Part shown: piece after piece, positions 1 through 64,000 of the stretch
How positions within the stretch are numbered: the first letter of the stretch is position 1
Layout of the letters: the number at the start of each line of letters is the position of its first letter
DNA from: Thermoplasmata archaeon
Lineage (GTDB): Archaea; Thermoplasmatota; Thermoplasmata; Lutacidiplasmatales; UBA184
Reading direction: 5' to 3'
Assembly: GCA_021817245.1 (NCBI GenBank)
Contig: JAKAVQ010000005.1
Location: 1 to 64,000, forward strand
Length of the DNA stretch: 64,000 nt
The notes under the pieces: generated by a model
Told to the model about the DNA's origin: nothing
Seen by the model: the letters and a program-made list of their open reading frames with translations, nothing else
Database searches by the model: none
Made by a program: the position numbers and the translations under genes

Positions 1-122
1 GGGGGGCTCCCATGGAGGTCGAGGGCGGCATCCGTTGGCTCTGCTCGGCCCGGCATGAGCCTATCGGCCTCCAGTGGAAGCAGCCCGACCGCCTGGTTCA
101 CCTCAAAAGCGCGGGAGTAGTG
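1..122. other. left edge, no gene assigned
   Basis: This stretch lies downstream of the minus-strand VOC gene. Open frames cross it on both strands, but their translations are arginine/proline-rich and resemble nothing, as expected for noncoding frames in high-GC DNA. I see no promoter or RNA gene here. Confidence 0.5.
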
Positions 123-674
123 CTAGGCGTCCGAGAATGGGGGCTCCCGCGCCGGATGCTCCCCCCGGGCGAAGGCCGTCTCGGCCTCCCTGCGCTTTGC
201 CTCGAGCTCGGCTCGGGACATCTTCACTCGCATCGCGAGCGACCAATGATGCCCGAACGGATCGAGCAGATGGCCGTAGCGCTCTCCCCAGTACTGGTTC
301 TCGAGCGGCATCGTCACCCTCGCGCCCGCGGCCACGGCGCGGTCCCAGACAGAATCGACGTTCTTGGAGTACAGATGCAGGGTAACGGTCGTGGTTCCCA
401 CCGAGGAAGGCGCCGCCACGCTGGCGCCCGGAAACACATCGGACAGCATCAGGATCGAGTTCCCGATCTTCAATCGGCCGTGGATGAGCTTGCCGTCCGG
501 GGTCAGCTGGCGCACGAGCTCCTTCGCGCCGAACGCCTTCGCGTAGAACTCCATCGCCGCGACTCCGTCCCTCACCGCGAGATAGGGCACGATCGTGGGG
601 TAGCCTCGCGGAATGGGAGGGGGCGCTCTGGGCCGTTCGGGTCGACGACGCCGGCTCGAGGAGTTGCGCGGCAT
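123..674 (-). CDS. VOC (glyoxalase/PhnB-like) family protein
   Basis: This 183-aa protein belongs to the vicinal-oxygen-chelate superfamily, in the PhnB/YdcJ-like branch. From about residue 25 it shows the PhnB-type opening (YPTIVPYLAVRDG), a middle LHLYSKNVD strand, and the closing QYWGERYGHLLDPFGHHW, which normally supplies metal-site and fold residues. The first 24 residues are an Arg/Pro-rich low-complexity stretch, so translation could start a little later. A TTTAT-like element lies about 32-37 bases upstream of the ATG. Substrate cannot be told from sequence; relatives include glyoxalase-like and antibiotic-binding proteins. The gene stands alone, with no operon partner. Confidence 0.85.
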   Translation of the reverse strand: MPRNSSSRRRRPERPRAPPPIPRGYPTIVPYLAVRDGVAAMEFYAKAFGAKELVRQLTPDGKLIHGRLKIGNSILMLSDVFPGASVAAPSSVGTTTVTLHLYSKNVDSVWDRAVAAGARVTMPLENQYWGERYGHLLDPFGHHWSLAMRVKMSRAELEAKRREAETAFARGEHPAREPPFSDA

Positions 675-776
675 GGGCGATCCTCCGGGCCAACGAACCG
701 GCCCACATAAATGCGCCCTCGCGGCGACCTCGAACTCCGGACGCGCTGCCGGGTGCCACGCCGTACCGCGCTCGCG

Positions 777-1001
777 TCAGCTCGTGTGGGCCTTCGCGTT
801 GTGGGCGCGCAACGCGAGCGCGCTCGGGAACCGACGGCCGCAGAGCGAGCAGGCGACGCCCTTCCCTGCGGGTCGGCCGATGTCGGGTTCGTGGCCGGCG
901 TGGGCCTCGGCCCGGTGGGCAGCGAGAGCCTCCTCGGACCGAAAGACCCGGCCGCAGTCGGAGCAGACGGCTTCGACCTCGTCGTACTCCACATAGGGCA
1001 T
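777..1001 (-). CDS. two-finger C2H2 zinc-finger protein
   Basis: This 74-aa protein has two classical C2H2 zinc fingers: CSDCGRVFRSEEALAAHRAEAH near the N-terminus and CSLCGRRFPSALALRAHNAKAH at the C-terminus, each with the Cys-X2-Cys-X12-His-X4-His pattern and conserved Phe and Leu core positions. About 17 residues link them. The ATG giving MPYVEYDEVE was preferred because upstream in-frame sequence is Arg/Pro-rich. Such small proteins may bind DNA, RNA or protein; the target is unknown. The zinc-finger identification is firm, the function is not. Confidence 0.8.
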   Translation of the reverse strand: MPYVEYDEVEAVCSDCGRVFRSEEALAAHRAEAHAGHEPDIGRPAGKGVACSLCGRRFPSALALRAHNAKAHTS

Positions 1002-1130
1002 TGCCGCGCGCTCCGACGGTCGGGAAGCTCCCGAGTCCCAAAAAGCCGTAGGGTCGCGGTGGGCTCGTGGCTCCCCGGGGTCCCGCAAACCCACGGCGCA
1101 GAGCTGCGCCGCTATCGGACGGGGAGATGA

Positions 1131-1439
1131 TCAGCGGATCAGGCGGACCGCCTCTTCGAGCGTGGTCGCGGGCTTGATCTCGCTCGTGTTGAAGCTCCAC
1201 CACTTGAGCAGGCTCGGCTCCATCGAGAAGCTGAGGAGCGTGTCGAGGTTGACCGCATCGAAGACATGGACGACCAGATGCTCCGGAGTGATCGACCAGC
1301 TGCCGACGACCGTGATCCCGAACTTCTTCGCGGCCTCGGGGAGAGCGGAGACCGCCTCGAGGGCCATCTGCCGCGTCTTCCCGTTGTTCATCGGACAGCT
1401 CTCCGCGGTGTGCCGCGAGAACATGATGAAGTAGCTCAT
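1131..1439 (-). CDS. small alpha/beta-barrel-like protein (DUF3303-like)
   Basis: The 102-aa product begins MSYFIMFSRHTAESCPMNN and has alternating strands and helices typical of small dimeric alpha/beta-barrel or muconolactone-isomerase-like proteins. The opening with a Thr-Ala-Glu-Ser-Cys-Pro motif resembles DUF3303-type proteins; that assignment is from memory and tentative. The start was taken at this ATG because the longer open frame upstream is low-complexity. A GTTATC element lies about 31 bases upstream, fitting a leaderless transcript. No enzymatic role can be assigned. Confidence 0.65.
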   Translation of the reverse strand: MSYFIMFSRHTAESCPMNNGKTRQMALEAVSALPEAAKKFGITVVGSWSITPEHLVVHVFDAVNLDTLLSFSMEPSLLKWWSFNTSEIKPATTLEEAVRLIR

Positions 1440-1577
1440 GGACCGCACCGGTCGACGTGGGGTCGAAGATAACGGAAAACCCCGCTGTAAAGCCGGCTTC
1501 ACGATTCGGGCCTCCCCGAGACCCGCGAGCGAGACGGCTCCGCCACGGAGAGCGACGGGTTCTTTCCTTCGGACACG

Positions 1578-1982
1578 ATGCCCCCTAAAGTGACCGCACC
1601 TCCGTCCGACGGGGAGTCCCTCGAGCCCGGCGAGCGAGCCCTCGGCTCCTGGCCCGCCGAACCCGTGCGTACGGACGGCGGCACGGACCGGGTCGGTCGC
1701 CTCGTGCTCACTTCGCACCGGGTCCTCTTCTTCGGGAGCGCCGGGCTCTTCGGACGGAGGAGCGGCGTACGTCCGCCGATGTTCACGTTTCCGCTCGAAC
1801 GCCTCTCGGTGCAGTTGGCGCAGTACTGGATGACCGTCGGCTACGGGGATCGGGTGGAGATGCCCGGACTCGTCCTGGACGGGCACGGGTTCCGTCTCGC
1901 TCGAGAGACCCCCGCGGGCCCGGTGAAGGATGCGCTGGTCCGGGCGAGAGAGGCCCGGCGCGCGGAGCTCTCCCGAAGCTGA
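1578..1982 (+). CDS. hypothetical protein with PH/GRAM-like core
   Basis: A 134-aa protein of unknown function. Its middle (about residues 40-100) has the pattern LTSHRVLFF followed by beta-rich sequence, which recalls bacterial PH or GRAM-like domains in which LT-x-x-R-h marks the second strand. A similar LTNRRLRF motif occurs in the zinc-ribbon protein at 42763-43233, so two proteins of this type may be present. The first 25 residues look disordered and the C-terminal 25 form a charged helix. Start choice and function are uncertain. Confidence 0.55.
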   Translation: MPPKVTAPPSDGESLEPGERALGSWPAEPVRTDGGTDRVGRLVLTSHRVLFFGSAGLFGRRSGVRPPMFTFPLERLSVQLAQYWMTVGYGDRVEMPGLVLDGHGFRLARETPAGPVKDALVRAREARRAELSRS

Positions 1983-2133
1983 ACCGAACATGGTCCCTGC
2001 GGGGGCGCGCCGGCTCGCGGGGCGGCCGCGCGTTGTCGGCGCTCGGATGCCGGCAGCACCGGCCCGTCCATCGGCCCGCGATCCCCCCGGGTGGGTTCTA
2101 AGCCCAGTCGGGAGCCGTGGCGGGGAGCACCCC

Positions 2134-2616
2134 TCAAAGCCGTAGCTCGAGGTACACGGCCCCCGGCATCGGATTGAAGCGGTATGGGGGGATCGGGACG
2201 AACCCCATCGACCGGTAGAGGCGGAGCGCCCCGTGCATTGTCCCGACGGTATCGAGTCGTAGGCGCGCGTAGCCGGAGGCGCGGGCCTCGCGTAGGATCC
2301 AGTCGGCGAGGGCTCGACCGAGACCCGCCCGCCGGAACTCGGGCCGGACGTACAGGCGCTTCATCTCGCAGACGGCGTCGGAGAGGGGGCGGAGTGCGAC
2401 GCAGCCGGCCGCGCGGCCGTCCACCCGGGCCAGCCCCAAGGCTCCCCCCGGTCGCACGTACTCCCCGGGCAGGCGCCGGAGCTCCGACTCGAAGTCTTGG
2501 AAGTCGAGCGGGAATCCGAGCCCGTCGGCGTACTCGCGAAAGAGCGCGGCGACCTCCGCCAGATCCGCGGGCGATGCCGCGGACCGTATCTCCACGGCCC
2601 CCGACGATTCCGTCAT
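2134..2616 (-). CDS. GNAT family N-acetyltransferase
   Basis: This 160-aa protein is a complete GNAT acyltransferase, transferring acetyl from acetyl-CoA to an unidentified amine. The acetyl-CoA-binding motif A is clear: MKRLYVRPEFRRAGLGRALAD (R-x-x-G-x-G/A pattern), followed by the motif B region LYRSMGFVPIPPY. The early AALFREYADGLGF segment is typical of small-substrate GNATs. Its ATG overlaps the stop of the upstream GNAT gene in an ATGA tetranucleotide (2613-2616), so the two are probably translated together. Confidence 0.88.
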   Translation of the reverse strand: MTESSGAVEIRSAASPADLAEVAALFREYADGLGFPLDFQDFESELRRLPGEYVRPGGALGLARVDGRAAGCVALRPLSDAVCEMKRLYVRPEFRRAGLGRALADWILREARASGYARLRLDTVGTMHGALRLYRSMGFVPIPPYRFNPMPGAVYLELRL

Positions 2617-3395
2617 CTACCGGTCCTGCCGGGGTTTGCCCACTCCGGCCGGGAGTGGGCGCGGGACTTCCGGGTCCCCCCGATCGCCCGAACGCCGGGA
2701 GTGTCGATCCAGGGACGCCACCTACCGGTGCGCGCAGCCGAGAGCGGGACCAACCCGGTGGCCCTAGGCTCGCGCCTCGCGGACGACGGTCGGGGTTCGG
2801 TCGTACGGAGCATCGACAGGGTCCGTCGTTCTCCGGCCTTTCCGGCGGTCGGTGGGGACGGCGGAGGGTCGTCCCGAGGGTGCGGGGCGGCGGAGAGCCG
2901 GAGGCCGAAGACCCGTTCTCCGCGCACGACCCACATCCTCGCCCGAAGGCCCTCGACCCCGAGCCCCCCGTCGCGATAGTTCAGCTCCCCGCGCTCGACG
3001 ACCCGGAAGCCCCGGGAGCGGAACAGTCGCTCGGAAGCGGTGTTCCCCTCTTCGACCGCACCGTACACGACCTTCGCTCCTGCGGCGCCAAAGCGGGCGA
3101 TCGCGTCGTCGAGCAGTCTCCCCCCCAGTCCACGACCTCGATACCGCTCGAAGACTGCGAGATAGTAGACATACCCGATCTCGGGAAGCAACCTCTCGAG
3201 CAGAGCCACCCCCACGACCTCCGGCGCCGCCTCCCGGGTCTCGAGGGCCCGGACCTCGTCGGTGCTTCGCAGGGTCCGCTTCGCGTGCCACCGGTAGATG
3301 CCTCGAAAGCCGTCCTCGAGCACGGGAACGGCGCGAAAGCGCGCGGGCCCAGTGAGGGTCACGAGGGACACCGGAGTCGGTTCGGTCCCGTCCAT
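2613..3395 (-). CDS. GNAT family N-acetyltransferase with long C-terminal tail
   Basis: The 260-aa product carries a GNAT domain at about residues 15-150, with motif A reading YYLAVFERYRGRGLGGRLLD and a motif B-like segment ERLFRSRGFRVVERG. The remaining ~100 residues are Arg/Pro-rich with no recognisable fold and may be a disordered tail. The start was placed at MDGTEPTPV, where protein-like sequence begins; the frame is open further upstream. The stop overlaps the start of the downstream GNAT gene, suggesting a two-gene unit. Substrate unknown. Confidence 0.75.
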   Translation of the reverse strand: MDGTEPTPVSLVTLTGPARFRAVPVLEDGFRGIYRWHAKRTLRSTDEVRALETREAAPEVVGVALLERLLPEIGYVYYLAVFERYRGRGLGGRLLDDAIARFGAAGAKVVYGAVEEGNTASERLFRSRGFRVVERGELNYRDGGLGVEGLRARMWVVRGERVFGLRLSAAPHPRDDPPPSPPTAGKAGERRTLSMLRTTEPRPSSARREPRATGLVPLSAARTGRWRPWIDTPGVRAIGGTRKSRAHSRPEWANPGRTGR

Positions 3396-3529
3396 CGGCC
3401 CTCCGCGATCGACTACGTACCCCCCGGAGGGATATCGACTCCCCGCATCGGTGAGGTACGTCGGCCCCCAGGGAACCCAGCTCCCAGCGCCGTCGCCGAG
3501 AAGGGAGGTCCACCCGCGCCGCGGAGGGT

Positions 3530-3997
3530 CTATCGGCGGCGCCGGCTCCCGGCGGCACCTCGCCCCGCCCGGGGCGGCGCCCGGCGCTCGGCCGAGGTGG
3601 GTCGTCGGGTCACCGTAATCCAGATGCCGTCCGGATCGAGCACGCTCGCCATCCAGCCCCCGGTGGTGGAGGGGCGGTAGACCGTCGGTCTCGCCCCGCG
3701 CCGAACGAGTCGTCGGAACGTCCGCTCGAGCTCGGCCGCGGGCCGTGCTCCGATGGTGAAGTCGAGGTGGTCGACCCCGCCGCCGACGGCATATCGACCG
3801 CCGAAACGGGAGTCCGGGGGGTACCAGTTGAGCTCGAGCCGCCGCCGGGAGACCGGGTCCTCGAGAAGGGCCCACAGCCCTCCCCCCCAGGACCGGGTGT
3901 CCCCTCGCTCGATCACGCGAAGATCGAGGACCCGGGTGTAGAAGCGGAGGGAACGCTCGAAGTCACCGACCCGCAGACCCACGACCACGAAGCGCAT
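3530..3997 (-). CDS. VOC family protein (glyoxalase-like)
   Basis: A 155-aa single VOC module. The N-terminus MRFVVVGLRVGDFERSLRFY is the standard first strand-helix of the fold, followed by VLDLRVIERGD and LELNWYP; the second half begins GVDHLDFTI and ends MASVLDPDGIWITVT, where the late strand normally provides a metal-binding acid. The ATG at the start of MRFVVV was chosen because upstream frame sequence is non-homologous. The last ~20 residues are Arg-rich. It could be a lactoylglutathione-lyase-like enzyme or another VOC member; reaction unknown. Confidence 0.82.
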   Translation of the reverse strand: MRFVVVGLRVGDFERSLRFYTRVLDLRVIERGDTRSWGGGLWALLEDPVSRRRLELNWYPPDSRFGGRYAVGGGVDHLDFTIGARPAAELERTFRRLVRRGARPTVYRPSTTGGWMASVLDPDGIWITVTRRPTSAERRAPPRAGRGAAGSRRRR

Positions 3998-4154
3998 GGC
4001 TCGGCCCGGCCGAGCCAAGCCCCTCGAATTCTTCAAGGCGTGGGATTGGCGCGGGCGATCGCCCGGTGTCCGCACGGTCGCGGCCCGCGCCGCGAAGGCG
4101 GGGGGGGAGCATTGAGTAAGTAGGGGATCGTACCTTGACCGCAGGGAGGCGCCG

Positions 4155-4475
4155 ATGTTCTGCCAACAGTGTGGCCACGAGATCCCTGCCGGACGCACGG
4201 CCTGCTCCGCCTGCGGGTTCGCCCCGTTGACGGCCCCGCCGATCGCCCCCCCGGGACCGCCCGCCGCCGACCCGATCGATCAGGTCGTGACCGAGACGAA
4301 GAAGGCGGCCCACGAGCTCGTCCGGGCGTCGGCCCTACTGTCGAAGCGACTCGTCTCCACCGCGCAGTCGGCCGCCAAAGCTCCCTCGGCCTCGGCGAAG
4401 AAAGCCGCGAAGCGGGTTGCGAAGGAGCTCGACGACGCCGCGAAGGAGATCGACCGGATCCTGAAGAACCTGTAA
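4155..4475 (+). CDS. zinc-ribbon protein with helical C-terminus
   Basis: This 106-aa protein opens with an archaeal-style zinc ribbon, MFCQQCGHEIPAGRTACSACG (CxxC-x12-CxxC), followed by a Pro/Ala-rich linker and then a long Lys/Ala/Glu-rich amphipathic helix from about residue 43 to the end. The helix is likely a coiled coil or membrane/DNA-surface-binding segment. Such zinc-ribbon plus helix proteins are common in Thermoplasmatota but uncharacterised. Isolated between a minus-strand VOC gene and a gene-poor gap. Confidence 0.8.
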   Translation: MFCQQCGHEIPAGRTACSACGFAPLTAPPIAPPGPPAADPIDQVVTETKKAAHELVRASALLSKRLVSTAQSAAKAPSASAKKAAKRVAKELDDAAKEIDRILKNL

Positions 4476-4841
4476 AGGGCTCCCGTGCCCCGCTCCGTGG
4501 ACGACCGGAGCGCTCCGCCACCGCGAGGGCGGTGCTGGAATGTCGGCCCCTCCCCGCGGACCTCGAAAGCGGTCCGTCCCCGCATCCGAGCCGGGCCAGA
4601 TCCGAGGGCGTCTTGGGGGCGTGCGACCCGGGGCGACGGCGTGCGTGCGGTGAGCGAGCACGGCCGTCGCCCGTTCCCGGGCATCCACGATCCAACCGAG
4701 GTCACGGTCGACCGCGGTACGGTCCCTTCCTCCGCGGGGTCGCTCGCCGGTGCTCCGACCCGCGTTCCCACCCTCGGTCGGCGAGCCGGAGTTCGGACGG
4801 TCCGGAGAAACCAACATACCCTACCCCGAAGGTGACCACGC
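4476..4841. other. 366-base intergenic stretch without a convincing gene
   Basis: Open frames cross this region on both strands, but their translations are dominated by Arg, Pro and Ser and share no pattern with known proteins. Near its right end a CATACC element (about 4815-4820) lies about 22-27 bases upstream of the GTG at 4842 and probably serves as promoter for the next gene. I see nothing else. Confidence 0.5.
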
Positions 4842-5132
4842 GTGAACGTCCTCACCGAGATCGTCGCGGTCATCCTCGCGGGACTCTCCTTCCTTCTGGC
4901 CGGGATCGGGGCGGCAGCCGGGAGGCGCTACGGGGACACCCGGCTCACGTTGGTAGCGGCCGGCCTCGCCGTGATCGGGGGGATCGGCGTGCTGAGCGTG
5001 CTGCACGAGCTGTCCCCGCTCTACGGAGGTCCGTTCGCGATCGACCCGATCCCGCTGTCCCTTCTCGTGATCGCTGTCGGGCTCCTCTACCTTGCCTTCG
5101 TGCGTGGCGGCGCCCGTCAGCCTCCGCCGTAG
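4842..5132 (+). CDS. three-helix small membrane protein paired with wHTH regulator
   Basis: A 96-aa hydrophobic protein with about three transmembrane helices (roughly residues 5-26, 35-52 and 69-88) and a short polar tail. It starts with GTG; a CATACC element about 25 bases upstream supports a leaderless start. Its stop is followed one base later by the ATG of a tandem winged-helix regulator, a pairing seen widely in archaea where a small membrane protein and a wHTH protein are cotranscribed. It may sense a membrane signal for that regulator; this is inference. Confidence 0.72.
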   Translation: MNVLTEIVAVILAGLSFLLAGIGAAAGRRYGDTRLTLVAAGLAVIGGIGVLSVLHELSPLYGGPFAIDPIPLSLLVIAVGLLYLAFVRGGARQPPP

Positions 5133-5133
5133 C

Positions 5134-5658
5134 ATGGACGAGCTCCTCGCGCAGCCGACCCGACGTCGGATCTTCGACGTCGTTTCCGCGCACCCCGGAG
5201 CGAGCGCTCGCGAAGTGCAGCGGCTCGCCGGACTTGCGTGGGGCGAGACCGCCTATCACCTCGAGCAACTGACGAGCGCGGGGGTCCTCCGCCGCGAGCG
5301 AGGGGGCCGGAGGGACTACTACTTTCCGGCGACGATGACGTGGGAGGACCGGCGGCTGCTGCAGGCGCTGCGCAGTCCGGCGCAGCGGGCGCTCCTGCTG
5401 CTCCTGAGCGAGCGTCCCGGACTCACGCTCGCCGAGCTCCGTGAGGTCGCCGGGTTCAGCCTCTCCACGACATCGTTCCATCTCCGCCAGCTCCTGGACC
5501 GCGCGGTGGTGGAGATGTACCGAGAAGGGAACGCACGACGGTACCGGGTCGTGCGTCCCGAGCGGGTCGCCGAGCTCGTCCGGGGCTACCGGACCTCGTT
5601 CGAGGACCGCCTGGTCGACCGGTTCGTCGAAACCTGGAGCGGGCTCCTGGGAAGGTAG
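5134..5658 (+). CDS. tandem winged-helix transcriptional regulator
   Basis: The 174-aa protein consists of two ArsR-like winged-helix domains in tandem: one from about residue 5 (RRRIFDVVSAHPGASAREVQ, then YHLEQLTSAGVLRRERGGRR) and one from about residue 85 (LLLLLSERPGLTLAELREVA, then FHLRQLLDRAVVEMYREGN). Each has the helix-turn-helix followed by a hairpin wing ending in an aromatic or charged strand. The ATG at MDELLAQP begins one base after the upstream membrane gene stops; starts further upstream would overlap it. Probably a DNA-binding regulator; no metal-site cysteines are apparent. Confidence 0.85.
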   Translation: MDELLAQPTRRRIFDVVSAHPGASAREVQRLAGLAWGETAYHLEQLTSAGVLRRERGGRRDYYFPATMTWEDRRLLQALRSPAQRALLLLLSERPGLTLAELREVAGFSLSTTSFHLRQLLDRAVVEMYREGNARRYRVVRPERVAELVRGYRTSFEDRLVDRFVETWSGLLGR

Positions 5659-5758
5659 ACGTCCGATGTCCCCACCTGCCGGAACCCGGCCACGCACCAA
5701 TGAGTTCGGGTCTTGCGCCAAAAGGGAGGTATCCCCCCGACGATGGATACCGGTCACC

Positions 5759-6757
5759 ATGCGGGCCGGGGCGCGTCGCCGGGTCACGATCGGAACGACG
5801 CTCGCAGTCGCGGTGCTGCTGCTCCTCGGATTCCCACTCGGCGCCTCGCCCGCGCGCGCCGGGAGCCCCGCGGTCCCCGGCTCCCTTCCCGGACCCTCCG
5901 GCGCGGCCTACTCCGGGTCGAACGGGGTCGTTCAGCTCACCTTCCCCTCGAACCAGCCGACCTACCTCCTCCGTTCGGTCGCGGACCCGGCGGTAGAGGT
6001 CCAACAGGCGCTGGGCGGCCTCGCCGAGGTGCAGGGCTCCGGCGCGATCCTCGCGTTCGCCTCCTTCAATCTGTCGGACGTCGCTTGGCACGACCTCGTC
6101 CGGAACAGCTCCACGGGTACGACCATCGACTGGTCCGGGCAGGTCCCGGTGGTCGCCGCCTCGGGTGACTGGGAGTCCGGCGACGGCGAGGGGAACAACT
6201 CCACCAGCCTCGGGAACGTCACCGTCCAGATCGCCTTCTCGCTCAACGCCTCGACCTCCCCGAATCCGGCCACCGTCGCCTACTCGCTCAATGTCTCGGG
6301 GTGGCCCTGGCTCAGCAACCAGGACCTCCTCGGCCTGCAGGTCCGGTCGAACCTGAGCCCGACGCTCGGCTACTGGCAGCTTACCCAGAGCAACCTGCTG
6401 ACGGCGTTCTCGCGGACGAACTCGACTCCGCTCGCGGCGTTCCTCTGGGGTGGTAGCGCCATCACCCGTTCGGGCAACCAGGAGGACCAGAGTTCGGTCT
6501 CGGCGTATCACAACCTCACCGCGGACAACTCGAGCTCGCTCGTCCGCCTCAGCTTCGGCGCGGTCGCCGGCAACTACTCCGAGCTCTCCTACGACCCCTG
6601 GCTCGAGGTCCTTACCCCGACCGGACTGGTGTCGCAGCTCGTCGCTTGGGTGATCACGCCGGCTTCGCTCGCCGCGATCGCGGTGGGCGTGGCGATGGTC
6701 GTCCCGCTCGCGGCCGTCGCCCGACGCCGGCGCCGGCCCCCCGAGTCCGACCTCTAG
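5759..6757 (+). CDS. secreted, C-terminally anchored surface protein
   Basis: A 332-aa extracytoplasmic protein. Residues about 8-32 form a signal peptide (hydrophobic VAVLLLLGFPLG core, ASPARA cleavage-like end), the middle is Ser/Thr/Asn-rich with many N-x-S/T sequons, and a single hydrophobic helix near the C-terminus (about 295-320) is followed by RRRRR, so it should be anchored with most of the chain outside. No enzymatic motif is visible. The ATG was chosen just before the signal peptide. Likely an S-layer-associated or binding protein of unknown role. Confidence 0.78.
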   Translation: MRAGARRRVTIGTTLAVAVLLLLGFPLGASPARAGSPAVPGSLPGPSGAAYSGSNGVVQLTFPSNQPTYLLRSVADPAVEVQQALGGLAEVQGSGAILAFASFNLSDVAWHDLVRNSSTGTTIDWSGQVPVVAASGDWESGDGEGNNSTSLGNVTVQIAFSLNASTSPNPATVAYSLNVSGWPWLSNQDLLGLQVRSNLSPTLGYWQLTQSNLLTAFSRTNSTPLAAFLWGGSAITRSGNQEDQSSVSAYHNLTADNSSSLVRLSFGAVAGNYSELSYDPWLEVLTPTGLVSQLVAWVITPASLAAIAVGVAMVVPLAAVARRRRRPPESDL

Positions 6758-6805
6758 GGAGCTCCCCCGATCCGCCCTCCCCGGTCCCCGGCGGGGGACG
6801 AAACC

Positions 6806-6811
6806 GTTTAG
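6806..6811 (+). promoter_or_regulatory. TATA-like box of the P5C dehydrogenase gene
   Basis: GTTTAG lies about 27-32 bases upstream of the ATG at 6838 and matches the spacing seen before many genes in this window. It probably directs a transcript with little or no leader. Confidence 0.5.
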
Positions 6812-6837
6812 CGCCCGGAACGCCGAGGGCCGATGCC

Positions 6838-8454
6838 ATGTGGACCGTCGAGCGACCGGTGAACGACGTGAACACGATCCGATCGTATTCCCCCGGTACG
6901 CCCGAGCGGTCAGGACTCGAGGAGGAACTGGCCCATCTCCAGGCGGCACCGCTCGAGATCCCCTGCGTGATCGGCGGCAGGGAAGTGCGAACCGCGGAGG
7001 TCGTCGATATTGTGCGTCCTGACGACCGGGCGACCGTGCTCGCGCGGGCACACCTCGCGGGGGAGGCGGACCTCCGGGAAGCGGTGGCGGACGCCCTCCG
7101 GGCCCACGACCGATGGTCGCGCACCGACCCCTACCACCGGATCGCGGTGTTCGAGAAGGCGGCCGCGCTGCTCGCCGGCCCCCGGCGGACGCGCAACATC
7201 GCCGCGATCATGCTCAATCAATCGAAGAACCCCTACGAGGCGGAGATCGACCTCGCCGAGCTCGTCGACTTCTGGACCTTTAACGCGTACTACGCCCGGC
7301 AGATCTACGACCTCCAGCCGTTCCAGTACCCGGGGGAGACGAACCGGTTCGATTGGAGGCCGCTCGAAGGCTTCGTCCTCGCGATCCCCCCCTTCAACTT
7401 CTACTCGATCGGAGGCAACCTGCCGACCGCGCCGGCGATCGTGGGGAACGTGTCGCTCTGGAAACCCTCTCGCGCGGTCGTTCTCGCGAACTACGAGATC
7501 TACCGAGTGCTGATCGAGGCGGGGCTCCCGGCCGGGGTCGTGAACTTCGTTCCGTTCCCGAGCGCGCGCGCAGGAGCGCTGATCGACCACCCCGACCTCG
7601 CGGGAATCCACTTCACGGGCAGCTACCGCACGCTGGTCGAACTGTGGAAGCGCGTCGGCGCCCAGCTCGAGCAGTACCGGAACTTCCCCCGGATCGTCGG
7701 GGAGACCGGCGGCAAGGACTTCGTCTTTGTCCACCCTTCGGCGGACGTCCGTTCGACGGTCGTGCAGCTCGTGCGGGGGGCGTTCGAGTACCAGGGTCAG
7801 AAGTGCTCGGCGTGCTCGCGCGCCTACATCCCCGAGAGCCTCTGGCCGGCGGTGTCCCGGGCCCTCGCCGACGAACTCCCTCACCTTCCGCTCGGGCCGG
7901 TCGACCAGCTGTCGAACTATCTCGGGGCGGTGATCGACGAGGCCGCGTTCTCGACGATCGACGGCTACCTCACCTACGCGCGCGATCATCCGACGGAGTA
8001 CGAGATCGTCGTCGGCGGGGAGACCGACCGCTCCCGGGGGTGGTTCGTCCGCCCGACCGTGATCCGATCCCGGACGCCGCGGGGCAAGCTGATGGAGGAG
8101 GAGATCTTCGGTCCCGTGCTCACGGTCTACGTCTACCCGGACGACCAGTACGCCGCGACGCTCGATCTCTGCGACACGACCTCTCCGTACGCCCTCACCG
8201 GGGCAATCTTCGCGAGCGACCGGGAGGCGCTCCGGCTGGCCGAGGAGCGGCTGCGGTGGAGCGCCGGCAATTTCTATCTCAACGACAAGCCGACCGGCGC
8301 GGTGGTGGGTCGCCAGCCGTTCGGAGGGGCGCGCCGGTCCGGCACGAACGACAAGGCCGGCTCGATCGTGAACCTCCTGCGCTGGGTGTCGCCCCGGAAC
8401 GTGAAGGAGAACCTCGTCCCGCCCACCGACTGGCGGCGACCGTTCCTCGGTTGA
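6838..8454 (+). CDS. delta-1-pyrroline-5-carboxylate dehydrogenase
   Basis: This 538-aa aldehyde dehydrogenase oxidises glutamate gamma-semialdehyde (P5C) to glutamate with NAD, the second step of proline catabolism. Family features are clear: the PPFNFYSIGGNLPTAPA segment and the NPYEAEIDLAELVDFWTFN region typical of P5CDH, the catalytic base Glu289 in GETGGKDF, the nucleophile Cys323 in YQGQKCSACSR, and the C-terminal FGGARRSGTNDKAG motif. Length fits single-domain P5CDH rather than bifunctional PutA. No proline dehydrogenase lies next to it. The ATG at 6838 is supported by an upstream GTTTAG box. Confidence 0.95.
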   Translation: MWTVERPVNDVNTIRSYSPGTPERSGLEEELAHLQAAPLEIPCVIGGREVRTAEVVDIVRPDDRATVLARAHLAGEADLREAVADALRAHDRWSRTDPYHRIAVFEKAAALLAGPRRTRNIAAIMLNQSKNPYEAEIDLAELVDFWTFNAYYARQIYDLQPFQYPGETNRFDWRPLEGFVLAIPPFNFYSIGGNLPTAPAIVGNVSLWKPSRAVVLANYEIYRVLIEAGLPAGVVNFVPFPSARAGALIDHPDLAGIHFTGSYRTLVELWKRVGAQLEQYRNFPRIVGETGGKDFVFVHPSADVRSTVVQLVRGAFEYQGQKCSACSRAYIPESLWPAVSRALADELPHLPLGPVDQLSNYLGAVIDEAAFSTIDGYLTYARDHPTEYEIVVGGETDRSRGWFVRPTVIRSRTPRGKLMEEEIFGPVLTVYVYPDDQYAATLDLCDTTSPYALTGAIFASDREALRLAEERLRWSAGNFYLNDKPTGAVVGRQPFGGARRSGTNDKAGSIVNLLRWVSPRNVKENLVPPTDWRRPFLG

Positions 8455-8484
8455 GGAGGATGCGGAGCCCGGAACGGGGCCGGC

Positions 8485-9081
8485 TCACTTCGCCGGGGAC
8501 GGCACGCGCCCCCCGGTCGGAGCGGAGATCGCGGCCCGCCCCCCGAACTCGGCGATCCGGGACCAGCGAGGGTAAAGGCGCTCGATCAGATGGTCGAGGC
8601 TCCAGCGGCTCGGGCCGTAGGTCGCGTTGATGACGATGAGACCGAGGAACGCGATCGCGTAGACGACACCGGTTCCGATGTCCGTCCCGCCGGAGCCGCC
8701 CTGGTACGGTCCGCCGAACCCTTCAGGGATCGCCCAAATGAGCAGGCTGAGCACCGCGCCGCCCGAGTAGGCGATCTTCCGGGCAAAGCCGAGCAGGAGC
8801 GCGAGACCGAGAACGATCTCGAGCGCGCCGACGGTGTAGACGATGAGCGACGCGTTCGAGCTCGCCTGCGTCGCCCAAAAGGAGTACCATCCCGAAAGCC
8901 AGGAGGGAGCGCTCGCCTGGGAGTTCTGCACGTCCGACAGGAAGCTGTCCACATAGCCCGAGGTGAACTTGAGGACCCCGTTCACCAGCCAGGCGACCCC
9001 GAGCAAGAGGCGAAAGACGGTCTTCAGGCCGTGCGCGTTGCGGGCCCACCAGCTCTTCGGCATCTCGATCGTGCTTGCCAT
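8485..9081 (-). CDS. DoxX-family membrane protein
   Basis: A 198-aa membrane protein of the DoxX/DoxD type, with about four transmembrane helices: the first contains FRLLLGVAWLVNGVLKF, typical of the family, followed by an extracytoplasmic loop, then TVGALEIVLGLALLLGFA, a GGAVLSLLIWAIPEGFGG helix with the conserved Gly-rich end, and VVYAIAFLGLIVINA. Relatives include the small thiosulfate:quinone oxidoreductase subunits of Acidianus and many uncharacterised proteins linked to redox stress. No DoxA partner is nearby, so a thiosulfate role is not supported. ATG chosen where homologous sequence begins. Confidence 0.8.
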   Translation of the reverse strand: MASTIEMPKSWWARNAHGLKTVFRLLLGVAWLVNGVLKFTSGYVDSFLSDVQNSQASAPSWLSGWYSFWATQASSNASLIVYTVGALEIVLGLALLLGFARKIAYSGGAVLSLLIWAIPEGFGGPYQGGSGGTDIGTGVVYAIAFLGLIVINATYGPSRWSLDHLIERLYPRWSRIAEFGGRAAISAPTGGRVPSPAK

Positions 9082-9377
9082 GTCCGTCCGTCCCCCTGGG
9101 GATGGTCCACTGAGTCCGACCACCCCGTTAAGCGGATTCGTAAACCCCGCTTCACCTCGCGGCCCGAAGCTTCCCGACCGGGGGGATCGATCGCGGCAGG
9201 ACGCCTCGGTGCCCGCGTCCCGGGTCCGGGCGGCCCTTGCGCGTGCCGCCCGGACCCGCCCTTCGACGGGTGCCGAGCGTTGCGGGTCGCGGTCCGCGGG
9301 GTCATGCCGGCCGGAAGGACCGAAACCACGAGGCCGGTGGAGCGGCGGGGGCTCCGTGGACGCGCGGCGAGTACGTC

Positions 9378-10811
9378 TTACGGTTTCCAGACCGGAGCGG
9401 AGTATCCCTCGGGGTGATGCGGCGGCGACGCTCCCGTACCGAACGGATCCGGCTTCGGGGTCGCGGGTCGTCCTGACTTCTGAGAGAGATAGGCGTCGAT
9501 CGCCTCGGCGGCCTTCGTCCCGGCGGCCATCGCATGGACGACCGAACGCCCACCCGCCGCGAAGACCCCCTCGCGCTCGGTGCGATACCCCGGCTGAGAA
9601 CCCTCGGGCCACCCTTTGGTACCGATCTTGAGCCCGAGCTCGGGGGAGATCCCTGTGAGGTCGGCCTTCTCTCCGATCGCCATGATGACGGTGTCGCAGT
9701 CGAGCGTCGTCGTGGCGCCCTCGATCGACCGGACGGCGCGGCGTCCGGAAGCGTCCGGCGCGCTGAGCTCCATCTGTTGGAAGACCATTCCTTCGACGTG
9801 CTCGGTGCCGACGATCTGGAGCGGCGACAACAGCCAGTGGAAGTCGACCCCCTCCGGCTCCGTTTCCCGGATCTCCTCCTCACCGGCCGGAGATTCCCCA
9901 CGGGTCCGTCGGTACGCCATCGCAACCGTCGCGCCCGGGGAGAGCCGACGGGCGGTGCGGACGGCGTCGACGGCGACGTCCCCGCCGCCGACGACCACGA
10001 TCTTCTTTCCGAGGACGACCGCACGGCCTTGGTTCACATCATACAGGAATTCGAGAGCGGGTAGGACCCCCGGAAGATGTTCGCCCGGGATCCCGGGGTA
10101 GCTGGCCTTCGATGCTCCGATGGCCACGAAGACCGCGCGGTATCCCTCCGCGAGCAACTGCTCGGGAGAGAAGTCGACGCCCGCGGCCTTGCCCTCGACG
10201 AACGTGAGGTCGAAGCGGCGGAAGCGTTGGAGGTCGATCAACAGCTCATGGTTCGGCATTCGGTAGTGAGGAATGGCACCGGCCTGCCCTCCTACCGCAC
10301 GCTGCCGCTCGAAGATCGTCACGGGGTAGCCACGCAGACAGAGCTCCCAGGCAGCCATCAATCCCGCCGGTCCCGCGCCGATGATGGCCACGCGCTCGTG
10401 GCGCGGCGCGCTCGGGACGTATTCGAGGTTCGCGTCCCCGAAGTCGAGGGCGGCCCGCTTCAGGTGCCGGATCGCGATCGGAACGCCCCGGCCCTTCATC
10501 ACACACGCATCCTCACAGTAGTGGTAACAGACCTTGCAGAGCGACGTCGCGAGCGGGTTCTCCCGGAGGGTGAGGCGCGCCGCCTCGTCGAACTGGCCGT
10601 TCGCGATCAGCCCGATGTAGCCCCGGCAGTCCTGGGTGATCGGGCACGCCTCCACGCAGAACGGAAGCGCGCACTGGAGGCATCGCTGCGCTTCCAGCAT
10701 CGCTTCATCCCGCGTGTACGAGTGCAGGACCTCCCGGAAGTCGTTCACCCGGTTCTCGGGGTGTTCTTCGGGGACCTCGATCCGAAGGTAGCGAGACGCT
10801 GCGTCGGTCAT
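9378..10811 (-). CDS. GltD-like NAD(P)H-dependent flavoprotein (copy 1)
   Basis: A 477-aa protein of the glutamate-synthase small-subunit/PreT/NfnB family. The N-terminal ~110 residues carry two cysteine clusters for Fe-S clusters (CLQCALPFCVEACP and CKVCYHYCEDAC). A FAD-binding Rossmann site follows (AIIGAGPAGLMAAWEL), then an NAD(P) site (VVVGGGDVAVDAVRTA) and the late FAD motif GVFAAGGRSVVHAMAAGTKA. No large GltA/GltB subunit is nearby, so it probably shuttles electrons between NAD(P)H and ferredoxin, flavodoxin or another partner. A close paralog lies at 14991-16433. Confidence 0.88.
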   Translation of the reverse strand: MTDAASRYLRIEVPEEHPENRVNDFREVLHSYTRDEAMLEAQRCLQCALPFCVEACPITQDCRGYIGLIANGQFDEAARLTLRENPLATSLCKVCYHYCEDACVMKGRGVPIAIRHLKRAALDFGDANLEYVPSAPRHERVAIIGAGPAGLMAAWELCLRGYPVTIFERQRAVGGQAGAIPHYRMPNHELLIDLQRFRRFDLTFVEGKAAGVDFSPEQLLAEGYRAVFVAIGASKASYPGIPGEHLPGVLPALEFLYDVNQGRAVVLGKKIVVVGGGDVAVDAVRTARRLSPGATVAMAYRRTRGESPAGEEEIRETEPEGVDFHWLLSPLQIVGTEHVEGMVFQQMELSAPDASGRRAVRSIEGATTTLDCDTVIMAIGEKADLTGISPELGLKIGTKGWPEGSQPGYRTEREGVFAAGGRSVVHAMAAGTKAAEAIDAYLSQKSGRPATPKPDPFGTGASPPHHPEGYSAPVWKP

Positions 10812-11201
10812 GGCCGTCCTCCGCCACGAACGGGCGGACATCTTATCCAAATCGCCTGCCCTCTTAAAACGCGCGGAGCCGACGAGCCCATGCGAGGTCA
10901 TCGCACGGCGCAGGGTATGCGGGGCCGGCTCGGCCGGCGCGGATCCCGAAGTACGTCTTCGCTACGAGGACGCGATCGAGCGGAAGGGGCACTCAAGGGC
11001 AGGGCTCGAGCCGGCGCGGGATCGGGACCAGCCGTCCGGGAGGGGGGGCAGCGTTCCTCGCGAAACGTCGCCGAGCGACCTTCGCGGCGGGGCCGGGACG
11101 GGGCAGTTGCGTCCCGCCGATCAAGATGGTGCGCGCGATCCGGGGATGAAGGGCCACCGGCAGGGAAGTCCCCCCTTCCGCGCCGGATCCCGGGTAGGGC
11201 G
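10812..11201. other. 390-base intergenic region between divergent genes
   Basis: The region separates the minus-strand GltD-like gene from the plus-strand msrB. A TTTTAAG element (minus strand, about 10862-10869) could be the promoter of the GltD-like gene, some 50 bases from its ATG. Open frames here encode only Arg/Gly/Pro-rich sequence. No RNA structure recognised. Confidence 0.45.
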
Positions 11202-11624
11202 ATGGTGGAGGAGAGTAAAGAAGGCCGTCGATGTGCCCTGACCGTGACCGACGCCGACGCCAAGGGCTGGCGCAAGCTGACCCGCGAGGAGGAGCGGGTC
11301 ATCGTTCGCAAGGGCACGGAACCGCCGTTCTCGGGCGAGTACGAGGCCCACGTTGCCCCCGGCGTCTACGCCTGCAAACGCTGCGGAACGGCCTTGTACC
11401 GTTCCGAAGACAAGTTCGATGCCGGCTGCGGCTGGCCGAGCTTCGACGCGGAGCTCCCCGGGGCGGTGCGGCGTCTGCCCGATGCGGATGGCGTCCGGAT
11501 CGAGATCCAGTGTGCGCACTGCGGCGCGCATCTCGGCCACGTCTTCGAGGGAGAGGGGTTCACGCCGGCGGACACCCGGCATTGCGTGAATTCGATCTCG
11601 CTCGACTTCAGGGCGCGCTCCTGA
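11202..11624 (+). CDS. msrB: peptide methionine (R)-S-oxide reductase
   Basis: The 140-aa product repairs methionine-R-sulfoxide in oxidised proteins. It has the structural zinc site of most MsrB proteins (CKRCG and CAHCGAH), the GWPSF substrate loop, and the catalytic cysteine in RHCVNSISL near the C-terminus. The N-terminus has the expected LTREEERVIVRKGTEPPFSGEY. The ATG at 11202 adds a ~20-residue extension before the conserved start and a later non-ATG start is possible. An MsrA for the S epimer is at 26555-27187, not adjacent. Confidence 0.93.
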   Translation: MVEESKEGRRCALTVTDADAKGWRKLTREEERVIVRKGTEPPFSGEYEAHVAPGVYACKRCGTALYRSEDKFDAGCGWPSFDAELPGAVRRLPDADGVRIEIQCAHCGAHLGHVFEGEGFTPADTRHCVNSISLDFRARS

Positions 11625-11898
11625 GGCGCGTCGCACCGCGGGGGAAGAGGATCACCGCTCGGGTGCGCCCGACCGACTCGGCCGGGCTCCGGCGGCACTT
11701 CGATGGCCGCTCCCACGCCACGGACGATCCGCAGGCGCGCCGTCGTCCCGCCATCCCGCGGGGCTCCCGGACCCCAGCTCGACGCCGGTCGTCCCGCAGC
11801 CTCGCGGCCCGAGACGCCGTCGCGTGAACCCTTAAGCCCAAGGAACCGGTCCCGGGCCGAAGCGGCGAACGTCATCGTGTCGCCGCGGGGGCGCGGAG

Positions 11899-13515
11899 AT
11901 GGAGGGACGGATGATGGATGACTTTCCGCTGACACTGCGATCGGTGCTCGAGCGCGCCGAGAAGCTGTTCCCGAACGTTTCGGTGGCGACCCGCGCCCCG
12001 GACCGGAGCGTCCGCACGACCACGTACGGGCAGGTGGGTCAGCGGGCCCGCCGCCTCGTGAGCATGATCCGGTCTTCCGGCCTCGGACCCGGAGATCGTA
12101 TCGGAACCCTGATGTGGAACCACTCGACCCATCTCGAGGCGTACCTCGGCGTTCCGCTCGCGGGCACGGTCCTCCACACGCTCAACCTTCGGCTGCCGCC
12201 CGAGCATCTCGCGTATGTGATCGATCATGCCCACGACCGCTGGATCCTTGTCGACGATGTCCTTCTCCCTCTACTGGAAAAGCTGAAGGACCGCATTCAT
12301 CCGGAGCGCATCCTCGTGGTCCCCTTTTCCGGTAAACCGGTACCGGAGGGTTTCGAAGACTTCGAGCGCGTGCTCGCCGATCACCCGCCGGCGCCCGACC
12401 TTCCCGCACTGGGCGAACGCACGGCGGCCGGTCTCTGCTATACGTCCGGGACCACCGGCCACCTGAAGGGGGTCCTCTATTCGCATCGCTCGGTGATCCT
12501 GCACTCCCTGTCCGAGGCGATCGGGCTCGAACTCGTCCAGTCGGAGGCGGTCCTCGAGGTCGTGCCGATGTTCCACGTGAACGCCTGGGGGCTACCGTTC
12601 ACGCTCACGATGCTCGGCGCGCGTCAGGTCCTTCCGGGTCCCCACCTCGACCCGGAGAGTCTCCTCGACCTCTGCCAGGAACAGCGTGTGACCCTCGCCG
12701 CGGGCGTACCCTCGGTCTGGATCGGGCTCCTCGAGGCACTCGAGAAAGAGCCCGGGCGGTGGAAGCTCTCCCCCGCGCTACGAATGGTGATCGGGGGTTC
12801 GGCCGTCCCCGAGTCGATGATTCGGCGGTTCGACCGACTTGGGATCCGAGTGATCCAGGGATATGGCATGACCGAGACGACCCCCCTCCTCACGCTCAGT
12901 ATCCCCAAGGCGGGGACGGACGACGGGGACGACGACGCGAGGTTCCGCCGGCTCGCTCGCCAGGGCCTCCCGGTGCCGTTCGCGGAGGTCCGTCTCCGGC
13001 ACGGGAATCAGGAGCTCCCGTGGGACGGAGCCGCCGTGGGCGAGCTCGAGGTCCGGGGACCGTGGGTCGCCCGGGAGTACTTCGAGGAGACGGAACCGAC
13101 CGAGAAGTGGACGACGGACGGCTGGCTGCGCACGGGCGACGTGGCGACCATCGACCCGGACGGGTACGTCGAGATCGTGGACCGGCTGAAGGACCTCGTG
13201 AAGTCCGGGGGAGAGTGGATCAGCTCGGTGGCGCTCGAGAACGTGCTCGTGAGCCATCCGTCCGTCCGCGAGGCCGCGGTCATCGCGGTACCGAACCCGA
13301 AGTGGGGCGAGCGCCCCATCGCGTTCGTGGTGCTGCGGGAGGGCGCGGTCGCCTCCGATGCGGAGCTCCGGGTACTCCTCGCGGCCCGGTACCCGAAGTG
13401 GTGGGTCCCGGACGAGTTCCGCTTCGTCCCGTCGCTTCCGAAGACTTCTACGGGCAAGGTCTCCAAGCTCTCCCTTCGCGAGTCCGTGGCCCGCTCGGGG
13501 GCCTCCGGTTCTTAA
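11899..13515 (+). CDS. AMP-dependent acyl-CoA synthetase/ligase
   Basis: A 538-aa acyl-CoA ligase of the ANL superfamily. It activates a carboxylic acid with ATP and joins it to CoA. The P-loop CYTSGTTGHLKGVLYSHRS, the VPMFHVNAWG motif of medium/long-chain ligases, QGYGMTETTP, the hinge TGDVATIDPDGYVEIVDRLKD, and the catalytic lysine in KTSTGKVSK are all present. The pattern best fits fatty-acid-CoA ligases; chain length cannot be read. A GTG-started DUF1028 gene follows 23 bases later. The true start may be the ATG at 11899 or the one at 11911. Confidence 0.9.
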   Translation: MEGRMMDDFPLTLRSVLERAEKLFPNVSVATRAPDRSVRTTTYGQVGQRARRLVSMIRSSGLGPGDRIGTLMWNHSTHLEAYLGVPLAGTVLHTLNLRLPPEHLAYVIDHAHDRWILVDDVLLPLLEKLKDRIHPERILVVPFSGKPVPEGFEDFERVLADHPPAPDLPALGERTAAGLCYTSGTTGHLKGVLYSHRSVILHSLSEAIGLELVQSEAVLEVVPMFHVNAWGLPFTLTMLGARQVLPGPHLDPESLLDLCQEQRVTLAAGVPSVWIGLLEALEKEPGRWKLSPALRMVIGGSAVPESMIRRFDRLGIRVIQGYGMTETTPLLTLSIPKAGTDDGDDDARFRRLARQGLPVPFAEVRLRHGNQELPWDGAAVGELEVRGPWVAREYFEETEPTEKWTTDGWLRTGDVATIDPDGYVEIVDRLKDLVKSGGEWISSVALENVLVSHPSVREAAVIAVPNPKWGERPIAFVVLREGAVASDAELRVLLAARYPKWWVPDEFRFVPSLPKTSTGKVSKLSLRESVARSGASGS

Positions 13516-13538
13516 GGCGGGTCCCCCCTCCACCGCGC

Positions 13539-14216
13539 GTGTACGGGCGTCCGGAGGGCGGCACGTTCTCGGTGGTCGCATGCGACGAGGACCGCAAGTA
13601 CTGGGGCGTGGCGGTCGCGACCAAGCCGACCTCGGTCGGCGCGGTCGTGCCGTGGGCGCAGTGGAGGGTCGGTGCGGTCGCGACGCAGGCGGAGACGAAC
13701 TATTTCTACGGGCCTCGAGCCCTCGAACTGCTCCGCCGGGGGCGATCGGCCGACGAGGTCGTGCGCAGGCTCACCCAGAGCGACCCGAAGCGCGCGCGTC
13801 GCCAGCTCGGCATCGTGGACGCTCGGGGCCGGTCCGCCGCCTGGACCGGGGCCGAGTGCCGGGACTGGGCCGGTCACGTCAGCGGGGAGGGCGTCTCCTG
13901 CCAGGGGAACCTCCTCGCCAACGAACGGGTTGTGCCCGCGATGGTCCGGGCCTTCGAGCGCACCCGGGGCGCATTGTCCCGGCGGCTGTTCGCCGCGCTG
14001 GTGGCCGGCGAGCACGCGGGAGGGGACCGACGGGGGATGGAGTCCGCCGCGATCGTCGTGGTGCACCGCGAGAAGTGGTTCGACCCGGCCTGGAGCGATC
14101 GCTGGGTCGACCTTCGGGTCGACCAGCACGCTCGGCCGGTGACCGAGCTGGGTCGGATCCTGCGGCGGGAGGAAGCCGCGACTCGACGGTTCCTGGCCGC
14201 GCGGGGCCGTCGCTAG
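13539..14216 (+). CDS. DUF1028 family (Ntn-hydrolase-like) protein
   Basis: A 225-aa protein of the DUF1028 family, whose structures resemble Ntn hydrolases; activity is not established. Diagnostic segments are TFSVVACDEDRKYWGVAVAT, GAVVPWAQWRVGAVATQA and the SCQGNLLANERVV motif. Translation probably begins at GTG 13539: a TTAAG box sits about 22-27 bases upstream, overlapping the end of the acyl-CoA ligase gene, so it can be transcribed independently. The end of the protein is helical and Arg-rich. Confidence 0.85.
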   Translation: MYGRPEGGTFSVVACDEDRKYWGVAVATKPTSVGAVVPWAQWRVGAVATQAETNYFYGPRALELLRRGRSADEVVRRLTQSDPKRARRQLGIVDARGRSAAWTGAECRDWAGHVSGEGVSCQGNLLANERVVPAMVRAFERTRGALSRRLFAALVAGEHAGGDRRGMESAAIVVVHREKWFDPAWSDRWVDLRVDQHARPVTELGRILRREEAATRRFLAARGRR

Positions 14217-14252
14217 TGGGGACGCGGACCGGATGCGGCGCAGCGCCCCGGT

Positions 14253-14720
14253 CTACACGGTGAGGGCCAGGCTCGACCGGATCGAGCTTCCGAGCTCCCG
14301 GGCGTGGCTCATCTCTCCCGCGACGATCGGACCGCGGGTGCCCTCGACGACCACCGAGAGCCCAAGGTACGGCGGGGTGACCATCGGGTTCCGTTCTCGC
14401 AATTGGGCCTCGAGGCTCGCCAGCGCCTTGCCCCGGTCCCGCGCGAAGCAGGTATCGAAGAACGCGATGCGCTTTCCCCGGAGGTCGAAGCCGCGCAACC
14501 GCTGGACCAGGGCCCGGGCGCGCGGCGTGGGCGCGCCGAAGTGGTTCGGGGAGCCGATGACAATGACATCGTGGTCCCGGACCTGCTCGGGCGTGGTGTC
14601 CTTGATGTGGGCGACGACCGTCGCGACCTTCCCGTCGGCCGAGAGTCCTCGCGCGATCTCTTCGGCGACCGCCCGGGTGCATCCGTACCACGAGTCGTAG
14701 ACCACGACTGCCGAGCGCAT
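14253..14720 (-). CDS. flavodoxin-domain protein
   Basis: A 155-aa flavodoxin-fold protein. The phosphate-binding loop appears in VVVYDSWYGCTRAVAEEIA (the T/S-x-x-G-x-T-like loop after strand 1), followed by VIVIGSPNHFGAPTPRA and the KRIAFFDTCFARDRGKAL strand. It should bind FMN and transfer electrons, or act as a NAD(P)H:quinone reductase-type protein. It is divergent from the second GltD-like gene, a possible redox partner; that is inference only. Confidence 0.85.
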   Translation of the reverse strand: MRSAVVVYDSWYGCTRAVAEEIARGLSADGKVATVVAHIKDTTPEQVRDHDVIVIGSPNHFGAPTPRARALVQRLRGFDLRGKRIAFFDTCFARDRGKALASLEAQLRERNPMVTPPYLGLSVVVEGTRGPIVAGEMSHARELGSSIRSSLALTV

Positions 14721-14990
14721 GGGAGCTCCGATGAGCGGACCTCCTTTCGGCTAGTTTCGCCCCCGACTACTTAGCCCGGTAGTCAGAGGCGATTGACCTG
14801 AGGGAGCGGTTGGACGGTGCGGCTCACATCCGACGGCGAGCTCCGCGATCGCGGGCGATGCGTGCCGGCGCGCGCTCCTCTTCGGCCGAACCGGGCGCGC
14901 CGGCAACGCCGGAGTAATTACCTCGGCGCGCCTGTCGCGGGTCCACGCGCGGGCCGCGAGGCCCGCGTCGTCGGACGGTCACGAACGGGG

Positions 14991-16433
14991 ATGCCGAGAT
15001 ACGACGAGAGCCGGTACGAGCGCGTTCCGCTGCCCGAGGACACGGGCGAGGAGCGACGTCAGTCGTTCGAAGAGATCTTTCACGCCTACTCCCCCGACGA
15101 GGCGGTCCTCGAAGCGCAGCGATGCCTCCAGTGCGCGATGCCGTTCTGCGTCCAGGCCTGCCCGATCACCCAGGACTGTCGGGGCTACATCGGCCTCATC
15201 GCCCAGCGACGGTTCGACGACGCGGCCCGGCTCGTACTGGAGGACAACCCCCTCGCCACCGTGCTCTGCAAGACCTGCTACCACTACTGCGAGGAGGACT
15301 GCGTCATGGGCGGTCGCGGGGTCCCGATCGCCATCCGACACCTGAAGCGGGCCGCCCTCGAGAACGGAAACTCGAGCCTGCTCTACGAGCCCTCCGCTCC
15401 CCGCAGCGAGCGCGTGGCGATCGTCGGGTCCGGCCCGACCGGCCTCATGGTGGCGTGGGAGCTCGGCCTCCGAGGGTATTCGATCACGGTCTTTGAGAGC
15501 GAGAACTTTCTCGGCGGCCAGGTCGCGACGATCCCGCGGTATCACCTCGATGGTTCGGAGCTCGACGCTGACCTTGCGCGGTGGCGCAAGCTCGACGTGA
15601 AGTACGTCATCGGGAAGCGGGCCGGCCGAGACTTCACGCCCGAGAACCTTCTGAACGAGGGGTATCTCGCCGTGCTGATCGCGATCGGGGCGTCCAACCC
15701 TCGAGCCCTCGGCATTCCCGGCGAGCACCTCCCGGGGGTCTTCACGGCGCTCCACTTCCTCCTCGCCGTCAACGAAGGCCCGGACGGTCTGTTCGGCCGC
15801 AAGGGCCGGAAGGTCGCCGTGATCGGCGGCGGTGATGTTGCGTTCGACGCCGCCCGATCCAGCCTCCGCCTCGCCGCGAAGGGCGATGTGACCCTCGTCT
15901 ACCGCAAGTCGCGCGCGGAGATGCCCGCCAGCGCTGAGGAGGTCGACGAGGCGGAAGAGGAAGGGGTCCGATTCCTCTACGAGCGGGCCCCCGTGGAGAT
16001 CATCGGTACGGGCCAGGTCCAGGGCCTGGTGGTCCAGCAGACGCGTCCCGGCCCCCCGGATGCGCACGGGCGGCCCACGATCGAGGTCGTGCCCGACACC
16101 CGCGAGACGATCGTGTGCGACACGGTCATCGTCGCGGCCGGCGAGACGGCCGACCTGGCCGGGCTGCCCACCGAGCTCGACTTCCGCCTCGCCGCCCACG
16201 GGTGGCCCGAGGGGAAGAAGGAGGACTGGATGACCGATGTGGAGGGCGTGTTCGCGACCGGGGGTCAATCGGTCGTCTACGCGATGGCGGCCGGGACGAA
16301 GGCCGCCGAGGCGATCGACGCGTACATCGCGACCAAGAAGGGACGCGCGCCCCTGCCCCGCCCCGGACAGTTCGGATCGAGCACCCCCCGCAAGCTCCCG
16401 GCGGGGTACGGCGGTCCGACGTGGCACCTCTGA
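14991..16433 (+). CDS. GltD-like NAD(P)H-dependent flavoprotein (copy 2)
   Basis: A 480-aa paralog of the protein at 9378-10811 with the same layout: N-terminal cysteine clusters (CLQCAMPFCVQACP and CKTCYHYCEEDC), FAD site AIVGSGPTGLMVAWEL, NAD(P) site AVIGGGDVAFDAARSS, and C-terminal GVFATGGQSVVYAMAAGTKA. Its NAD(P) neighbourhood (VYRKSRAEMPAS) resembles NADPH-preferring GltD proteins. The ATG before MPRYDESRY was chosen because similarity to the paralog starts there; an AT-rich TAATTA patch lies further upstream near 14913. No glutamate synthase large subunit is present. Confidence 0.88.
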   Translation: MPRYDESRYERVPLPEDTGEERRQSFEEIFHAYSPDEAVLEAQRCLQCAMPFCVQACPITQDCRGYIGLIAQRRFDDAARLVLEDNPLATVLCKTCYHYCEEDCVMGGRGVPIAIRHLKRAALENGNSSLLYEPSAPRSERVAIVGSGPTGLMVAWELGLRGYSITVFESENFLGGQVATIPRYHLDGSELDADLARWRKLDVKYVIGKRAGRDFTPENLLNEGYLAVLIAIGASNPRALGIPGEHLPGVFTALHFLLAVNEGPDGLFGRKGRKVAVIGGGDVAFDAARSSLRLAAKGDVTLVYRKSRAEMPASAEEVDEAEEEGVRFLYERAPVEIIGTGQVQGLVVQQTRPGPPDAHGRPTIEVVPDTRETIVCDTVIVAAGETADLAGLPTELDFRLAAHGWPEGKKEDWMTDVEGVFATGGQSVVYAMAAGTKAAEAIDAYIATKKGRAPLPRPGQFGSSTPRKLPAGYGGPTWHL

Positions 16434-16590
16434 GCACTAGGAGCGGCCGGGGCCGGCTCCGCGTTTATCGGTGAAAGGAGCCCCGGGGCGGGAGGGGGAG
16501 GACTGGGTTTCCGTCCGGCGTGAGTTGGATAAGCCAGGAAGGCATCCCCGAATCGCGGTTCCGGGACCACCCGAGGGGGTTGACCGCACG

Positions 16591-16998
16591 ATGGCCGAGA
16601 CCGACGCCGACCGGGTCGCCCTTCGGTTCGTCAATGAGATCAATCGTCAGGATGTGACCGCCCTGACCGAGCTCATGGCCGCAAACTTCCGCTACGTTGA
16701 CGGGCTCGGACAGGAGGTCCGCGGCCGAGAGCGCATGCGCGAGCGCTGGACGAGCCAGTTCGCCGGGTCTCCCGACTTTCGCATCGTCATTCGCGACCAC
16801 CTCTCCCTCGGATCGGTCGTGGCGCTCTTCGGGACCGCGAGCGGTACCTACAACGAGCCGGGGGCGCCGACGGCCCGGAACCGCTGGTCGGTTCCGGGCG
16901 CGTGGCGGGCGGTGGTGAGGGACGGCCGGGTCGAGGAGTGGTGCGATTACTGTGACCACGACCCGGCCCATCGGCCGGCGGATCCCGGCCTCGCGTGA
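16591..16998 (+). CDS. SnoaL/NTF2-like protein
   Basis: A 135-aa protein with the NTF2-like/SnoaL cone fold: an N-terminal helix pair (DRVALRFVNEINRQDVTALTELM), then NFRYVDGLGQEVRGRERMRERW, and beta strands ending in AWRAVVRDGRVEEWCDYCD. Such proteins act as isomerases, hydrolases or ligand-binding modules; the substrate is unknown. ATG 16591 begins the conserved part. No operon partner. Confidence 0.8.
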   Translation: MAETDADRVALRFVNEINRQDVTALTELMAANFRYVDGLGQEVRGRERMRERWTSQFAGSPDFRIVIRDHLSLGSVVALFGTASGTYNEPGAPTARNRWSVPGAWRAVVRDGRVEEWCDYCDHDPAHRPADPGLA

Positions 16999-17051
16999 GC
17001 GACGGGCGGCCCGGCGGGCCCCGTCGACGGCCGGGAGCCCTCCGGGAACCC

Positions 17052-17291
17052 TCAGTCCGCCCCGGCCGAGCCGGCGGGCCGTGGTTCCGCCCGGAGTTCG
17101 CGGAGACCCCGCGCGACCAGGGTTCCCCCCGCCAGCGTCAGGAGCCCGACGGCGCCGAAGTAGATCGGCCAGAAGATCGAGGACTCGTCCGGCATCGAGA
17201 TGTGAGTACGGATCACGAAGGCGAGCAGGAGCTCGATCGCCCCGGTGAGCATCATGAGGCCGGAAACGTAGAGGGCCATGCCGCTGCGCAC
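17052..17291 (-). CDS. small two-helix membrane protein
   Basis: A 79-aa protein with two predicted membrane helices (about residues 6-27 and 38-60) joined by an acidic loop and followed by an Arg/Pro-rich cytoplasmic tail. The first codon of the frame is GTG at 17291, with an ATG four codons later; a CTATCTAG element about 27-35 bases upstream fits either. It sits just upstream of the UspA gene's 3' side on the same strand but is not coupled to it. Function unknown. Confidence 0.6.
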   Translation of the reverse strand: MRSGMALYVSGLMMLTGAIELLLAFVIRTHISMPDESSIFWPIYFGAVGLLTLAGGTLVARGLRELRAEPRPAGSAGAD

Positions 17292-17354
17292 GTTCCGAAC
17301 CAGGTCGCTCCCCCTAGATAGACGATGTCCCCCAAGAGCGGGTCCGTCGGCCGG

Positions 17355-17855
17355 TCAGGTACGGACCCGCGCAGCACCCCCGACGCTCCGTCCCTTCCCG
17401 GCGCGCGGCACGGGTCGACCGACGTGCGGCCCGCGCACCACGAGCACGGGACACGAGGCCCGGGCCACGAGGCCCGCCGAGACGCTCCCGAGCAGCACAC
17501 GCCGTCCGGGCGAGAGGCCGCGCGAACCCACGACCAGTAGGTCCTGCGGGTGGCGTCGGGCCCACCTCACGATCTCCTCGACGGCATCTCCCGTCAGATA
17601 CACGACCTCGACCGAGCGCGCGCCCGACGCGCGCGCCTGGTCGCAGACCTCCTCGATGACCCCGGCGATCGGTCGGCCGTCCTCCGACCCGGGCACGAGG
17701 TTCTCGAGTCGAGGGTCGACCGGCGGACCACGGTCCGGCCGCACGATGAGCAACGTCAGTCGGGCGGCGAACCGCCCGGCGACCTCCACGGCATAGTCGG
17801 AAGCACGCCTCGAGGGCGCCGAGCCGTCGAAGCCAACCGCGACCCTTTCGAGCAT
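17355..17855 (-). CDS. universal stress protein (UspA family)
   Basis: A 166-aa UspA-domain protein. The N-terminus MLERVAVGFDGSAPSRRAS is the standard first strand plus nucleotide-contacting loop, and the ATP-binding signature G-x2-G-x9-G-S-x-S occurs as GSRGLSPGRRVLLGSVSAG near the end, so nucleotide binding is likely. After the domain there is a ~25-residue basic tail. The gene stands alone on the minus strand. Role in stress response is known only for the family as a whole. Confidence 0.9.
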   Translation of the reverse strand: MLERVAVGFDGSAPSRRASDYAVEVAGRFAARLTLLIVRPDRGPPVDPRLENLVPGSEDGRPIAGVIEEVCDQARASGARSVEVVYLTGDAVEEIVRWARRHPQDLLVVGSRGLSPGRRVLLGSVSAGLVARASCPVLVVRGPHVGRPVPRAGKGRSVGGAARVRT

Positions 17856-17987
17856 TCCGAACCGACTACCGATCGCTCCGAGGCATTCAACCCGAGGTCA
17901 AATCCGCATCACGTACCGCTCTTCCCTCGGGCGAGTCCGCGGACTCCCCGTACCGGTTCGGGCTGCTCGGGATCGAAGGACCCACCG

Positions 17988-17991
17988 TTAA
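17988..17991 (+). promoter_or_regulatory. TTAA promoter element of the glycosyltransferase operon
   Basis: GTTAAG centred at 17989 is 25 bases upstream of the ATG at 18016, the spacing expected when transcription begins at or next to the start codon. Confidence 0.5.
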
Positions 17992-18015
17992 GCCGAGCGC
18001 GCGTTTCCCCTTCTC

Positions 18016-20085
18016 ATGGCCCGCACCGTGTTCTCTGGGGGCGGCGCGGGCGAGGCCGGGGGTACGGCCGGCGTACCGCAGGTGCCGGGGTCAGCGGGGG
18101 TTCTCCCGGGTACTGTACCGCGCCGACTCGTGGGCGGTGTGGTCGCGTACAACGAGGAACAGCGCCTCGAGCGGGCGGTCCGCTCGCTCCTCCACCAGGA
18201 GCTCCCTGCGGGAGTCGAGTGGGACCGCATCTGGATCGTGGCGAGCGGCTGCACCGACGGGACCGTCACCGCCGCGCAGGCGCTGGCACGGAAAGAACCC
18301 CGGCTCGCCCTCCTGGTCGAGCCCCGGCGGAACGGGAAGTCGGCCGCAATCGGGAGGATCCTCGAACGGGCCCAAGGCGACGCGCTCGTCCTCCTCAATT
18401 CGGATGCGGAGGCCGAACGTGGTGCGGTCCGCGAGCTCTGGACGGCTGCCGCGCCGTGGATCGCGCCCTACGCCGTGATGGGACGTCCGGTCCCGACTGC
18501 CGATGCGAGCGGTCCTTGGCGGGGCCCGCTCGAACTGATGTGGGACCTGCATCACGAGTTTCACCGACACCTCCAGGAGGAAGAAGGAGGAGCTCACCTC
18601 TCGGACGAGTTACTGCTCGTGAGCCTAAACCCCGGGATCTCCCTTCCTCCGGGTGTCATCAACGACGGGTCGTACCTAGGGGTCTGGCTGGCGGGGCGTG
18701 GGGGAAGAAGAATCTACGCGTCGGATGCACGGGTGCGCATCGAAGTGCCGATCCGCCTGAGGGACCACCTGCGACAGCGACGCCGCATTCTGTTCGGAAA
18801 TCACCAAGTGGCCGCGCTTTTGGGTCGCCACCCGTCCACCCTGATCCGCCATGCGTTCGAGCATCCCTTGGCCGCGGCACGTCTGGTCCACACCTCCGTA
18901 CGTCGGCACACACGCGGGTGGTGGCGCTTCGGCGCGCTCGCCGGTGCCGAGCTTGCCGGAGGCCTTCTCTCCGTCTGGGATCGGCTGCCTCCCCAGAGGG
19001 ACCATGTGCGCTGGCGGCGGATCCGCGTTCCGGAGCCATCCGTGACTGAGAGACGCCCCGCTGCGGTGGAGACGGGAGATCCGACCCTATCGCCCATCGA
19101 GCGGCGGGTCTCGGGACTCCTCGAGGTCGCTGCCCGGTTCCGCACCGGCATTCCTCTCCAGGAGTTCGTGCGCCTCCTTCCCGGGGACGGTCCCGAAACC
19201 GCCGAAGCGGCCCGCCGATGGCTGAACGCTCGTCCCGATATCGCGCACCTGGACGGAGAGCTGGTCCTGGCGCCGGGGCTCGAGGTACGGGGCTATCCGC
19301 AGCGAGCGGAACGGGCCGCCGCGTACCGCGGGGAGGCCAAACGACTGATACGAGGCCCTCTGCGATGGGCCCTTCGTTGGACCCGATGTGTCTGCCTCAC
19401 GGGCTCGGCGGCCTACGGGGCTCCCGAAGTCGGGGATGATCTCGACTTCTTCGTCGTCTGTCGCCAAGGGACGCTCTGGGCGTTCCTCGCCTTCGCGTAC
19501 CTGGCCTCGCGCCTCGACCGGATCCGCCACCCCCTTCGCGGTCGGCCCGTCCCCTGCTTCAACTGGGTGGTAGAGGAAGGGACCGCGAGGCACGCGTTCA
19601 CCTCGGGCCGGGGGTTCCTCTTTGCCCGTGAGGCGCTGACGGCCCGTCCCCTCGTCGGCGGCGAGTACTACCGAGGCCTTCTCTACCGGGCGCGATGGAT
19701 GCAACGAGAGATCCCGCGCATGTATCCCGTTCTGCCGGAAGGCTCGGTCCCCCCGGAACCCCCGACCGTCGCAGGGGTCGTGCGCGGGCTCAATCGCGTG
19801 ACCTATCCTTGGCTCGCCGCCTATCTCCAAGCCGCGGGCCTCGTCCGCAACGCCCGCTTCGCCCGTCGGCCCGGCGCGAGCGATGCGCGATTCCGCACCG
19901 AGACCCGGCCCGACCAACTGCTGTTCGCTTCGCGGCGGTTCGAGGCGCTCCGGGCGGAGTACGAGTCGTTCCGGACCGAGACGGCCCCCCCACCCGTCGC
20001 CGCCGTGCACCATCCGCGGCGCGAGTCCGGGACCGGGGCGGGCCTAGCTCGCGGGGCGCGCCGTCGCGCACCCGAGAGATCCTGA
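18016..20085 (+). CDS. GT2 glycosyltransferase fused to nucleotidyltransferase-like domain
   Basis: A 689-aa multidomain protein. Residues ~38-270 are a GT2 glycosyltransferase (VVAYNEEQRLERAVRSLLHQ, then LLNSDAEAERG with the DxD-like motif). A basic linker leads to a winged-helix-like segment (~355-430), then a region with the pol-beta nucleotidyltransferase signature: G463-S464 in LTGSAAYG, followed by D475-L-D477-F. The third carboxylate was not identified, so activity is uncertain. The C-terminus is Arg-rich. A methyltransferase gene follows 22 bases later, so both probably act on the same glycan or lipid substrate. Confidence 0.75.
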   Translation: MARTVFSGGGAGEAGGTAGVPQVPGSAGVLPGTVPRRLVGGVVAYNEEQRLERAVRSLLHQELPAGVEWDRIWIVASGCTDGTVTAAQALARKEPRLALLVEPRRNGKSAAIGRILERAQGDALVLLNSDAEAERGAVRELWTAAAPWIAPYAVMGRPVPTADASGPWRGPLELMWDLHHEFHRHLQEEEGGAHLSDELLLVSLNPGISLPPGVINDGSYLGVWLAGRGGRRIYASDARVRIEVPIRLRDHLRQRRRILFGNHQVAALLGRHPSTLIRHAFEHPLAAARLVHTSVRRHTRGWWRFGALAGAELAGGLLSVWDRLPPQRDHVRWRRIRVPEPSVTERRPAAVETGDPTLSPIERRVSGLLEVAARFRTGIPLQEFVRLLPGDGPETAEAARRWLNARPDIAHLDGELVLAPGLEVRGYPQRAERAAAYRGEAKRLIRGPLRWALRWTRCVCLTGSAAYGAPEVGDDLDFFVVCRQGTLWAFLAFAYLASRLDRIRHPLRGRPVPCFNWVVEEGTARHAFTSGRGFLFAREALTARPLVGGEYYRGLLYRARWMQREIPRMYPVLPEGSVPPEPPTVAGVVRGLNRVTYPWLAAYLQAAGLVRNARFARRPGASDARFRTETRPDQLLFASRRFEALRAEYESFRTETAPPPVAAVHHPRRESGTGAGLARGARRRAPERS

Positions 20086-20107
20086 CGGTTCCCCGCAAAC
20101 GACCTCG

Positions 20108-21319
20108 ATGGAGCAGGGAGTGACCGTCCACGCCTCGCGCGGGGATCGCACGGCATCGGCCATGGGCCCGGAGGAGGCACCGTTGCACCCACTCACCTTG
20201 GCCGTCGAAGGAGGGACCGTCTCGCTTGGGTTCGTGCAGGAAGCGGATGACATCTTCCTCGTGGGCCGGGATCGATCCGCGCGTTGGCCGGTCGACATCC
20301 TTCGCCGGGGAGAGGCGACCGTCCGGGTCGGAGAGAGGGAGGTCCGCGGGTCGGTCGAGCTGATCACGTCGCGTTCGGAACGGGACGGCATACTGGAGCA
20401 GTTCCGGGCCAAGTATGGCGCCGAGCGCTACGAACGATGGTACGGCAACCCCTCCCGTGTCCTTAGGCTGCGCCTCGCTCGCGGACCGACGGAGCCGCGC
20501 TTTCCGGACCGCTACGCCGGCTGGCTCGAGGCCGAGTTCGATAACGTGGCGGCCGATTACGACCACCATATCCTCGACAACCGCATCAACCGGCTGCTGC
20601 GCGACCGCTCGCTTTCCCTCCTTCGTCCGCTCTTCTCGGGTCGCCGGCACCTCCTCGAGATCGGGTGCGGGTCGGGTATGGAGACGCTGCCGCTTTTGAG
20701 GGAGGGCCACGAGCTGTACTGCGTCGACATCTCCGAGCGCATGCTCGAGGTCGTCCGGGCCAAGGCCCGGGAGGAAGGGCTCTCCGAGCGCCTCCGGACC
20801 CGACGGCTGACCGCGAGCGAGATCGCGGAATTGGCGAAGGAGGTCGGTACTGGAGCGTTCCAGGGGGCCTATTCGACCTTCGGAGCACTCAACTGCGAGC
20901 CGGACCTACGACGGGTGGCCCGGGGTCTTCACCCCCTACTGCGCCCAGACGGCCGCTTCCTTGCCGGGGTCTACAACCGCTGGTGTCTCTTCGAGCTCCT
21001 CGGGTACGGGGTCACGGGCCGGTTCGGCCGGGCGTTCGGCCGGGCCGCGAACCCGGTCCGGGTCGGGGCATCTCGGTTCTGCGTGGACGTGTACTCCTAC
21101 TCGGCCGCCACGTTCTACTCGACCTTTCGGGACGAGTTCGTCCGCGTGGATCTGCGGGCGGTCCCCATCCTCCTCCCTCCGTCCGATCTCGTCCAATACG
21201 CCGAGCGCTTTGCTCGGCGCTTCGAGCTCCTCGAGCGGTGGGACCGAAGCTGGTCGAAGCGGTGGCCGTTCTCGGTCCTCGGCGACCACTTCCTCATGAC
21301 CCTCGCGCCGCGGCCCTAA
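20108..21319 (+). CDS. split-barrel domain fused to SAM-dependent methyltransferase
   Basis: A 403-aa fusion. Residues ~25-125 look like a flavin/F420-type split beta-barrel (DDIFLVGRDRSARWPVDILRRG, then KYGAERYERWYGN), as in deazaflavin-dependent nitroreductase-like or pyridoxamine-oxidase-like proteins. Residues ~140-400 are a class I methyltransferase: motif I LLEIGCGSGMETLPLL, then LYCVDISERMLEVV, and later LHPLLRPDGRFLAGVYN. The gene is 22 bases after the GT2 fusion gene on the same strand. A later ATG at 20162 would keep both domains. Substrate unknown. Confidence 0.75.
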   Translation: MEQGVTVHASRGDRTASAMGPEEAPLHPLTLAVEGGTVSLGFVQEADDIFLVGRDRSARWPVDILRRGEATVRVGEREVRGSVELITSRSERDGILEQFRAKYGAERYERWYGNPSRVLRLRLARGPTEPRFPDRYAGWLEAEFDNVAADYDHHILDNRINRLLRDRSLSLLRPLFSGRRHLLEIGCGSGMETLPLLREGHELYCVDISERMLEVVRAKAREEGLSERLRTRRLTASEIAELAKEVGTGAFQGAYSTFGALNCEPDLRRVARGLHPLLRPDGRFLAGVYNRWCLFELLGYGVTGRFGRAFGRAANPVRVGASRFCVDVYSYSAATFYSTFRDEFVRVDLRAVPILLPPSDLVQYAERFARRFELLERWDRSWSKRWPFSVLGDHFLMTLAPRP

Positions 21320-21370
21320 CCTCGTCCGGGACGTCACACGCAACGTCGGGGCTGTCGGGGGTCCGGCGGT

Positions 21371-22222
21371 TCAAAGCCCCGCGCGGTCGAGGCGACCCCA
21401 CCGAGCCGGAGCGAGAAACCCGCGCATCAACCGTAGAAAGAACACGGGGCTGTACAGCACGTTCCCCGCCTTGCGGCTGTTCATGTGCATCAGCAGCACC
21501 ACCATCGCGGCGTACGCGAGCTCTCGCGGACTCCAGCCCGAGGAGCGCCGGATCGCGGCCCCCTGGAACTCCGGCCAATGCGGGGCGCCCCGGAAGGTGC
21601 CGGCGTGCCGCATCGCATCGGGGACGTAGCGGACCACGCGTCCCTGCGCTCGGGCCGCCCGCTGAAGGTAGTAGGTCTCCCGCCCCTGCGCATCGTCCGG
21701 GATCCGGGCCGCCAGCGACCAGTTCCTTCCGATGACGGTGAGTCCCAACGGAAGTCCGTAGCGGTACCGGTGGCCCACGGACATCCCCACGACCGCGGCC
21801 GTCCCGGGTCGCGCGTACTCGCGAAGAGCCCGGGAGTAGAACTCGGGGCTCACGATCTCCACGTCGCTGTCCAGGAAGAGGACCGGATCGGTATCCGCGA
21901 GCTCGAGCGCACGGTTCCGCGCCGCCCCGAGCCCGAGGTCCTCCTCGTGCAGCTCCGCCCCGGCCCGCCGGGCGATCTCTCGGGTGGCGTCCCGGCTATG
22001 CCGATCGACCACGATCAGCCGATGGACCGGCAAGAAACGTCGGGCGGATGCGAGGGCGCGTTCGAGCGTCGCGCCGGACTCGTAGGTGGCGACGAGCACG
22101 TCCGTCCGCGGAAGCGCCCCGGGCGTCGCGGCCGGCTCGGGAACCGTCGATCGGGTCCCGGGGCGTCGTGGGGGCGCGGACCCGCCGTTCGCCGGCTCGC
22201 CAGTCTCTCCCATCGTCCCCAC
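21371..22222 (-). CDS. GT2 family glycosyltransferase
   Basis: A 283-aa GT-A-fold glycosyltransferase. After a disordered N-terminal ~38 residues it shows DVLVATYESGATLERALAS, the LIVVDRHSRDATREIA segment, and the nucleotide-sugar/metal-binding DxD as FLDSDVEIVS. The C-terminal half contains MHMNSRKAGN and a hydrophobic stretch that may associate with the membrane. It starts 3 bases after the stop of the secreted WNG-repeat protein and is cotranscribed with it. It probably adds a sugar to a surface protein or lipid. Confidence 0.87.
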   Translation of the reverse strand: MGTMGETGEPANGGSAPPRRPGTRSTVPEPAATPGALPRTDVLVATYESGATLERALASARRFLPVHRLIVVDRHSRDATREIARRAGAELHEEDLGLGAARNRALELADTDPVLFLDSDVEIVSPEFYSRALREYARPGTAAVVGMSVGHRYRYGLPLGLTVIGRNWSLAARIPDDAQGRETYYLQRAARAQGRVVRYVPDAMRHAGTFRGAPHWPEFQGAAIRRSSGWSPRELAYAAMVVLLMHMNSRKAGNVLYSPVFFLRLMRGFLAPARWGRLDRAGL

Positions 22223-22225
22223 CCC

Positions 22226-23428
22226 CTACGGTCCGGGTCCCCAAGCGAGGAGTCCGAGCGCGCCCACGCCGTGGCCGGTCGTCAGGTTATAGTTCCCCTC
22301 GCCGACGATCCAGTAGGCATCTGTTCCCAGAAATGGGGCCGGTACCGCGCCCTGGATCTCTCCACCAGCGAAGTCGACCGGGATTCGACCGGAAAGGTCG
22401 GTCCAGAGGACTCCGGCTCCCATCCCGGAACTCTGCAGCAACACGGGGGTGTCTCCCCCGGTGGGCCCGACCCCCCGGCCCCCTACGAGAAGGCTGCCAT
22501 CGGCGTCGATCACCACCAGGGTGACCATCTGCGAGTACTCCGCCGGGATCGGCAGGGGCACGACCGCGGAAGAAGGACCCTCCACGATCCCGAGACGTCC
22601 TCCGAACCCGCCGACGATCCAGCTCGTCCCCGTCCAGGCGCCCGAGAACACTCCGTTCCCGACGATCGGTGATCGAGGGATCAGATCGGAGTACTCCGCT
22701 CCCCGCAGAAGTCCGAAGATCCCCCCGCCCCCTACGAGCCACTCGGCTCCGTTCCACTCCAACAGCTGCACCCAGCCGCGCGGCTCGTGGCCGACCAGAC
22801 GGCCGCTCAGGTCCCGGAAGACACCGCCCTCCCAGGACAGGAGCACCGGGCCCCGCGTCGAGTTCCCTCCGATCAGCCAGGCGGTCCCGTTCCAACCGAT
22901 CGAGAAGATCCCGCCGCCACCGAAGAAGCCCGCGACCCCTTCGCTCCAGTTCGTCGTGGTGCCGTCCCGGAGCGTCACTAGGGCCCCCATGTTCGAGCCC
23001 CCCGCGAACCGCTGACCGCCAAAGAGCCAGGTCGAACCGTTCCAGCCGATGCCGTACACTCCTCCTTGGGCGAACTCCGAGGCGATCGCGGGGGTCCAGT
23101 TCTGTACGCGGGGCCCCGTCGGGCCGATCGAGAGGCCCGCGAGAACCGGCAGCGAAAAGTCCGTGGGTTTGTCGTAGACGCCGATCCCGCCGAGAAAGGA
23201 GGCGGTCCCGTTCGACCCGCCCGAGAGGATCACCCCCGGGTAAAAGGTGTTCCCCAGCGGGCCGGCCAGGCTCCCCATCTCGACGGAGGGCGCGATGGAC
23301 GCGGAGGGCACGAGAGCCATCGGAACCAGCGTGCCGGCCAGCGTCAGGAGGACGCCGAAGAGCAGCACGGCCGCTCCTCGCCGTCCCTCGGACTGCCTCG
23401 GGGACGAGAATCGCTCGGGGGGGGACAT
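22226..23428 (-). CDS. secreted WNG-repeat beta-propeller-like protein
   Basis: A 400-aa exported protein with an N-terminal hydrophobic segment (AAVLLFGVLLTLAGTLVPMAL) acting as signal peptide or anchor. The body is built of repeats of about 45-50 residues, each closing with a G-x-x-W-N/T-G-x-x-W-h-x-GG motif: YGIGWNGSTWLFGG, FSIGWNGTAWLIGG, LLEWNGAEWLVGG, FSGAWTGTSWIVGG and a degenerate copy YWIVGEG. This suggests a beta-propeller. Several N-x-S/T sequons are present. It is followed by a GT2 gene 3 bases later, so glycosylation is plausible. Confidence 0.75.
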   Translation of the reverse strand: MSPPERFSSPRQSEGRRGAAVLLFGVLLTLAGTLVPMALVPSASIAPSVEMGSLAGPLGNTFYPGVILSGGSNGTASFLGGIGVYDKPTDFSLPVLAGLSIGPTGPRVQNWTPAIASEFAQGGVYGIGWNGSTWLFGGQRFAGGSNMGALVTLRDGTTTNWSEGVAGFFGGGGIFSIGWNGTAWLIGGNSTRGPVLLSWEGGVFRDLSGRLVGHEPRGWVQLLEWNGAEWLVGGGGIFGLLRGAEYSDLIPRSPIVGNGVFSGAWTGTSWIVGGFGGRLGIVEGPSSAVVPLPIPAEYSQMVTLVVIDADGSLLVGGRGVGPTGGDTPVLLQSSGMGAGVLWTDLSGRIPVDFAGGEIQGAVPAPFLGTDAYWIVGEGNYNLTTGHGVGALGLLAWGPGP

Positions 23429-23601
23429 CGCTCTCCCCCGTCAGCGGCAGCCCCCATAAACCGCCGTCGGGGAGCGGGACCCGCCGGGGACGCCGGGAGA
23501 CCTCCCCCGGCCGCGACGGACAAAGCATTCGGGCGAATCCCTCCCTGCGGGACTCGCCCGGACCCCCGCGCAGGATTCGTCGTCTCGACCGGACGCGGCG
23601 A

Positions 23602-23805
23602 TCAGTCCCGGAGGGCGAACACAATGTCCGGAATGTGGTAGTCCAGGTCCTCCACCACTCGATCCCCCACGGGACGCCGCCGCAGTACGATACCGCCCCG
23701 GTGGAGCAGGAAAAGGTACGAGCAGCTCCACGTATCGATCCCGAGGCATAGCCCATGCTCGGAGAGCAGGTACTTGATCGGAAGTCGCTCGGAAAGGATC
23801 TTCAC
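23602..23805 (-). CDS. 67-aa hypothetical protein coupled to GT-C gene
   Basis: A short gene whose ATG overlaps the stop of the upstream GT-C-like gene as ATGA (23802-23805), strong evidence of translation. The sequence is unusually non-Arg/Pro for a random frame here and contains KYLLSEHGLCLGIDTWSCSYLFLLHRG and DYHIPDIVFALRD. Two cysteines and several histidines are present but form no clear metal motif. It could be a small partner of the membrane glycosyltransferase. Function unknown. Confidence 0.6.
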   Translation of the reverse strand: MKILSERLPIKYLLSEHGLCLGIDTWSCSYLFLLHRGGIVLRRRPVGDRVVEDLDYHIPDIVFALRD

Positions 23806-25310
23806 TCGTGCCCTCCCCGGGACGACTCCGCGACCTCGGGCCGGCTCATCTCACTTTCCGCTTCGGTCCGGGTCGCAAGCGCGGGCTTCCGCTCGAGCTC
23901 CCGGCCCGACCGGGGCTCTACCCCGGTCCCCTCGGTCCGCCGGTGCGTCGTGGGGCCCCGCCGGCCCCGGAGCCGCCGAACGACCTCGTGCGGCCACGGT
24001 AGAGGCGCCGGTTCGTCCCGAAGGTACGTCAGGGCGATCTGGATCAACGTCGCGGTGACGGCGACCGCGAGGAGGATCAACAGGACGGTCCGTACGAGCC
24101 CGTAGGAGTCGTTGGCGTCGAGCTGCGTGGTAAGTGAGGGGAGGCCCGTGTCGATCGGGCCGAGAAATCGGAGGCCGAAGTCGTTGTTGACGACAAGGTC
24201 TGCGAGCCCCACGGCCACGGAAACCCGGAACAGCGGCGCCCGACCCGGGTGGAAGATCACGACATCGAGTACGAACAGGCCGAAGAGGTAGAGCAGGTAC
24301 TGCTCGTAGAGACCCCAGCGCAGCAGGAGGAAGACGGTGACCACGAGCAGGAGAGCGCGCAGCTCGAGACCCGGGGACGACGGACGCACCCAGCGGGCCG
24401 CCGTCCTTCCGGCGAAGATGACGCCGGGGACCCAGAGGTACGGCATCACAGTGTAGAACTCCGGAACGCGGTCCAGCACCGTGGTCACGGGGCCGAGCCC
24501 CAGCAGGAAGGCGTAGTTCATCCCGAGGCCCTCCCCGCGGGATTGCGAGAGGGCGACGCTGGCGAGGCCCTGCGTCCCGAACGGCGCCAGCGTCCAGTGC
24601 ATCGCCGCGAAGACCGCCACGGTGACGAGACCGGGGATCAGGAGCGCCACGAGCCAGGACGCCCGCCGCCAGCCCCGCTCCCGAAAGAGCTCGAGCGGGA
24701 GGAAGATCACGGTCAGCCACTTCACCAGGATCCCGATCCCGTTGACCAGGTTCCGTTCCAGCGGTCCGCGGGCGTACAAGAGCAGCAGGAGCAGCAGCAC
24801 CACGATCGCGTCGAATTGGCCCCAAATCGCGGTGATGATGATCGCGTAGGGGAAGAACGACCAGAACGTCGCGAGGCGGAGACCCAGCCGTCGGTTGTTC
24901 GTCCACCGCACGGCCAGCGCGTTCAACAGGTAGGCGGACGCGACGTCGGCGAGGATCCCGGGCTGCTTCAGAAGGAAGTAGAAGACGAAGCGGTTCCCGT
25001 GGCCGACCGCCGCCCAGAACTGATAGAGCGCGCCGAGGAGCAACGGCCAGAACGGAAGGTAGGCGGCCGAGGTCAGGGTCGTCCCGAGGTAGGAGAAGCT
25101 CAGCCCGGGCACCGCAGGCCAGAAGGCAGAGTACGGGTTTTGGCCGTGCGCCACCACGTACGTCGTCCGGATCCACGACTCGAAGTCGTACGGATGACCG
25201 GTCCAAAACGAGAACGCTTCTCGTACGAGGAGCCCGAGCAGGAGCACGCTCCCGACGCGGGTTGGTCTTCGCCACCCACGCGCTGCCCAACGTCGAAGTC
25301 GAAAGACCAT
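23802..25310 (-). CDS. multipass GT-C-like glycosyltransferase
   Basis: A 502-aa integral membrane protein with roughly ten to eleven transmembrane helices and a ~75-residue charged C-terminal tail. The first extracytoplasmic loop has HPYDFESWIRTTYVVAHGQNPYS, like the acidic catalytic loop of GT-C mannosyltransferases (DUF2029/PIG-M-like), and later loops have FPYAIIITAIWGQFDA, also typical. Such enzymes take sugars from polyprenyl-phosphate donors outside the membrane. It lies beside GT2 and secreted-protein genes, consistent with surface glycosylation. Donor and acceptor are unknown. Confidence 0.75.
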   Translation of the reverse strand: MVFRLRRWAARGWRRPTRVGSVLLLGLLVREAFSFWTGHPYDFESWIRTTYVVAHGQNPYSAFWPAVPGLSFSYLGTTLTSAAYLPFWPLLLGALYQFWAAVGHGNRFVFYFLLKQPGILADVASAYLLNALAVRWTNNRRLGLRLATFWSFFPYAIIITAIWGQFDAIVVLLLLLLLYARGPLERNLVNGIGILVKWLTVIFLPLELFRERGWRRASWLVALLIPGLVTVAVFAAMHWTLAPFGTQGLASVALSQSRGEGLGMNYAFLLGLGPVTTVLDRVPEFYTVMPYLWVPGVIFAGRTAARWVRPSSPGLELRALLLVVTVFLLLRWGLYEQYLLYLFGLFVLDVVIFHPGRAPLFRVSVAVGLADLVVNNDFGLRFLGPIDTGLPSLTTQLDANDSYGLVRTVLLILLAVAVTATLIQIALTYLRDEPAPLPWPHEVVRRLRGRRGPTTHRRTEGTGVEPRSGRELERKPALATRTEAESEMSRPEVAESSRGGHE

Positions 25311-25489
25311 GCGACGCTCTCCGAACCGGAGCGCGACTAATAGGCACCGGTTCCCCCGCGTTCCCCGGCCGAGAGAGGCGTCGGCCGCGGTTCGGCGCGC
25401 GAAGGTCCGGAGAGACCCACCGGAACCGCCCCAACGGTCACCCTTGGCGGACGCTAATACGCCTCGAGGGATCGAGCCGGTCGCGGAGT

Positions 25490-25882
25490 GTGTGGCGAGT
25501 GACGCGACCCATCGCCGCCGGTGTCGTCACGGCCCTGGGGGGATTCTTCATCCTGGTCGGCGGTGCGGTCCTCGCGCTCGTGGGCGATCTCCTCGCCGCC
25601 GTCTTCGGCTCCGTGAGCGGCCTGTTCTTCCTCGGGGTCGTTCTCGGATCGCTCACGATCGTCCGGGGCGTGTTGATGCTGGCGGTCCCGGGCGGCCACT
25701 CCATCTGGGGCATCCTCGCGATCGTCTTCGGGTTTGGAAGCATCCCGTTCGCGCTCGGCGGGTTCATCGCGGGATTCGTCCTCACGCTGGTCGGGGGGGT
25801 CCTGGCGCTGCATTGGCGCCCGCCTCCACCGGAACGGATCGTTACGGTGACGGCCCGGGTCCTACCGCCCGACGCGCCGTGA
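25490..25882 (+). CDS. four-helix membrane protein
   Basis: A ~130-aa membrane protein with four transmembrane segments (IAAGVVTALGGFFILVGGAVLALV, GLFFLGVVLGSLTIVRGVLML, ILAIVFGFGSIPFALGGFI, AGFVLTLVGGVLAL) rich in glycine. No ATG precedes the first helix closely; GTG 25490 was chosen because TAATAC (25455-25460) sits 30-35 bases upstream; GTG 25499 is equally possible. The tail is polar. Resembles small archaeal DUF-type membrane proteins with unknown role. Confidence 0.7.
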   Translation: MWRVTRPIAAGVVTALGGFFILVGGAVLALVGDLLAAVFGSVSGLFFLGVVLGSLTIVRGVLMLAVPGGHSIWGILAIVFGFGSIPFALGGFIAGFVLTLVGGVLALHWRPPPPERIVTVTARVLPPDAP

Positions 25883-26000
25883 ATCCCGGCAACCAGGTCG
25901 GGCGCCCCTAGTGTCCCTCCCCTGGACCCCCCGGACGAACTAAGAGCGGAGGGCGGTCTCCCGTTCCACCGGAGGCGTCCGAACGGTACGACCGACCCCG

Positions 26001-26579
26001 ATGTCGCTCCTCTACGAGCTGGGGGCCGGTCTCGTCCTCGGGTTCTCGTTGACGATCCCCCCGGGACCGATGAACGCGTTCATTGCCGCGGAGACCGTCC
26101 GCTCCTGGCGCCGCGGGGTCGTCGCCGGCCTCGGCGCGATGAGCGCGGATGCGCTCCTCGCGGTCGTCGTCTACTCGCTGTCCGCCTCGGTCGACCTCCA
26201 CGAGTACGTGCGCGCCGTATACGCGATCGGGGCGGCCGTGCTGACGTACTTCGGCGTACGGCTCCTCCTTCCGCCGACGTCCGCCGAACCCCTCGGGGTC
26301 GTCGCGCACGCCCGTACGTACTCGACCGCCCTCGGTCTCGGACTCAGCAATCCGTTCCAGATCCTCTGGTGGCTCACGGCCGGCCTCGCGTTCGCGTACG
26401 CGGGCGGGCCCGAGCTGTTTCTCGGGCTGTTCGGAGCGATCCTCATCTGGATCGTAGCGTTTCCGCTTGCGCTCCACGTCGGAACCCACCGGTCCGTGCG
26501 CGTTGCCGAGGCCGTGAGGCTGGTCTCGGGCGCGGCGCTCGTCGCCTTCGCGGTCTACTTCGTCGTCCTGGCGGTGTGA
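26001..26579 (+). CDS. LysE/RhtB family transporter
   Basis: A 192-aa transporter of the LysE superfamily, which exports amino acids or related solutes by proton antiport. It has six likely membrane helices and the family hallmark in the first loop, FSLTIPPGPMNAFIAAET (the P-G-P motif), then RRGVVAGLGAMSADALL and the later GLGLSNPFQILWW motif. Its 3' end overlaps the convergent msrA gene by 25 bases. Substrate unknown. Confidence 0.88.
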   Translation: MSLLYELGAGLVLGFSLTIPPGPMNAFIAAETVRSWRRGVVAGLGAMSADALLAVVVYSLSASVDLHEYVRAVYAIGAAVLTYFGVRLLLPPTSAEPLGVVAHARTYSTALGLGLSNPFQILWWLTAGLAFAYAGGPELFLGLFGAILIWIVAFPLALHVGTHRSVRVAEAVRLVSGAALVAFAVYFVVLAV

Positions 26580-27187
26580 GCCGGCGCCGTGGGGTCGTCC
26601 CGGCGCAGCCGGTCCGCGTACTGATGCCGGAGCTTCGCCACCTTGGGCGCGATGACCAGCTGACAGTACGCCTTCTCGGGGTTCCGACGGAAGTACTGCC
26701 GGTGATAGGCTTCGGCCGGATAGAAGGTCGAAAACCGGACGATCTCGGTGACGATCGGTCGGTTCCAGATCCCGGCCGCCTCGATCTCGTGGAGCACTGT
26801 CTCCATCGCGGCCTTCTGCTCCGGGGTCCGGTAAAAGAGCGCCGAGCGGTACTGCGGACCGACGTCGTTTCCCTGGCGATCGCGCGTCGTGGGGTCATGG
26901 GTGGTGAAGAAGACGCGCAGCAGATCCCTCAGCCCGAGCTCGTTCGGATCGAACGTGATGTCGATCGCTTCCGCATGGCCGGTGCGGCCGGTGCAGACCT
27001 GCTCGTAGGTCGGGTTCGGGACGCGCCCGCCCGCATATCCCGCGACGACCTGCTCGACACCTCGGAGCTCCGAGAACACCGCCTCGGTGCACCAGAAGCA
27101 ACCACCGGCGACCGTCACCCGCTCGCGGCCGTTGGGCACCGCCGTCCCCGCATCGGGGCCGATCGCTGCCTCGGGTGTCCCGCTCAC
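26555..27187 (-). CDS. msrA: peptide methionine (S)-S-oxide reductase
   Basis: A 210-aa MsrA that reduces methionine-S-sulfoxide. The catalytic loop is VAGGCFWCTEAVF (GCFWC), with YAGGRVPNPTYEQVCTGRTGHAEA, FFTTHDPTTRDRQGNDVGPQYRS and FSTFYPAEAYHRQYFRRNP, all canonical. No ATG lies close; GTG 27187 was chosen and gives a ~25-residue leader before the first strand. It overlaps the 3' end of the LysE gene. Its MsrB counterpart is 15 kb away. Confidence 0.92.
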   Translation of the reverse strand: MSGTPEAAIGPDAGTAVPNGRERVTVAGGCFWCTEAVFSELRGVEQVVAGYAGGRVPNPTYEQVCTGRTGHAEAIDITFDPNELGLRDLLRVFFTTHDPTTRDRQGNDVGPQYRSALFYRTPEQKAAMETVLHEIEAAGIWNRPIVTEIVRFSTFYPAEAYHRQYFRRNPEKAYCQLVIAPKVAKLRHQYADRLRRDDPTAPAHTARTTK

Positions 27188-27314
27188 CGCGCCCCTCCCG
27201 TCCGGATCGGACTGACGCCCACCCGGGTTATCTCTTCTGGGGGTACCGGGAACGGTGACCGGGGCGAGACCCGCCCGACGACACTCTCTTACCCGAGAGC
27301 CGAGTGGGTCCTCC

Positions 27315-28199
27315 GTGCGTCCGCACGAGTTCGCCGCCCGCGTCCATGAGCTCGCCGCCCGTCGACAGCCCTTCGCGATGGCGACCGTGGTCCGAACCGA
27401 AGGCTCCACGCTCGCGAAGCGGGGGTTCAAGCTCCTGATCTCCCACGACGGTCGGGTCGTCGGGGGTACCTTCGGTGGCGGCTGCCCGGAGGGGCCGATC
27501 GTCGAGCTCGCGCTCGCGGCGATGGCGGACGGCGAAAGCCGGGTCGTCCGGATCCACCTGGTCGATGCGGCCGACGCGCTGCGGGGAATGGCCCAGTCGC
27601 CGGACAGGGACGAGATCTTCGTCGAGACCGACTGTGGCGGGACCCTCGAGGTGCATATCGAGCCGATGCTGCCCTCCGAGCGGCTGGTCGTGGTCGGCCA
27701 GGGGGGCCGGGACGACGTCGAGGAGGCGCTCGTCCGGTTCGGTCGGGCGCTCGATTTCGAGGTGGTCGTCGTCGACCCGAATCCGCAACTCTCGGCCGAA
27801 CCGGATCGTCTGCTCCGGGCCGGGATTCCCGACCTCGCGGACCTCTCGATCGGGGAGCGGGACTCGATCGTCATCCTCACGAAAGGAGAGCGGGACGTGG
27901 CGCTCCTGACCGCGTTCGCCCGCGTTCGGCCCCGCTACGTCGGCCTGCTCGCGAGCCGACACCGGGTCGCGAAGGACCGGGAGGCGCTCGCTTCGGACGG
28001 GGTCCCCCGCGAGTTCCTCGACGCGCTCCACGCCCCGATCGGCATCGACATCGGGGCCCGGAGCCCGGCCGAGATCGCGGTCTCGATCCTGGCCGAGGTC
28101 ATCGCGATTCGGTACGGTCGCGCGCCCGGGTCGCACGGCGGTCCGACGTCGGACGGGCCGACCCACCGAGCGCCGTCCGGCCGCCCTCCGACCGCCTAA
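27315..28199 (+). CDS. XdhC/CoxI family cofactor-maturation protein
   Basis: A ~294-aa XdhC/CoxI family protein. In xanthine and CO dehydrogenase systems these bind molybdopterin cofactor and assist its sulfuration or insertion. It has an N-terminal XdhC part (EFAARVHELAARRQPFAMAT, VVRTEGSTLAKRGFKLL, GTFGGGCPEGPIV) and a C-terminal Rossmann domain (LVVVGQGGRDDVEEAL, then PIGIDIGARSPAEIAVSILAEVIAIRYG). GTG 27315 was chosen because TTAC (27289-27292) is 23-26 bases upstream; a GTG at 27255 is the alternative. It lies 4 kb from coxMSL, and a second XdhC is at 38482-40206. Confidence 0.85.
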   Translation: MRPHEFAARVHELAARRQPFAMATVVRTEGSTLAKRGFKLLISHDGRVVGGTFGGGCPEGPIVELALAAMADGESRVVRIHLVDAADALRGMAQSPDRDEIFVETDCGGTLEVHIEPMLPSERLVVVGQGGRDDVEEALVRFGRALDFEVVVVDPNPQLSAEPDRLLRAGIPDLADLSIGERDSIVILTKGERDVALLTAFARVRPRYVGLLASRHRVAKDREALASDGVPREFLDALHAPIGIDIGARSPAEIAVSILAEVIAIRYGRAPGSHGGPTSDGPTHRAPSGRPPTA

Positions 28200-28660
28200 C
28201 GGGGCTTCGGGGTTCGGACGACGAACTGAACTTCCGTGCGGGCGAGCGCGTCGGCGTCGCGCCACGGGTCTCCCCGGTAGACCTCACGGTAGTCGCCGAC
28301 CGAGCGGATCGTTCCGTCCTTGCGGCGCCAGCGCAGCCAGTCCGAGAGGCCGTGGTAAACGACCTCCGGGGCCACGATCTTGGGATCGAACACGACCCTC
28401 GCCACCGTGCCTCCGCGGTAGGTCCGGACGCGCACTTCGCCCTCCGAACGAGCCCGACCGCGGATCTCGAGCGCGACTTCCCACGTCCGCTCCGCGGGTT
28501 CCCGAAAGATCCACTTACGGGTGCGGAGCTTTTGGTGGTCCGCCCATCGGACCAGAGCTCCGAACTTCCGGCGGATCTGCGCATCGCTCCACGGCCCCGT
28601 CCAACGAAGGGTGGCGACTCGGTACGACGGCGCGCGCTTCAGCTCGAACCGGACGGTCAT
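28196..28660 (-). CDS. GyrI-like small-molecule-binding protein
   Basis: A 154-aa protein with the GyrI-like/effector-binding fold of AraC-type regulators but without a DNA-binding domain. Segments such as YRVATLRWTGPWSDAQIRRKF, WEVALEI and YRGGTVARVVF, and the late helix-strand TIRSVGDYREVYRGDP, match the tandem SHS2-like fold. It may bind hydrophobic cationic compounds. The stop overlaps that of the convergent xdhC-like gene by four bases, and it is the last gene of the moaA-cox accessory direction, 42 bases after coxG. Confidence 0.65.
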   Translation of the reverse strand: MTVRFELKRAPSYRVATLRWTGPWSDAQIRRKFGALVRWADHQKLRTRKWIFREPAERTWEVALEIRGRARSEGEVRVRTYRGGTVARVVFDPKIVAPEVVYHGLSDWLRWRRKDGTIRSVGDYREVYRGDPWRDADALARTEVQFVVRTPKPR

Positions 28661-28702
28661 GTTCGATCGACCTGCGTCCGGGAAGCCCTTAGAGCTCTTG
28701 AG

Positions 28703-29179
28703 TCAACCGCCGGCGCTCTCTGCTTCGAGCTGCTCGCGGGCGCGGTCGAAGAGCGAGTGGGTCTTCTTGTCGACCGTGGTCCGGAGGATCCGCTCCCCCA
28801 CCGACGCGACCGGGCCGGAGAACGTGAGCTCGCGCGACCAGCGGACCGTCGTGCCCCCGTCGCTCGGCAGGAAAGTGATCACGACGGAGGCATCGAGACC
28901 GATCCCGAGGCCGCTCCCGTGGACCTGGGCGACGATGCGGGCGGGACGGTCGAGCTCCCGGTACTCGATCGAGAGGCGGAAGGTGCCTCGGATGAACGCC
29001 ACGCCGGTCGTCACGGTTCCGGTGAAGTGGGCCGGGTCCTGCACCTCGACCGTGTGAAGGTCGTCCGAGCCGTCGAGAAGGCGTCGGGCATCGACGAACA
29101 GGTCGAACGCGGCCTCGGGGCCGCGCCGAACCTGGAACTCTCCGTCGATCTTAACTCCGGGACCCTCGCGCCGAACAAT
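28703..29179 (-). CDS. coxG: CoxG-like SRPBCC protein
   Basis: A CoxG-family protein (CO dehydrogenase subunit G, START-like/SRPBCC fold), linked in bacteria to membrane recruitment of aerobic CO dehydrogenase. Segments include VKIDGEFQVRRGPEAAFDLF, FTGTVTTGVAFIRGTFRL and DASVVITFLPSDGGTTVRW. The first canonical start, GTG at 29044, would cut off ~35 family-typical residues; upstream codons stay open to TAG at 29237-29239 but contain no ATG, GTG or TTG. I place the start at ATT 29179 as the best candidate; this is uncertain. The gene follows coxE. Confidence 0.7.
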   Translation of the reverse strand: MVRREGPGVKIDGEFQVRRGPEAAFDLFVDARRLLDGSDDLHTVEVQDPAHFTGTVTTGVAFIRGTFRLSIEYRELDRPARIVAQVHGSGLGIGLDASVVITFLPSDGGTTVRWSRELTFSGPVASVGERILRTTVDKKTHSLFDRAREQLEAESAGG

Positions 29180-29236
29180 GGTGTCGGCGAATCTCGAACG
29201 ACCGCCCGCGAATGAACCTTTCCCGGACGGTCGGCG

Positions 29237-30394
29237 CTAGCGGGGAGAGGGACGAACGGTCGTTCCGCTCCGACCTCGGTACGGGAGGGGGAAGCGCGCG
29301 GGGCTGGTCAGCAGGTCGAGCTGGGGCAGGACCGACTTCAGCGCGGCCGTCTCGGGCACGAAGTCGCGCTCCGCCGCGTGGGGGTTCACCCAGACGAGCC
29401 GACGGGCCGCCCGGCGCAGCCGCCCGACCTCGCGCGCCAGCGCCTCGGGCTCGCCGAGGTCCCAGCCGTCACTCGCGATCACAACAGTCGTGCTCGGCCG
29501 CACGAGTCCGCCCCAGTGCCGTCGGAACTCCGCGAGGCAGTGGGCGATCTGGGTACCTCCTCCCGCCCTCGGGAGTCGGACTTCGAGGTCGGGGAGCGCT
29601 CGGGGGTACGGAAGCCCGTGAAAGAGCATCGAGACCTCCTCGATCTCGTGACCGAAAGCGTAGATCCGAGTGCGAGGGATCGCACGCGCGAGCGCGTGCA
29701 GGAGAGCGAAGAGGTCGCTCGAGTGCTCGCGCATCGATCCGCTCACATCCCAGAGGACCACGAGGTCCGCCCTCCGGGGGGCCCGGCGCCGACGGACGAG
29801 CTCGACCCACTCGCCGCCCGTGCGCATCCCCCGGCGCACCGTCCGCCGAAGGTCGACGCCGCCCTCTGGGGCGTGTTCCCAGCGCCGCCCGGGCAGCGTC
29901 GCGACGTGACGGCGGAAGCGTCGCGCGGCATGACCGAGCTTTCGCAGCTCCTCGGCCGGCCGCGCGGAGATTCCGTGGTCCGACGCGGGAGCCGCCCGGC
30001 TATAGCGGCCCTCCATCGTCTCGGAGGACTCTTCCCGGTCCGGTAATCGACGGCGCGGTAGTGGAGAAGGCATCCCGGTCCGTCGCTCCCATGAGCGGGC
30101 CGCCGCGCGGCCGTCCGGCGGGGGGGAGATCGGGGGAGGAGCGGCCCCGTCCCAGTACGCGTCGAAGATCTCCTCGACCGTGCGGACCTCGGCAGGCGAC
30201 TTCGCGAGCGTCACGCGGCAGGCCGTGCGCGCGGAGGGCCGTTCGAGCAGCGGCAGGACCCGAAGCGCCGCCCCCAGGTCGACGGTTGCGCCGGTCCCGA
30301 CCGGCACTCCGTGGAGCCGGAGTTGGCCGACGAACCCTTGGAGGCGAGACAGGAACCGGGTGTCGGACACCGGTGCGTCGGCCCCGGAGCTCAT
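29237..30394 (-). CDS. coxE: CoxE-like VWA-domain protein
   Basis: A 385-aa protein of the CoxE family, which with the AAA+ protein CoxD is needed to mature the copper-sulfur-molybdenum site of CO dehydrogenase. The C-terminal von Willebrand A domain has the metal-ion-dependent adhesion site DVSGSM, the threonine in GGGTQIA and the aspartate in ASDGWD. The N-terminal ~200 residues are helical and basic. Its ATG overlaps the coxD stop (ATGA, 30391-30394), so the two are translationally coupled. Confidence 0.88.
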   Translation of the reverse strand: MSSGADAPVSDTRFLSRLQGFVGQLRLHGVPVGTGATVDLGAALRVLPLLERPSARTACRVTLAKSPAEVRTVEEIFDAYWDGAAPPPISPPPDGRAAARSWERRTGMPSPLPRRRLPDREESSETMEGRYSRAAPASDHGISARPAEELRKLGHAARRFRRHVATLPGRRWEHAPEGGVDLRRTVRRGMRTGGEWVELVRRRRAPRRADLVVLWDVSGSMREHSSDLFALLHALARAIPRTRIYAFGHEIEEVSMLFHGLPYPRALPDLEVRLPRAGGGTQIAHCLAEFRRHWGGLVRPSTTVVIASDGWDLGEPEALAREVGRLRRAARRLVWVNPHAAERDFVPETAALKSVLPQLDLLTSPARFPLPYRGRSGTTVRPSPR

Positions 30395-31296
30395 GGCGCC
30401 GTAAGGAGGGAGGCCGCCCGGTCTCCGTGGTACGTGGCGAGGTCCCGGGCGTCCTTGAGGAGGAGCCCGAGCGTCTCGGAGACCGTCCGAGCCCGCACGT
30501 TCGCCTCCCCGAGGGCCAACAGCGCGCTCGCCCAATCGAGGGTCTCGGCGACCCCGGGACGCTTCGCAAGGTCCTCCTGCCCGCGCAACCGCTGGACGAA
30601 CGTCGCGATCTCCCGAGCCAGGTGCTCCGAGAGCTCGGGCAGCCGACGCCGGAGGATCTCGACCTCCTTTTCCGGCGAGGGGTAGCCGATGTACGCGTAC
30701 AGGCACCGTCGCTTGATGGCATCCCCGAGCTCGCGCGTCCGGTTCGAGGTGAGGATGACGATCGGCACCCGTTTCGCGCGGATCGTGCCGAGCTCGGGAA
30801 CCGTGACCTGGAAGTCGGAGAGGACCTCAAGGAGCAGCCCTTCGAACTCCTCGTCGGCGCGGTCGAGCTCGTCGATCAAGAGGACCGGGGCGACCGGACC
30901 GTCCCCCTCCAGCGCGCGGAGCAGCGGGCGCCGCAGCAAAAACCGCTCGCTATAGATCTCGCTCTCCACCTCGGCCGAGGTCCGGTCGCGCTCGTGGAGA
31001 CGGATCGCTACGAGCTGCCGGGGGTAGTCCCACTCGTAGAGCGCCGCGCTGACGTCGAGGCCCTCGTAGCACTGCAGACGGATCAGGGAGGTGCCGGCCG
31101 CGGCGGCGAGCGCTTTCGCGATCTCCGTCTTCCCGCATCCGGGTTCCCCCTCGAGAAGGAGGGGCTTCTCCAGCCGGATCGCGAGGAAGACGGCCGTGGC
31201 GAGGTCCCGGTCGATGACGTACCTCTGGGAGGAGAGCGCCACCAGAAACGCGTCGACGGAGGCCGTGAACGGAAGCCCGGGACCGGCCCCGCTCAT
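30391..31296 (-). CDS. coxD: MoxR-type AAA+ ATPase (CoxD-like)
   Basis: A 301-aa MoxR-class AAA+ ATPase. Walker A is GEPGCGKTE (residues ~50-57), Walker B LLIDELDRADEEFEG, sensor 1 ILTSNRTREL, and the arginine-finger region AIKRRCLYAYIG. In the cox system CoxD works with CoxE as a chaperone for sulfuration and copper insertion at the CO dehydrogenase active site. Its ATG overlaps the moaA stop (31293-31296) and its stop overlaps coxE, so moaA-coxD-coxE form a tight unit. Confidence 0.9.
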   Translation of the reverse strand: MSGAGPGLPFTASVDAFLVALSSQRYVIDRDLATAVFLAIRLEKPLLLEGEPGCGKTEIAKALAAAAGTSLIRLQCYEGLDVSAALYEWDYPRQLVAIRLHERDRTSAEVESEIYSERFLLRRPLLRALEGDGPVAPVLLIDELDRADEEFEGLLLEVLSDFQVTVPELGTIRAKRVPIVILTSNRTRELGDAIKRRCLYAYIGYPSPEKEVEILRRRLPELSEHLAREIATFVQRLRGQEDLAKRPGVAETLDWASALLALGEANVRARTVSETLGLLLKDARDLATYHGDRAASLLTAP

Positions 31297-32267
31297 GCCC
31301 CCAGCTCGAAGGTCGGTACCGGGGCGCCGTGGGGGACCGGGAGACGGCGCGGGAACGAGGTGAGAAGGCCTCCATAGTACGGAACGCGGGTCGTGATCAC
31401 CCGGCGGAACGCCGCGCGCAGCGCATCGTCGTCCAGCCCTCGGGTCGGGACGAGGTCGTCGTTGCGATTGAGACAGCCCTTCAGCTCGCCCTTGTGGGTG
31501 ACCCGGAGGCGGTGACAGTTCGCACAGAACTCCGGATTGTAGACGGGGTCCACGACCTCCACTTCGGCCTCGCGGAAGAGGTAGACGCGACGGTGGTGCA
31601 TGTCCCGGACGAGGACCCGCGACGCGTTCGCCTCGAGCCAGCGCTTCACCGATTCGATATCGACCATCCACTCCGGATGGGTGACCAGCTCGGGCATGAA
31701 CTGGATGAGCTGAAGCTTGAGCCCTTCGGTCTGGCCGACGTAATCGATCATCCGGGGGATGTTTCCGAGCGTGGGACGGAAGACCACCATGTTGAGCTTG
31801 ACCGGCTTGAGGCCGACCCGGAGCGCTTCGCGAATACCCCGCAGCACCGGACCGAGCGACCCCTTCCGGATCGACCGGAACTGCTCGGGATCGATCGAAT
31901 CCACCGACACGTTCACACGCTTCAGGCCCGCGTCGCGCAACGCCTCGGCCCGCCCCTCCAACATCGAGCCGTTCGACGTGAGCGAGACGTCCGGGATCTG
32001 GGCGACGGTCCGTCCCACGATCTCCTCGAGGTCCAGGCGCACGAGCGGCTCGCCGCCCGTGAACTTCACCGATCGGATCCCGAACTCCCGAGCGACCCGA
32101 ACGATCCGCTCCACTTCGGCCGGGGTCATCTCTTCCCCGTGGGGGGTGCGGGGCCGCGCGACCGGGCCGAGACCCTCGTCGTGGCAGTAGACGCAGCCGA
32201 AGTTGCAGCGTTTGGTCACGCTGATGCGAATGTCGGTGACCTCGCGGCCGAAGGCGTCGGTGAGCAT
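31293..32267 (-). CDS. moaA: GTP 3',8-cyclase (molybdenum cofactor biosynthesis)
   Basis: A 324-aa radical-SAM enzyme that makes 3',8-cyclo-7,8-dihydro-GTP, the first step of molybdopterin synthesis. The N-terminal cluster is C21-NFG-C25-VY-C28; then VKFTGGEPLVRLDLEE, NVSVDSIDPEQF and the C-terminal second cluster CANCHRLRVTHKGELKGCL, diagnostic of MoaA. The start at ATG 32267 is supported by a TATA box (32293-32299) about 27 bases upstream; a longer frame reads through the promoter. It heads the operon that continues into coxD, coxE and coxG. Confidence 0.95.
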   Translation of the reverse strand: MLTDAFGREVTDIRISVTKRCNFGCVYCHDEGLGPVARPRTPHGEEMTPAEVERIVRVAREFGIRSVKFTGGEPLVRLDLEEIVGRTVAQIPDVSLTSNGSMLEGRAEALRDAGLKRVNVSVDSIDPEQFRSIRKGSLGPVLRGIREALRVGLKPVKLNMVVFRPTLGNIPRMIDYVGQTEGLKLQLIQFMPELVTHPEWMVDIESVKRWLEANASRVLVRDMHHRRVYLFREAEVEVVDPVYNPEFCANCHRLRVTHKGELKGCLNRNDDLVPTRGLDDDALRAAFRRVITTRVPYYGGLLTSFPRRLPVPHGAPVPTFELGA

Positions 32268-32292
32268 CGGCGACAGGACATCATCCGCCTCC

Positions 32293-32299
32293 CCATATA
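32293..32299 (-). promoter_or_regulatory. TATA box of the moaA-coxDEG operon
   Basis: On the minus strand CTATATG lies about 27 bases upstream of the moaA ATG at 32267. It is the cleanest TATA box of the locus and places the transcription start at or within a few bases of the start codon. Confidence 0.6.
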
Positions 32300-32369
32300 G
32301 CCCACCCGCCACGGTTGCGGAGGGGTCCCCAGGGCCTGACCGGTACGGCCCCGTGATACACCTTAGCAA

Positions 32370-32378
32370 GAACTATTA
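32370..32378 (+). promoter_or_regulatory. AT-rich promoter element upstream of coxM
   Basis: CTATTACTC sits about 46-54 bases upstream of the coxM ATG, in the divergent region shared with moaA. It is the only strong AT-rich patch on this side; the transcript would have a leader of about 20-25 bases. CGTAACC near 32389-32395 is a second candidate closer to the gene. Confidence 0.35.
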
Positions 32379-32423
32379 CTCATCGCGCGTAACCGCAACG
32401 GGTCTTGGCCCGAGGTCAGTTCG

Positions 32424-33299
32424 ATGATCCCGCCCGAGTTCGAGTACTATGCCCCCCACAGCGTGGACGAAGCGGTCTCCCTCCTCCGCCGGTTCGACGG
32501 AGAGGCGAAGGTCCTCGCGGGGGGGCACAGCCTGATCCCGCTGATGAAGCTCCGCCTGGCCCAACCCCGGGCGCTGGTCGACATCAACCGCATCCCGAAC
32601 CTGGCGTACATCCGCGAGGAGGGGGGGCACCTCAAGATCGGGGCGATCACGCGGACGGGGGAGCTGCTCGACTCGCCGCTGCTCCGCAAGTCCTACCCGA
32701 TCCTGACCGACGCCGCGCAGGAGATCGCCGACCCGCTCGTCCGGAATCTCGGCACCGTCGGCGGGAACGTCTGCCATGGCGATCCGGGCAACGATCTACC
32801 GGCCTGCATGCTCGCGCTCGGCGCGGAGGTCGTGGCGGAGGGTCCGAAGGGTCCGAGGACGCTTGCGGTCTCGGACTTCTACCGCGACACGTTCGTGACG
32901 GCGCTCGAACCGACCGAGATCGTGGTCGAGGTGCGGATCCCCAAGGTACGCCCCCATCAGGGAAACGCCTACCACAAGATCGAGAAGCGAGCCGGCGATT
33001 TCGCGATGGCCGGCGCCGCGGCCAACCTCATCCTCGATGGCTCGGGTCGCGTCGAATCCGCCGGCGTCGCCCTCACCGGGGTCGGTCCCACGGCCATCCT
33101 CGCGCGACCGGTGGCAGGAGCACTGGTCGGCCAGGCCCCGGATCCCTCCCGCCTCGCGCACGCGGCCGGTCTCGCCGAATCGGTCGCCGAGCCGAGTACC
33201 GACCTCCGGGGCCCGATCGAGTACAAGCGGGCCATGGCCTCGGTGCTCACCCGGAGGGTGCTCGAGCGCGCGCTGGCCCGGGCGAAGGGAGGAGGCTGA
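32424..33299 (+). CDS. coxM: aerobic CO dehydrogenase medium (FAD) subunit
   Basis: The 291-aa flavoprotein subunit of aerobic carbon monoxide dehydrogenase. It passes electrons from the Fe-S clusters to the quinone pool. The FAD-binding motifs are [17 protein letters not shown] near the N-terminus and [18 protein letters not shown] in the middle, plus [17 protein letters not shown]. Its stop overlaps the coxS start by one base (TGATG at 33297-33301). The order M-S-L is that of the classic cox clusters. Confidence 0.95.
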
Positions 33300-33850
33300 T
33301 GTCCGCGAGCGCGCGCCCCGTCGCGCCGGCCGCCTCCGTCACCTCCGGCGGGCGATCGATGCGCGTCGAGCTGACGGTGAACGGCGCACCGGTGGTCGCG
33401 GAGGTCGAGCCCCGTACCCTGCTCGTGCATTTCCTGCGGGAGGTCCTCGGCCTGACGGGGACCCACATCGGTTGCGACACCTCGAACTGCGGCGCGTGCA
33501 CGGTGCATCTCGACGGCAAGCCGGTCAAGTCCTGTACCGTGCTCGCGGTCCAGGTGAGCGGCCGGCAGGTTCGCACGGTCGAGGGCCTCGAGATCGGTGG
33601 GAAGCTCTCGCCGGTCCAGGAGGCGTTCGTCGAGGCCCACGGGCTGCAGTGCGGGTTCTGCACCCCCGGCATGATGATGACCGCGACCGAGCTGCTCTCG
33701 CGGAACCCGAACCCCTCCGAGCCGGAGGTACGGGACGCTATCCGGGGCAACCTGTGCCGGTGCACCGGCTACGTGAACATCGTGAAGGCGATCCAGCTCG
33801 CCGGTGCGAAGATACGGTCGGCCGCCCCGTCATCGGGAGGGAAGGCATGA
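33299..33850 (+). CDS. coxS: aerobic CO dehydrogenase small (2Fe-2S) subunit
   Basis: The 183-aa iron-sulfur subunit with two [2Fe-2S] clusters. The plant-ferredoxin-type site is [18 protein letters not shown] with a fourth cysteine in KSC, and the C-terminal alpha-helical site is [16 protein letters not shown] with [10 protein letters not shown]. The first ~20 residues are a low-complexity extension before MRVELTVNG; translation could begin there, but the TGATG overlap favours 33299. Its stop overlaps coxL in ATGA. Confidence 0.95.
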
Positions 33851-36201
33851 GCGCGGACGTGCCCCGCGTGAAGGGGGGCCTCGGCCAGTCGATCCTTCGC
33901 AAGGAGGACCAGCGGTTCATCCGGGGGAAAGGCAACTACGTCGACGACATCAAACTCCCCGGAATGCTCTACCTTGACATCGCCCGAAGCCCGTACGCCC
34001 ACGCGAAGATCACGGCGATCCACACCGAGAACACGCTCAAGGTACCGGGCGTCCTCGCGGTCGTCACCGGCAAGGACCTCGAGGCGGCCGGCCTCGCGTG
34101 GATGCCGACCCTGATGTCGGACAAGCAGATGGTCCTTCCCACGGACACGGTGATGTACCAGGCGCAGGAGGTCGCGGCGGTCGTCGCCGACAGTCGCTAC
34201 GCGGCCGCCGACGGGGTCGCCGCGCTCGAGGTCGACTACGATCCGCTCCCGGTCGTCGTGGACCCCTTCAAGGCGCTCGAACCCGGCGCCCCGGTGATCC
34301 GGACCGACCGTAAGGAGAAATCGAACCATATCTGGCACTGGGAGACGGGGGACAGGGCTGGCACCGACGCGGCGTTCGACGGCGCGGAGGTCCAGGTCGC
34401 GCAGGACCTGTACATCCCCCGGATCCACGTCTCGTCGATGGAGACGTGCGGCTGCATCGCACACATGGACAGCGTGAACGGGCGGTTCACGATCTACATG
34501 ACCACGCAGGCGCCGCATGCGATCCGCACGGTCATCGCGCTGGTGACGGGACTGCCGGAGCAGAACATCCGGGTCGTCTCGCCCGACATCGGCGGGGGAT
34601 TTGGCGGGAAGGTCCCGGTGTATCCCGGCTACGTGCTGGCCGCGGTCGCATCGATCAAAACGGGCCACCCGGTGAAGTGGATCGAGGACCGTTCGGAGAA
34701 CCTGCAGGCCGACTCGTTCGCGCGGGACTACCACATCCACGCCGAGCTGGCGGCCTCGAACGACGGGAAGGTCGCGGCGTTGCGGGTCAAGACGCTCGCG
34801 GACCACGGGTACACCGACGCGGCGGCGAACCCGTCGAAGTTCCCGGCGGGCCTCTTCCACATCATCACCGGGAGCTACCCGTTCGCGAAGGCGTTCGTCG
34901 AGGTCGACGCCGCGTACACGAACAAGCCGCCCGGTGGGATCGCCTACCGGTGTTCGTTCCGGGTGACCGAAGCGGTCTACACGATCGAGCGGATGATGGA
35001 CATCCTCGCCCACCGCCTGAAGGTCGACCCGGCCGAGCTGCGCCTGAAGAACTTCATCCCGCCCGAGGCGTTCCCGTTCACGTCGGCGCTCGGCTGGACC
35101 TACGACAGCGGCAACTACGCGGGGGCGCTCCGCAAAGCGATGGAGATCATCGACTACGCCGGCCTTCGGCGGGAGCAGAAGGAGAAGCGCGGCCGGGGGG
35201 AGCTCATGGGGATCGGGATCTCGAGCTTTACCGAGATCGTGGGCGCGGGACCGTCCTCCACCTTCGACATCCTCGGCATCAAGATGTTCGACTCGGCCGA
35301 AGTACGGATCCATCCGACCGGCAAGGTGATCGCGCGTTTCGGCACGAAATCCCAGGGGCAGGGTCACGAGACCACGTACGCCCAGATCCTGGCCGAGGAG
35401 CTCGGCATCCCGGCGGACGACATCCGGGTGGAGGAAGGGGACACCGATACGGCGCCGTACGGGCTCGGCACCTACGCGAGCCGGAGCACCCCCACCGCGG
35501 GGGCGGCGGCATCGATGGCCGCCCGGAAGATCCGGGACAAGGCACGTCGGATCGCGGCCCATCTGCTGGAGGTGAACCCGGACGACGTCGAGTGGAAGGA
35601 CTACGCCTTCCGGGTGAAGGGGGTTCCGGCGAAGTCCAAGACGATGCAGGAGGTGGCGTTCGCGGCCTACACCAACCACCCTCCCGGCATGGAGGCGGGC
35701 CTCGAGGCGGTCGACTACTACGACCCACCGAACATGACCTACCCGTTCGGGAGCTACATCTGCGTCGTGGACATCGACCCGGAGACCGGGCAGGTGAAGG
35801 TCCGGCGGTTCGTCGCGGTCGACGACTGTGGCACGATCATCAACCCGATGATCGTGGATGGGCAGATCCACGGGGGCCTCACGATGGGCCTTGCGCCCGC
35901 GCTCTACGAGGAGATCCAGTACGATGAGAGCGGGAACATCCACGGAGGGACGTTCATGGACTATCTGGTCCCGACCGCGATCGAGACGCCCCACTGGGAG
36001 ACGGCCAAGACCGTGACCCCGAGCCCTCACCACCCGATCGGCGCGAAGGGGGTGGGAGAGTCGGCCACCGTCGGCGCCCCGCCGGCCGTGGTGAACGCGA
36101 TCGTCGACGCGCTCCAGCCGTACGGGGTCGAGCATATCGACATCCCGGTCCACCCGTGGAAGATCTGGCAGATCCTCCACACGAGGACGCCGACCTTCTG
36201 A
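33847..36201 (+). CDS. coxL: aerobic CO dehydrogenase large (Mo) subunit, form I
   Basis: The 784-aa catalytic subunit that oxidises CO to CO2 at a Cu-S-Mo(molybdopterin cytosine dinucleotide) centre. The active-site loop reads A366-Y-R-C369-S-F-R372, the form I (true CO dehydrogenase) signature; form II has AYRGAGR there. Cys369 should bind copper. The pterin-binding GGGFGGK (~249-255) and the active-site glutamate 738 in GAKGVGES are also present. Length is usual for CoxL. The ATG overlaps coxS in ATGA. It gives the cell capacity to use CO as an electron donor. Confidence 0.97.
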
Positions 36202-36289
36202 TCTCGCAGCCTCCCCACCCCGGTCGTGCGCGGGCCCGGCCGTCCACGAGACCGCGGGTCCGCGCACCTCTGGGGGGGGGCCCCCGAGG

Positions 36290-37243
36290 CTACTCTGCCC
36301 TCGCGGGAGGGGGGCTCTCCTCAAGCGGCACGGACACCCGGATCGTACTCCCCCGCCGTTCGATCTGGACCTCGATGTCCGCCCCGACCGGAAACCGCGA
36401 GAGGCCCTCGAGGAGGCTCCGTACCGACCGTACCTCGAACGGCCCGACCCGGCGTACCACATCGCCCGGCCGCAGCCCAGCGCGGTGGGCCGGAGAGCGC
36501 GGCACCACACGGGCCACGAGCAACCCTGACCCGGGAGGGAGCCCGCGGGGTCCCGCGACGTCCGGTCGGAGCTCGGACACCTCCACCCCGACCCACGGCC
36601 GGACCACTCGACCTTCGCGCCGGAGCTCGTCCGCGATGCGGCGGACGGCGTGGACGGGCAGCGCGAATCCGACCCCCTGCGCGAACGGGACCATCGCGGT
36701 ATTGAGTCCCACGACGGCGCCCGACAGATCGGCGAGGGGACCCCCGCTGTTCCCCGGGTTGATCGCCGCGTCGGTCTGGATCAGCCCCTCGAACACGAGG
36801 TCGGAGCCGGGGAGCGGTCGGCCGAGGGCGCTGACGACACCGGTCGACACCGTGGGGCCGCCTGGCAGTCCGAGGGCATGGCCGATCGCGAGCACGATCT
36901 GACCGACCCGGAGGGATCCCGAGTCGCCGAGCGGCGCTGCCGGCACGTCGATCGTGTCGGCCTTCACCACGGCGAGGTCCGTCCCCTCGTCTCCCCCGAC
37001 CACGCGTGCGGGTAGGTCCCTACCATCCGCGAGCCGAACGGTCACTCCGACCGTTCCCTCGATCACGTGGTGGTTCGTGACGAGGTAGCCGGTCGGGTCG
37101 AGCACGATAGCGGTCGCGTGCGCAGGAACAACGACGGCGCCGTGGACCCGGTGCCGCACACGCCGTAGGCTCTCCACTCCGGCGACGCTCGGGCCGAGCC
37201 GATCGACGGCCGAGGTGATGGCCCGCTCGATCTCGGTCAGCAC
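36290..37243 (-). CDS. HtrA/DegP-like trypsin-type serine protease with PDZ domain
   Basis: A ~317-aa HtrA-family protease. With the start at GTG 37243 the catalytic triad is His59 (TNHHV), Asp89 (GTDLAVV) and Ser166 (NPGNSGGPL). A C-terminal PDZ domain follows (VEVSELRPDVAG to RRVGPFEVRSVRSLLEGL). There is no signal peptide or membrane helix, so it appears cytoplasmic, unlike DegP. The reading frame is open to a TTG at 37378, but that extension is Ala/Pro-rich. It follows a small charged protein gene on the same strand and probably handles damaged proteins. Confidence 0.9.
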   Translation of the reverse strand: MLTEIERAITSAVDRLGPSVAGVESLRRVRHRVHGAVVVPAHATAIVLDPTGYLVTNHHVIEGTVGVTVRLADGRDLPARVVGGDEGTDLAVVKADTIDVPAAPLGDSGSLRVGQIVLAIGHALGLPGGPTVSTGVVSALGRPLPGSDLVFEGLIQTDAAINPGNSGGPLADLSGAVVGLNTAMVPFAQGVGFALPVHAVRRIADELRREGRVVRPWVGVEVSELRPDVAGPRGLPPGSGLLVARVVPRSPAHRAGLRPGDVVRRVGPFEVRSVRSLLEGLSRFPVGADIEVQIERRGSTIRVSVPLEESPPPARAE

Positions 37244-37355
37244 GACGCCCCCGGGCCATGACCGGCCCGCGCCCGGCCCGGCCGCGGCACCATCGGCTCG
37301 GGCGCGACTGGAGGCAGGGGGTGCGGCCCCGCGGGGAACGGGAACTCGGGCGCGC

Positions 37356-37610
37356 TCATTCGGAGAGCAACTCCTCAAGCTTCTCGAAGAGCGTTTCCTC
37401 CTCCTTCTCCTTCTTCCGGCCGCCCTCCCAACGGGCGTTGACGATCTGGACGAGCACGTCGGCCACGCGGTCCATCCACGGGCCCTCCTGCGCTTCGAAC
37501 CGCTTCTTCAGCTTCTCGCGCAGGAGCTCGTGGTACGCTCGATACGCGGACCAGACCCACGGCCCCTGGTAGCCTCCCCTCGGCTCACAATCGACTCCCC
37601 CTTCGCTCAT
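37356..37610 (-). CDS. 84-aa charged helical protein upstream of the HtrA gene
   Basis: A small protein starting MSEGGVDCEPRGGYQGPWVW. It has a Trp/Tyr-rich N-terminal part, then amphipathic helices rich in Lys and Glu (LREKLKKRFEAQEGPW, EGGRKKEKEEETLFEKLEELL) likely to form a coiled coil. Codon use is convincing and the ATG is clear. It precedes the HtrA-like gene by ~110 bases on the same strand, so it might be a substrate adaptor, but that is a guess from position. Confidence 0.6.
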   Translation of the reverse strand: MSEGGVDCEPRGGYQGPWVWSAYRAYHELLREKLKKRFEAQEGPWMDRVADVLVQIVNARWEGGRKKEKEEETLFEKLEELLSE

Positions 37611-37792
37611 CGGTTCTCCTTCTCGGAGCTCGACGCTCCGACCGTGGGAGCGGCTGGGTGGGGATATTGAGCGGGTCGGGCGATCGCCGGTCACACCCGA
37701 AAAGGATCGGAGCGGACCGGAGGGGGAGAGGGCGTCACTCCGCCTCGCCGTGCGTTGGCCGGTCGGGGTAACCGGAACGTTACCGGCGCGCT

Positions 37793-38440
37793 ATGAGCCC
37801 GGAGCCTCTAGGGCGACGCATGGCCCCCGAGCCGGAGGGAACGGCACCGATCGCGGCCGGTCGGCTGGACGATCGCATCCTTCGGACGCTGGAGCGGCTC
37901 CCCGGTCGTGTCGCCTTCAGCGGACTGCGGCGGCTCCTCCGGGCCCATCCGGAGTCGCTCGCCCGGGCGCTCCGACGCCTCGAGCGGGAGGGACTGGTCG
38001 ATCGCGAGGATGGGGGGTACCGAGCGCTTCGCGAACCCCCCCGGCCCCTGACGGAGCTCACTTCGGGCCTCCATCCGGTCGCTCAGGTCGAGCTCCCGCC
38101 GGGTGCTCCCACCGGGGTGATTCTCGGTCGGCTCTCGGGACGCTGGTTCGGATCCCTCCGCTGGGTCGGCACCGTCGAGCGCCCTGAAGGTCGCCTCCTG
38201 GCCTGGGCCGGACGGGATTTCGCGGGCTTTGTCCTCCTCGGGATCGAGGCGCGGACGATGCGGGTCTACGTTCCGGGGGCCGCCCGGGACGATGAAGCCG
38301 AGGCCTCGGAGGAGGCGGCGTACGAGCTTCTGGTCCACGCGGCCGACGCGCTCCGCCCGGTGGGAACCTCCCACGGGGGTCGGGTCACGTACCTCTCGGC
38401 CTCGGGTCCGCTCGGACCCGGGGGACCGTCGGACAACTGA
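37793..38440 (+). CDS. winged-helix protein of unknown target
   Basis: A 215-aa protein with an N-terminal winged-helix DNA-binding domain (about residues 25-80: DRILRTLERLPGRVAFSGLR, then ALRRLEREGLVDREDGGYRAL). The C-terminal ~110 residues, including VILGRLSGRWFGSLRWVG and FVLLGIEARTMRVYVPG, form a beta-rich domain I do not recognise. It may be a regulator whose C-terminus senses a ligand. It sits between the coxL/HtrA genes and the MobA-XdhC fusion on the opposite strand, so a role in cox regulation is possible but unproven. Confidence 0.65.
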   Translation: MSPEPLGRRMAPEPEGTAPIAAGRLDDRILRTLERLPGRVAFSGLRRLLRAHPESLARALRRLEREGLVDREDGGYRALREPPRPLTELTSGLHPVAQVELPPGAPTGVILGRLSGRWFGSLRWVGTVERPEGRLLAWAGRDFAGFVLLGIEARTMRVYVPGAARDDEAEASEEAAYELLVHAADALRPVGTSHGGRVTYLSASGPLGPGGPSDN

Positions 38441-38481
38441 ACGGGCCCGTTCCCTACCCGGGCGCGCGGACCGCCTCCGCG

Positions 38482-40206
38482 CTAGCGGACGAACGCCGCC
38501 GGTTCCGCTTCGAATCGCTCCAGGCAGCTCTCCGAGCAGAAGTAGTAGGTCGCCCCGTCGTAGGTCGACCGCAAGGGCGTCGATGCGGGATCGACCTCCA
38601 TCTGGCAGACGGGATCGATGGATGCCGGGGGGTGGGAGCCGTGCCCGGCCGCTCCACCGGCCGCCGACGGATTCGGCCGCGTCGAGCGGCGCTCGCGGAC
38701 GATCTCGGCGGCGACGCTCAGCGCGATCTCTTCGGGGGTCTGGGCGGCCAGGTCCAGCCCCGCCGGGCTCTTCAGCCGAAGAATCCGCTCTTCCGCCACG
38801 CCCCGTCCCCGGAGCTCTTCCCGGAGGCGTTCCGCGCGCCGTCGGCTGGCGACGAGGGCGACGTACGGGGCCGGCGAGCGGAGCAGGACCTCAAGACCCA
38901 TCGCATCGTAGCTCGCCATCGTCGCGACGACCCCGTACGACGTGCGGTCGAGTTTGGCCCCGAGCTCGGAGAGGTCCTCCGCGATTTCGTCCGCGTCCGG
39001 GAACCGACTCGGCTCGATCCCCGGTCCGGCCACCACGACCCGCAGCCCGAGCAGCCGGCCCAGCGAGGAGAGGGCTTCGGCCACCGGCGAGTCTCCGATC
39101 ACGACGAGCTGGGGCGCGGGTCCGTGCGGTTCTAGGTAGATCTCCATCGATCCTCCACTGTCACATTCCAGGACCCGGTCGACCGTTCCGGCTTCGGAGG
39201 GGGGTCGTGCCTCCGTTCCGGGCCGCAGACGGAGCACGCGGGGAACGCCGTCTTCGAGCGCGGCGCGCGCCTCCGACAGCAACGCGTGGCGGGAACAGCT
39301 GCCCCCGATCCACCCGACCACCGAACCGTCGGCTCGGACGAGCGCCTTCGATCCCGGCTTGCCCGAGGTCGGGGCACGGACGTGGGTGACGACCGCGAGG
39401 CAGTACGGCTCCCGGCGTCGCTCCAGCTCGACGGCGACCGCGAGCACGTCGGGCCGGGCTCGGGTCCGGACCCGCGGTCCGGTCGGAGCGGTCGCGAGCG
39501 GGTTCCGGGCGGCGAGGAACCGGGGCGCGAGGCGGGCAAGAGTGCCTCCCTGCTTCAAGTGCTCGGCGGCAACGGAAAGCTCCTCGGGCGTGTCGAGGTC
39601 GATGATGACCCCCGGATCGTCGACCGGAACCTCGCGGGTCTCCTCCGGGTGGCTCAGCCGGAGCGCGCGGCACCCCTGGTCGCCGGTGATCCGGTCCACC
39701 TCGTTCGCGAGGCTCCGGTCGATCAGCACGGGGTTGCCGCGCACTCCCTCGTACACCGGCAGCACGATCCGCGCTCCTCCGCGCTCGTACGCCGCGATCA
39801 GCGCATCGATGGTCGACGTCCGCACGAACGGCGCATCTCCCAGGACCACGAGGAACGCGCGGGCTTCGGGGGAGAGCGCCCCCACCCCGGCGCGGAGCGA
39901 GGTGCTCATGCCTTCCGGGTACGCGGCGTTCACCACGACCCGGACCCGGTCGACCGGCAGCGCTGCGCGGACGCGGTCCGCATCGGCTCCTAGCACGACG
40001 ATCGTCTCGTTGACCCGGGCGCCCCGGAGCGCCTCGAGGACCCATTCGAGGAGTGCCCGGTCCCCAAGCCGGACGAGAGGCTTCGGCCGACCCATGCGCG
40101 TCGATTGGCCCGCCGCGAGCACCAGCGCACTGATCTTCTCTCCTCCGGACCCGGAGGGCGGCCCGCCGTTGCCGCCACGGCCACCCTCCTCCGCCCCCGG
40201 GGGCAT
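38482..40206 (-). CDS. MobA-like nucleotidyltransferase / XdhC / YHS triple fusion
   Basis: A 574-aa three-domain protein. Residues ~24-215 are a MobA/MocA-type nucleotidyltransferase (ALVLAAGQSTRMGRPKPLVR, VVLGDAPFV), which would join CMP to molybdopterin to make the cytosine dinucleotide form used by CO dehydrogenase. Residues ~250-505 are XdhC/CoxI (GWIGGSCSRHALLSEA, QLVVIGDSPVAEALSSLGRL, DLAAQTPEEIALSVAAEIV). The last ~45 residues are a YHS domain (DPVCQMEVDP, FCSESCLERFE), a cysteine-based metal-binding module. The combination points to cofactor tailoring plus metal handling for CoxL. The start lies at 40206. Confidence 0.85.
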   Translation of the reverse strand: MPPGAEEGGRGGNGGPPSGSGGEKISALVLAAGQSTRMGRPKPLVRLGDRALLEWVLEALRGARVNETIVVLGADADRVRAALPVDRVRVVVNAAYPEGMSTSLRAGVGALSPEARAFLVVLGDAPFVRTSTIDALIAAYERGGARIVLPVYEGVRGNPVLIDRSLANEVDRITGDQGCRALRLSHPEETREVPVDDPGVIIDLDTPEELSVAAEHLKQGGTLARLAPRFLAARNPLATAPTGPRVRTRARPDVLAVAVELERRREPYCLAVVTHVRAPTSGKPGSKALVRADGSVVGWIGGSCSRHALLSEARAALEDGVPRVLRLRPGTEARPPSEAGTVDRVLECDSGGSMEIYLEPHGPAPQLVVIGDSPVAEALSSLGRLLGLRVVVAGPGIEPSRFPDADEIAEDLSELGAKLDRTSYGVVATMASYDAMGLEVLLRSPAPYVALVASRRRAERLREELRGRGVAEERILRLKSPAGLDLAAQTPEEIALSVAAEIVRERRSTRPNPSAAGGAAGHGSHPPASIDPVCQMEVDPASTPLRSTYDGATYYFCSESCLERFEAEPAAFVR

Positions 40207-40280
40207 ATCGCCGCCCAGCCGCTCCCGCGCCTTAAACGCACGGTCGGCCTCCGCCCTTCGCGCCCCGGCGCGACGTAGTG

Positions 40281-40285
40281 TAAAG
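40281..40285 (+). promoter_or_regulatory. TAAAG promoter element of the ABC exporter operon
   Basis: TGTAAAG ends 29 bases before the ATG at 40314. This spacing fits a leaderless transcript for the ATPase-permease operon. Confidence 0.45.
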
Positions 40286-40313
40286 AGAGTGTCAAGGGTG
40301 GGCGACTCTGCCC

Positions 40314-41138
40314 ATGGACGCGATCCCTCTGCCTTCCCGCCCGCCCGACGACACTCGCCCGGAAGGGGGTCCGCCGGCGCTCGAGGTCCGGGGGGTTTCG
40401 AAGGCCTTCGGCCCCGTCCGCGCGCTCTCGAACGTGAGCCTCTCCGTGCCGGTCGGACAGATCGTCGGACTGCTCGGCCCGAACGGAGCCGGGAAATCCA
40501 CCATGATGAAGTCGGTCCTCGGCCTCCTCCGACCCGACGTTGGCGAGATACTCCTGTTCGGCCGGAACGTGCGCGAGGACCCGGTGGGCACGAAACGCCA
40601 GATCGGCTACGTGCCGGAGTCTGCCTCCCTCTACGAGTTCCTGACCGGGGCCGAGTACCTTGACTTCGTCGCGGACATGTACGGGCTCGACCCGGAGGCG
40701 CGTCGCGCTCGCATCCCCCAGTTCCTGACCGGCTTCGAGCTTGCCGGTCACGAGAACACGCTCATCAGCGGCTACTCCCAGGGGATGCGGCAGAAGGTCG
40801 CCCTCATCGCGGCCCTCGTCCACCGTCCGCGCCTCCTCGTCCTGGACGAGCCGCTGAACGGCCTCGACCCAAGGTCGGCACGGGTCACAAAGGACCTCCT
40901 GAAGAACCTCGCCGTTCGGGAGGGGGTCGGGGTGCTCTTCAGCACCCACGTGCTCGAGATCGCCGAGGCGATCTGCGACCGGGTCGTGATCCTCAACCGG
41001 GGTGTCGTCGCGGCCTCCGGCACTCTGTCGTCCCTACGGGACCGCGCCGGACTCGCCTCCTCCGACCTCGAAGAGGTCTTCCTCGCGCTCACCGGCACCG
41101 GCGACCTCGGAGAGGTCGTCACCGCGCTGTCGCACTAG
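40314..41138 (+). CDS. ABC transporter ATP-binding protein
   Basis: A 274-aa ABC ATPase. Walker A is GPNGAGKST, the signature is YSQGMRQKVALIAAL, Walker B is LLVLDEPLNGLDP, and the switch histidine follows in LFSTHVLEIAE. The SQGM signature variant and the C-terminal ~45-residue extension are usual for ABC-2-type exporters (CcmA-like). The permease gene begins 12 bases after its stop and is clearly its partner. Substrate could be a drug, lipid or polysaccharide; sequence does not say. Confidence 0.93.
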   Translation: MDAIPLPSRPPDDTRPEGGPPALEVRGVSKAFGPVRALSNVSLSVPVGQIVGLLGPNGAGKSTMMKSVLGLLRPDVGEILLFGRNVREDPVGTKRQIGYVPESASLYEFLTGAEYLDFVADMYGLDPEARRARIPQFLTGFELAGHENTLISGYSQGMRQKVALIAALVHRPRLLVLDEPLNGLDPRSARVTKDLLKNLAVREGVGVLFSTHVLEIAEAICDRVVILNRGVVAASGTLSSLRDRAGLASSDLEEVFLALTGTGDLGEVVTALSH

Positions 41139-41149
41139 AGGGACGGCCG

Positions 41150-42748
41150 ATGGACCTTCACCGCGTGCGCCGCCTCACCGAAGTGCTCGTCGCCTCGCAG
41201 GCGCGCTCGGGACGCGCCTCCTCGAACCCGAAGAGCTGGTACGGTCGAGGTTGGGTCATTGCCCTCATCGACGCGATCAGCTTCCTCGCGGCGTTCGGTG
41301 CCACCTTCGCGATCGTGCGCTCCCTCCCGCTCACCTCCACGGAGCTCACCCACGCCGTCGACGACGCGGCGCCGTTCGTACCGCTGGTCGCGGTCGCCAC
41401 CGCGCTGGTGGCCGGGGTGATGTTCGAACTGACGGCGACCGCGAAGTTCTCGGGGAGCGATGCGGCGAACTGGCTCCCCATCACCCCGACCGAGTTCGTG
41501 TCGGCCTCGTCCGCGGCGGTCGCCTACAGTTACTCGCCCCCGGTCGCGCTCTTCCTCGGTGGGCTGCTCGCGGTCGCCCTGGAGGCAGGAGTGCCGGGGA
41601 CCTTCGTCCTGACGGCGGTGCTCGCGTTCCTTGCGCTGTACGAGGGAGGGGTCCTCGTCGAGATGGTCCGGGCGGTCAGCCAGCGGGCCGGCCCGAGCAA
41701 CACCGGGCGGCGGGGCCAGCTCGCCCTGCTCTTCCGCGCGGTGCTCCTGGTCGTACTGATTCTGGCGTTCGACCTCGCGTTCAATCCGGTCTTTCTCCTC
41801 GCCTTCCTGCGGCAGTTCTCGACCTACGAGATCATCACGACCGCCGTGCCGGTCTTCTGGTCGACGCAGGCGCTCTTCTATTGGGCCGATGGGGCCTACG
41901 CGCTCGCGGCCGGCCTTGCCGTCGGGCAGGTGGGGTTCCTCGCCGCCCTCGTCGTCCTGGCCGGTCGTCTCCGTCGACGCCTCTGGGTACCGCTCCCGGG
42001 TGAGGCCCGGGTCGAGGCCGCGGCGCCCTCGGCCGGCCATCCGATCCTTGCCGGCCTCGGACTTTCCCGGGCCGAGGCCGCCCTCGTCTCGAAGGACCTC
42101 CGAGGGTTCGTCCGCCGACGGGAGATGCTTCCGATGCTCGTGGTGCCGGTGGTCCTCGTCGTCCTCATGCTCGTCGAGGGCGCTTCGCTGGGGGCGCTCG
42201 CCTCGGTCATCTGGGTCGGCTGGGTCGCCGGGTTCTTTGCCTTCCTCCTCGCCGTGACCTCGATCGGGCAGGAGCGGCGCGCCCTGCAGTCGCTCTTCGC
42301 CTTCCCGATCACCCCTCGGACCATCCTGCGCGCGAAGTTCTCGAGCGTGCTCGTCCCCGCGCTCATCGGTTCCGTGGTCATGGCCGCCGCGGTCGGGGTC
42401 CTCTTCCGGCTCGGGCCGGGCGTGGTCGGGGGCCTGGTCCTCCTCGCCTGCGCCGCCGCCGTCATTCTGGCCTGGTGGGGGCTCGCCTTCGCCGCTCGGT
42501 ACTCCGACTTCCAGGAGCGCCCCCGGCCCCAGTATCTGCGTCCCGGAGCGATGATCGTGGGTACGTTGTCCGGAATGTCGGTCCTGTTCGCGCTCCTGCT
42601 TCCGGCGAGCGTCGCGCTCTTCGGGAGCGGTGCCCCGGTGCTGTTGGCCGCCCTGTGGGCGATCGGGTTCAGCGCGACCGTCGGGGCGGTCGCCCGGCAT
42701 TGGTCTCGCACCGGTTTCGACCGGCTCTTCCGCGAGCTCCCGTTCTGA
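41150..42748 (+). CDS. ABC-2 type exporter permease
   Basis: A 532-aa membrane protein with about twelve hydrophobic helices in two halves, separated by a cytoplasmic loop near residues 275-325. Hydrophobic runs include LIDAISFLAAFGATFAIV, PLVAVATALVAGVMFEL, MLPMLVVPVVLVVLMLV and GLVLLACAAAVILAWWGLAFA. It starts 12 bases after the ATPase, so it must be the transmembrane component. The large size, with a repeated helix block, suggests it makes the whole pore by itself or as a dimer. Confidence 0.85.
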   Translation: MDLHRVRRLTEVLVASQARSGRASSNPKSWYGRGWVIALIDAISFLAAFGATFAIVRSLPLTSTELTHAVDDAAPFVPLVAVATALVAGVMFELTATAKFSGSDAANWLPITPTEFVSASSAAVAYSYSPPVALFLGGLLAVALEAGVPGTFVLTAVLAFLALYEGGVLVEMVRAVSQRAGPSNTGRRGQLALLFRAVLLVVLILAFDLAFNPVFLLAFLRQFSTYEIITTAVPVFWSTQALFYWADGAYALAAGLAVGQVGFLAALVVLAGRLRRRLWVPLPGEARVEAAAPSAGHPILAGLGLSRAEAALVSKDLRGFVRRREMLPMLVVPVVLVVLMLVEGASLGALASVIWVGWVAGFFAFLLAVTSIGQERRALQSLFAFPITPRTILRAKFSSVLVPALIGSVVMAAAVGVLFRLGPGVVGGLVLLACAAAVILAWWGLAFAARYSDFQERPRPQYLRPGAMIVGTLSGMSVLFALLLPASVALFGSGAPVLLAALWAIGFSATVGAVARHWSRTGFDRLFRELPF

Positions 42749-42762
42749 CAGCGATTCGCCGC

Positions 42763-43233
42763 TCAGAGGCCGGCCCCGCAAAAGGGGCACCGGCCGTCGA
42801 CCTCGTTGCCGAGGTTCCCGCAATAGCGGCAGCGGACCTTGACCACGTGCCGCTCGATCAGCACCGGGCCGGGAGGTCCCGGGGGAGGGAGGGCGCGCTT
42901 CGCCTGCGCGATCGCACCGAGCCATGCCTGCGGATCGAGCACGTCGAACGCGGGGCGGGCGTGGTACGTCTCCACGACGAGCCATGCGCGTCCGAACCGC
43001 GAGCTGCGGACGCGGACGTCCGTCAGGTCGGAGAGCGGACCGTCGAAGACGGTCACGGTCTCGGGGCCGTGCAGAAGGTCGCGCACGAGACCCGTCGTCG
43101 CTCGTGCCTCGAACCGGAGACGGCGGTTCGTGAGGTAGAGCACGCCCGGACCCCGTACTCCGTCCGGCCGGTGATGCGGATCCACGACCGCGTAGGCGCT
43201 GCGGAGCAGGTGTTCGTCCGCGCCGAGCAGCAT
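42763..43233 (-). CDS. PH/GRAM-like domain plus zinc-ribbon protein
   Basis: A 156-aa protein. The N-terminal ~110 residues have the pattern GVLYLTNRRLRFEA and a tryptophan-rich strand typical of bacterial PH/GRAM-like domains. The C-terminus is a zinc ribbon: CRYCGNLGNEVDGRCPFCGAGL (CxxC-x10-CxxC). A TATAG box at 43261-43265 lies 28 bases upstream of the ATG, supporting the start. It is convergent with the ABC permease gene. Function unknown; a membrane-lipid or protein-sensing role is speculation. Confidence 0.7.
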   Translation of the reverse strand: MLLGADEHLLRSAYAVVDPHHRPDGVRGPGVLYLTNRRLRFEARATTGLVRDLLHGPETVTVFDGPLSDLTDVRVRSSRFGRAWLVVETYHARPAFDVLDPQAWLGAIAQAKRALPPPGPPGPVLIERHVVKVRCRYCGNLGNEVDGRCPFCGAGL

Positions 43234-43260
43234 GCGGACATCACCATGCGCGGTGCGGGC

Positions 43261-43265
43261 TATAG
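43261..43265 (-). promoter_or_regulatory. TATA box for the PH/zinc-ribbon gene
   Basis: CTATA on the minus strand, 28 bases upstream of the start codon at 43233. Same spacing as other genes in this window. Confidence 0.5.
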
Positions 43266-43338
43266 CGGGACGGGTGCGTCCCTCGTCGCCGGCGCCGGCC
43301 GGACGGTCGGTCGCCCCTGGGGGGGCCGACCGGTCGGC

Positions 43339-45072
43339 TCAGCCGCCGGGGGAACGACGGTTCTGCTCGTCGAGCCACCGTTGGAGCGGAGCGAAGTATT
43401 CGAGCAGGCCCCCCGCCCCCATCCGACGCTCGCCGGTAATCGCCTCGAGCGCGTCCGGCCACTCGTGGCTCTGCCCCATCTCCATCATCCGCCGCAGACG
43501 CTGACCCGCTTCCCTCGACCCGTAGATCGAGGCGCGGTGAAGGGGGCCCGAAGCGCCGGCCGCACGGACGAGCGCGCGATGGAACTGGAACTGCAGGAGA
43601 TGCGCCAGGAAGTAGCGCATGTACGGAACGTTCGCCGGGACGTGGTACTTCGCGCCGGGGTCGAACTCCGTATCGTCCCGAGGGGCCGGAGGGACGATCC
43701 CCTGGTACCGTCGGCGCAGCTCCCACCAGCTCCGGTTGTACTCGGACGGCGGGACCCGGCCCGAGAAGACCTCCCAGCGCCAGCGGTCGACGACCAGACC
43801 GAACGGCAGGAAGGCGATCTTCTCGAGCGCGCGATGGAGCAGGAACCCGAGGTCGGAGGCCCCGGAGGGCGCGGCATCGGCCAGACCCACCTGACTGAGG
43901 TACTCCGGTGTGACTGACAGCGCGATCGTGTCCCCGACGGCCTCATGGAAGCCGTCGTGCGCGCTGTCGCGGAACAGGAACGGCTGACCGGCGTACGCCC
44001 GCTGGTAGTAGTTGTGGCCGAGCTCGTGGTGGACGGTGCGGAAGTCTTCGTCGGTCACCTCGATGCACATCTTGATCCGCAGGTCGCTCTCGAAGTCGAT
44101 GTCCCAGGCGCTCGCATGGCAGACGACCTCCCGGTCGCGCGGACGAAGGAACATCGAGCGCTCCCAGAACGTCTCAGGGAGCGGTTCGAGGCCGAGGGAG
44201 ACGAAGAACCTCTCCGCGGTCCGGACCATGTCGATCGGGCTCGTCTTGCGCGCCACGAGGACCTTCGTGAGATCGGCCCCCTCATCGCTCCCGTCGGGCG
44301 CGAGGATGGGGAAGAGGCCCTCCCAGGACTGCGCCCACATGTTGCCGAGCAGATGCGCGGGGATCGGCCCGTCCGGATCGACGACCGCCGGACCGTACAC
44401 TTCACCGAGCCGGCGCCGGACGTAGGTGTACAGCGAGGTGTAGAGTGGGCGGACCTCTTCCCACAGACGGTCGACCTCGAGGGCGAACCGGTCCGGTTCC
44501 ATGTCGTACTTCGAGCGCCACATCGCCCCAGTATCCTCGAAGCCGAGCTGTCGGGCCCCGCGGTTCGCGAGCTCGACGTACCGCTCGAACTCCGCTCGGA
44601 TCGGCCGACCGACCGCGTGCCAGCCGGTCCACGCATCCGCGAGGCGAGCCGGGTCGCGGCTCTCCTGAAGGATGTGCGAGAGCGCTTGGAGGTCGAGGGG
44701 CTCGGTCGCTCCACGCATCGTGTGACGCCCCTTTGCATACCGTCCCTGCATCGAAGTGACGAGTCGGGTGAGCTCCTCGGACTCCCCGGGATCGGACGGA
44801 GCGATGAGCGGGAGCATGAGGCGGAGGAGGCGCAGCTTGCGGCCCTCGTCCGGCGCGACGGTCCGGCCGGAGAACGGCAGCGACTCCTTCGCACTCTCCA
44901 CGGTCGCGGCGATGAGCCGGGAGTAGCTCCGGGCGGAGAGCGCCTCCGTGTCGGCGGTGAGGAACGTGGAGTAGACCCAGTCGGCGCGCTGTGCCTCGAT
45001 CGAAAGCTCGAGGAGCTGCCGCTCGGCACGGTCGAGGAATGTGCTGACCCCGGATGCGACACTGCCGGCCAT
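43339..45072 (-). CDS. M2 family (angiotensin-converting-enzyme-like) zinc metallopeptidase
   Basis: A 577-aa peptidyl-dipeptidase of MEROPS family M2. The zinc site is H349-E-L-G-H353 within HHELGHNYYQRAY, and the third ligand is Glu377 in the ACE-type sequence GFHEAVGDTIALSVTPEYL. Other ACE-like segments are AHLLGNMWAQSWEG and WRWEVFSGRVPPSEYNRSWWELRRRYQG. There is no signal peptide, so it is cytoplasmic. An ATTTAAG box at 45102-45108 lies 30 bases upstream of the ATG. It would release dipeptides from peptide C-termini for amino-acid recovery. Confidence 0.9.
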   Translation of the reverse strand: MAGSVASGVSTFLDRAERQLLELSIEAQRADWVYSTFLTADTEALSARSYSRLIAATVESAKESLPFSGRTVAPDEGRKLRLLRLMLPLIAPSDPGESEELTRLVTSMQGRYAKGRHTMRGATEPLDLQALSHILQESRDPARLADAWTGWHAVGRPIRAEFERYVELANRGARQLGFEDTGAMWRSKYDMEPDRFALEVDRLWEEVRPLYTSLYTYVRRRLGEVYGPAVVDPDGPIPAHLLGNMWAQSWEGLFPILAPDGSDEGADLTKVLVARKTSPIDMVRTAERFFVSLGLEPLPETFWERSMFLRPRDREVVCHASAWDIDFESDLRIKMCIEVTDEDFRTVHHELGHNYYQRAYAGQPFLFRDSAHDGFHEAVGDTIALSVTPEYLSQVGLADAAPSGASDLGFLLHRALEKIAFLPFGLVVDRWRWEVFSGRVPPSEYNRSWWELRRRYQGIVPPAPRDDTEFDPGAKYHVPANVPYMRYFLAHLLQFQFHRALVRAAGASGPLHRASIYGSREAGQRLRRMMEMGQSHEWPDALEAITGERRMGAGGLLEYFAPLQRWLDEQNRRSPGG

Positions 45073-45101
45073 GGAAACCGACCAGCGACCCCCCCGACGC
45101 A

Positions 45102-45108
45102 CTTAAAT
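45102..45108 (-). promoter_or_regulatory. ATTTAAG promoter of the M2 peptidase gene
   Basis: ATTTAAG on the minus strand, about 30 bases upstream of the ATG at 45072. One of the best TATA-box matches in the window. Confidence 0.6.
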
Positions 45109-45249
45109 CGTGGGCACCGGGGCCGTCGGCGCGCGGTCGGACCGCGCCCGGCCCCGCGGCACTCTCGAGCCGGTCCCTTGGGACCCCTCTGCTTCCAGTC
45201 GAAGTCGCGGGTTTATGTACGACATCCGTCTGACAAGCGCCGAGGGACG

Positions 45250-45399
45250 ATGTCGGACGTAGCGGAACTCGCGTCGATCCTCGCCGCCCTACCGGTCGGG
45301 GCCCGTGAGACCGGGACCCCCGAGCTTTCGCTCGCAATGATTCCGTGCCTCGGGGCGCCGTTCTCCGTCCGGCGCTATCCCTTCTCCGAGGAGCTGTGA
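45250..45399 (+). CDS. 49-aa micro-protein with its own promoter
   Basis: A very short gene that would be missed by many callers. The product starts MSDVAELASILAALPVGA and ends RRYPFSEEL. GTTTATGTA at 45211-45219 is a good TATA box 31-39 bases upstream of the ATG, giving a leader of about 5-10 bases. Its stop overlaps the GTG of the next small gene (45396-45399), so translation is coupled. No homolog recognised; it might be a regulatory peptide or part of a two-protein complex. Confidence 0.55.
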   Translation: MSDVAELASILAALPVGARETGTPELSLAMIPCLGAPFSVRRYPFSEEL

Positions 45400-45623
45400 G
45401 CCGGTCTCCTCGCAAGCGGTCGACCTCCCCTGCCAACCTCATTCCGGTCCCTCCACCCCCGCCGCCGCGCCCCGTGCTGGGACAGGGAACCCCCCGAGGG
45501 TACGGGATCCGGCCCAAGCTCTCGCTCGAAGCGGCCGCCGCCTTCGCGACGTACATCGACTCTGCTCGGGCCCGGGCCGCCATGGAAGGGCGGACGCTCG
45601 TCTACACTGTGCGTTGGAGCTGA
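45396..45623 (+). CDS. 75-aa small protein coupled to 49-aa gene
   Basis: A small protein begun by GTG within the GTGA overlap with the preceding micro-gene. The N-terminal half is basic with a run of prolines (IPVPPPPPPRPVLGQG); the C-terminal half GIRPKLSLEAAAAFATYIDS and the end AAMEGRTLVYTVRWS look structured. The coupling supports expression. No known family recognised. The Pro-run may be a protein-binding tail. Confidence 0.5.
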   Translation: MSRSPRKRSTSPANLIPVPPPPPPRPVLGQGTPRGYGIRPKLSLEAAAAFATYIDSARARAAMEGRTLVYTVRWS

Positions 45624-45656
45624 AACCGGGCTCGCCCTACCCGGTCCCACCGCCGC

Positions 45657-46184
45657 TCAACCCTCTTCGTCCGCCGGCTCCACGGGACGTTCGGGCCGGT
45701 GCCGCCCGGCGGTATGGCCGGCGCTCTCGAGCGCCTCCTTCGAGAGCGCGTCGGCCCTCTCGTTCTCCTCCCGCGGCACCCACCGAAACTCGACCTGCCG
45801 GAATCGGCTGGCGAGCTTCGCGAGGTGCTCGTGATAGGCCTTGAGGTGGGGCGCCCTCACTTCGTACGACCCCTGCATCTGGCGGATCACCAACTGGCTG
45901 TCCCCGACCGCGACGACGTCGCCCCGGAACCCCTTCTCCGAGAGCCACTCGAGGGCTCGGATCGCGCCGACGTACTCGGCGACGTTGTTCGTCGCGTGCG
46001 GGGAGTAGGGCCGGACCGCAAGCCCGCACTCCTCATGGTAGAGGCCGGCACCGACGACGACATACCCCCAGGTGGCGACCCCCCCTCCCCGGGGAGGCTC
46101 GCAGGCTCCATCGAAGTGCACCTCGACCCGCCCCGGGTCGATTGCCGCGACCCCCCGGGGGAGCACCACGTCGTCCGGGGCCAT
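45657..46184 (-). CDS. rnhA: ribonuclease HI
   Basis: A 175-aa RNase HI-like protein that cuts the RNA strand of RNA:DNA hybrids. The carboxylates are in order: VHFDGACEPP (Asp), NNVAEYVGAIRAL (Glu), VAVGDSQLVIRQM (Asp) and ERADALSKEAL (Asp). The C-terminal ~20 residues are a disordered tail. Short archaeal type I enzymes of this kind lack the hybrid-binding domain. It begins 3 bases after the stop of the membrane/zinc-finger gene and is cotranscribed with it. Confidence 0.9.
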   Translation of the reverse strand: MAPDDVVLPRGVAAIDPGRVEVHFDGACEPPRGGGVATWGYVVVGAGLYHEECGLAVRPYSPHATNNVAEYVGAIRALEWLSEKGFRGDVVAVGDSQLVIRQMQGSYEVRAPHLKAYHEHLAKLASRFRQVEFRWVPREENERADALSKEALESAGHTAGRHRPERPVEPADEEG

Positions 46185-46187
46185 CCT

Positions 46188-46691
46188 CTAGGCCCGCCAC
46201 GCCATCCCGACGACGAACGGTCGGGCGAGCCGGGGGCAGTTGCAGAACGCCTCGACCCGGTGGCAGCCGGGGCAGTCGGCCGCGTCGACCGCGGAGTCGA
46301 GCGGGCGACCACAGCCGCGGCAGTCGCGCGGACGCGCGCACCGAGGACAGAAGGCGAGATCGAACGTGATGACGGTTCGACAGTAGCGGCAGTCGACCGG
46401 CGCGTGCGGGTTGTACCCCAACGCCGGGCGGGATGCCGGGACGGGCCGGGCGGAGCCGGACCCGGGCCGCCGTTCGTCCGGGTTACCGAACGTCCCGCCC
46501 ACGGTCGTCCGCTCGGGGTTCGGTTGGACTCCTCCGATCAGCACCACGAGCAGCCCGATGGGAGAGAGAAAGATCCCCGACTCCTGGAAGAGGTCGAACT
46601 GCTCCGTCCCCGTGAGCACGATCGGGGCGGCGACCAGGGAGAATCCGGCGAGGATCACCGCCACTCCCACCAGGGCGATCGAACGGTTCAT
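46188..46691 (-). CDS. membrane protein with zinc-ribbon-rich C-terminus
   Basis: A 167-aa protein with two N-terminal hydrophobic helices ([22 protein letters not shown] and [17 protein letters not shown]) and a cytoplasmic tail with several CxxC pairs: CRYC, CPRC, CRGCG, CPGC and a later CNC. Several zinc ribbons are likely. It is upstream of rnhA with a 3-base gap. ATG 46691 was chosen; the frame is open further upstream but an in-frame ATG at 46751 leads into low-complexity sequence. Function unknown. Confidence 0.65.
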
Positions 46692-46781
46692 CGAGCGGTA
46701 TCGGTCGTCCGGCCGTCCTCCGCGCGTGAATTTAGCCTCGCCCTCCTTCATAAAGCGGTCGGCGCCGACTCGGGCGCCCTC

Positions 46782-46787
46782 TTTTAG
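46782..46787 (+). promoter_or_regulatory. TTTTAG promoter of the cyclophilin gene
   Basis: TTTTAG, 23-28 bases upstream of the ATG at 46810. Consistent with leaderless initiation. Confidence 0.5.
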
Positions 46788-46809
46788 TCTCAGGCACCGT
46801 CCGCCGGTC

Positions 46810-47283
46810 ATGTCGACGAACCCGAACATCACCCTCCGCACCACCCTCGGCGACGTCCGCGTCGAGCTCTACCGGGACCGGGCCCCGAAGACCGCCGAGA
46901 ACTTCCTTGCGCTCGCGCGAAAGGGGTTCTTCACGGGGCTCACGTTCCATCGGGTCATTCCCGGCTTCATGATCCAGGGCGGATGCCCGAAGGGCGACGG
47001 CACGGGGGGCCCCGGCTACACCATCCCCGACGAGTTCCACCCCACGCTCCGGCACGACGGCCCCGGGGTCCTCTCCATGGCGAACGCCGGGCCGAACACG
47101 GGCGGCAGCCAGTTCTTCATCACGCTCGCCGCCACCCCGTGGCTGGACCAGAAGCACGCGGTCTTCGGAAAGGTCCGGTCCGGTCAGGAGATCGTCGAGA
47201 AGATCGCGGCGGTCCCCCGGGACTCGACCGACCGACCCCGCTCGCCGGTACGCATCGTCGAGGTCGTCGTCGCGGGCGCCTGA
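46810..47283 (+). CDS. cyclophilin-type peptidyl-prolyl isomerase
   Basis: A 157-aa cyclophilin that catalyses cis-trans isomerisation of proline peptide bonds. The active-site pattern is complete: [41 protein letters not shown] and [12 protein letters not shown] (the usual Trp/His loop). It has no signal peptide and matches compact cytosolic cyclophilins. Single-gene transcription unit, promoter at 46782. Confidence 0.95.
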
Positions 47284-47292
47284 GCCCGCTCC

Positions 47293-47784
47293 TTAGGGCG
47301 GGTACTCGAACGGCAGGCGTTCGCCCGGGGCGCGGAGGTCCTCGATCGCGGTGACCAGTCCGGCTCCGAGTGCGAGGACCGGCACAAGGAGGACCAGGTC
47401 GAACAGTCCCGCGTAGCCCACGACAAGGGAGCCCGTGGTGCCGGGAACGGCGACCCGCAACGTGCCCTGGAACCCGATCGCGAAGAGATAGCCGATCGCG
47501 GCGGCCGAGGTGGCCACCGATACTGGGCCGTACGCGCGGGTCGGTCGCAGGATGGAGCCGGCCGTGGAGAGCCCGCTCACCAGGACGCCTCCCAGGAGGA
47601 GCGTAGGGGCCGTGACCGGGAGGGTGACGCCGCGGTCCGCGAGGTACGCGAGGACCACGACCGGCAGGCCGACCAGCACGATGAGGAGAGCGACGAACCG
47701 TGCGGCACCGGCGAGGATCCGGATCCCGAGGGACGGTACGCGATAGGTCGCGGCTTCGATCGCCCGGGAGGACGGTACGTTCAC
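47293..47784 (-). CDS. four-helix membrane protein, partner of upstream secreted protein
   Basis: A 163-aa membrane protein with four helices (LAGAARFVALLIVLVGLPVVVLAYL, LPVTAPTLLLGGVLVSGLS, VATSAAAIGYLFAIGFQG, LVVGYAGLFDLVLLVPVLALGAGL). It begins at GTG 47784 in a GTGA overlap with the stop of the upstream gene. The two probably form one envelope complex. No family recognised. Confidence 0.7.
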   Translation of the reverse strand: MNVPSSRAIEAATYRVPSLGIRILAGAARFVALLIVLVGLPVVVLAYLADRGVTLPVTAPTLLLGGVLVSGLSTAGSILRPTRAYGPVSVATSAAAIGYLFAIGFQGTLRVAVPGTTGSLVVGYAGLFDLVLLVPVLALGAGLVTAIEDLRAPGERLPFEYPP

Positions 47785-48620
47785 GGGATCGCCTCCGGAG
47801 GAAGGGGGATCGATGCGAGGGGCCCCACGTAGGTCGCCACGATCGTACCCCCCTGCAGCGAGCAGCCGGCCGCGATGGCCACGGTCTGCGTCTGGGAGTA
47901 CGACGCGTCCGGGGTCACTCCGGGGGCCGACCCGAACGAGAACGTTGCGCCGCCGCAGCTCGCTCCCGTGGAGGAGAGCACGAGCACGTCGAGCGCTCCC
48001 GGCTCGGGATCCGGGGCGTGGTTGGAGAAGTCGATCGTGACCGGCACGGCGACGCTTCCGTTGACGGAGGCGGGAGCGCCCAGGGTGGCCGAGAAGCCGG
48101 AGAACGGCGCCCCCCAGGAGCGGTTCTGCTCGAAGTGCACCGAGATCGGGAAGAGATAGGCATACGTCGCGTTCCCCCACAGTTCCACGTGGAGGGTCTG
48201 GTCCCGCACGAGCAGAGAGGCCGCGGGACCGCTCGCCGAGATCGGGAGGTAGAGCTCGAGGGGCAGGGCCGTCGTCGCCCCCGGCGCGAGGTCGAACGGC
48301 GCCGAGCGCGCATCGCCGAGCGGACCGCCGGAGGCGTTCAGGACGTGGAACTCGAACGAGAGTCCGTTCATCGGGTAGAACCCCGGATTGCTCAGCACGA
48401 GGGATCCCGAGACCGACACCGTGTCGTTCGCGGCGAAGCCGGCGGTATATCCTCCGGTCTGGGGACTCGATCGTGCGAGCTCGGCCCCCGAGTAGACGAC
48501 GGAAGCGACGAAAACGAGGGCCACGACCAGCACGACGGTCGACAGGCGGCGAAAGAGACGCGCCGTCCGATAGAGCCGCGGAGGGGGCCGGTCTACCCTG
48601 ATCGATCCGAACGACGCCAT
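47781..48620 (-). CDS. membrane-anchored extracytoplasmic beta-rich protein
   Basis: A 279-aa protein with one N-terminal membrane helix (LSTVVLVVALVFVASVVYSGA) and a large outside domain rich in Ser/Gly and beta strands. Pieces such as VSVSGSLVLSNPGFYPMNGLS and GSVAVPVTIDFSNHAPDPEPG resemble Ig-like or LEA-type beta sandwiches. Several N-x-S/T sequons are present. The start at ATG 48620 precedes the membrane helix directly. Coupled to the four-helix membrane gene. Confidence 0.65.
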   Translation of the reverse strand: MASFGSIRVDRPPPRLYRTARLFRRLSTVVLVVALVFVASVVYSGAELARSSPQTGGYTAGFAANDTVSVSGSLVLSNPGFYPMNGLSFEFHVLNASGGPLGDARSAPFDLAPGATTALPLELYLPISASGPAASLLVRDQTLHVELWGNATYAYLFPISVHFEQNRSWGAPFSGFSATLGAPASVNGSVAVPVTIDFSNHAPDPEPGALDVLVLSSTGASCGGATFSFGSAPGVTPDASYSQTQTVAIAAGCSLQGGTIVATYVGPLASIPLPPEAIP

Positions 48621-48880
48621 CCTCGACCCCCGAGTATCTTGGCGCCGCGCTGCTTGAAAACCTGTCGTTGAACGCTCCGGGAAGGCCCGACGACCCCCCG
48701 GTCCGGAGTTCCGAGGGGGCGGAGGAGGGGAAGAGGCCTCGACCCCCGCCCCGATCTCGGGCGCTCGCGGAGCGGCTTCGGGACCGAGGGGGCGGGCGCC
48801 ACCCACGACGTCCGGCAGCGGCGTTCTCGGTCGGCGACGTGAGAACCAGCGCTTCGGAAGGAGCGCTCGGTCGAACGAGA

Positions 48881-50008
48881 CTAGTGGAGAGGACGCGCCA
48901 CGGACCCGGGGCGAGAGCGCCCCCCGGGAACCTCCTCACCGAGCAGCGAAGCGACAAAGGACACGGACCCCTCCTTCGGCAGCGCCTTGGACCCGCTCCC
49001 GGTGATCGGGAGAAGCCCGCTGGCACCGGTGAGGGCGACCAGCTCCGGCTCGACACCACGATTGATCGTCACCTCGTTCACAATCACCAACATCTCGAGG
49101 CCCATGGCGAGGTTGCAGAGGACGCGCTGGGTTGAGGCGGCGACCTCAGGGTCCGACGCGCGCCGGGCCAGCCGCGGTCCGAGAGAGGCATCCTTGTGCA
49201 AGGCATCCACGATCCGGTTCAGCGTCGCGTTCGCCGACGCCACGGAAAGGGAGTCGAACGCCGCCATCGTCTCGGCCAGCCGGACCCTCAGCCGCTCGAC
49301 CCGGAGGTCGAGCTCGGCGGTCACTCCCGCCGGAAGCCGTTGCAGGGCTCGCCCGTGGGCCCGAAGTTCGACCGCCGCAGCGTGGACCAGGTCGCCCGTC
49401 ACCTCGAGGACCTTGGCGACCAGACGGTCGCCGATCTGCAGTTGGTGGCTCGGTACGTCGATGTCCCGGGCGATTCGGGGATCGTCCGACGAGAGGAAGA
49501 GCTGGCGGGCCATGAGGAGGTACAGCTGGTCCACCTCTTCCTCGAGCTCCTCGGCGGTCTCGAGCTCGGACGCGTCTCCGTGCACGAGGACGGACCGGCA
49601 AGCGCGGAGTTCTCCGTCGAGGAGCTCCACGACCCGGTGGAGGAGTCGGGGGAGCTCGTGCTTTCCGGGGTCGATGAAGTTCTGGACCTCTACTCCCTCG
49701 GTACGGTCCTCGACCACGCTGGTGCCCAGTAGGCGTTGTGCGGTACGATGGGTCCGGGAACGCTGCGCGGGGGTGAGACCTCCCCGGGCCACGACCAGTA
49801 CTCGGTCCTGCCCGGTAATGTAGCTTCCCACCAGGAGACGGCCGAGCAAGGTGGCGGAGATCCTCGTCGCGTCGATGCGTAGGATCTTCTGGGGCCTCCC
49901 GTTCGACCGGCCGGGCTCGAGCCGCCCGGTCCCGAGTTCGTGAGGCAGCCCCCCGCGGGTTGCGGGAAAAGGCGGGTCGGATGCTGGACGGATCTTTGCA
50001 GCGCCCAT
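48881..50008 (-). CDS. PhoU-like protein lacking the AbrB domain
   Basis: A 375-aa paralog of the protein at 51092-52213. From about residue 41 (ILRIDATRISATLLGRLLVG) it aligns with that protein through the helical PhoU-like region (VVELLDGELRACRSVLVHGD, DIDVPSHQLQIGDRLVAKVLEVTGDL and the AMGLEMLVIVNEVTINRGVEPE ending). The first ~40 residues are unrelated to the paralog's AbrB DNA-binding segment, which is missing in all frames upstream. It may bind metals, phosphate-system partners or its paralog. A membrane protein gene starts just upstream. Confidence 0.7.
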   Translation of the reverse strand: MGAAKIRPASDPPFPATRGGLPHELGTGRLEPGRSNGRPQKILRIDATRISATLLGRLLVGSYITGQDRVLVVARGGLTPAQRSRTHRTAQRLLGTSVVEDRTEGVEVQNFIDPGKHELPRLLHRVVELLDGELRACRSVLVHGDASELETAEELEEEVDQLYLLMARQLFLSSDDPRIARDIDVPSHQLQIGDRLVAKVLEVTGDLVHAAAVELRAHGRALQRLPAGVTAELDLRVERLRVRLAETMAAFDSLSVASANATLNRIVDALHKDASLGPRLARRASDPEVAASTQRVLCNLAMGLEMLVIVNEVTINRGVEPELVALTGASGLLPITGSGSKALPKEGSVSFVASLLGEEVPGGRSRPGSVARPLH

Positions 50009-50044
50009 CTCCGACCCGCGGCAGTCGATGCGTTCTCGTTCGGT

Positions 50045-50800
50045 CTACGGCGGGGAGGCGAGGTGGGCGGGCAGCGTGCTGTCGAGGTAGAGCAGCGCGG
50101 CGATGCCCGCAAGGGCGACCATGACCACGAACGCGATCACGGTAGCGTTGATGTAGACCGGGAGACGGAACGGGGACGCTCCGCTCTCCTCCGAAGCGCT
50201 CACGGAGTCTGCGGGGACGATCGGCTGCACCGCCCGGGTCGCGCCCAGCAGGGAGGGGCGGCGCCGAGGAGCCGCGACGCCGGCCGCGGCCGGGGCCGTC
50301 GTCGAGCTCGGCGCGGTGGTGTAGTGGTCGACGACCAGGGTCGCCGGGAACGCCAGGATGCCCGTAAGTCCGAACGCTCCGTAGAGGAGGAAGGTCTCGA
50401 GCGGGTCCTTGGTCAGTCCGAGATGGTAGCCCGACCAGCCGTAGGCGATCGTCATCCCGCCCGCGATGAACGCGAACAGGCCCGCGAACTGCAGCTTCAG
50501 CGACGCGGCCATCGAGACCGCGAGGATGAGCAGCGTGGCGCCGAACAGAAGGTAGATGTCCGTGAAGAAGATATTGTAGGCCCCGGGAAGCGGCCAAGTG
50601 GTCTCAGCCCAGAGCGCCAAGGCGGTGGCGATGAAACCGACGCTCCCGAGGGGGATGGCTCCGGCTTTTAGGACCCCCTTCGCGGAGGCCGTGTCGCTCC
50701 GGCGGATCGACAGGAACGTAACGATCCCCACGTATCCCACCAGAACCGCGGCGACCAGCAGGAGAGCTTCTTGAAGGGCCAGGAAGTCGATGAACGCCAT
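50045..50800 (-). CDS. DUF981-like membrane protein
   Basis: A 251-aa membrane protein with six or seven helices, starting MAFIDFLALQEALLLVAAV. The central part (YNIFFTDIYLLFGATLLILA, LQFAGLFAFIAGGMTIAYGWSGYHLGLT) resembles the archaeal/actinobacterial DUF981 family; I am recalling this pattern, not searching. A ~50-residue linker precedes a final helix (NATVIAFVVMVALAGIAALLYL). It lies between two PhoU-like genes. Confidence 0.6.
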   Translation of the reverse strand: MAFIDFLALQEALLLVAAVLVGYVGIVTFLSIRRSDTASAKGVLKAGAIPLGSVGFIATALALWAETTWPLPGAYNIFFTDIYLLFGATLLILAVSMAASLKLQFAGLFAFIAGGMTIAYGWSGYHLGLTKDPLETFLLYGAFGLTGILAFPATLVVDHYTTAPSSTTAPAAAGVAAPRRRPSLLGATRAVQPIVPADSVSASEESGASPFRLPVYINATVIAFVVMVALAGIAALLYLDSTLPAHLASPP

Positions 50801-51062
50801 GGTCCCCTCACTCCTTCGGAGCCTTGCGGCTCGTCGCGGGCGCGACCGAGCTGTCGTTCTCCATCCGACGGGGCCAGCTCGGCACCCTCGCCTTTCGGCG
50901 CCAATTCGCTCGGTCGAACACTCGGTGTCCTTGTCCTAGTCGCATAGGCTGCCTCTGGCCAGGGAATCGGCATCGAAACTCATCCCCCTGCGCTCCCGGC
51001 CGTAAGGAGAGTAAGGAGAATGTACCGCTCTCCGAGGAGATTCGTCGGCGCCTGACGGGACC

Positions 51063-51068
51063 ATTAAT
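51063..51068 (+). promoter_or_regulatory. ATTAAT promoter of the AbrB-PhoU gene
   Basis: ATTAAT, 24-29 bases upstream of the ATG at 51092, fits a leaderless start. Confidence 0.5.
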
Positions 51069-51091
51069 GAGCCGAGGACGTTGGGGGAACG

Positions 51092-52213
51092 ATGCCGCGG
51101 GCGCGGAAAGAGTCCGAAGGGGCCCCCGCACCGCCCGGTTTCACCCGTCGGGTCCAGCGGACCGGTTCCTCCTCGCTGTCGATCACCCTTCCGAAGGCGT
51201 GGACCGACTCCATGAACCTGCAGACCGGAGACACGCTCCGGTTCCGTGATCTCGGCGAGGGGCGGCTCGAGGTCAGTCCGGTTCGGTCCGAGGTCCCGTC
51301 CGATCGTCGGCAGAAGCTCCTCCGCATCGATGCGACGGGCGCGCCCCCGAAGCTCCTGGCACGGCTCCTCGTGGGGGCGTACATCACCGGCCAAGACCAA
51401 ATCGTCGTGACGGCCCGCACGGGCCTGACGAACGAGCAGCGTCAGGAGGTGCGACGGACGGTCGGCCACGTTCTCGGCATGACGGTGGTCGAGGAATCCG
51501 GTTCGGTCGAGGTGCAGAACTTCGTCGACCCCGGCAAGTACCAGTTCCAGCGACTCATGAGCCAGGTCGTCCGGATCCTTCGGACCGAGATCGAGATCTG
51601 CCGGGCCGTGCTGAAGGGGGCCGGGCGGGCAGCGCTCCAGCCTCTCGGAGCGATGGAGGACGAGATCGACCGGTTCTACCTCTTGATGGTCCGCCAGCTC
51701 CTGCTCTCCTCGGACGATTTCCAGATCGCTCGCGACATCGGCGTCGAGAGCCATCACTACCAGATCGGCTACCGGCTGGTCGCGAAGGTGCTGGAGGTGA
51801 CGGGGGACCTCACCTCCGGGGTCGCGCGAGAGCTCGGGGAGAATCTCGTGGGCCTTCGGCGGCTTCCGAAGAACGCCATCGCGGAGCTCGACGGACTCCT
51901 CGAGCGGACGGACTCGCTCCTCGAGCGGACGATGGAAGCGTTCGGCAACCTCTCCGTGGTCGATGCGAACGCGATCCTCAACGATCTCGAGCAGGAGATT
52001 GCGGCCAGCTCCTCGCTCGGCGATGCCTTGGCACGGCGTACGGCGGACCGGCGGGTCGCGGTTGCGGCCCAGCGCGTCCTATCGAACCTCTGGATGACCC
52101 TCGAAATGCTCGTGATCGTTAACGAAGTGACGATCAACCGGAGCGTCGAGCCCGAGACGGTCGCGCGCACCGACCGGACGGTCTCCATGAACTCGCGCGA
52201 GACTCGGGGCTGA
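51092..52213 (+). CDS. AbrB-domain PhoU-like protein
   Basis: A 373-aa archaeal PhoU-like protein. Residues ~19-62 form an AbrB/SpoVT DNA-binding domain (RRVQRTGSSSLSITLPKAW, then GDTLRFRDLGEGRLEVSP), followed by helical PhoU-type repeats: VRILRTEIEICRAVLKGAGR, then DIGVESHHYQIGYRLVAKVL and a conserved VNEVTINRSVEPE end. Such proteins may regulate phosphate genes or metal uptake. No pst genes are nearby. Its paralog at 48881-50008 lacks the AbrB part. Confidence 0.85.
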   Translation: MPRARKESEGAPAPPGFTRRVQRTGSSSLSITLPKAWTDSMNLQTGDTLRFRDLGEGRLEVSPVRSEVPSDRRQKLLRIDATGAPPKLLARLLVGAYITGQDQIVVTARTGLTNEQRQEVRRTVGHVLGMTVVEESGSVEVQNFVDPGKYQFQRLMSQVVRILRTEIEICRAVLKGAGRAALQPLGAMEDEIDRFYLLMVRQLLLSSDDFQIARDIGVESHHYQIGYRLVAKVLEVTGDLTSGVARELGENLVGLRRLPKNAIAELDGLLERTDSLLERTMEAFGNLSVVDANAILNDLEQEIAASSSLGDALARRTADRRVAVAAQRVLSNLWMTLEMLVIVNEVTINRSVEPETVARTDRTVSMNSRETRG

Positions 52214-52439
52214 CCCCCCCCGAAGCGGCTCGTGAGTTCGCGACCGAACTCTCGGCGACGGAGGACTCGCCGGAGCCCTCTGCCGAACGAAAACGACGCG
52301 TGCGTCCCCGATCTCTCGGCCCCGGCCCGGAATGCCCTCGCTCGGAACCTGACTTCGGGCGGTCCGCAGCTCGCGCACATTAACCCAGGATGGGGCGCGC
52401 GGACCGGCGAGAGCGGTCACGGGCTGCTCGCCGGCCCCT

Positions 52440-53573
52440 TCACGACGCCTCGGGGGGGCCGCTGGGGCCAAACCCCACCCGTTCGTACCGTCGGACGCGA
52501 TAGATCAGCATCGCGACCAGCCAGGTCCCGATGAACAGGGTCACGATCCCGATGCCGACCCAACCCCACACGTCGATCCCGGCCGGGCCCGCGGAACTGC
52601 CGAGCCAGTTCATCGTGGTCCAAAATCCGAAGGGGCCGCCACTGAGATGGAACTCGGAAGCGAGGACGCCGAGGATCTCGATGGTGCCGATGATGAACGC
52701 CACCATCACGGAGATGATCGTCAGGGTGAGATTGTAGAACACCTTGCGGATAGGATGGGCAAAGGCCCACCCGTACGCATAGCGCATGCTGAGCCCGTCA
52801 GTGGTGTCCGTCAAGACCATCCCGCAAGCGAACATGAACGGCAGGACGAGTATCGCCCAGAGCGGAAACCCGGCCGCCGCCGTTCCCACCGTCACGGTGA
52901 TCGCGATCAAGGTAACCTCGGTGGCGGTATCGAACCCGAGCCCGAACAGGAGTCCCACCGGATAGATCTGCCAGGGCTTGTTCACGAACTTGAACAGCCA
53001 GCTGAAGTAGCGGTTCATGAAGCCCCGGCTGTTCAGTTGACGCTCGAGACGCTCGTTATCGAGGACGCCGGATCGCAGTTGACGGAAGATTCGGTAGACC
53101 TCCCAGAAGATTAGCAGATTGATGAACGCAATGAGGTAGAGGAAGCCCCCCGAGATCGCCGTGCCGAGCACGGCACCGACCGACTCGAACGTCGGATACG
53201 CACCGAGGATGAACCGGGCGGCGACGACCAGGCCGACCAGCATGCTCATCACGATGGTGGAGTGACCGAGCGAGAACCACGTCCCAACCGTGTACGGCTT
53301 CTGACCGTCCTGAAGGAGCTTGCGCGTGGTGTTGTCGATGGCGCAGATGTGATCGGCATCGACCCCGTGCCGAAGTCCGAGCGTGTACGCCAGGATGCCG
53401 AGACCGATGAAGATCCCCCAGGTCCGGCCAATCACGAGCGTGGCGACGAAACCGAGAACGGTCGCGGCGATGAGCACCGAATAGAGGATCGTCGCGCCGC
53501 GTTTCTCGTGGGCGTCCAGAGTGAAGGGGTTCCCCAGGCGGACTGCGCCGGCCATAGACGCGCTGGGACCCAT
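52440..53573 (-). CDS. NiCoT family nickel/cobalt transporter
   Basis: A 377-aa NiCoT (HoxN/NixA-type) permease taking up Ni2+ and possibly Co2+. The metal-selectivity motif in helix 2 is RHGVDADHICAID (H69-x4-D-H75), with LFGLGFDTATEVTLI and GMVLTDTTDGLSM also canonical. About eight helices. The gene is divergent from nikR and shares its promoter region; a GTTATATC box at 53595-53602 lies 22-29 bases upstream of the ATG. Expression is likely nickel-controlled through NikR. Confidence 0.94.
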   Translation of the reverse strand: MGPSASMAGAVRLGNPFTLDAHEKRGATILYSVLIAATVLGFVATLVIGRTWGIFIGLGILAYTLGLRHGVDADHICAIDNTTRKLLQDGQKPYTVGTWFSLGHSTIVMSMLVGLVVAARFILGAYPTFESVGAVLGTAISGGFLYLIAFINLLIFWEVYRIFRQLRSGVLDNERLERQLNSRGFMNRYFSWLFKFVNKPWQIYPVGLLFGLGFDTATEVTLIAITVTVGTAAAGFPLWAILVLPFMFACGMVLTDTTDGLSMRYAYGWAFAHPIRKVFYNLTLTIISVMVAFIIGTIEILGVLASEFHLSGGPFGFWTTMNWLGSSAGPAGIDVWGWVGIGIVTLFIGTWLVAMLIYRVRRYERVGFGPSGPPEAS

Positions 53574-53603
53574 CGCTCAACCCACGGTCCTCGAGATATA
53601 ACG

Positions 53604-53629
53604 ATTATGTGGGAATCCAAAATGGTAAT
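53604..53629. promoter_or_regulatory. candidate NikR operator (inverted repeat ATTAT-N16-GTAAT)
   Basis: The divergent NiCoT/nikR intergenic region contains ATTAT (53604-53608) and GTAAT (53625-53629), an imperfect inverted repeat with a 16-base spacer (one mismatch in five). NikR sites in characterised systems are AT-rich half-sites with spacers of about 11-16 bases. This one lies just upstream of the NiCoT TATA box, where bound NikR could block it. The match is weak and not proven. Confidence 0.35.
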
Positions 53630-53708
53630 ACTTCGTCGGCGTGCCCCGGCCGGACACCCGCCCCGCACCATTATGACCTGCGGCCCGCTGGCCCAGCGGA
53701 CCTCGGCC

Positions 53709-54332
53709 ATGGCACGCTCCCGAACTCCCCGTACCTCCACGACCCGTCGGACCGCGGATCTGGCGTACACCCCGCGGCGTCGAGCGCACTACAAGAGGGA
53801 GGACGAGTACGTCGTACGCGTCGGGATCTCACTGGAGCCCACCCTCGTGGACGCTCTCGACCGCTGGGTCCGAGTGCGAAACTCTCCGAGCCGGTCGGAT
53901 GCGATCCGGTTCCTGGTTCGCAAGGAGCTGGCGGACGATACGGTCACCGACCCTGACGCGGACGCGGTTGGGACCGTGATGCTGCTCTACCGGCACACCG
54001 CGCCGAACGTACTTCGACGACTCACGGCCGCGCAGCACCATTGGGGACAGCATATCCAGTTCTCGACCCACGTTCACCTGAGCAGCGACGCCTGCGTCGA
54101 GGTTGTGGTTCTCGCGGGGAAGCGCGGCGAGGTTCGGGCGGCCGCCGAGGACCTTCGGGGCGTAAAGGGCATTCTGCAGGGAGACTTTCTGATCGGCGTT
54201 CCGTCCGCGATCGGTGTTTCGCTCGACCACCATCACCCTCACGCGATCCCGACCGGACACCCGGCCGAACCCTCCGTGAGCCTCGACGCCTCGGGAGGTC
54301 CGGGTCGAGCGGCCGTGCGAACCCGGCGGTGA
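53709..54332 (+). CDS. nikR: nickel-responsive regulator
   Basis: A 207-aa NikR-family regulator. Residues ~30-75 are the ribbon-helix-helix DNA-binding domain (VVRVGISLEPTLVDALDRWV, SRSDAIRFLVRKEL). The C-terminal nickel-binding domain has HHWGQH and STHVHLSSDACVEVVVLAGKR, matching the NikR ligand pattern (His, His-x-His, Cys). The extra N-terminus is basic, and the C-terminal His-rich segment DHHHPHAIPTGHP is longer than usual and could bind nickel. ATG 53709 is tentative; another ATG is at 53673. Divergent from the NiCoT gene. Confidence 0.9.
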   Translation: MARSRTPRTSTTRRTADLAYTPRRRAHYKREDEYVVRVGISLEPTLVDALDRWVRVRNSPSRSDAIRFLVRKELADDTVTDPDADAVGTVMLLYRHTAPNVLRRLTAAQHHWGQHIQFSTHVHLSSDACVEVVVLAGKRGEVRAAAEDLRGVKGILQGDFLIGVPSAIGVSLDHHHPHAIPTGHPAEPSVSLDASGGPGRAAVRTRR

Positions 54333-54783
54333 ACCCGCTCTCTCCGGCCTCCCGAGATCGTGCGGCACCGGCGCGTCGCCGTTCGGCGAATTGGCGACCG
54401 AGGCGGGATTCCCCCAACGCGGGATCGGGCCGGCCCCGTCAACCTTGACCTCCCTGTTGGGTGGCGGAGGAGAAAGACCGCCGCTTCCGCGCCGCGAGAC
54501 GGACCCCGGGCCGCATCTTCGGGATGGAGCGCTAAACTCGTCGCGGGCGTAGGTACCTCAGGACGCGCCCGGTCGAGAATGCCCCCCCCGCCCCGCTCTG
54601 GGATGCGCGAGCCGCCCACCCCACCGGTGGCGCACATCGACCTCGGGATCCATCCACGACGGAGAATGGACGTGGGGGGACACGGAGCGAAGGCAGCGAA
54701 TCCCCGTCAGCGGCAGGGTCCGGAGTCGTCGCGCTCAGCCAACCTTAAGGAGGCCCGATCTATCCCATCCCCCCCGAGGGGAT
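54333..54783. other. 451-base gap with a CsoR-type operator at its end
   Basis: No convincing gene. Open frames give Arg/Pro-rich translations. TTAAGG at 54745-54750 and TCTATCCC at about 54759-54766 are possible promoter elements, and the palindromic operator-like site at 54761-54784 overlaps the start of the next gene. The rest is featureless. Confidence 0.5.
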
Positions 54784-54784
54784 A
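54761..54784 (+). promoter_or_regulatory. candidate CsoR/RcnR-type operator overlapping the regulator start
   Basis: A 24-base near-palindrome: TATCCC at 54761-54766, a C-rich centre, then GGGGATA at 54778-54784, ending on the A of the start ATG. CsoR/RcnR-family proteins bind G/C tracts framed by AT inverted repeats, exactly this kind of site. Position over the transcription and translation start suggests autorepression of the csoR-cdf operon. Binding is inferred from sequence only. Confidence 0.5.
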
Positions 54785-55047
54785 TGCCGGGACATCAACG
54801 ACACGCTATCGAGGCCCGTCTGGCGCGGATCGAAGGGCATGTTCATGGGGTCCACCGGATGGCCCACGAAGGCCGAAGTTATCCGGAACTGGTCCACCAG
54901 ATCACGGCGATCCGTTCCTCCCTGGATGCGGTTCTCCAGGCGATCGTCGAAGACCTCGTCCAGGACTTTGTCGCGCGCGCGACCCCAATAGGACGGGCTT
55001 CACCGTTGGTAGAAGAACTCCGCGAGGTCGTCGCGAGTGCCCTCTGA
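54784..55047 (+). CDS. CsoR/RcnR (DUF156) family metal-sensing regulator
   Basis: An 87-aa all-helical regulator of the CsoR/RcnR family. It shows the pattern ARLARIEGHVHGVHRMAHEG, then YPELVHQITAIRSSLDAVLQ and a C-terminal helix. The usual cysteine of helix 2 (position of C in CsoR/RcnR) is Tyr here, while several histidines (His4, His7, His18-23 region, His38) are available, so the metal site would be His-based. It precedes a CDF exporter by 33 bases. Likely a derepressor for Co/Ni/Zn; which metal is not certain. Confidence 0.85.
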   Translation: MPGHQRHAIEARLARIEGHVHGVHRMAHEGRSYPELVHQITAIRSSLDAVLQAIVEDLVQDFVARATPIGRASPLVEELREVVASAL

Positions 55048-55070
55048 TCCCCTTCGAGACCTCGAAATCG

Positions 55071-55078
55071 AGGAGAGA
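55071..55078 (+). promoter_or_regulatory. Shine-Dalgarno-like site before the CDF gene
   Basis: GAGGAGAG lies a few bases upstream of the ATG at 55081. An internal operon gene with a purine-rich site contrasts with the leaderless first genes in the window. Confidence 0.4.
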
Positions 55079-55080
55079 GC

Positions 55081-55977
55081 ATGTCGACGCTTCCGCATGG
55101 GGAGGGTGAGGCGCGCCCCCGGATCCTCCGTGGACTCCGACTGGCGGTGGAGCTCTCCGTCGTTGTGCTCGCCGTCGAAGCGGTGGGAGCTTTCTTTTCA
55201 CACAGTCTATCGCTGACCGTCGATACGGTCCACAACATCCCCGACATTTTCCTCTTCGCGCTCTCCTACGCGGCGTTGCAGCGGACCAAGACCGGCTCAA
55301 CGGCAGAGTTCACTTTCGGAAGGCACCGTCTAGAGGTGTTCGCGGGGATCGCGAACGGCTTGCTCGTGCTCGGCACGGGGGTCGCCTTCGGATATGCCGC
55401 ACTGGACTCGTTGCTGCGCGCCGCCCCGTTCGCCGGAGCCGTGGACCCTCTCTGGCTCCTCGCGGCAGCCCTGCCCACGCTGGCCCTCCGATTCGTGAAC
55501 CTGAACGCGCTCGGACGGCTTCCGGGCCGGATCCGGGACCTCAATCTTCGGGGGGTGATGGTCCACCTCGCGAGCGACGTCGCCATCACGGCCGCTTTGC
55601 TCTTTGCAGGGGTCACGCTTCTCGTGCGCCCCGCGTATGGTGGGGCCGATGCCGTCGCCGCCCTCGCCATCGGCGCGATCCTGATCTACGAGTGCGCCCC
55701 CCTGCTCCGCGGTGGGTGGGAGGTACTTACGGAGAAGACGCCGAGAGGGATCTCCCTCGAGAAGATCACGCATGCCGCCCTTGCGATTCCCGGAGTCACC
55801 GGGGTCCACGATGTCCACGTCTGGGCCGTGTGCGACACCCTGGTGTGCATGACCGCGCATGTCGGAGTGAAGGAGATGTCGATGCGGGAAGGAATGTCGG
55901 TCGTCGGCCTTCTCCGAGAGTCGATGGAGCGAGACTTCGGTATCGTTCACGCGACCTTCGAAGTGGAGGCCGCCTAG
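55081..55977 (+). CDS. CDF family cation efflux transporter
   Basis: A 298-aa cation diffusion facilitator with six membrane helices and a C-terminal cytoplasmic domain. The intramembrane metal site is D-x-x-H-x-x-x-D in helix 2 (DTVHNIPD) and H-x-x-x-D in helix 5 (VHLASDV). The C-terminus has TGVHDVHVWAVCDTLVCMTAH, the usual metallochaperone-like fold. DxxH in helix 2 resembles CzcD-like exporters of Zn/Co/Ni. Cotranscribed with the CsoR-like gene, so it would be induced by excess metal and balance NiCoT uptake. Confidence 0.92.
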   Translation: MSTLPHGEGEARPRILRGLRLAVELSVVVLAVEAVGAFFSHSLSLTVDTVHNIPDIFLFALSYAALQRTKTGSTAEFTFGRHRLEVFAGIANGLLVLGTGVAFGYAALDSLLRAAPFAGAVDPLWLLAAALPTLALRFVNLNALGRLPGRIRDLNLRGVMVHLASDVAITAALLFAGVTLLVRPAYGGADAVAALAIGAILIYECAPLLRGGWEVLTEKTPRGISLEKITHAALAIPGVTGVHDVHVWAVCDTLVCMTAHVGVKEMSMREGMSVVGLLRESMERDFGIVHATFEVEAA

Positions 55978-56202
55978 AACTCGGGGGTCGACCGCGGCCC
56001 GCCAGCGCGGGAGCGTTACTCGGGGAGACAGTGACCATGAGAACACGAACCCCACAGTTCCGCTCGCGCCCGCCGTCACCGCCCTTTCGATAGGCGACTC
56101 GAGTCTCGCGCGACCGTCCGTGTTGGTGAGAGGGAGGCACCTCTCGACCATGGGGCGAAAGGCGAGGCGAACGAGGAGAGAGCGAACGCCCTATCGGAGA
56201 AG

Positions 56203-56661
56203 GTGCAGCCGTCCGAACGGTGGTCGCGGGAGCCCGGTCTCGAGGTCGAGCGAACGGAAGGGCGGAGGGCCGACGGGAGTTCGTTACCGAGCATCGGCGT
56301 CCCGCACGGGGAGGTCTCCGTGCTCGGCAACGAACGGAACGGGACCCATCGGGTGATTGTAGTCCTCGACATCGCCGAGGGGACTCGGACGCCACTCCAT
56401 CGGTTGGATGTCGGCCAGAGCACCCGGTTTCTCTCCAACTTGAGGCTCGCGCGTGCTCCGAACCCCGGATGCGGGTTCGCCGGGTACCCCGGCAGTCTTC
56501 ATCACGCGCCCGAGATCCGGCAGATCTCCCTCGAACAACGGCTCCGCATCGCAGTGACCGATCTTTCGTCATTCAATCGGTTGCTCGACGCGATGCAAGA
56601 GGTCGCGACTGGCGCACTCCGAATGGGCCAGATGTTCGAGTCGTTTCACTTCGGCGGCTGA
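56203..56661 (+). CDS. possible hypothetical protein
   Basis: A 152-aa frame whose later part (GTHRVIVVLDIAEGTRTPLH, RLRIAVTDLSSFNRLLDAMQ, EVATGALRMGQMFESFHFGG) looks like real protein: G+C is concentrated in third positions and the amino-acid mix is normal. The first ~45 residues are Arg-rich and uncertain; the true start may lie later. No family recognised and no promoter obvious. It may instead be a decayed gene. Confidence 0.35.
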   Translation: MQPSERWSREPGLEVERTEGRRADGSSLPSIGVPHGEVSVLGNERNGTHRVIVVLDIAEGTRTPLHRLDVGQSTRFLSNLRLARAPNPGCGFAGYPGSLHHAPEIRQISLEQRLRIAVTDLSSFNRLLDAMQEVATGALRMGQMFESFHFGG

Positions 56662-56870
56662 GAGCGAGATCACCACGGGGTTCGGTGGAAAGTCTTCCAC
56701 GAGGCGTGCACTCCCCCAATAAGAGTGCCATAGTCTCCCGTGCCGAGTCGCAGAGGCGAACCGTAGCGCGATGCCCGCGGACTGGATGAGGGCTTTCACA
56801 TCCCGTTCATCGTGGCGCGCTCGGAACAGTCCGCGGGTCTGCAGATGTCGGTTCGATGAACTTTGACCTA

Positions 56871-56943
56871 AGCCACTGGAGGGACTTGAACCCCCGACCT
56901 GCTGATTACGAATCAGCCGCTCTGCCGACTGAGCTACAGTGGC
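56871..56943 (-). tRNA. tRNA-Thr (anticodon CGT)
   Basis: A 73-base tRNA with a perfect 7-bp acceptor stem (GCCACTG with CAGTGGC), D arm GCTC/GAGC, anticodon arm GCTGA-TTCGTAA-TCAGC giving anticodon CGT (reads ACG, threonine), and T arm with GGTTCAAGTCC. The discriminator base is U, usual for archaeal tRNA-Thr, and CCA is not encoded. There is no intron. This is a complete functional-looking tRNA. Confidence 0.95.
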
Positions 56944-56982
56944 AACCTTCAGGGCGGATGCCCGGTTCTTCATAAGTTTGGG

Positions 56983-57165
56983 CTACCCTCCAACCACGAC
57001 CGCGGGGGCGATCGTGCTCTCGAACTTGGCGAACGCGGCGCGGCCGCGGGTCTCTCCGAGACCGCTATAGTAGCCGGTCATGGCGACGGACTCGTGGCCG
57101 TAGAGGGGCTTCGGGTGACGAGGCTCGCGCCGGCGTAGTCCGCGATCCTTCCGATCCGACCAGGA
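56983..57165 (-). pseudogene. possible tyrosine-recombinase C-terminal remnant
   Basis: Translation of the minus strand from 57165 to the TAG at 56983-56985 gives ~60 residues including LYGHESVAMTGYYSGLGE and RGRAAFAKFESTIAPAVVV. The pattern G-H-x-S-V-x-M-T-x-Y-Y is like the end of phage/archaeal tyrosine integrases (GHxSxxxTxxYxx with catalytic Tyr). Upstream is a stop codon and no Arg/His catalytic box, so it is a fragment. It lies 40 bases from the tRNA-Thr gene, a typical integration site. The evidence is a short motif only. Confidence 0.35.
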
Positions 57166-57248
57166 CTACCCGAAGACAAACCCACGGCTTTCGGAGTAGT
57201 GGAACGTTGCGGGAGTACGGAGTCCGTCTCGCTGCGGCGGGGGCTCGT

Positions 57249-57971
57249 TCAGGTCACGGCGCCCGCGCTGAGTGGGGTCCTGCATTGCATACCGAAAAGC
57301 CCGAGACCGGTGCGCCGAACCGGTCGGCTTCCACGACGCGTGGCCCACCCTCGAAGGGCGGTGCAGAGACCCCCACCCGGGCCGTGATCGACGATCGCCA
57401 CGGCTCCCTTCGGGAGCAGCGGGTCGAGCGCACGGAACTCGCGCGCGCTCCTGAGGCAGTCGTGGGGCACGTCGTAGACGAAGAGCTCGACAGCCGGGAG
57501 TTCCTTCACGCGGAGTGGGAGGACTCGGGCCTTGTCGCCGATTCGAAGGTCCCAGCGCCCCCGCAGACTGGGCGGAATCGCCCATCCGGACGTCCGGCCC
57601 GGCGGCAGGGTCCAAGACGCCCCTCCCCGGGACCCCACCGGCGAGCGGGGCTGGGAGGGGCGGTCCACCGAGTGGAGGATCCCCGCCCCGTTCCGCTCAA
57701 GCGCCGCCAGGAGGTAGGCTGAAGAGACTCCCGAGGAGACCCCTACCTCGATGACGTGGCGGGGTCGAAGGAGTTGGGCCAAGGCGTATAGCTCGAGGGG
57801 AGCATCGATCTCGATGTACGAGCGGCGCCCCTCCGCTCGGTGCTCCCGGGCCAGATGCCGGTAGAGCGAGCGCTCGTTCGATGCCTCGCCAATCGCAGAG
57901 CGGGCGGCGGCCGGCGGAACCCCCGCGAGCTCGGCGACCCAGTGGGCGTCCGGGTCCTTTTCTTCGTTCAA
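57249..57971 (-). CDS. class I SAM-dependent methyltransferase (Methyltransf_24-like)
   Basis: A 240-aa methyltransferase of the O-methyltransferase/Methyltransf_24 type. Motif I is HVIEVGVSSGVSSAYLLAAL; the later ELFVYDVPHDCLRSAREFRA and KGAVAIVDHGPGG segments are typical of enzymes acting on small substrates or lipid-linked sugars. Twelve bases separate its start from the phosphatase gene upstream, so they form an operon. The substrate is unknown. Confidence 0.82.
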   Translation of the reverse strand: MNEEKDPDAHWVAELAGVPPAAARSAIGEASNERSLYRHLAREHRAEGRRSYIEIDAPLELYALAQLLRPRHVIEVGVSSGVSSAYLLAALERNGAGILHSVDRPSQPRSPVGSRGGASWTLPPGRTSGWAIPPSLRGRWDLRIGDKARVLPLRVKELPAVELFVYDVPHDCLRSAREFRALDPLLPKGAVAIVDHGPGGGLCTALRGWATRRGSRPVRRTGLGLFGMQCRTPLSAGAVT

Positions 57972-57983
57972 GCTGGCCCCCGG

Positions 57984-58427
57984 TCACGGAGCGAGGATCT
58001 CCTCCAAGTTTCCGACCCAGCGAAGGGTGCGGGAGGCCTCGGGACGGGCGGCACGCACTCGGGAGTACGCCGCGTCCAGCGGGATGCCCTCGGCCCGGTG
58101 AAGGTACCAGGCCGCCCCGAGCGGCGAGCGGAACTTCCCATGTCCGCAGAAGACGAGGACAGGAGTCCCCTTGGCGCGCGCGGCCTGTATCTCGTCCGCC
58201 AAGCGATCGAGGTTCCTTCGATCCGCACGGTCCGCCCGTTCGTTGTAGATCGGGACGTGCGAGGCGGGAGGCATATTCGGCGGCGCCTCATCCAAGACGC
58301 AGAAGCGTGCCCCCTCGAACCTGACGGCGTCCTCCCAGTTCCCGACATAGACGTTGGGAGCAATCTCGGACGGGGTCTTCCTTGCGGGCTTGGCCCGGGA
58401 TGAGCTCCTCGTTCCCTTGCTCCGCAT
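57984..58427 (-). CDS. dual-specificity/tyrosine phosphatase-like protein
   Basis: A 147-aa protein with the cysteine phosphatase signature C-x5-R (VFCGHGKFRSP): Cys acts as nucleophile and Arg binds phosphate. The N-terminal PNVYVGNWEDAV and the SHVPIYNERADRADRRNLDRL segment resemble archaeal dual-specificity phosphatases. The residue before Cys is Phe rather than the usual His. TCTAAG at 58449-58454 is 22-27 bases upstream of the ATG. Downstream partner is a methyltransferase. Confidence 0.8.
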   Translation of the reverse strand: MRSKGTRSSSRAKPARKTPSEIAPNVYVGNWEDAVRFEGARFCVLDEAPPNMPPASHVPIYNERADRADRRNLDRLADEIQAARAKGTPVLVFCGHGKFRSPLGAAWYLHRAEGIPLDAAYSRVRAARPEASRTLRWVGNLEEILAP

Positions 58428-58497
58428 TCTCCCTCGCCCTCACACAACCTTAGACCCTCCCGCCCCATCTGCATAGGCCCGCCCCCGGGCGGCCCGC

Positions 58498-58505
58498 ATT
58501 AAATA
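58498..58505 (+). promoter_or_regulatory. ATTAAATA promoter of the HTH_10 regulator gene
   Basis: ATTAAATA, 25-32 bases upstream of the ATG at 58530. The strongest TATA-box-like sequence in the right part of the window. Confidence 0.6.
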
Positions 58506-58529
58506 CCGCCTCCGCGCTCCTCTCGAGGA

Positions 58530-59249
58530 ATGGCGATCGTCGACGCGCGGGTGAGGATCCACCACCCCTGTCCGTATTGCGATCTATCGACCCGCTTCCC
58601 GCGCACCCTCTTCCTGCTCTGGTGCGACAACCGCCGTGACACGGTCCTCGTCTCAAGCCAGAATCGGGAGGAACTCCGCGGTGTGCTGGCCGCGTGGAAG
58701 CGCGGATTCCACGCCCGGGTACTTCTTCGGGAGGGGAACGACGCGCTGCTCATCGTTCCCGACTTCGAGTGGCGAAATCCGCCCTCAGTGACCAGGATGG
58801 CCCGGGCAGGTGGGGTTTGGGCGCTTCATCCGGTCCTCTATTTCGGAGGAGAGGAAACCTACCGGTTCCTCGCCCCCTCGCGTGCCGGCTTGCACCGTCT
58901 GTTCCGGAAGTTACGGCGCTTGGGCGCGGTTGAGGTCCTGTCGATCTCCGACAGTGCGGGACTGGACTCGGTCCGGACCGTACCGGCCTCGACGGTCCAC
59001 TTGCTCGAGGGGCTGACCGATCCGCAAATCCGCTCGTTGGTGGTGGCCCGCGATGCCGGCTTGCTGGAGGTCCCAGCACGTTCGAGCTGGGCGTCGGTCG
59101 CACGGGCTCAAGGGATCGCCCGATCCACCTTCGGGGAGCACCTGAGAAAAGGGCAGCGAAAGCTCCTCGAGAACAGCTACCCTCTTCTCCGCGCGAAGCT
59201 GGGCTCGCGGGGGGCGAAGGTGAGACACGATTCCCGCGTGCTCGGGTGA
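58530..59249 (+). CDS. HTH_10 (bacterio-opsin-activator-like) regulator
   Basis: A 239-aa archaeal transcription factor with the C-terminal HTH_10 domain of bacterio-opsin activators: LTDPQIRSLVVARDAGLLEV, then ARSSWASVARAQGIARSTFGEHLRKGQRKLL. The N-terminal ~150 residues form a ligand-binding-like domain with CPYCDLSTRF near the start (CxxC, perhaps metal or redox-sensing) and LLIVPDFEWRNPP. Leaderless start is supported by ATTAAATA upstream. The regulated genes are not known; the divergent phosphatase/methyltransferase operon is the nearest candidate. Confidence 0.88.
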   Translation: MAIVDARVRIHHPCPYCDLSTRFPRTLFLLWCDNRRDTVLVSSQNREELRGVLAAWKRGFHARVLLREGNDALLIVPDFEWRNPPSVTRMARAGGVWALHPVLYFGGEETYRFLAPSRAGLHRLFRKLRRLGAVEVLSISDSAGLDSVRTVPASTVHLLEGLTDPQIRSLVVARDAGLLEVPARSSWASVARAQGIARSTFGEHLRKGQRKLLENSYPLLRAKLGSRGAKVRHDSRVLG

Positions 59250-59649
59250 GACGCTGGCCCGGGGGTCTCGCTCAACCGCGGACATGGAAACGCCCCCGGG
59301 TCCGCGAGACCCTCCCCTTTGCCGGGAGGGTCGCCTCTCGGATTTCGGGGGCGGACTGTGCTCGTCGAGCTTCGCAGGCCGAGTCCTCCGCTCCCAGGGC
59401 GCGGGGTCGAGCTCGGACACCGGCCCTCCCGGAACGCGGTGCCCGGGAAGACACGTGCGAGAGCACTCTCGATGTTCCAGTAACGACGCCCTCCCCCACC
59501 GCTGACGGCGGCTGGGGGTACCGGTGACCGGGAGATCCCTGCGGGAGGTGCGCCACTCGGAAATGCCGCTTAGGGACTGAGGTCGGGCACGTCCGAACTC
59601 GTCGGTCGGGTGGGATGCCCGGGACGGGTCTCCTCGCCACTTCCGCCGG

Positions 59650-59880
59650 AGAGTCAATCCACCGACCGTCAACATCGTGGAGGCGGTACCCTCGAGCCAG
59701 TTCGCCGATCTCAGCGGCCTTACCTCGCCATCGATGGCGATCGGGATCCGTCGCACGATGCACGACGGCTCGCCCGGCGTCCTCGGGGCTAATGAGCTTC
59801 CGCTTCTTCTCCTCGGGGTAGTGGGCCATCGCCTCCGTTGAGGTCCAGTCTGGCCTCAGGCCCACGGCCGTCACCCCAGG
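59650..59880 (-). pseudogene. decayed short-chain dehydrogenase C-terminal fragment
   Basis: The minus-strand frame reads VTAVGLRPDWTSTEAMAHYP, then EEKKRKLISPEDAGRAVVHR and later KAAEIGELARGYRLHDVDG. This is the pattern of the C-terminal third of SDR enzymes (the PG-motif strand, then the Pro-Glu-Asp-x-A helix). The Rossmann N-terminus with GxxxGxG and the YxxxK active site are absent within the window. Downstream sequence is not SDR-like. I consider it a truncated relic; the identification rests on pattern alone. Confidence 0.35.
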
Positions 59881-59951
59881 TGTCCGACAAGCCCGCGACG
59901 CCGCGGAGTGGAATCCCGGACACCGAAACTTCCGCACCCGGGACCGGGCAT

Positions 59952-59959
59952 CTTATACC
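59952..59959 (+). promoter_or_regulatory. TATA box of the NAD(P)-binding protein gene
   Basis: CTTATACC, 27-34 bases upstream of the ATG at 59986; supports that start over the ATG at 59908, which would place the box inside the coding region. Confidence 0.6.
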
Positions 59960-59985
59960 GGGCAACGGTACCGTCGCCACGGACC

Positions 59986-60627
59986 ATGCGGGTGGTCGTC
60001 TTCGGCGCCACCGGGCGGATCGGGAGCCGCGTCACGGACGAACTCCTTCGCCGTGGTCATCATGTGACCGGGGTCGTCCGCCGGAAGCGGCCGGGAGGAA
60101 AGTTCCGTGCCCCCGTCACCTTCGTCAGCGCGGACATCACGGACGCGGAGAGCGTGGCCCGAGCGGTCCGAGGCCACGATGCGGTCGTCTCGGCCGTGGG
60201 TCCGGGGCAGGCGGAGCCGCCCGAGGTCGTTCTCCGCTCCGTTCGCGCCCTGCTCGACGGGCTACGCCGCGCGCGGGTCTCCCGACTCGTGGTCGTGGGT
60301 GGGGCCGGCAGCCTCGAACTTCCCGGCGGCGGTCACTACCTCGACGCCCCGGACTTTCCGCGCGCCGGAATGCCGGTCGCGCTAGCGCACCGCGCGGCAC
60401 TCGAGGCGTACCGGGGCGAGACCGAGCTCGAGTGGACCTATCTGAGTCCCGCGGCATCGGTCGTGCCCGGGGTCCGCACGGGTCGCTACCGTACCGGCTC
60501 CGACCACCTTCTCACGGACCGCGAGGGGGTGAGCGCGATCTCGGTGGAGGACCTCGCGGTCGCCATCGTCGACGAGCTCGAGACCCCGCGACATCTGCGC
60601 CGTCGGTTCACGGTGGCCTCGGCCTAG
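59986..60627 (+). CDS. NAD(P)-binding NmrA/SDR-like protein
   Basis: A 213-aa atypical short-chain dehydrogenase/NmrA-like protein. The N-terminal Rossmann motif is VVFGATGRIGSRV (GxxGxxG), followed by FVSADITDAESVARAVRGHD and RLVVVGGAGSLELPGG. The Tyr-x3-Lys catalytic pair of classical SDRs is not obvious, so it may be a redox sensor or flavin-reductase-like protein (YwnB type). Start at ATG 59986 follows a TATA box. It converges with the gamma-synthase-like gene with a 4-base overlap. Confidence 0.82.
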   Translation: MRVVVFGATGRIGSRVTDELLRRGHHVTGVVRRKRPGGKFRAPVTFVSADITDAESVARAVRGHDAVVSAVGPGQAEPPEVVLRSVRALLDGLRRARVSRLVVVGGAGSLELPGGGHYLDAPDFPRAGMPVALAHRAALEAYRGETELEWTYLSPAASVVPGVRTGRYRTGSDHLLTDREGVSAISVEDLAVAIVDELETPRHLRRRFTVASA

Positions 60628-61886
60628 ACCGGGGACCCTGGTTCGGCTTCCGCCGGCCCGGCCACGGCATCCAGGGCCTCGACCAGGTCCCGCAGCAGGT
60701 CTTCCGTGTTCTCGATGCCGAGCGAGAGCCGCACAAGGCCGTCGTCGATGCCGCGTGCGGTGAGCTCGGAGGGCGAGAAGTGGCGATGGGAGGTCTTTCG
60801 CGGTACGCTCGCCAGGCTCTCGACGCCTCCGAGGCTCGCGGCCACATGAACGAACCGGAGACCGTCCAGGAACCGCTCGGCGGCGGCCGCCCCTCCCCGA
60901 AGGGAGACCGAGAGCATGCCGCCCCGCCCCCGCATCTGCCGCGCGGCGATCGCCTCCTCCTCCGCGCTTCCGCGGCCCGGATAGTGAACGCGCGCGACCG
61001 CGGGATGGTCGCGGAGCCCCTCGGCGACGCGCCGTCCGTTCTCGTTGTGCCGGGCGACCCGGAGCTCGAGCGTCTTCAGTCCCCGCCCCAGGAGGAATCC
61101 CGCGAACGGGTCGAGCGGGGATCCGAAGTAGCCCTTCGCGTCGATCCGTTCCACGAGCGAGGCCGACCCTACGACCGCACCGGCCAAGAGATCGGAGTGG
61201 CCGCCGAGGTACTTGGTCGCGCTGTGGACGACGAGGTCCGCCCCGAGGGAGAGCGGGGTCTGGTTGACCGGGGACGCGAACGTATTGTCGACGAGGAGCA
61301 CCGCGCCGACCCGATGGACCGCTTCAGCCCAACGCCCGAGGTCGTGGACCGAGAGCAGTGGGTTGGTAGGGCTCTCGACGATCGCGAGGCGCGTGTCGCG
61401 GCCCACGACCGATTCGGGCGCGCGGGCCTCGCGTTCGGAGATCTCCCGCGCCCGCACGCCGTAGCGCGGAAGCAGGTCGGTGAGGAGGTCGGTCGTCCCG
61501 CCGTACAGCCCGTCAAGGGCCACGACCTCGTCCCCCGCGCGGAGCAACGATAGGACCGTGGCGGTGATCGCCCCCATCCCCGAACCGAAGAGGCGGCACG
61601 CCTCGCCTCCTTCGAGGTCACGGATCACTTCGGCCGGAACCTCCACCGTCGGGTTCGTGAGTCGGCTGTAGAGGTACGCTTCGGCGCGCCCCGAGGACTC
61701 CGAGCGCTCGGGAGGCCAGTGGAAGGTCGAGGTCTGGTAGATCGGCGGCACGACCGCGCCGGCATTGTAGTCGGGACGACGCCCCCCGTGCACCAGCCGC
61801 GTGGAGATCCCGCTCCACGGTGGCAGCGGCTCGAACCGGCGGCCCGGCGAACGACGGACCTCCTTCGGGGCCGGGGTCTCGGTCAC
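60624..61886 (-). CDS. cystathionine gamma-synthase/methionine gamma-lyase family PLP enzyme
   Basis: A 420-aa Cys/Met metabolism PLP-dependent enzyme. The PLP lysine is K225 in HSATKYLGGHSD. Other family motifs: VVPPIYQTSTF, YSRLTNPTVEVPAEVIRDLEGGE, GSGMGAITATVLSLL and ESPTNPLLSV; the C-terminal FVHVAASLGGVESLASVPRKTSH is standard. The family includes gamma-synthases and gamma-lyases that sequence alone does not separate well. GTG start 61886 overlaps the stop of the NMN adenylyltransferase gene in GTGA, so it is translated with it. Confidence 0.9.
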   Translation of the reverse strand: MTETPAPKEVRRSPGRRFEPLPPWSGISTRLVHGGRRPDYNAGAVVPPIYQTSTFHWPPERSESSGRAEAYLYSRLTNPTVEVPAEVIRDLEGGEACRLFGSGMGAITATVLSLLRAGDEVVALDGLYGGTTDLLTDLLPRYGVRAREISEREARAPESVVGRDTRLAIVESPTNPLLSVHDLGRWAEAVHRVGAVLLVDNTFASPVNQTPLSLGADLVVHSATKYLGGHSDLLAGAVVGSASLVERIDAKGYFGSPLDPFAGFLLGRGLKTLELRVARHNENGRRVAEGLRDHPAVARVHYPGRGSAEEEAIAARQMRGRGGMLSVSLRGGAAAAERFLDGLRFVHVAASLGGVESLASVPRKTSHRHFSPSELTARGIDDGLVRLSLGIENTEDLLRDLVEALDAVAGPAEAEPGSPV

Positions 61887-62422
61887 AGCCGTCGGCCCCC
61901 GGAGGATCGCCCCTCTCCCGTCCGGAGCACGCGAAGGCGATCCGGCGCTCCGACGGACTCGAGGTATCGCGCGACCGAAGGAGGGACGAGCTCCTTCCAG
62001 CCCCGGTCGTTCGCCAGCAGCCCTCGCAGACGCTCCCCCTCATAGCGACGGCGGTCCACGAGCGGAGGGCTCTCCACGTCGTAGCCACCGCGTTCGAAGA
62101 GAAGGCGGGTCAACGGGTTGTTCGTGTAGACCCGGTCGAACACCGGCAGAAGGCCCTCCAGATAGCGCACCCAGATCGAGTGGCGCTGGATGTCGAGCAC
62201 CGGCACGATCTCGACCCGCTCGAGCTCGGCCTCGTCAACGGCGCGGGCGATCATCTCGAACCGTTCGCCGGCGGTGAAGGGATTCCTCCAGGTGAACGAC
62301 TCCTGGGCGCTTCCGATCCCGAGGAGAAGCGGCGCGTCGGGCCGGGCCCTTCGGATCTCGCGGACGACCGAAAGATGGCCGCGGTGGAACGGTTGGAACC
62401 TCCCGATCAACAGGCCGCGCAC
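61883..62422 (-). CDS. nicotinamide-nucleotide adenylyltransferase
   Basis: A 179-aa archaeal-type NMN adenylyltransferase that makes NAD from NMN and ATP. The nucleotidyltransferase motif is GRFQPFHRGHLSVVREI (the HxGH-type), and the GSAQESFTWRNPFTAGERFEM segment and VYTNNPLTRLLF are archaeal NMNAT features. Translation begins at GTG 62422 right before the motif; earlier frame is low-complexity. It follows a small Cys/His protein by 11 bases and precedes the PLP enzyme gene with a GTGA overlap. Confidence 0.92.
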   Translation of the reverse strand: MRGLLIGRFQPFHRGHLSVVREIRRARPDAPLLLGIGSAQESFTWRNPFTAGERFEMIARAVDEAELERVEIVPVLDIQRHSIWVRYLEGLLPVFDRVYTNNPLTRLLFERGGYDVESPPLVDRRRYEGERLRGLLANDRGWKELVPPSVARYLESVGAPDRLRVLRTGEGRSSGGRRL

Positions 62423-62433
62423 GGAACGGGGAG

Positions 62434-62673
62434 TCAGTCGGGGCTCAAATCTTCCACGTCGTCCAGGAACTCGTCGATGTGGGGGCAACGCGCGGTGAGG
62501 TAGTGTCGGCAGTGATCGCAATGGCGATCGTTCCACGCCGGACCGAGCAGGTGGTTGAACTCGTAGCAGGGACGGTTGACGAACCGCTCCTCATCGTCAC
62601 CCTCCCCGCCACCGGGGCCGGGCGGAGGCGATGGCACGGGCGGGTGCACGGGAATGCGGAACGATCCTCTCAC
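62434..62673 (-). CDS. 79-aa Cys/His-rich small protein between lonB and nmnAT
   Basis: A 79-aa protein with a Pro/Gly-rich N-terminus and a compact C-terminus containing Cys and His residues: [20 protein letters not shown], then [21 protein letters not shown]. This suggests a zinc or Fe-S binding knuckle. It begins at GTG 62673 in a GTGA overlap with the lonB stop, strong evidence of coupled translation. No family recognised. It may modulate or tether its neighbours. Confidence 0.6.
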
Positions 62674-64000
62674 GACCCGGCCGGCCGTCCCGGGGGCGTC
62701 GCCGGCGCGCCGGGAGCGGGGATCTCTTCAGGGGTGCGGCTCGTGGCCCGCACCATTGCGGACAGCCGCTCGAGGAGCGACTCCTTCTGCGAGCCCTGCC
62801 CGACAAGGGCGTACTTGAGGACGTCCCGGAGGGTCCGCACCGGGATCACTTCGACCACGCCCCGGTACCGGGACTCGAGCACGAGGTCGTCCAGGTTGTC
62901 TTCGGGAACCAGCACCCGCTTGATGCCGGAGTCGGCCGCAGCCTCGACCTTCGCGGTGACCCCGCCCACGGGCAACACCTGGCCACGCACGCTGAGGGAG
63001 CCGGTCATGGCGACCGACTGATCGACCGGGACGCCTTCGAGGGCGCTGATCACCGCTGTCGCAATCGAGACCGAGGCGCTGTCCCCCTCGACGCCGTCCG
63101 ACGTGCCGACGAACTGGATGTGGATATCGTAGCGAGAGACGTCCTCGCCGGTGTACTTCTTGATGAGCGCGCTGACGTTCTGCACCGCCTCGCGCGCGAT
63201 CTCGCCGAGCTTGCCCGTCGCGACCACGACCCCCCCGTCGCGGGTCTGCGCGGGGGTCACCTCCGCCACGATGGGAAGGACGATCCCCGAGAACTCGGCC
63301 ATGCCTGTCTGGGCGTTGATCGCCGCGAGGCCGTTAACGATCCCGACCGCCGCGCCCTCCGTGGAGAACATGCGGTACTCCTTGCGGCGTTCGATGTAGC
63401 GATCGGCGATCTGCTGCTCGAGCGACCGGCTGGCCCGCTTCGCCTTGACGACCTGCTCGGCGTGGACGATCGGGACCCCTTCGCTGAGCGCGATGTCGCC
63501 CGCGACCCGGACGAGCCCTCCGAGCTCCCGCAGGCGCAGGGTGAGCTGGCCCGAGCGGCCCGAGCGGCGCTGCGCCTCCCGGATCACCTCGGCGATCGCC
63601 CCGATGTCGAAGTGAGGGATCTTCTTGTCCTTCAGGACCTCCTGGGCGATGAAGCGGACGAGCTTCATCCGGTTGTCCACCGTGTCGGCCATCGTCGTCT
63701 TGACGTAGAGCTCGTAGCCGTAGCCGCGGATCCGGGACCGCAGCGCCGGATGCATCGTCTGGACGCTGTCGACGTTCCCCGCGGCGACCAGCACGAAGTC
63801 CGCCGGGACCGGCTCGGTCTTGACCATCGCACCGGCCGAGCGCTCCGACTGGCCGACGATCGGGAACTTCCGCTCCTGGAGGGCGGTAAGGAGCGAGTGC
63901 TGGCTCTCGATCTTCAGGAGGTTGATCTCGTCGACGAAGAGCACCCCGCCGTTCGCCTTGTGGATCGCTCCGACCTCGACCCGCTCGTGGGGCGGCGTCT
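62670..64000 (-). CDS. lonB: archaeal LonB protease (partial, N-terminus beyond window)
   Basis: The C-terminal ~443 residues of an archaeal Lon; the gene runs off the right edge. The visible part starts in the AAA+ module just before Walker B ([12 protein letters not shown]), then sensor 1 VAAGNVD and the arginine region [11 protein letters not shown], and ends with the Lon protease domain with the Ser-Lys dyad: catalytic Ser in [12 protein letters not shown] and Lys in [22 protein letters not shown] linker of 30 residues closes the protein. The membrane segments of archaeal LonB lie N-terminal to this part. It degrades damaged proteins. Confidence 0.95.

Follow-up and report, generated by a model that had tools for sequence, protein, structure and literature searches.

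The window, by which we mean the whole 64,000-nucleotide stretch that was analyzed, carries a coxMSL cluster that, judged from its sequence, encodes an aerobic MoCu CO dehydrogenase of form I, a new representative of an already known enzyme type. Very probably, this enzyme serves a soil archaeon of the order Lutacidiplasmatales by oxidizing scavenged CO and passing the electrons to respiration, and its genes came from bacteria. Soils take up CO from the atmosphere, and aerobic CO oxidizers have been reported among haloarchaea and Sulfolobales as well as bacteria. With a complete form I gene set, this archaeal order of acidic soils supplies a further candidate archaeal CO oxidizer of ordinary soils. 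A fused helper protein encoded nearby is less expected than the enzyme itself.

The coxMSL operon and its active site

The three subunit genes lie in intact frames at exactly the positions, 32424 to 36201, where a sequence-only reading had placed a complete coxMSL cluster:

32424..33299, + strand: coxM, FAD subunit, 291 aa (FAD_binding_5, CO_deh_flav_C)
33299..33850, + strand: coxS, 2Fe-2S subunit, 183 aa (ATG overlapping the coxM stop)
33847..36201, + strand: coxL, predicted Mo- and Cu-carrying subunit of the form I enzyme, 784 aa (TIGR02416, tree)
34942..34962, + strand: AYRCSFR active-site loop, CoxL residues 366 to 372 (alignment to Afipia/Oligotropha CoxL)

The ATG of coxS at 33299 overlaps the stop of coxM, and the ATG of coxL at 33847 overlaps the stop of coxS, which is an operon arrangement. 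The motifs that had been described as intact in the FAD, 2Fe-2S, and molybdenum subunits are all present: in alignments with solved CO dehydrogenase chains, CoxM keeps the stretches AGGHS and TVGGN, which we take to be its FAD loops, CoxS keeps the eight cysteines of two 2Fe-2S sites, and AYRCSFR occurs in CoxL at precisely the residues first named. This loop conforms to the motif by which form I has been defined, (A/S)YxCS(F/L)R (PMC13240472, PMC11018855), and its Cys369 aligns with Cys388 of Afipia (Oligotropha) carboxidovorans CoxL, described as the Cu ligand in that organism (PMC4240915). Identity to the Afipia subunits is 60.6% for CoxL, 45% for CoxM, and 63% over 153 aa for CoxS. Afipia Gln240 and Glu763, residues with assigned roles, are matched by Gln and Glu in CoxL. 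On the other side, Ala544 replaces Gly569, although Ala occurs at this position in 97 of 103 form I rows (six duplicate pairs counted), the CoxL of the Thermomicrobium roseum megaplasmid among them.

Against TIGR02416, the NCBIfam CO dehydrogenase family, CoxL scores 1249 bits, 258 bits above the cutoff of 991, and against four distinct solved CO dehydrogenase sequences (1n5w and 1zxi being nearly identical), it scores about 1060 bits, whereas the next enzyme reaches 485 bits; a chance likeness is excluded by these scores. The best solved-structure matches of the other two subunits are CutM of CO dehydrogenase for CoxM (279 bits) and chain C of 8uem, a CO dehydrogenase entry, for CoxS. The top NCBIfam scores of CoxM and CoxS, by comparison, go to glyceraldehyde dehydrogenase subunits, below cutoff, and the genome holds paralogues without the copper-binding cysteine (C7 and C24), as might be expected if the enzyme merely resembled CO dehydrogenase and were in fact a xanthine oxidase-family hydroxylase acting on some other compound, like form II or glyceraldehyde dehydrogenase. 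We regard this as highly improbable, given that CoxL falls below the cutoffs of the 12 other NCBIfam families listed and that its Cu-ligand cysteine is absent from form II rows. The glyceraldehyde dehydrogenase cutoffs of NF041018, NF041019, and NF041020 are likewise not reached (622 versus 790, 287 versus 350, and 245 versus 290 bits), and CoxL was found neither to carry AYRGAGR nor to join the form II clade.

Phylogenetic placement argues in the same direction. In a maximum-likelihood tree of 41 form I and 4 form II CoxL rows (constructed without Sulfolobales CoxL), the branch separating the two forms has support of 100/100, and form I is also starred (100) in a quick tree of 59 rows with an imperfect outgroup. 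CoxL sits inside form I in the maximum-likelihood tree and possesses the copper ligand, both of which uphold the form I assignment originally made from the letters.

Host, distribution, and origin of the cluster

The host was assigned by genome kinship to named genomes, which places it in the Lutacidiplasmatales and bears out an earlier guess of a Thermoplasmatota organism. It belongs to the same genus as AcS1-67 (our genome G409, locus L010) and to the same family as SubAcS15-31 (G472, L063), these names having been equated with our genomes through CoxL matches identical in place and score; both are entered as Lutacidiplasmatales in Table 1 of PMC9287336. Of the 103 genomes of the host family, 20 have a form I CoxL, the 19 orthologues outside the host having 75 to 91% identity. 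That such genes are rarely described in this phylum holds in the sense of few earlier reports, but “never” would be wrong: a marine survey (2026) includes two Thermoplasmatota form I CoxL sequences (PMC13240472), and a floodplain study reports coxMSL in Thermoplasmata MAGs, the relevant account naming no form (PMC11264602).

Among the 80 best loci, the closest non-archaeal relatives of this CoxL are those of soil Chloroflexota (L011 and L012, 78 to 79% identity), and contamination of the bin is 4%, so the possibility that binning wrongly added a bacterial contig to an archaeal genome has to be weighed. We give this explanation next to no credence. The 19 further orthologues show a family-wide distribution; the L063 orthologue lies on a contig of 670,516 bases, from a genome given as five contigs (PMC9287336, Table 1); and the gene order from coxE to an ABC transporter is common to the window, L007, and L008. 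Distribution, long contigs, and common gene order largely refute contamination, and the archaeal type of the MoaA encoded in the cluster also speaks against it.

The tree bears on the origin of the cluster. The 20 Thermoplasmatota rows form one clade (100/100) nested within a bacterial form I group, with Chloroflexota L011 and L012 nearest to it (92/98, not starred); an alternative Chloroflexota sister grouping is compatible with the data (AU test, p = 0.158), and the window’s genus is split in the tree, with a single clade for the genus still allowed (AU p = 0.119). Grouping Thermoplasmatota and haloarchaeal CoxL as one clade is rejected (AU test, p = 1.4e-6, with one haloarchaeal row). The cluster apparently has a bacterial source and arrived by gene transfer, with a history separate from that of the haloarchaeal enzyme. 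Its placement apart from that enzyme suggests that the CO trait passed between domains more than once. A search of viral contigs for a viral carrier gave 13 pattern matches and no relative.

Accessory genes and a candidate fused maturation protein

Six further genes of the window lie around coxMSL, most of them with putative roles in cofactor synthesis, maturation, or electron transfer:

31293..32279, − strand: moaA, archaeal-type GTP 3',8-cyclase of molybdenum cofactor synthesis, divergent from coxM (TIGR02668, 346 bits, cutoff 325)
30391..31296, − strand: coxD-like AAA+ ATPase, putative maturation protein (58% identical to CoxD of Afipia across 263 aa)
29237..30391, − strand: coxE-like VWA protein, putative maturation protein (VWA_CoxE, 155 bits; 30% to Afipia CoxE)
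28703..29155, − strand: coxG-like SRPBCC protein, proposed membrane/quinone link (COXG, 68 bits)
27255..28199, + strand: second XdhC-family protein, without the metal-binding tail (domain search)
38482..40206, − strand: MocA (MobA-like nucleotidyltransferase)-XdhC/CoxF-YHS fusion, 574 aa, candidate maturase for both cofactor and copper (domain search)

Homologues of the maturation proteins CoxD, CoxE, and CoxF are therefore all encoded near coxMSL, with CoxE at only 30% identity to that of Afipia and the CoxF-like region of the fused protein at 40%. The gene moaA is also present in cox loci L007, L008, L010, L013, L063, and L067.

The coxG-like product is only 20% identical to Afipia CoxG. Its frame is open but shows GTT at the expected start, where the codon is ATG in L067, L013, L063, and L014 and GTG in L010, and the next in-frame ATG, GTG, or TTG is at 29044, 37 codons inside; this frame is the only CoxG match in the genome. 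(CoxG was not found in cox loci L007 and L008 within the locus DNA examined.) Because coxG lacks an ordinary start codon, this genome could hold a true form I enzyme whose coupling is poor or which is in decay. We consider either very improbable: the remaining cox frames are intact, an assembly base error or an unusual start codon may explain the GTT, and coxG mutants of O. carboxidovorans are reported to keep the ability to use CO while growing more slowly (PMC4240915).

The fusion is a concrete candidate for delivery of copper to the Cu-S-Mo center. Its presence tracks form I across the family: the full-length chain occurs in 18 of the 20 form I genomes and in 2 of the 83 others. Its transferase part resembles MocA more closely than MobA (TIGR03310, 155 bits, cutoff 186; TIGR02665, 51 bits, cutoff 152), all profile scores, including the best (NF045665, 171 bits, cutoff 315), being below cutoff. 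The middle of the protein carries XdhC_CoxI and XdhC_C domains, and C534, C557, and C561 of the C-terminal YHS part, a metal-binding domain, are invariant across the 7 sequences aligned. The AlphaFold model (7 sequences, mean pLDDT of 74.8, pTM of 0.41) is useful as a prediction within domains, not for domain arrangement; among the 50 Foldseek rows listed, the best are the XdhC-like 2we7 and 2we8 and the MocA-like 2wee (by entry name), and none informs on the YHS part. A copper role of CoxF is known from O. carboxidovorans mutants (PMC4240915); a YHS domain was not found in that CoxF.

We suggest that the fusion may couple cofactor completion to copper loading. Tentatively, and at somewhat less than even odds, it may be a dedicated one-chain maturase of the Lutacidiplasmatales for form I, in which MocA would add CMP to the cofactor, CoxF/XdhC would hold the sulfurated cofactor/apoenzyme, and YHS would carry copper. 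On this view, the broader group of bacterial and archaeal form I enzymes around these sequences would have its own copper carrier built into CoxF as the YHS tail, with a CopZ-like HMA domain taking its place in one Rhodothermaceae genome.

Proposed physiology and comparison with known systems

From the gene content, active-site residues, tree position, host, and terminal oxidase gene seen here, we infer catalysis, an electron route, a physiology, the direction of transfer, and roles for the accessory proteins. Most likely, the archaeon oxidizes CO to feed respiration. CO would bind the Cu-S-Mo center held by CoxL Cys369 and, with water, be converted to CO2, and the two electrons would pass through the CoxS 2Fe-2S centers and the CoxM FAD to the quinone pool, a passage probably aided by CoxG. 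From there they would reach a haem-copper oxidase, the gene for which (COX1) is present in the genome. Synthesis of the cytosine-dinucleotide cofactor would be helped by MoaA together with the fusion's MocA domain, and CoxD, CoxE, and the CoxF part would assemble the Cu-S-Mo center. The benefit would be extra energy, most likely from trace CO in starvation, rather than CO-based autotrophy. A [NiFe] hydrogenase search of the genome matched short pieces only.

Alternatively, CO might support growth by supplying both carbon and energy, or the enzyme might chiefly protect the cell against CO. Either is unlikely in our view: no RuBisCO large subunit was found in the 92.9% complete genome, which counts against growth by the RuBisCO route only, and relatives with activity are described as keeping or raising CO dehydrogenase in stationary phase (PMC11018855, PMC6776052).

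The enzyme can be set beside four known systems. Acidianus brierleyi (Sulfolobales) likewise has an archaeal form I enzyme, with CO consumption demonstrated in cultures, and its operon is described as coxEDLSMF, unlike the coxMSL of the window. The plasmid of the haloarchaeon Natronorubrum bangense is also archaeal, with AYRCSFR and an XdhC-YHS gene adjoining coxL, but its CoxL (the one haloarchaeal form I sequence used) has 57% identity and a separate, deeper position in the tree.

The CoxL sequences that surround the archaeal ones in the tree belong to a mixed bacterial clade (Chloroflexota, Bacteroidota, Gemmatimonadota, others, and Thermomicrobium roseum) with 69 to 79% identity among the 80 best loci. 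They share Ala at the Gly569 position and, in most loci holding XdhC, a YHS-tailed form of it; the MocA-XdhC-YHS chain was not found in the loci of this clade. The megaplasmid CoxL of T. roseum is 72% identical. This bacterium is reported to consume CO to below the atmospheric level, an activity ascribed to operon trd_1206-1208 (PMC6776052), which may or may not be the megaplasmid copy.

Afipia carboxidovorans OM5 (pHCG3; 1N5W) has the same three subunits in MSL order, AYRCSFR, and homologues of CoxD, CoxE, CoxF, and CoxG nearby, and the gene set of the window matches the annotated pHCG3 cluster. In contrast to OM5, coxDE and moaA are here divergent from coxMSL, a single chain joins CoxF with MocA and YHS, Gly569 is replaced by Ala, and the host is an archaeon.

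The coxMSL operon and its surroundings

The window carries an intact coxMSL operon in which the stops and starts of neighbouring genes overlap, flanked on both sides by related genes:

32424-33299, CoxM
33299-33850, CoxS
33847-36201, CoxL
38482-40206, fusion of 574 residues joining a MocA-like nucleotidyltransferase, XdhC/CoxF and YHS, on the other side of coxMSL
28703-29155, minus strand, CoxG-like protein, beyond the CoxE-like gene
27255-28199, second XdhC protein, beyond coxG

Both the complete cluster and the AYRCSFR motif at CoxL residues 366-372, as claimed in the sequence-only reading, hold: the three frames are intact and overlap as in an operon, and the motif is read at those residues. 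In the alignment with CoxL of Afipia (Oligotropha) carboxidovorans, Gln221 falls on Gln240 and Glu738 on Glu763, both residues with functional roles there. Ala544 occupies the position of Afipia Gly569, and since 97 of 103 form I rows (six duplicate pairs included in the count) have Ala there, this residue is common in the form I group and no defect of the window gene. Cys369 aligns with Afipia Cys388, the copper ligand according to passages of PMC4240915.

CoxL scores 1249 bits against TIGR02416 (cutoff, 991) and falls under the cutoff for all twelve other NCBIfam families listed. Its best four solved sequences are CO dehydrogenases (~1060 bits; two are nearly identical), followed by quinoline 2-oxidoreductase at 485 bits. 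The best solved-structure match of CoxM, as of CoxS, is a CODH chain, and the top NCBIfam scores of both, glyceraldehyde dehydrogenase subunits, lie under cutoff. Two paralogous molybdenum-subunit genes elsewhere in the genome (contigs C7 and C24) are ~28% identical to CoxL and have Ala at the position of the copper-ligand Cys.

Divergent from coxMSL are an archaeal-type moaA, a CoxD-like ATPase (58% identical to that of Afipia) and a CoxE-like VWA protein (30%), and the gene set agrees with that of the annotated pHCG3 cluster. Among loci of archaeal relatives, L007 and L008 share with the window the order from coxE to an ABC transporter, the block to the left of this stretch being inverted, and no CoxG was found in their locus DNA at the threshold used; L067 follows the order of the window's left half up to its contig end; and in L010, L013 and L063 the cox set is rearranged, with coxG behind coxL. 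In the loci compared, these two orders (L007/L008/L067 versus L010/L013/L063) track two CoxL sub-clades. The window's coxG, the genome's sole CoxG match, has an open frame with GTT where a start codon would be expected, versus ATG in L067, L013, L063 and a further locus, L014, and GTG in L010; the next ATG, GTG or TTG in frame is at 29044. This GTT could mean that the start has truly been lost, that the gene begins at a non-standard codon, or that a base in the assembly is wrong.

Placement, origin and distribution of CoxL

A CoxL tree of 45 rows (41 form I, including one haloarchaeal row and no Sulfolobales, and 4 form II), the check proposed alongside the form I assignment, separates the two forms at 100/100, with the window's CoxL inside form I. 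The 20 Thermoplasmatota rows form a single clade (100/100) nested among bacterial rows that include Chloroflexota, Bacteroidota and Gemmatimonadota; the closest rows are from soil Chloroflexota, loci L011 and L012 (92/98, not starred), and the genes beside cox in L012 look bacterial by eye. The one row from haloarchaea branches deeper, and uniting it with the Thermoplasmatota as one clade was rejected (p=1.4e-6). Grouping the Thermoplasmatota with another Chloroflexota set was not rejected (p=0.158), and the bacterial donor is therefore not fixed to L011 or L012. The CoxL of these two loci are 78-79% identical to the window's archaeal CoxL, and each genome has a second homologue at 45-46%.

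The host assembly has 31 contigs totalling 2.31 Mb, with a completeness of 92.9% and a contamination of 4.0%, and GC content in the window is 65-73% in 2-kb steps. The CoxL matches of MAGs AcS1-67 (locus L010) and SubAcS15-31 (locus L063), which are Lutacidiplasmatales in Table 1 of PMC9287336, lie on the same contigs at the same coordinates and with the same scores as those of a genome of the window's genus (G409) and one of its family (G472), respectively; this ties the host to Lutacidiplasmatales, a kinship resting on identical CoxL matches, not a marker-gene tree.

Form I CoxL, with an AYRCSFR-type motif read in the family's copies, occurs in 14/78 genus genomes and 20/103 family genomes, spread over two of seven genera. 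It is patchy even among near-complete genomes (7/36 with at least 90% completeness and at most 5% contamination). A phylum sample of 389 genomes yielded seven CoxL matches at E<=1e-100, only three of them at 80% identity or more, all in the window's genus; the other four reach at most 44%. One family genome (G441) carries CoxL of both sub-clades (90% and 78%; contigs C73 and C282), and another (G435; C82 and C5) carries one CoxL of each form, the form II copy (L128) having AYRGAGR.

Such genes had been thought rarely described in Thermoplasmatota, which is right, though they are not wholly undescribed. Form I CoxL in Thermoplasmatota is already known, since PMC13240472 reports two such sequences and PMC11264602 reports Thermoplasmata MAGs with coxMSL. 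Literature on Lutacidiplasmatales or UBA184 and carbon monoxide, in the portions available, describes no form I CoxL for the order; the main text of the Lutacidiplasmatales paper (PMC9287336) contains neither "carbon monoxide" nor "CO dehydrogenase," and sections of PMC10250450 report 56 peat genomes of UBA184 and, with no link drawn there between the two, 177 MAGs with CO oxidation. Within the literature searched, nothing joined "YHS domain" with "XdhC," and there seems to be no earlier description of form I CoxL in this order, of how far it extends there or of the fusion.

The MocA-XdhC-YHS fusion

We surveyed XdhC-family ORFs in 87 loci (the window, L007-L086 and six reference loci), taking a summed score of at least 200 bits as strong and calling YHS-like tails by motif. 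Strong XdhC occurs in 71 of the 87 loci, 64 of which hold one with a YHS-like tail. The tail is missing from seven: L018 and L060, where the locus end truncates the gene; L067, whose DNA covers the other XdhC only; L036, L046 and the Afipia locus; and L020, the form I cox region of a MAG from the Rhodothermaceae, whose XdhC (6018-7079) ends in a heavy-metal (HMA) domain instead. Pfam searches of ten proteins agree, finding YHS in eight, HMA in the L020 protein and neither domain in CoxF of Afipia. The tail was not found on further XdhC proteins of the surveyed loci, nor on the XdhC nearest form II coxL in the two loci L055 and L071.

The full MocA-XdhC-YHS chain is present in all seven Thermoplasmata loci covering the gene, the window among them, and in none of the remaining surveyed loci. 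An open frame in L011 (8426-10219) encodes a partial XdhC followed by a MocA-like part, the reverse of the archaeal order and without YHS; the Rossmann match in its XdhC part ends at position 49 of 125, and we did not count this frame, which may be two genes in a shared frame.

Within the family, full-length matches (query 9-26 to 572-574; 45-64% identity, own genome excluded) occur in 18/20 genomes with form I CoxL versus 2/83 without (Fisher p=6e-16, or 2e-14 with partial matches as full, although the genomes are related and independence is thus overstated). The exceptions are two genomes 65-66% complete with the fusion alone (G431, G448) and two with CoxL but no full match (G441, G476); two more have partial matches and no CoxL (G426, G447). 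Among genomes at least 90% complete, the fusion occurs in 7/7 with form I CoxL versus 0/29 without.

Predicted function and known systems

For O. carboxidovorans, passages of PMC4240915 hold that CoxD is necessary for sulfuration, and that copper insertion needs CoxE and CoxF, while CoxG is not counted among the proteins that build the metal centre; CoxG is cited as a quinone-binding link in part of PMC13240472. The copper role of CoxF, the HMA in place of YHS in L020 and the co-occurrence with form I CoxL together suggest a putative copper role for the YHS tail. Because the genome encodes haem-copper oxidase subunit I and RuBisCO was undetected in this 92.9% complete assembly, we infer that CO oxidation would be coupled to respiration, probably as a supplement. 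Elsewhere in the genome (C6:106475-107620), a frame has short [NiFe]-hydrogenase-like matches at both ends and could encode either a subunit of complex I or a small hydrogenase subunit.

Thermomicrobium roseum takes up CO below the atmospheric level, according to the available part of PMC6776052, where the operon named is trd_1206-1208, which may or may not be the megaplasmid copy; the CoxL encoded on the T. roseum megaplasmid is 72% identical to that of the window.
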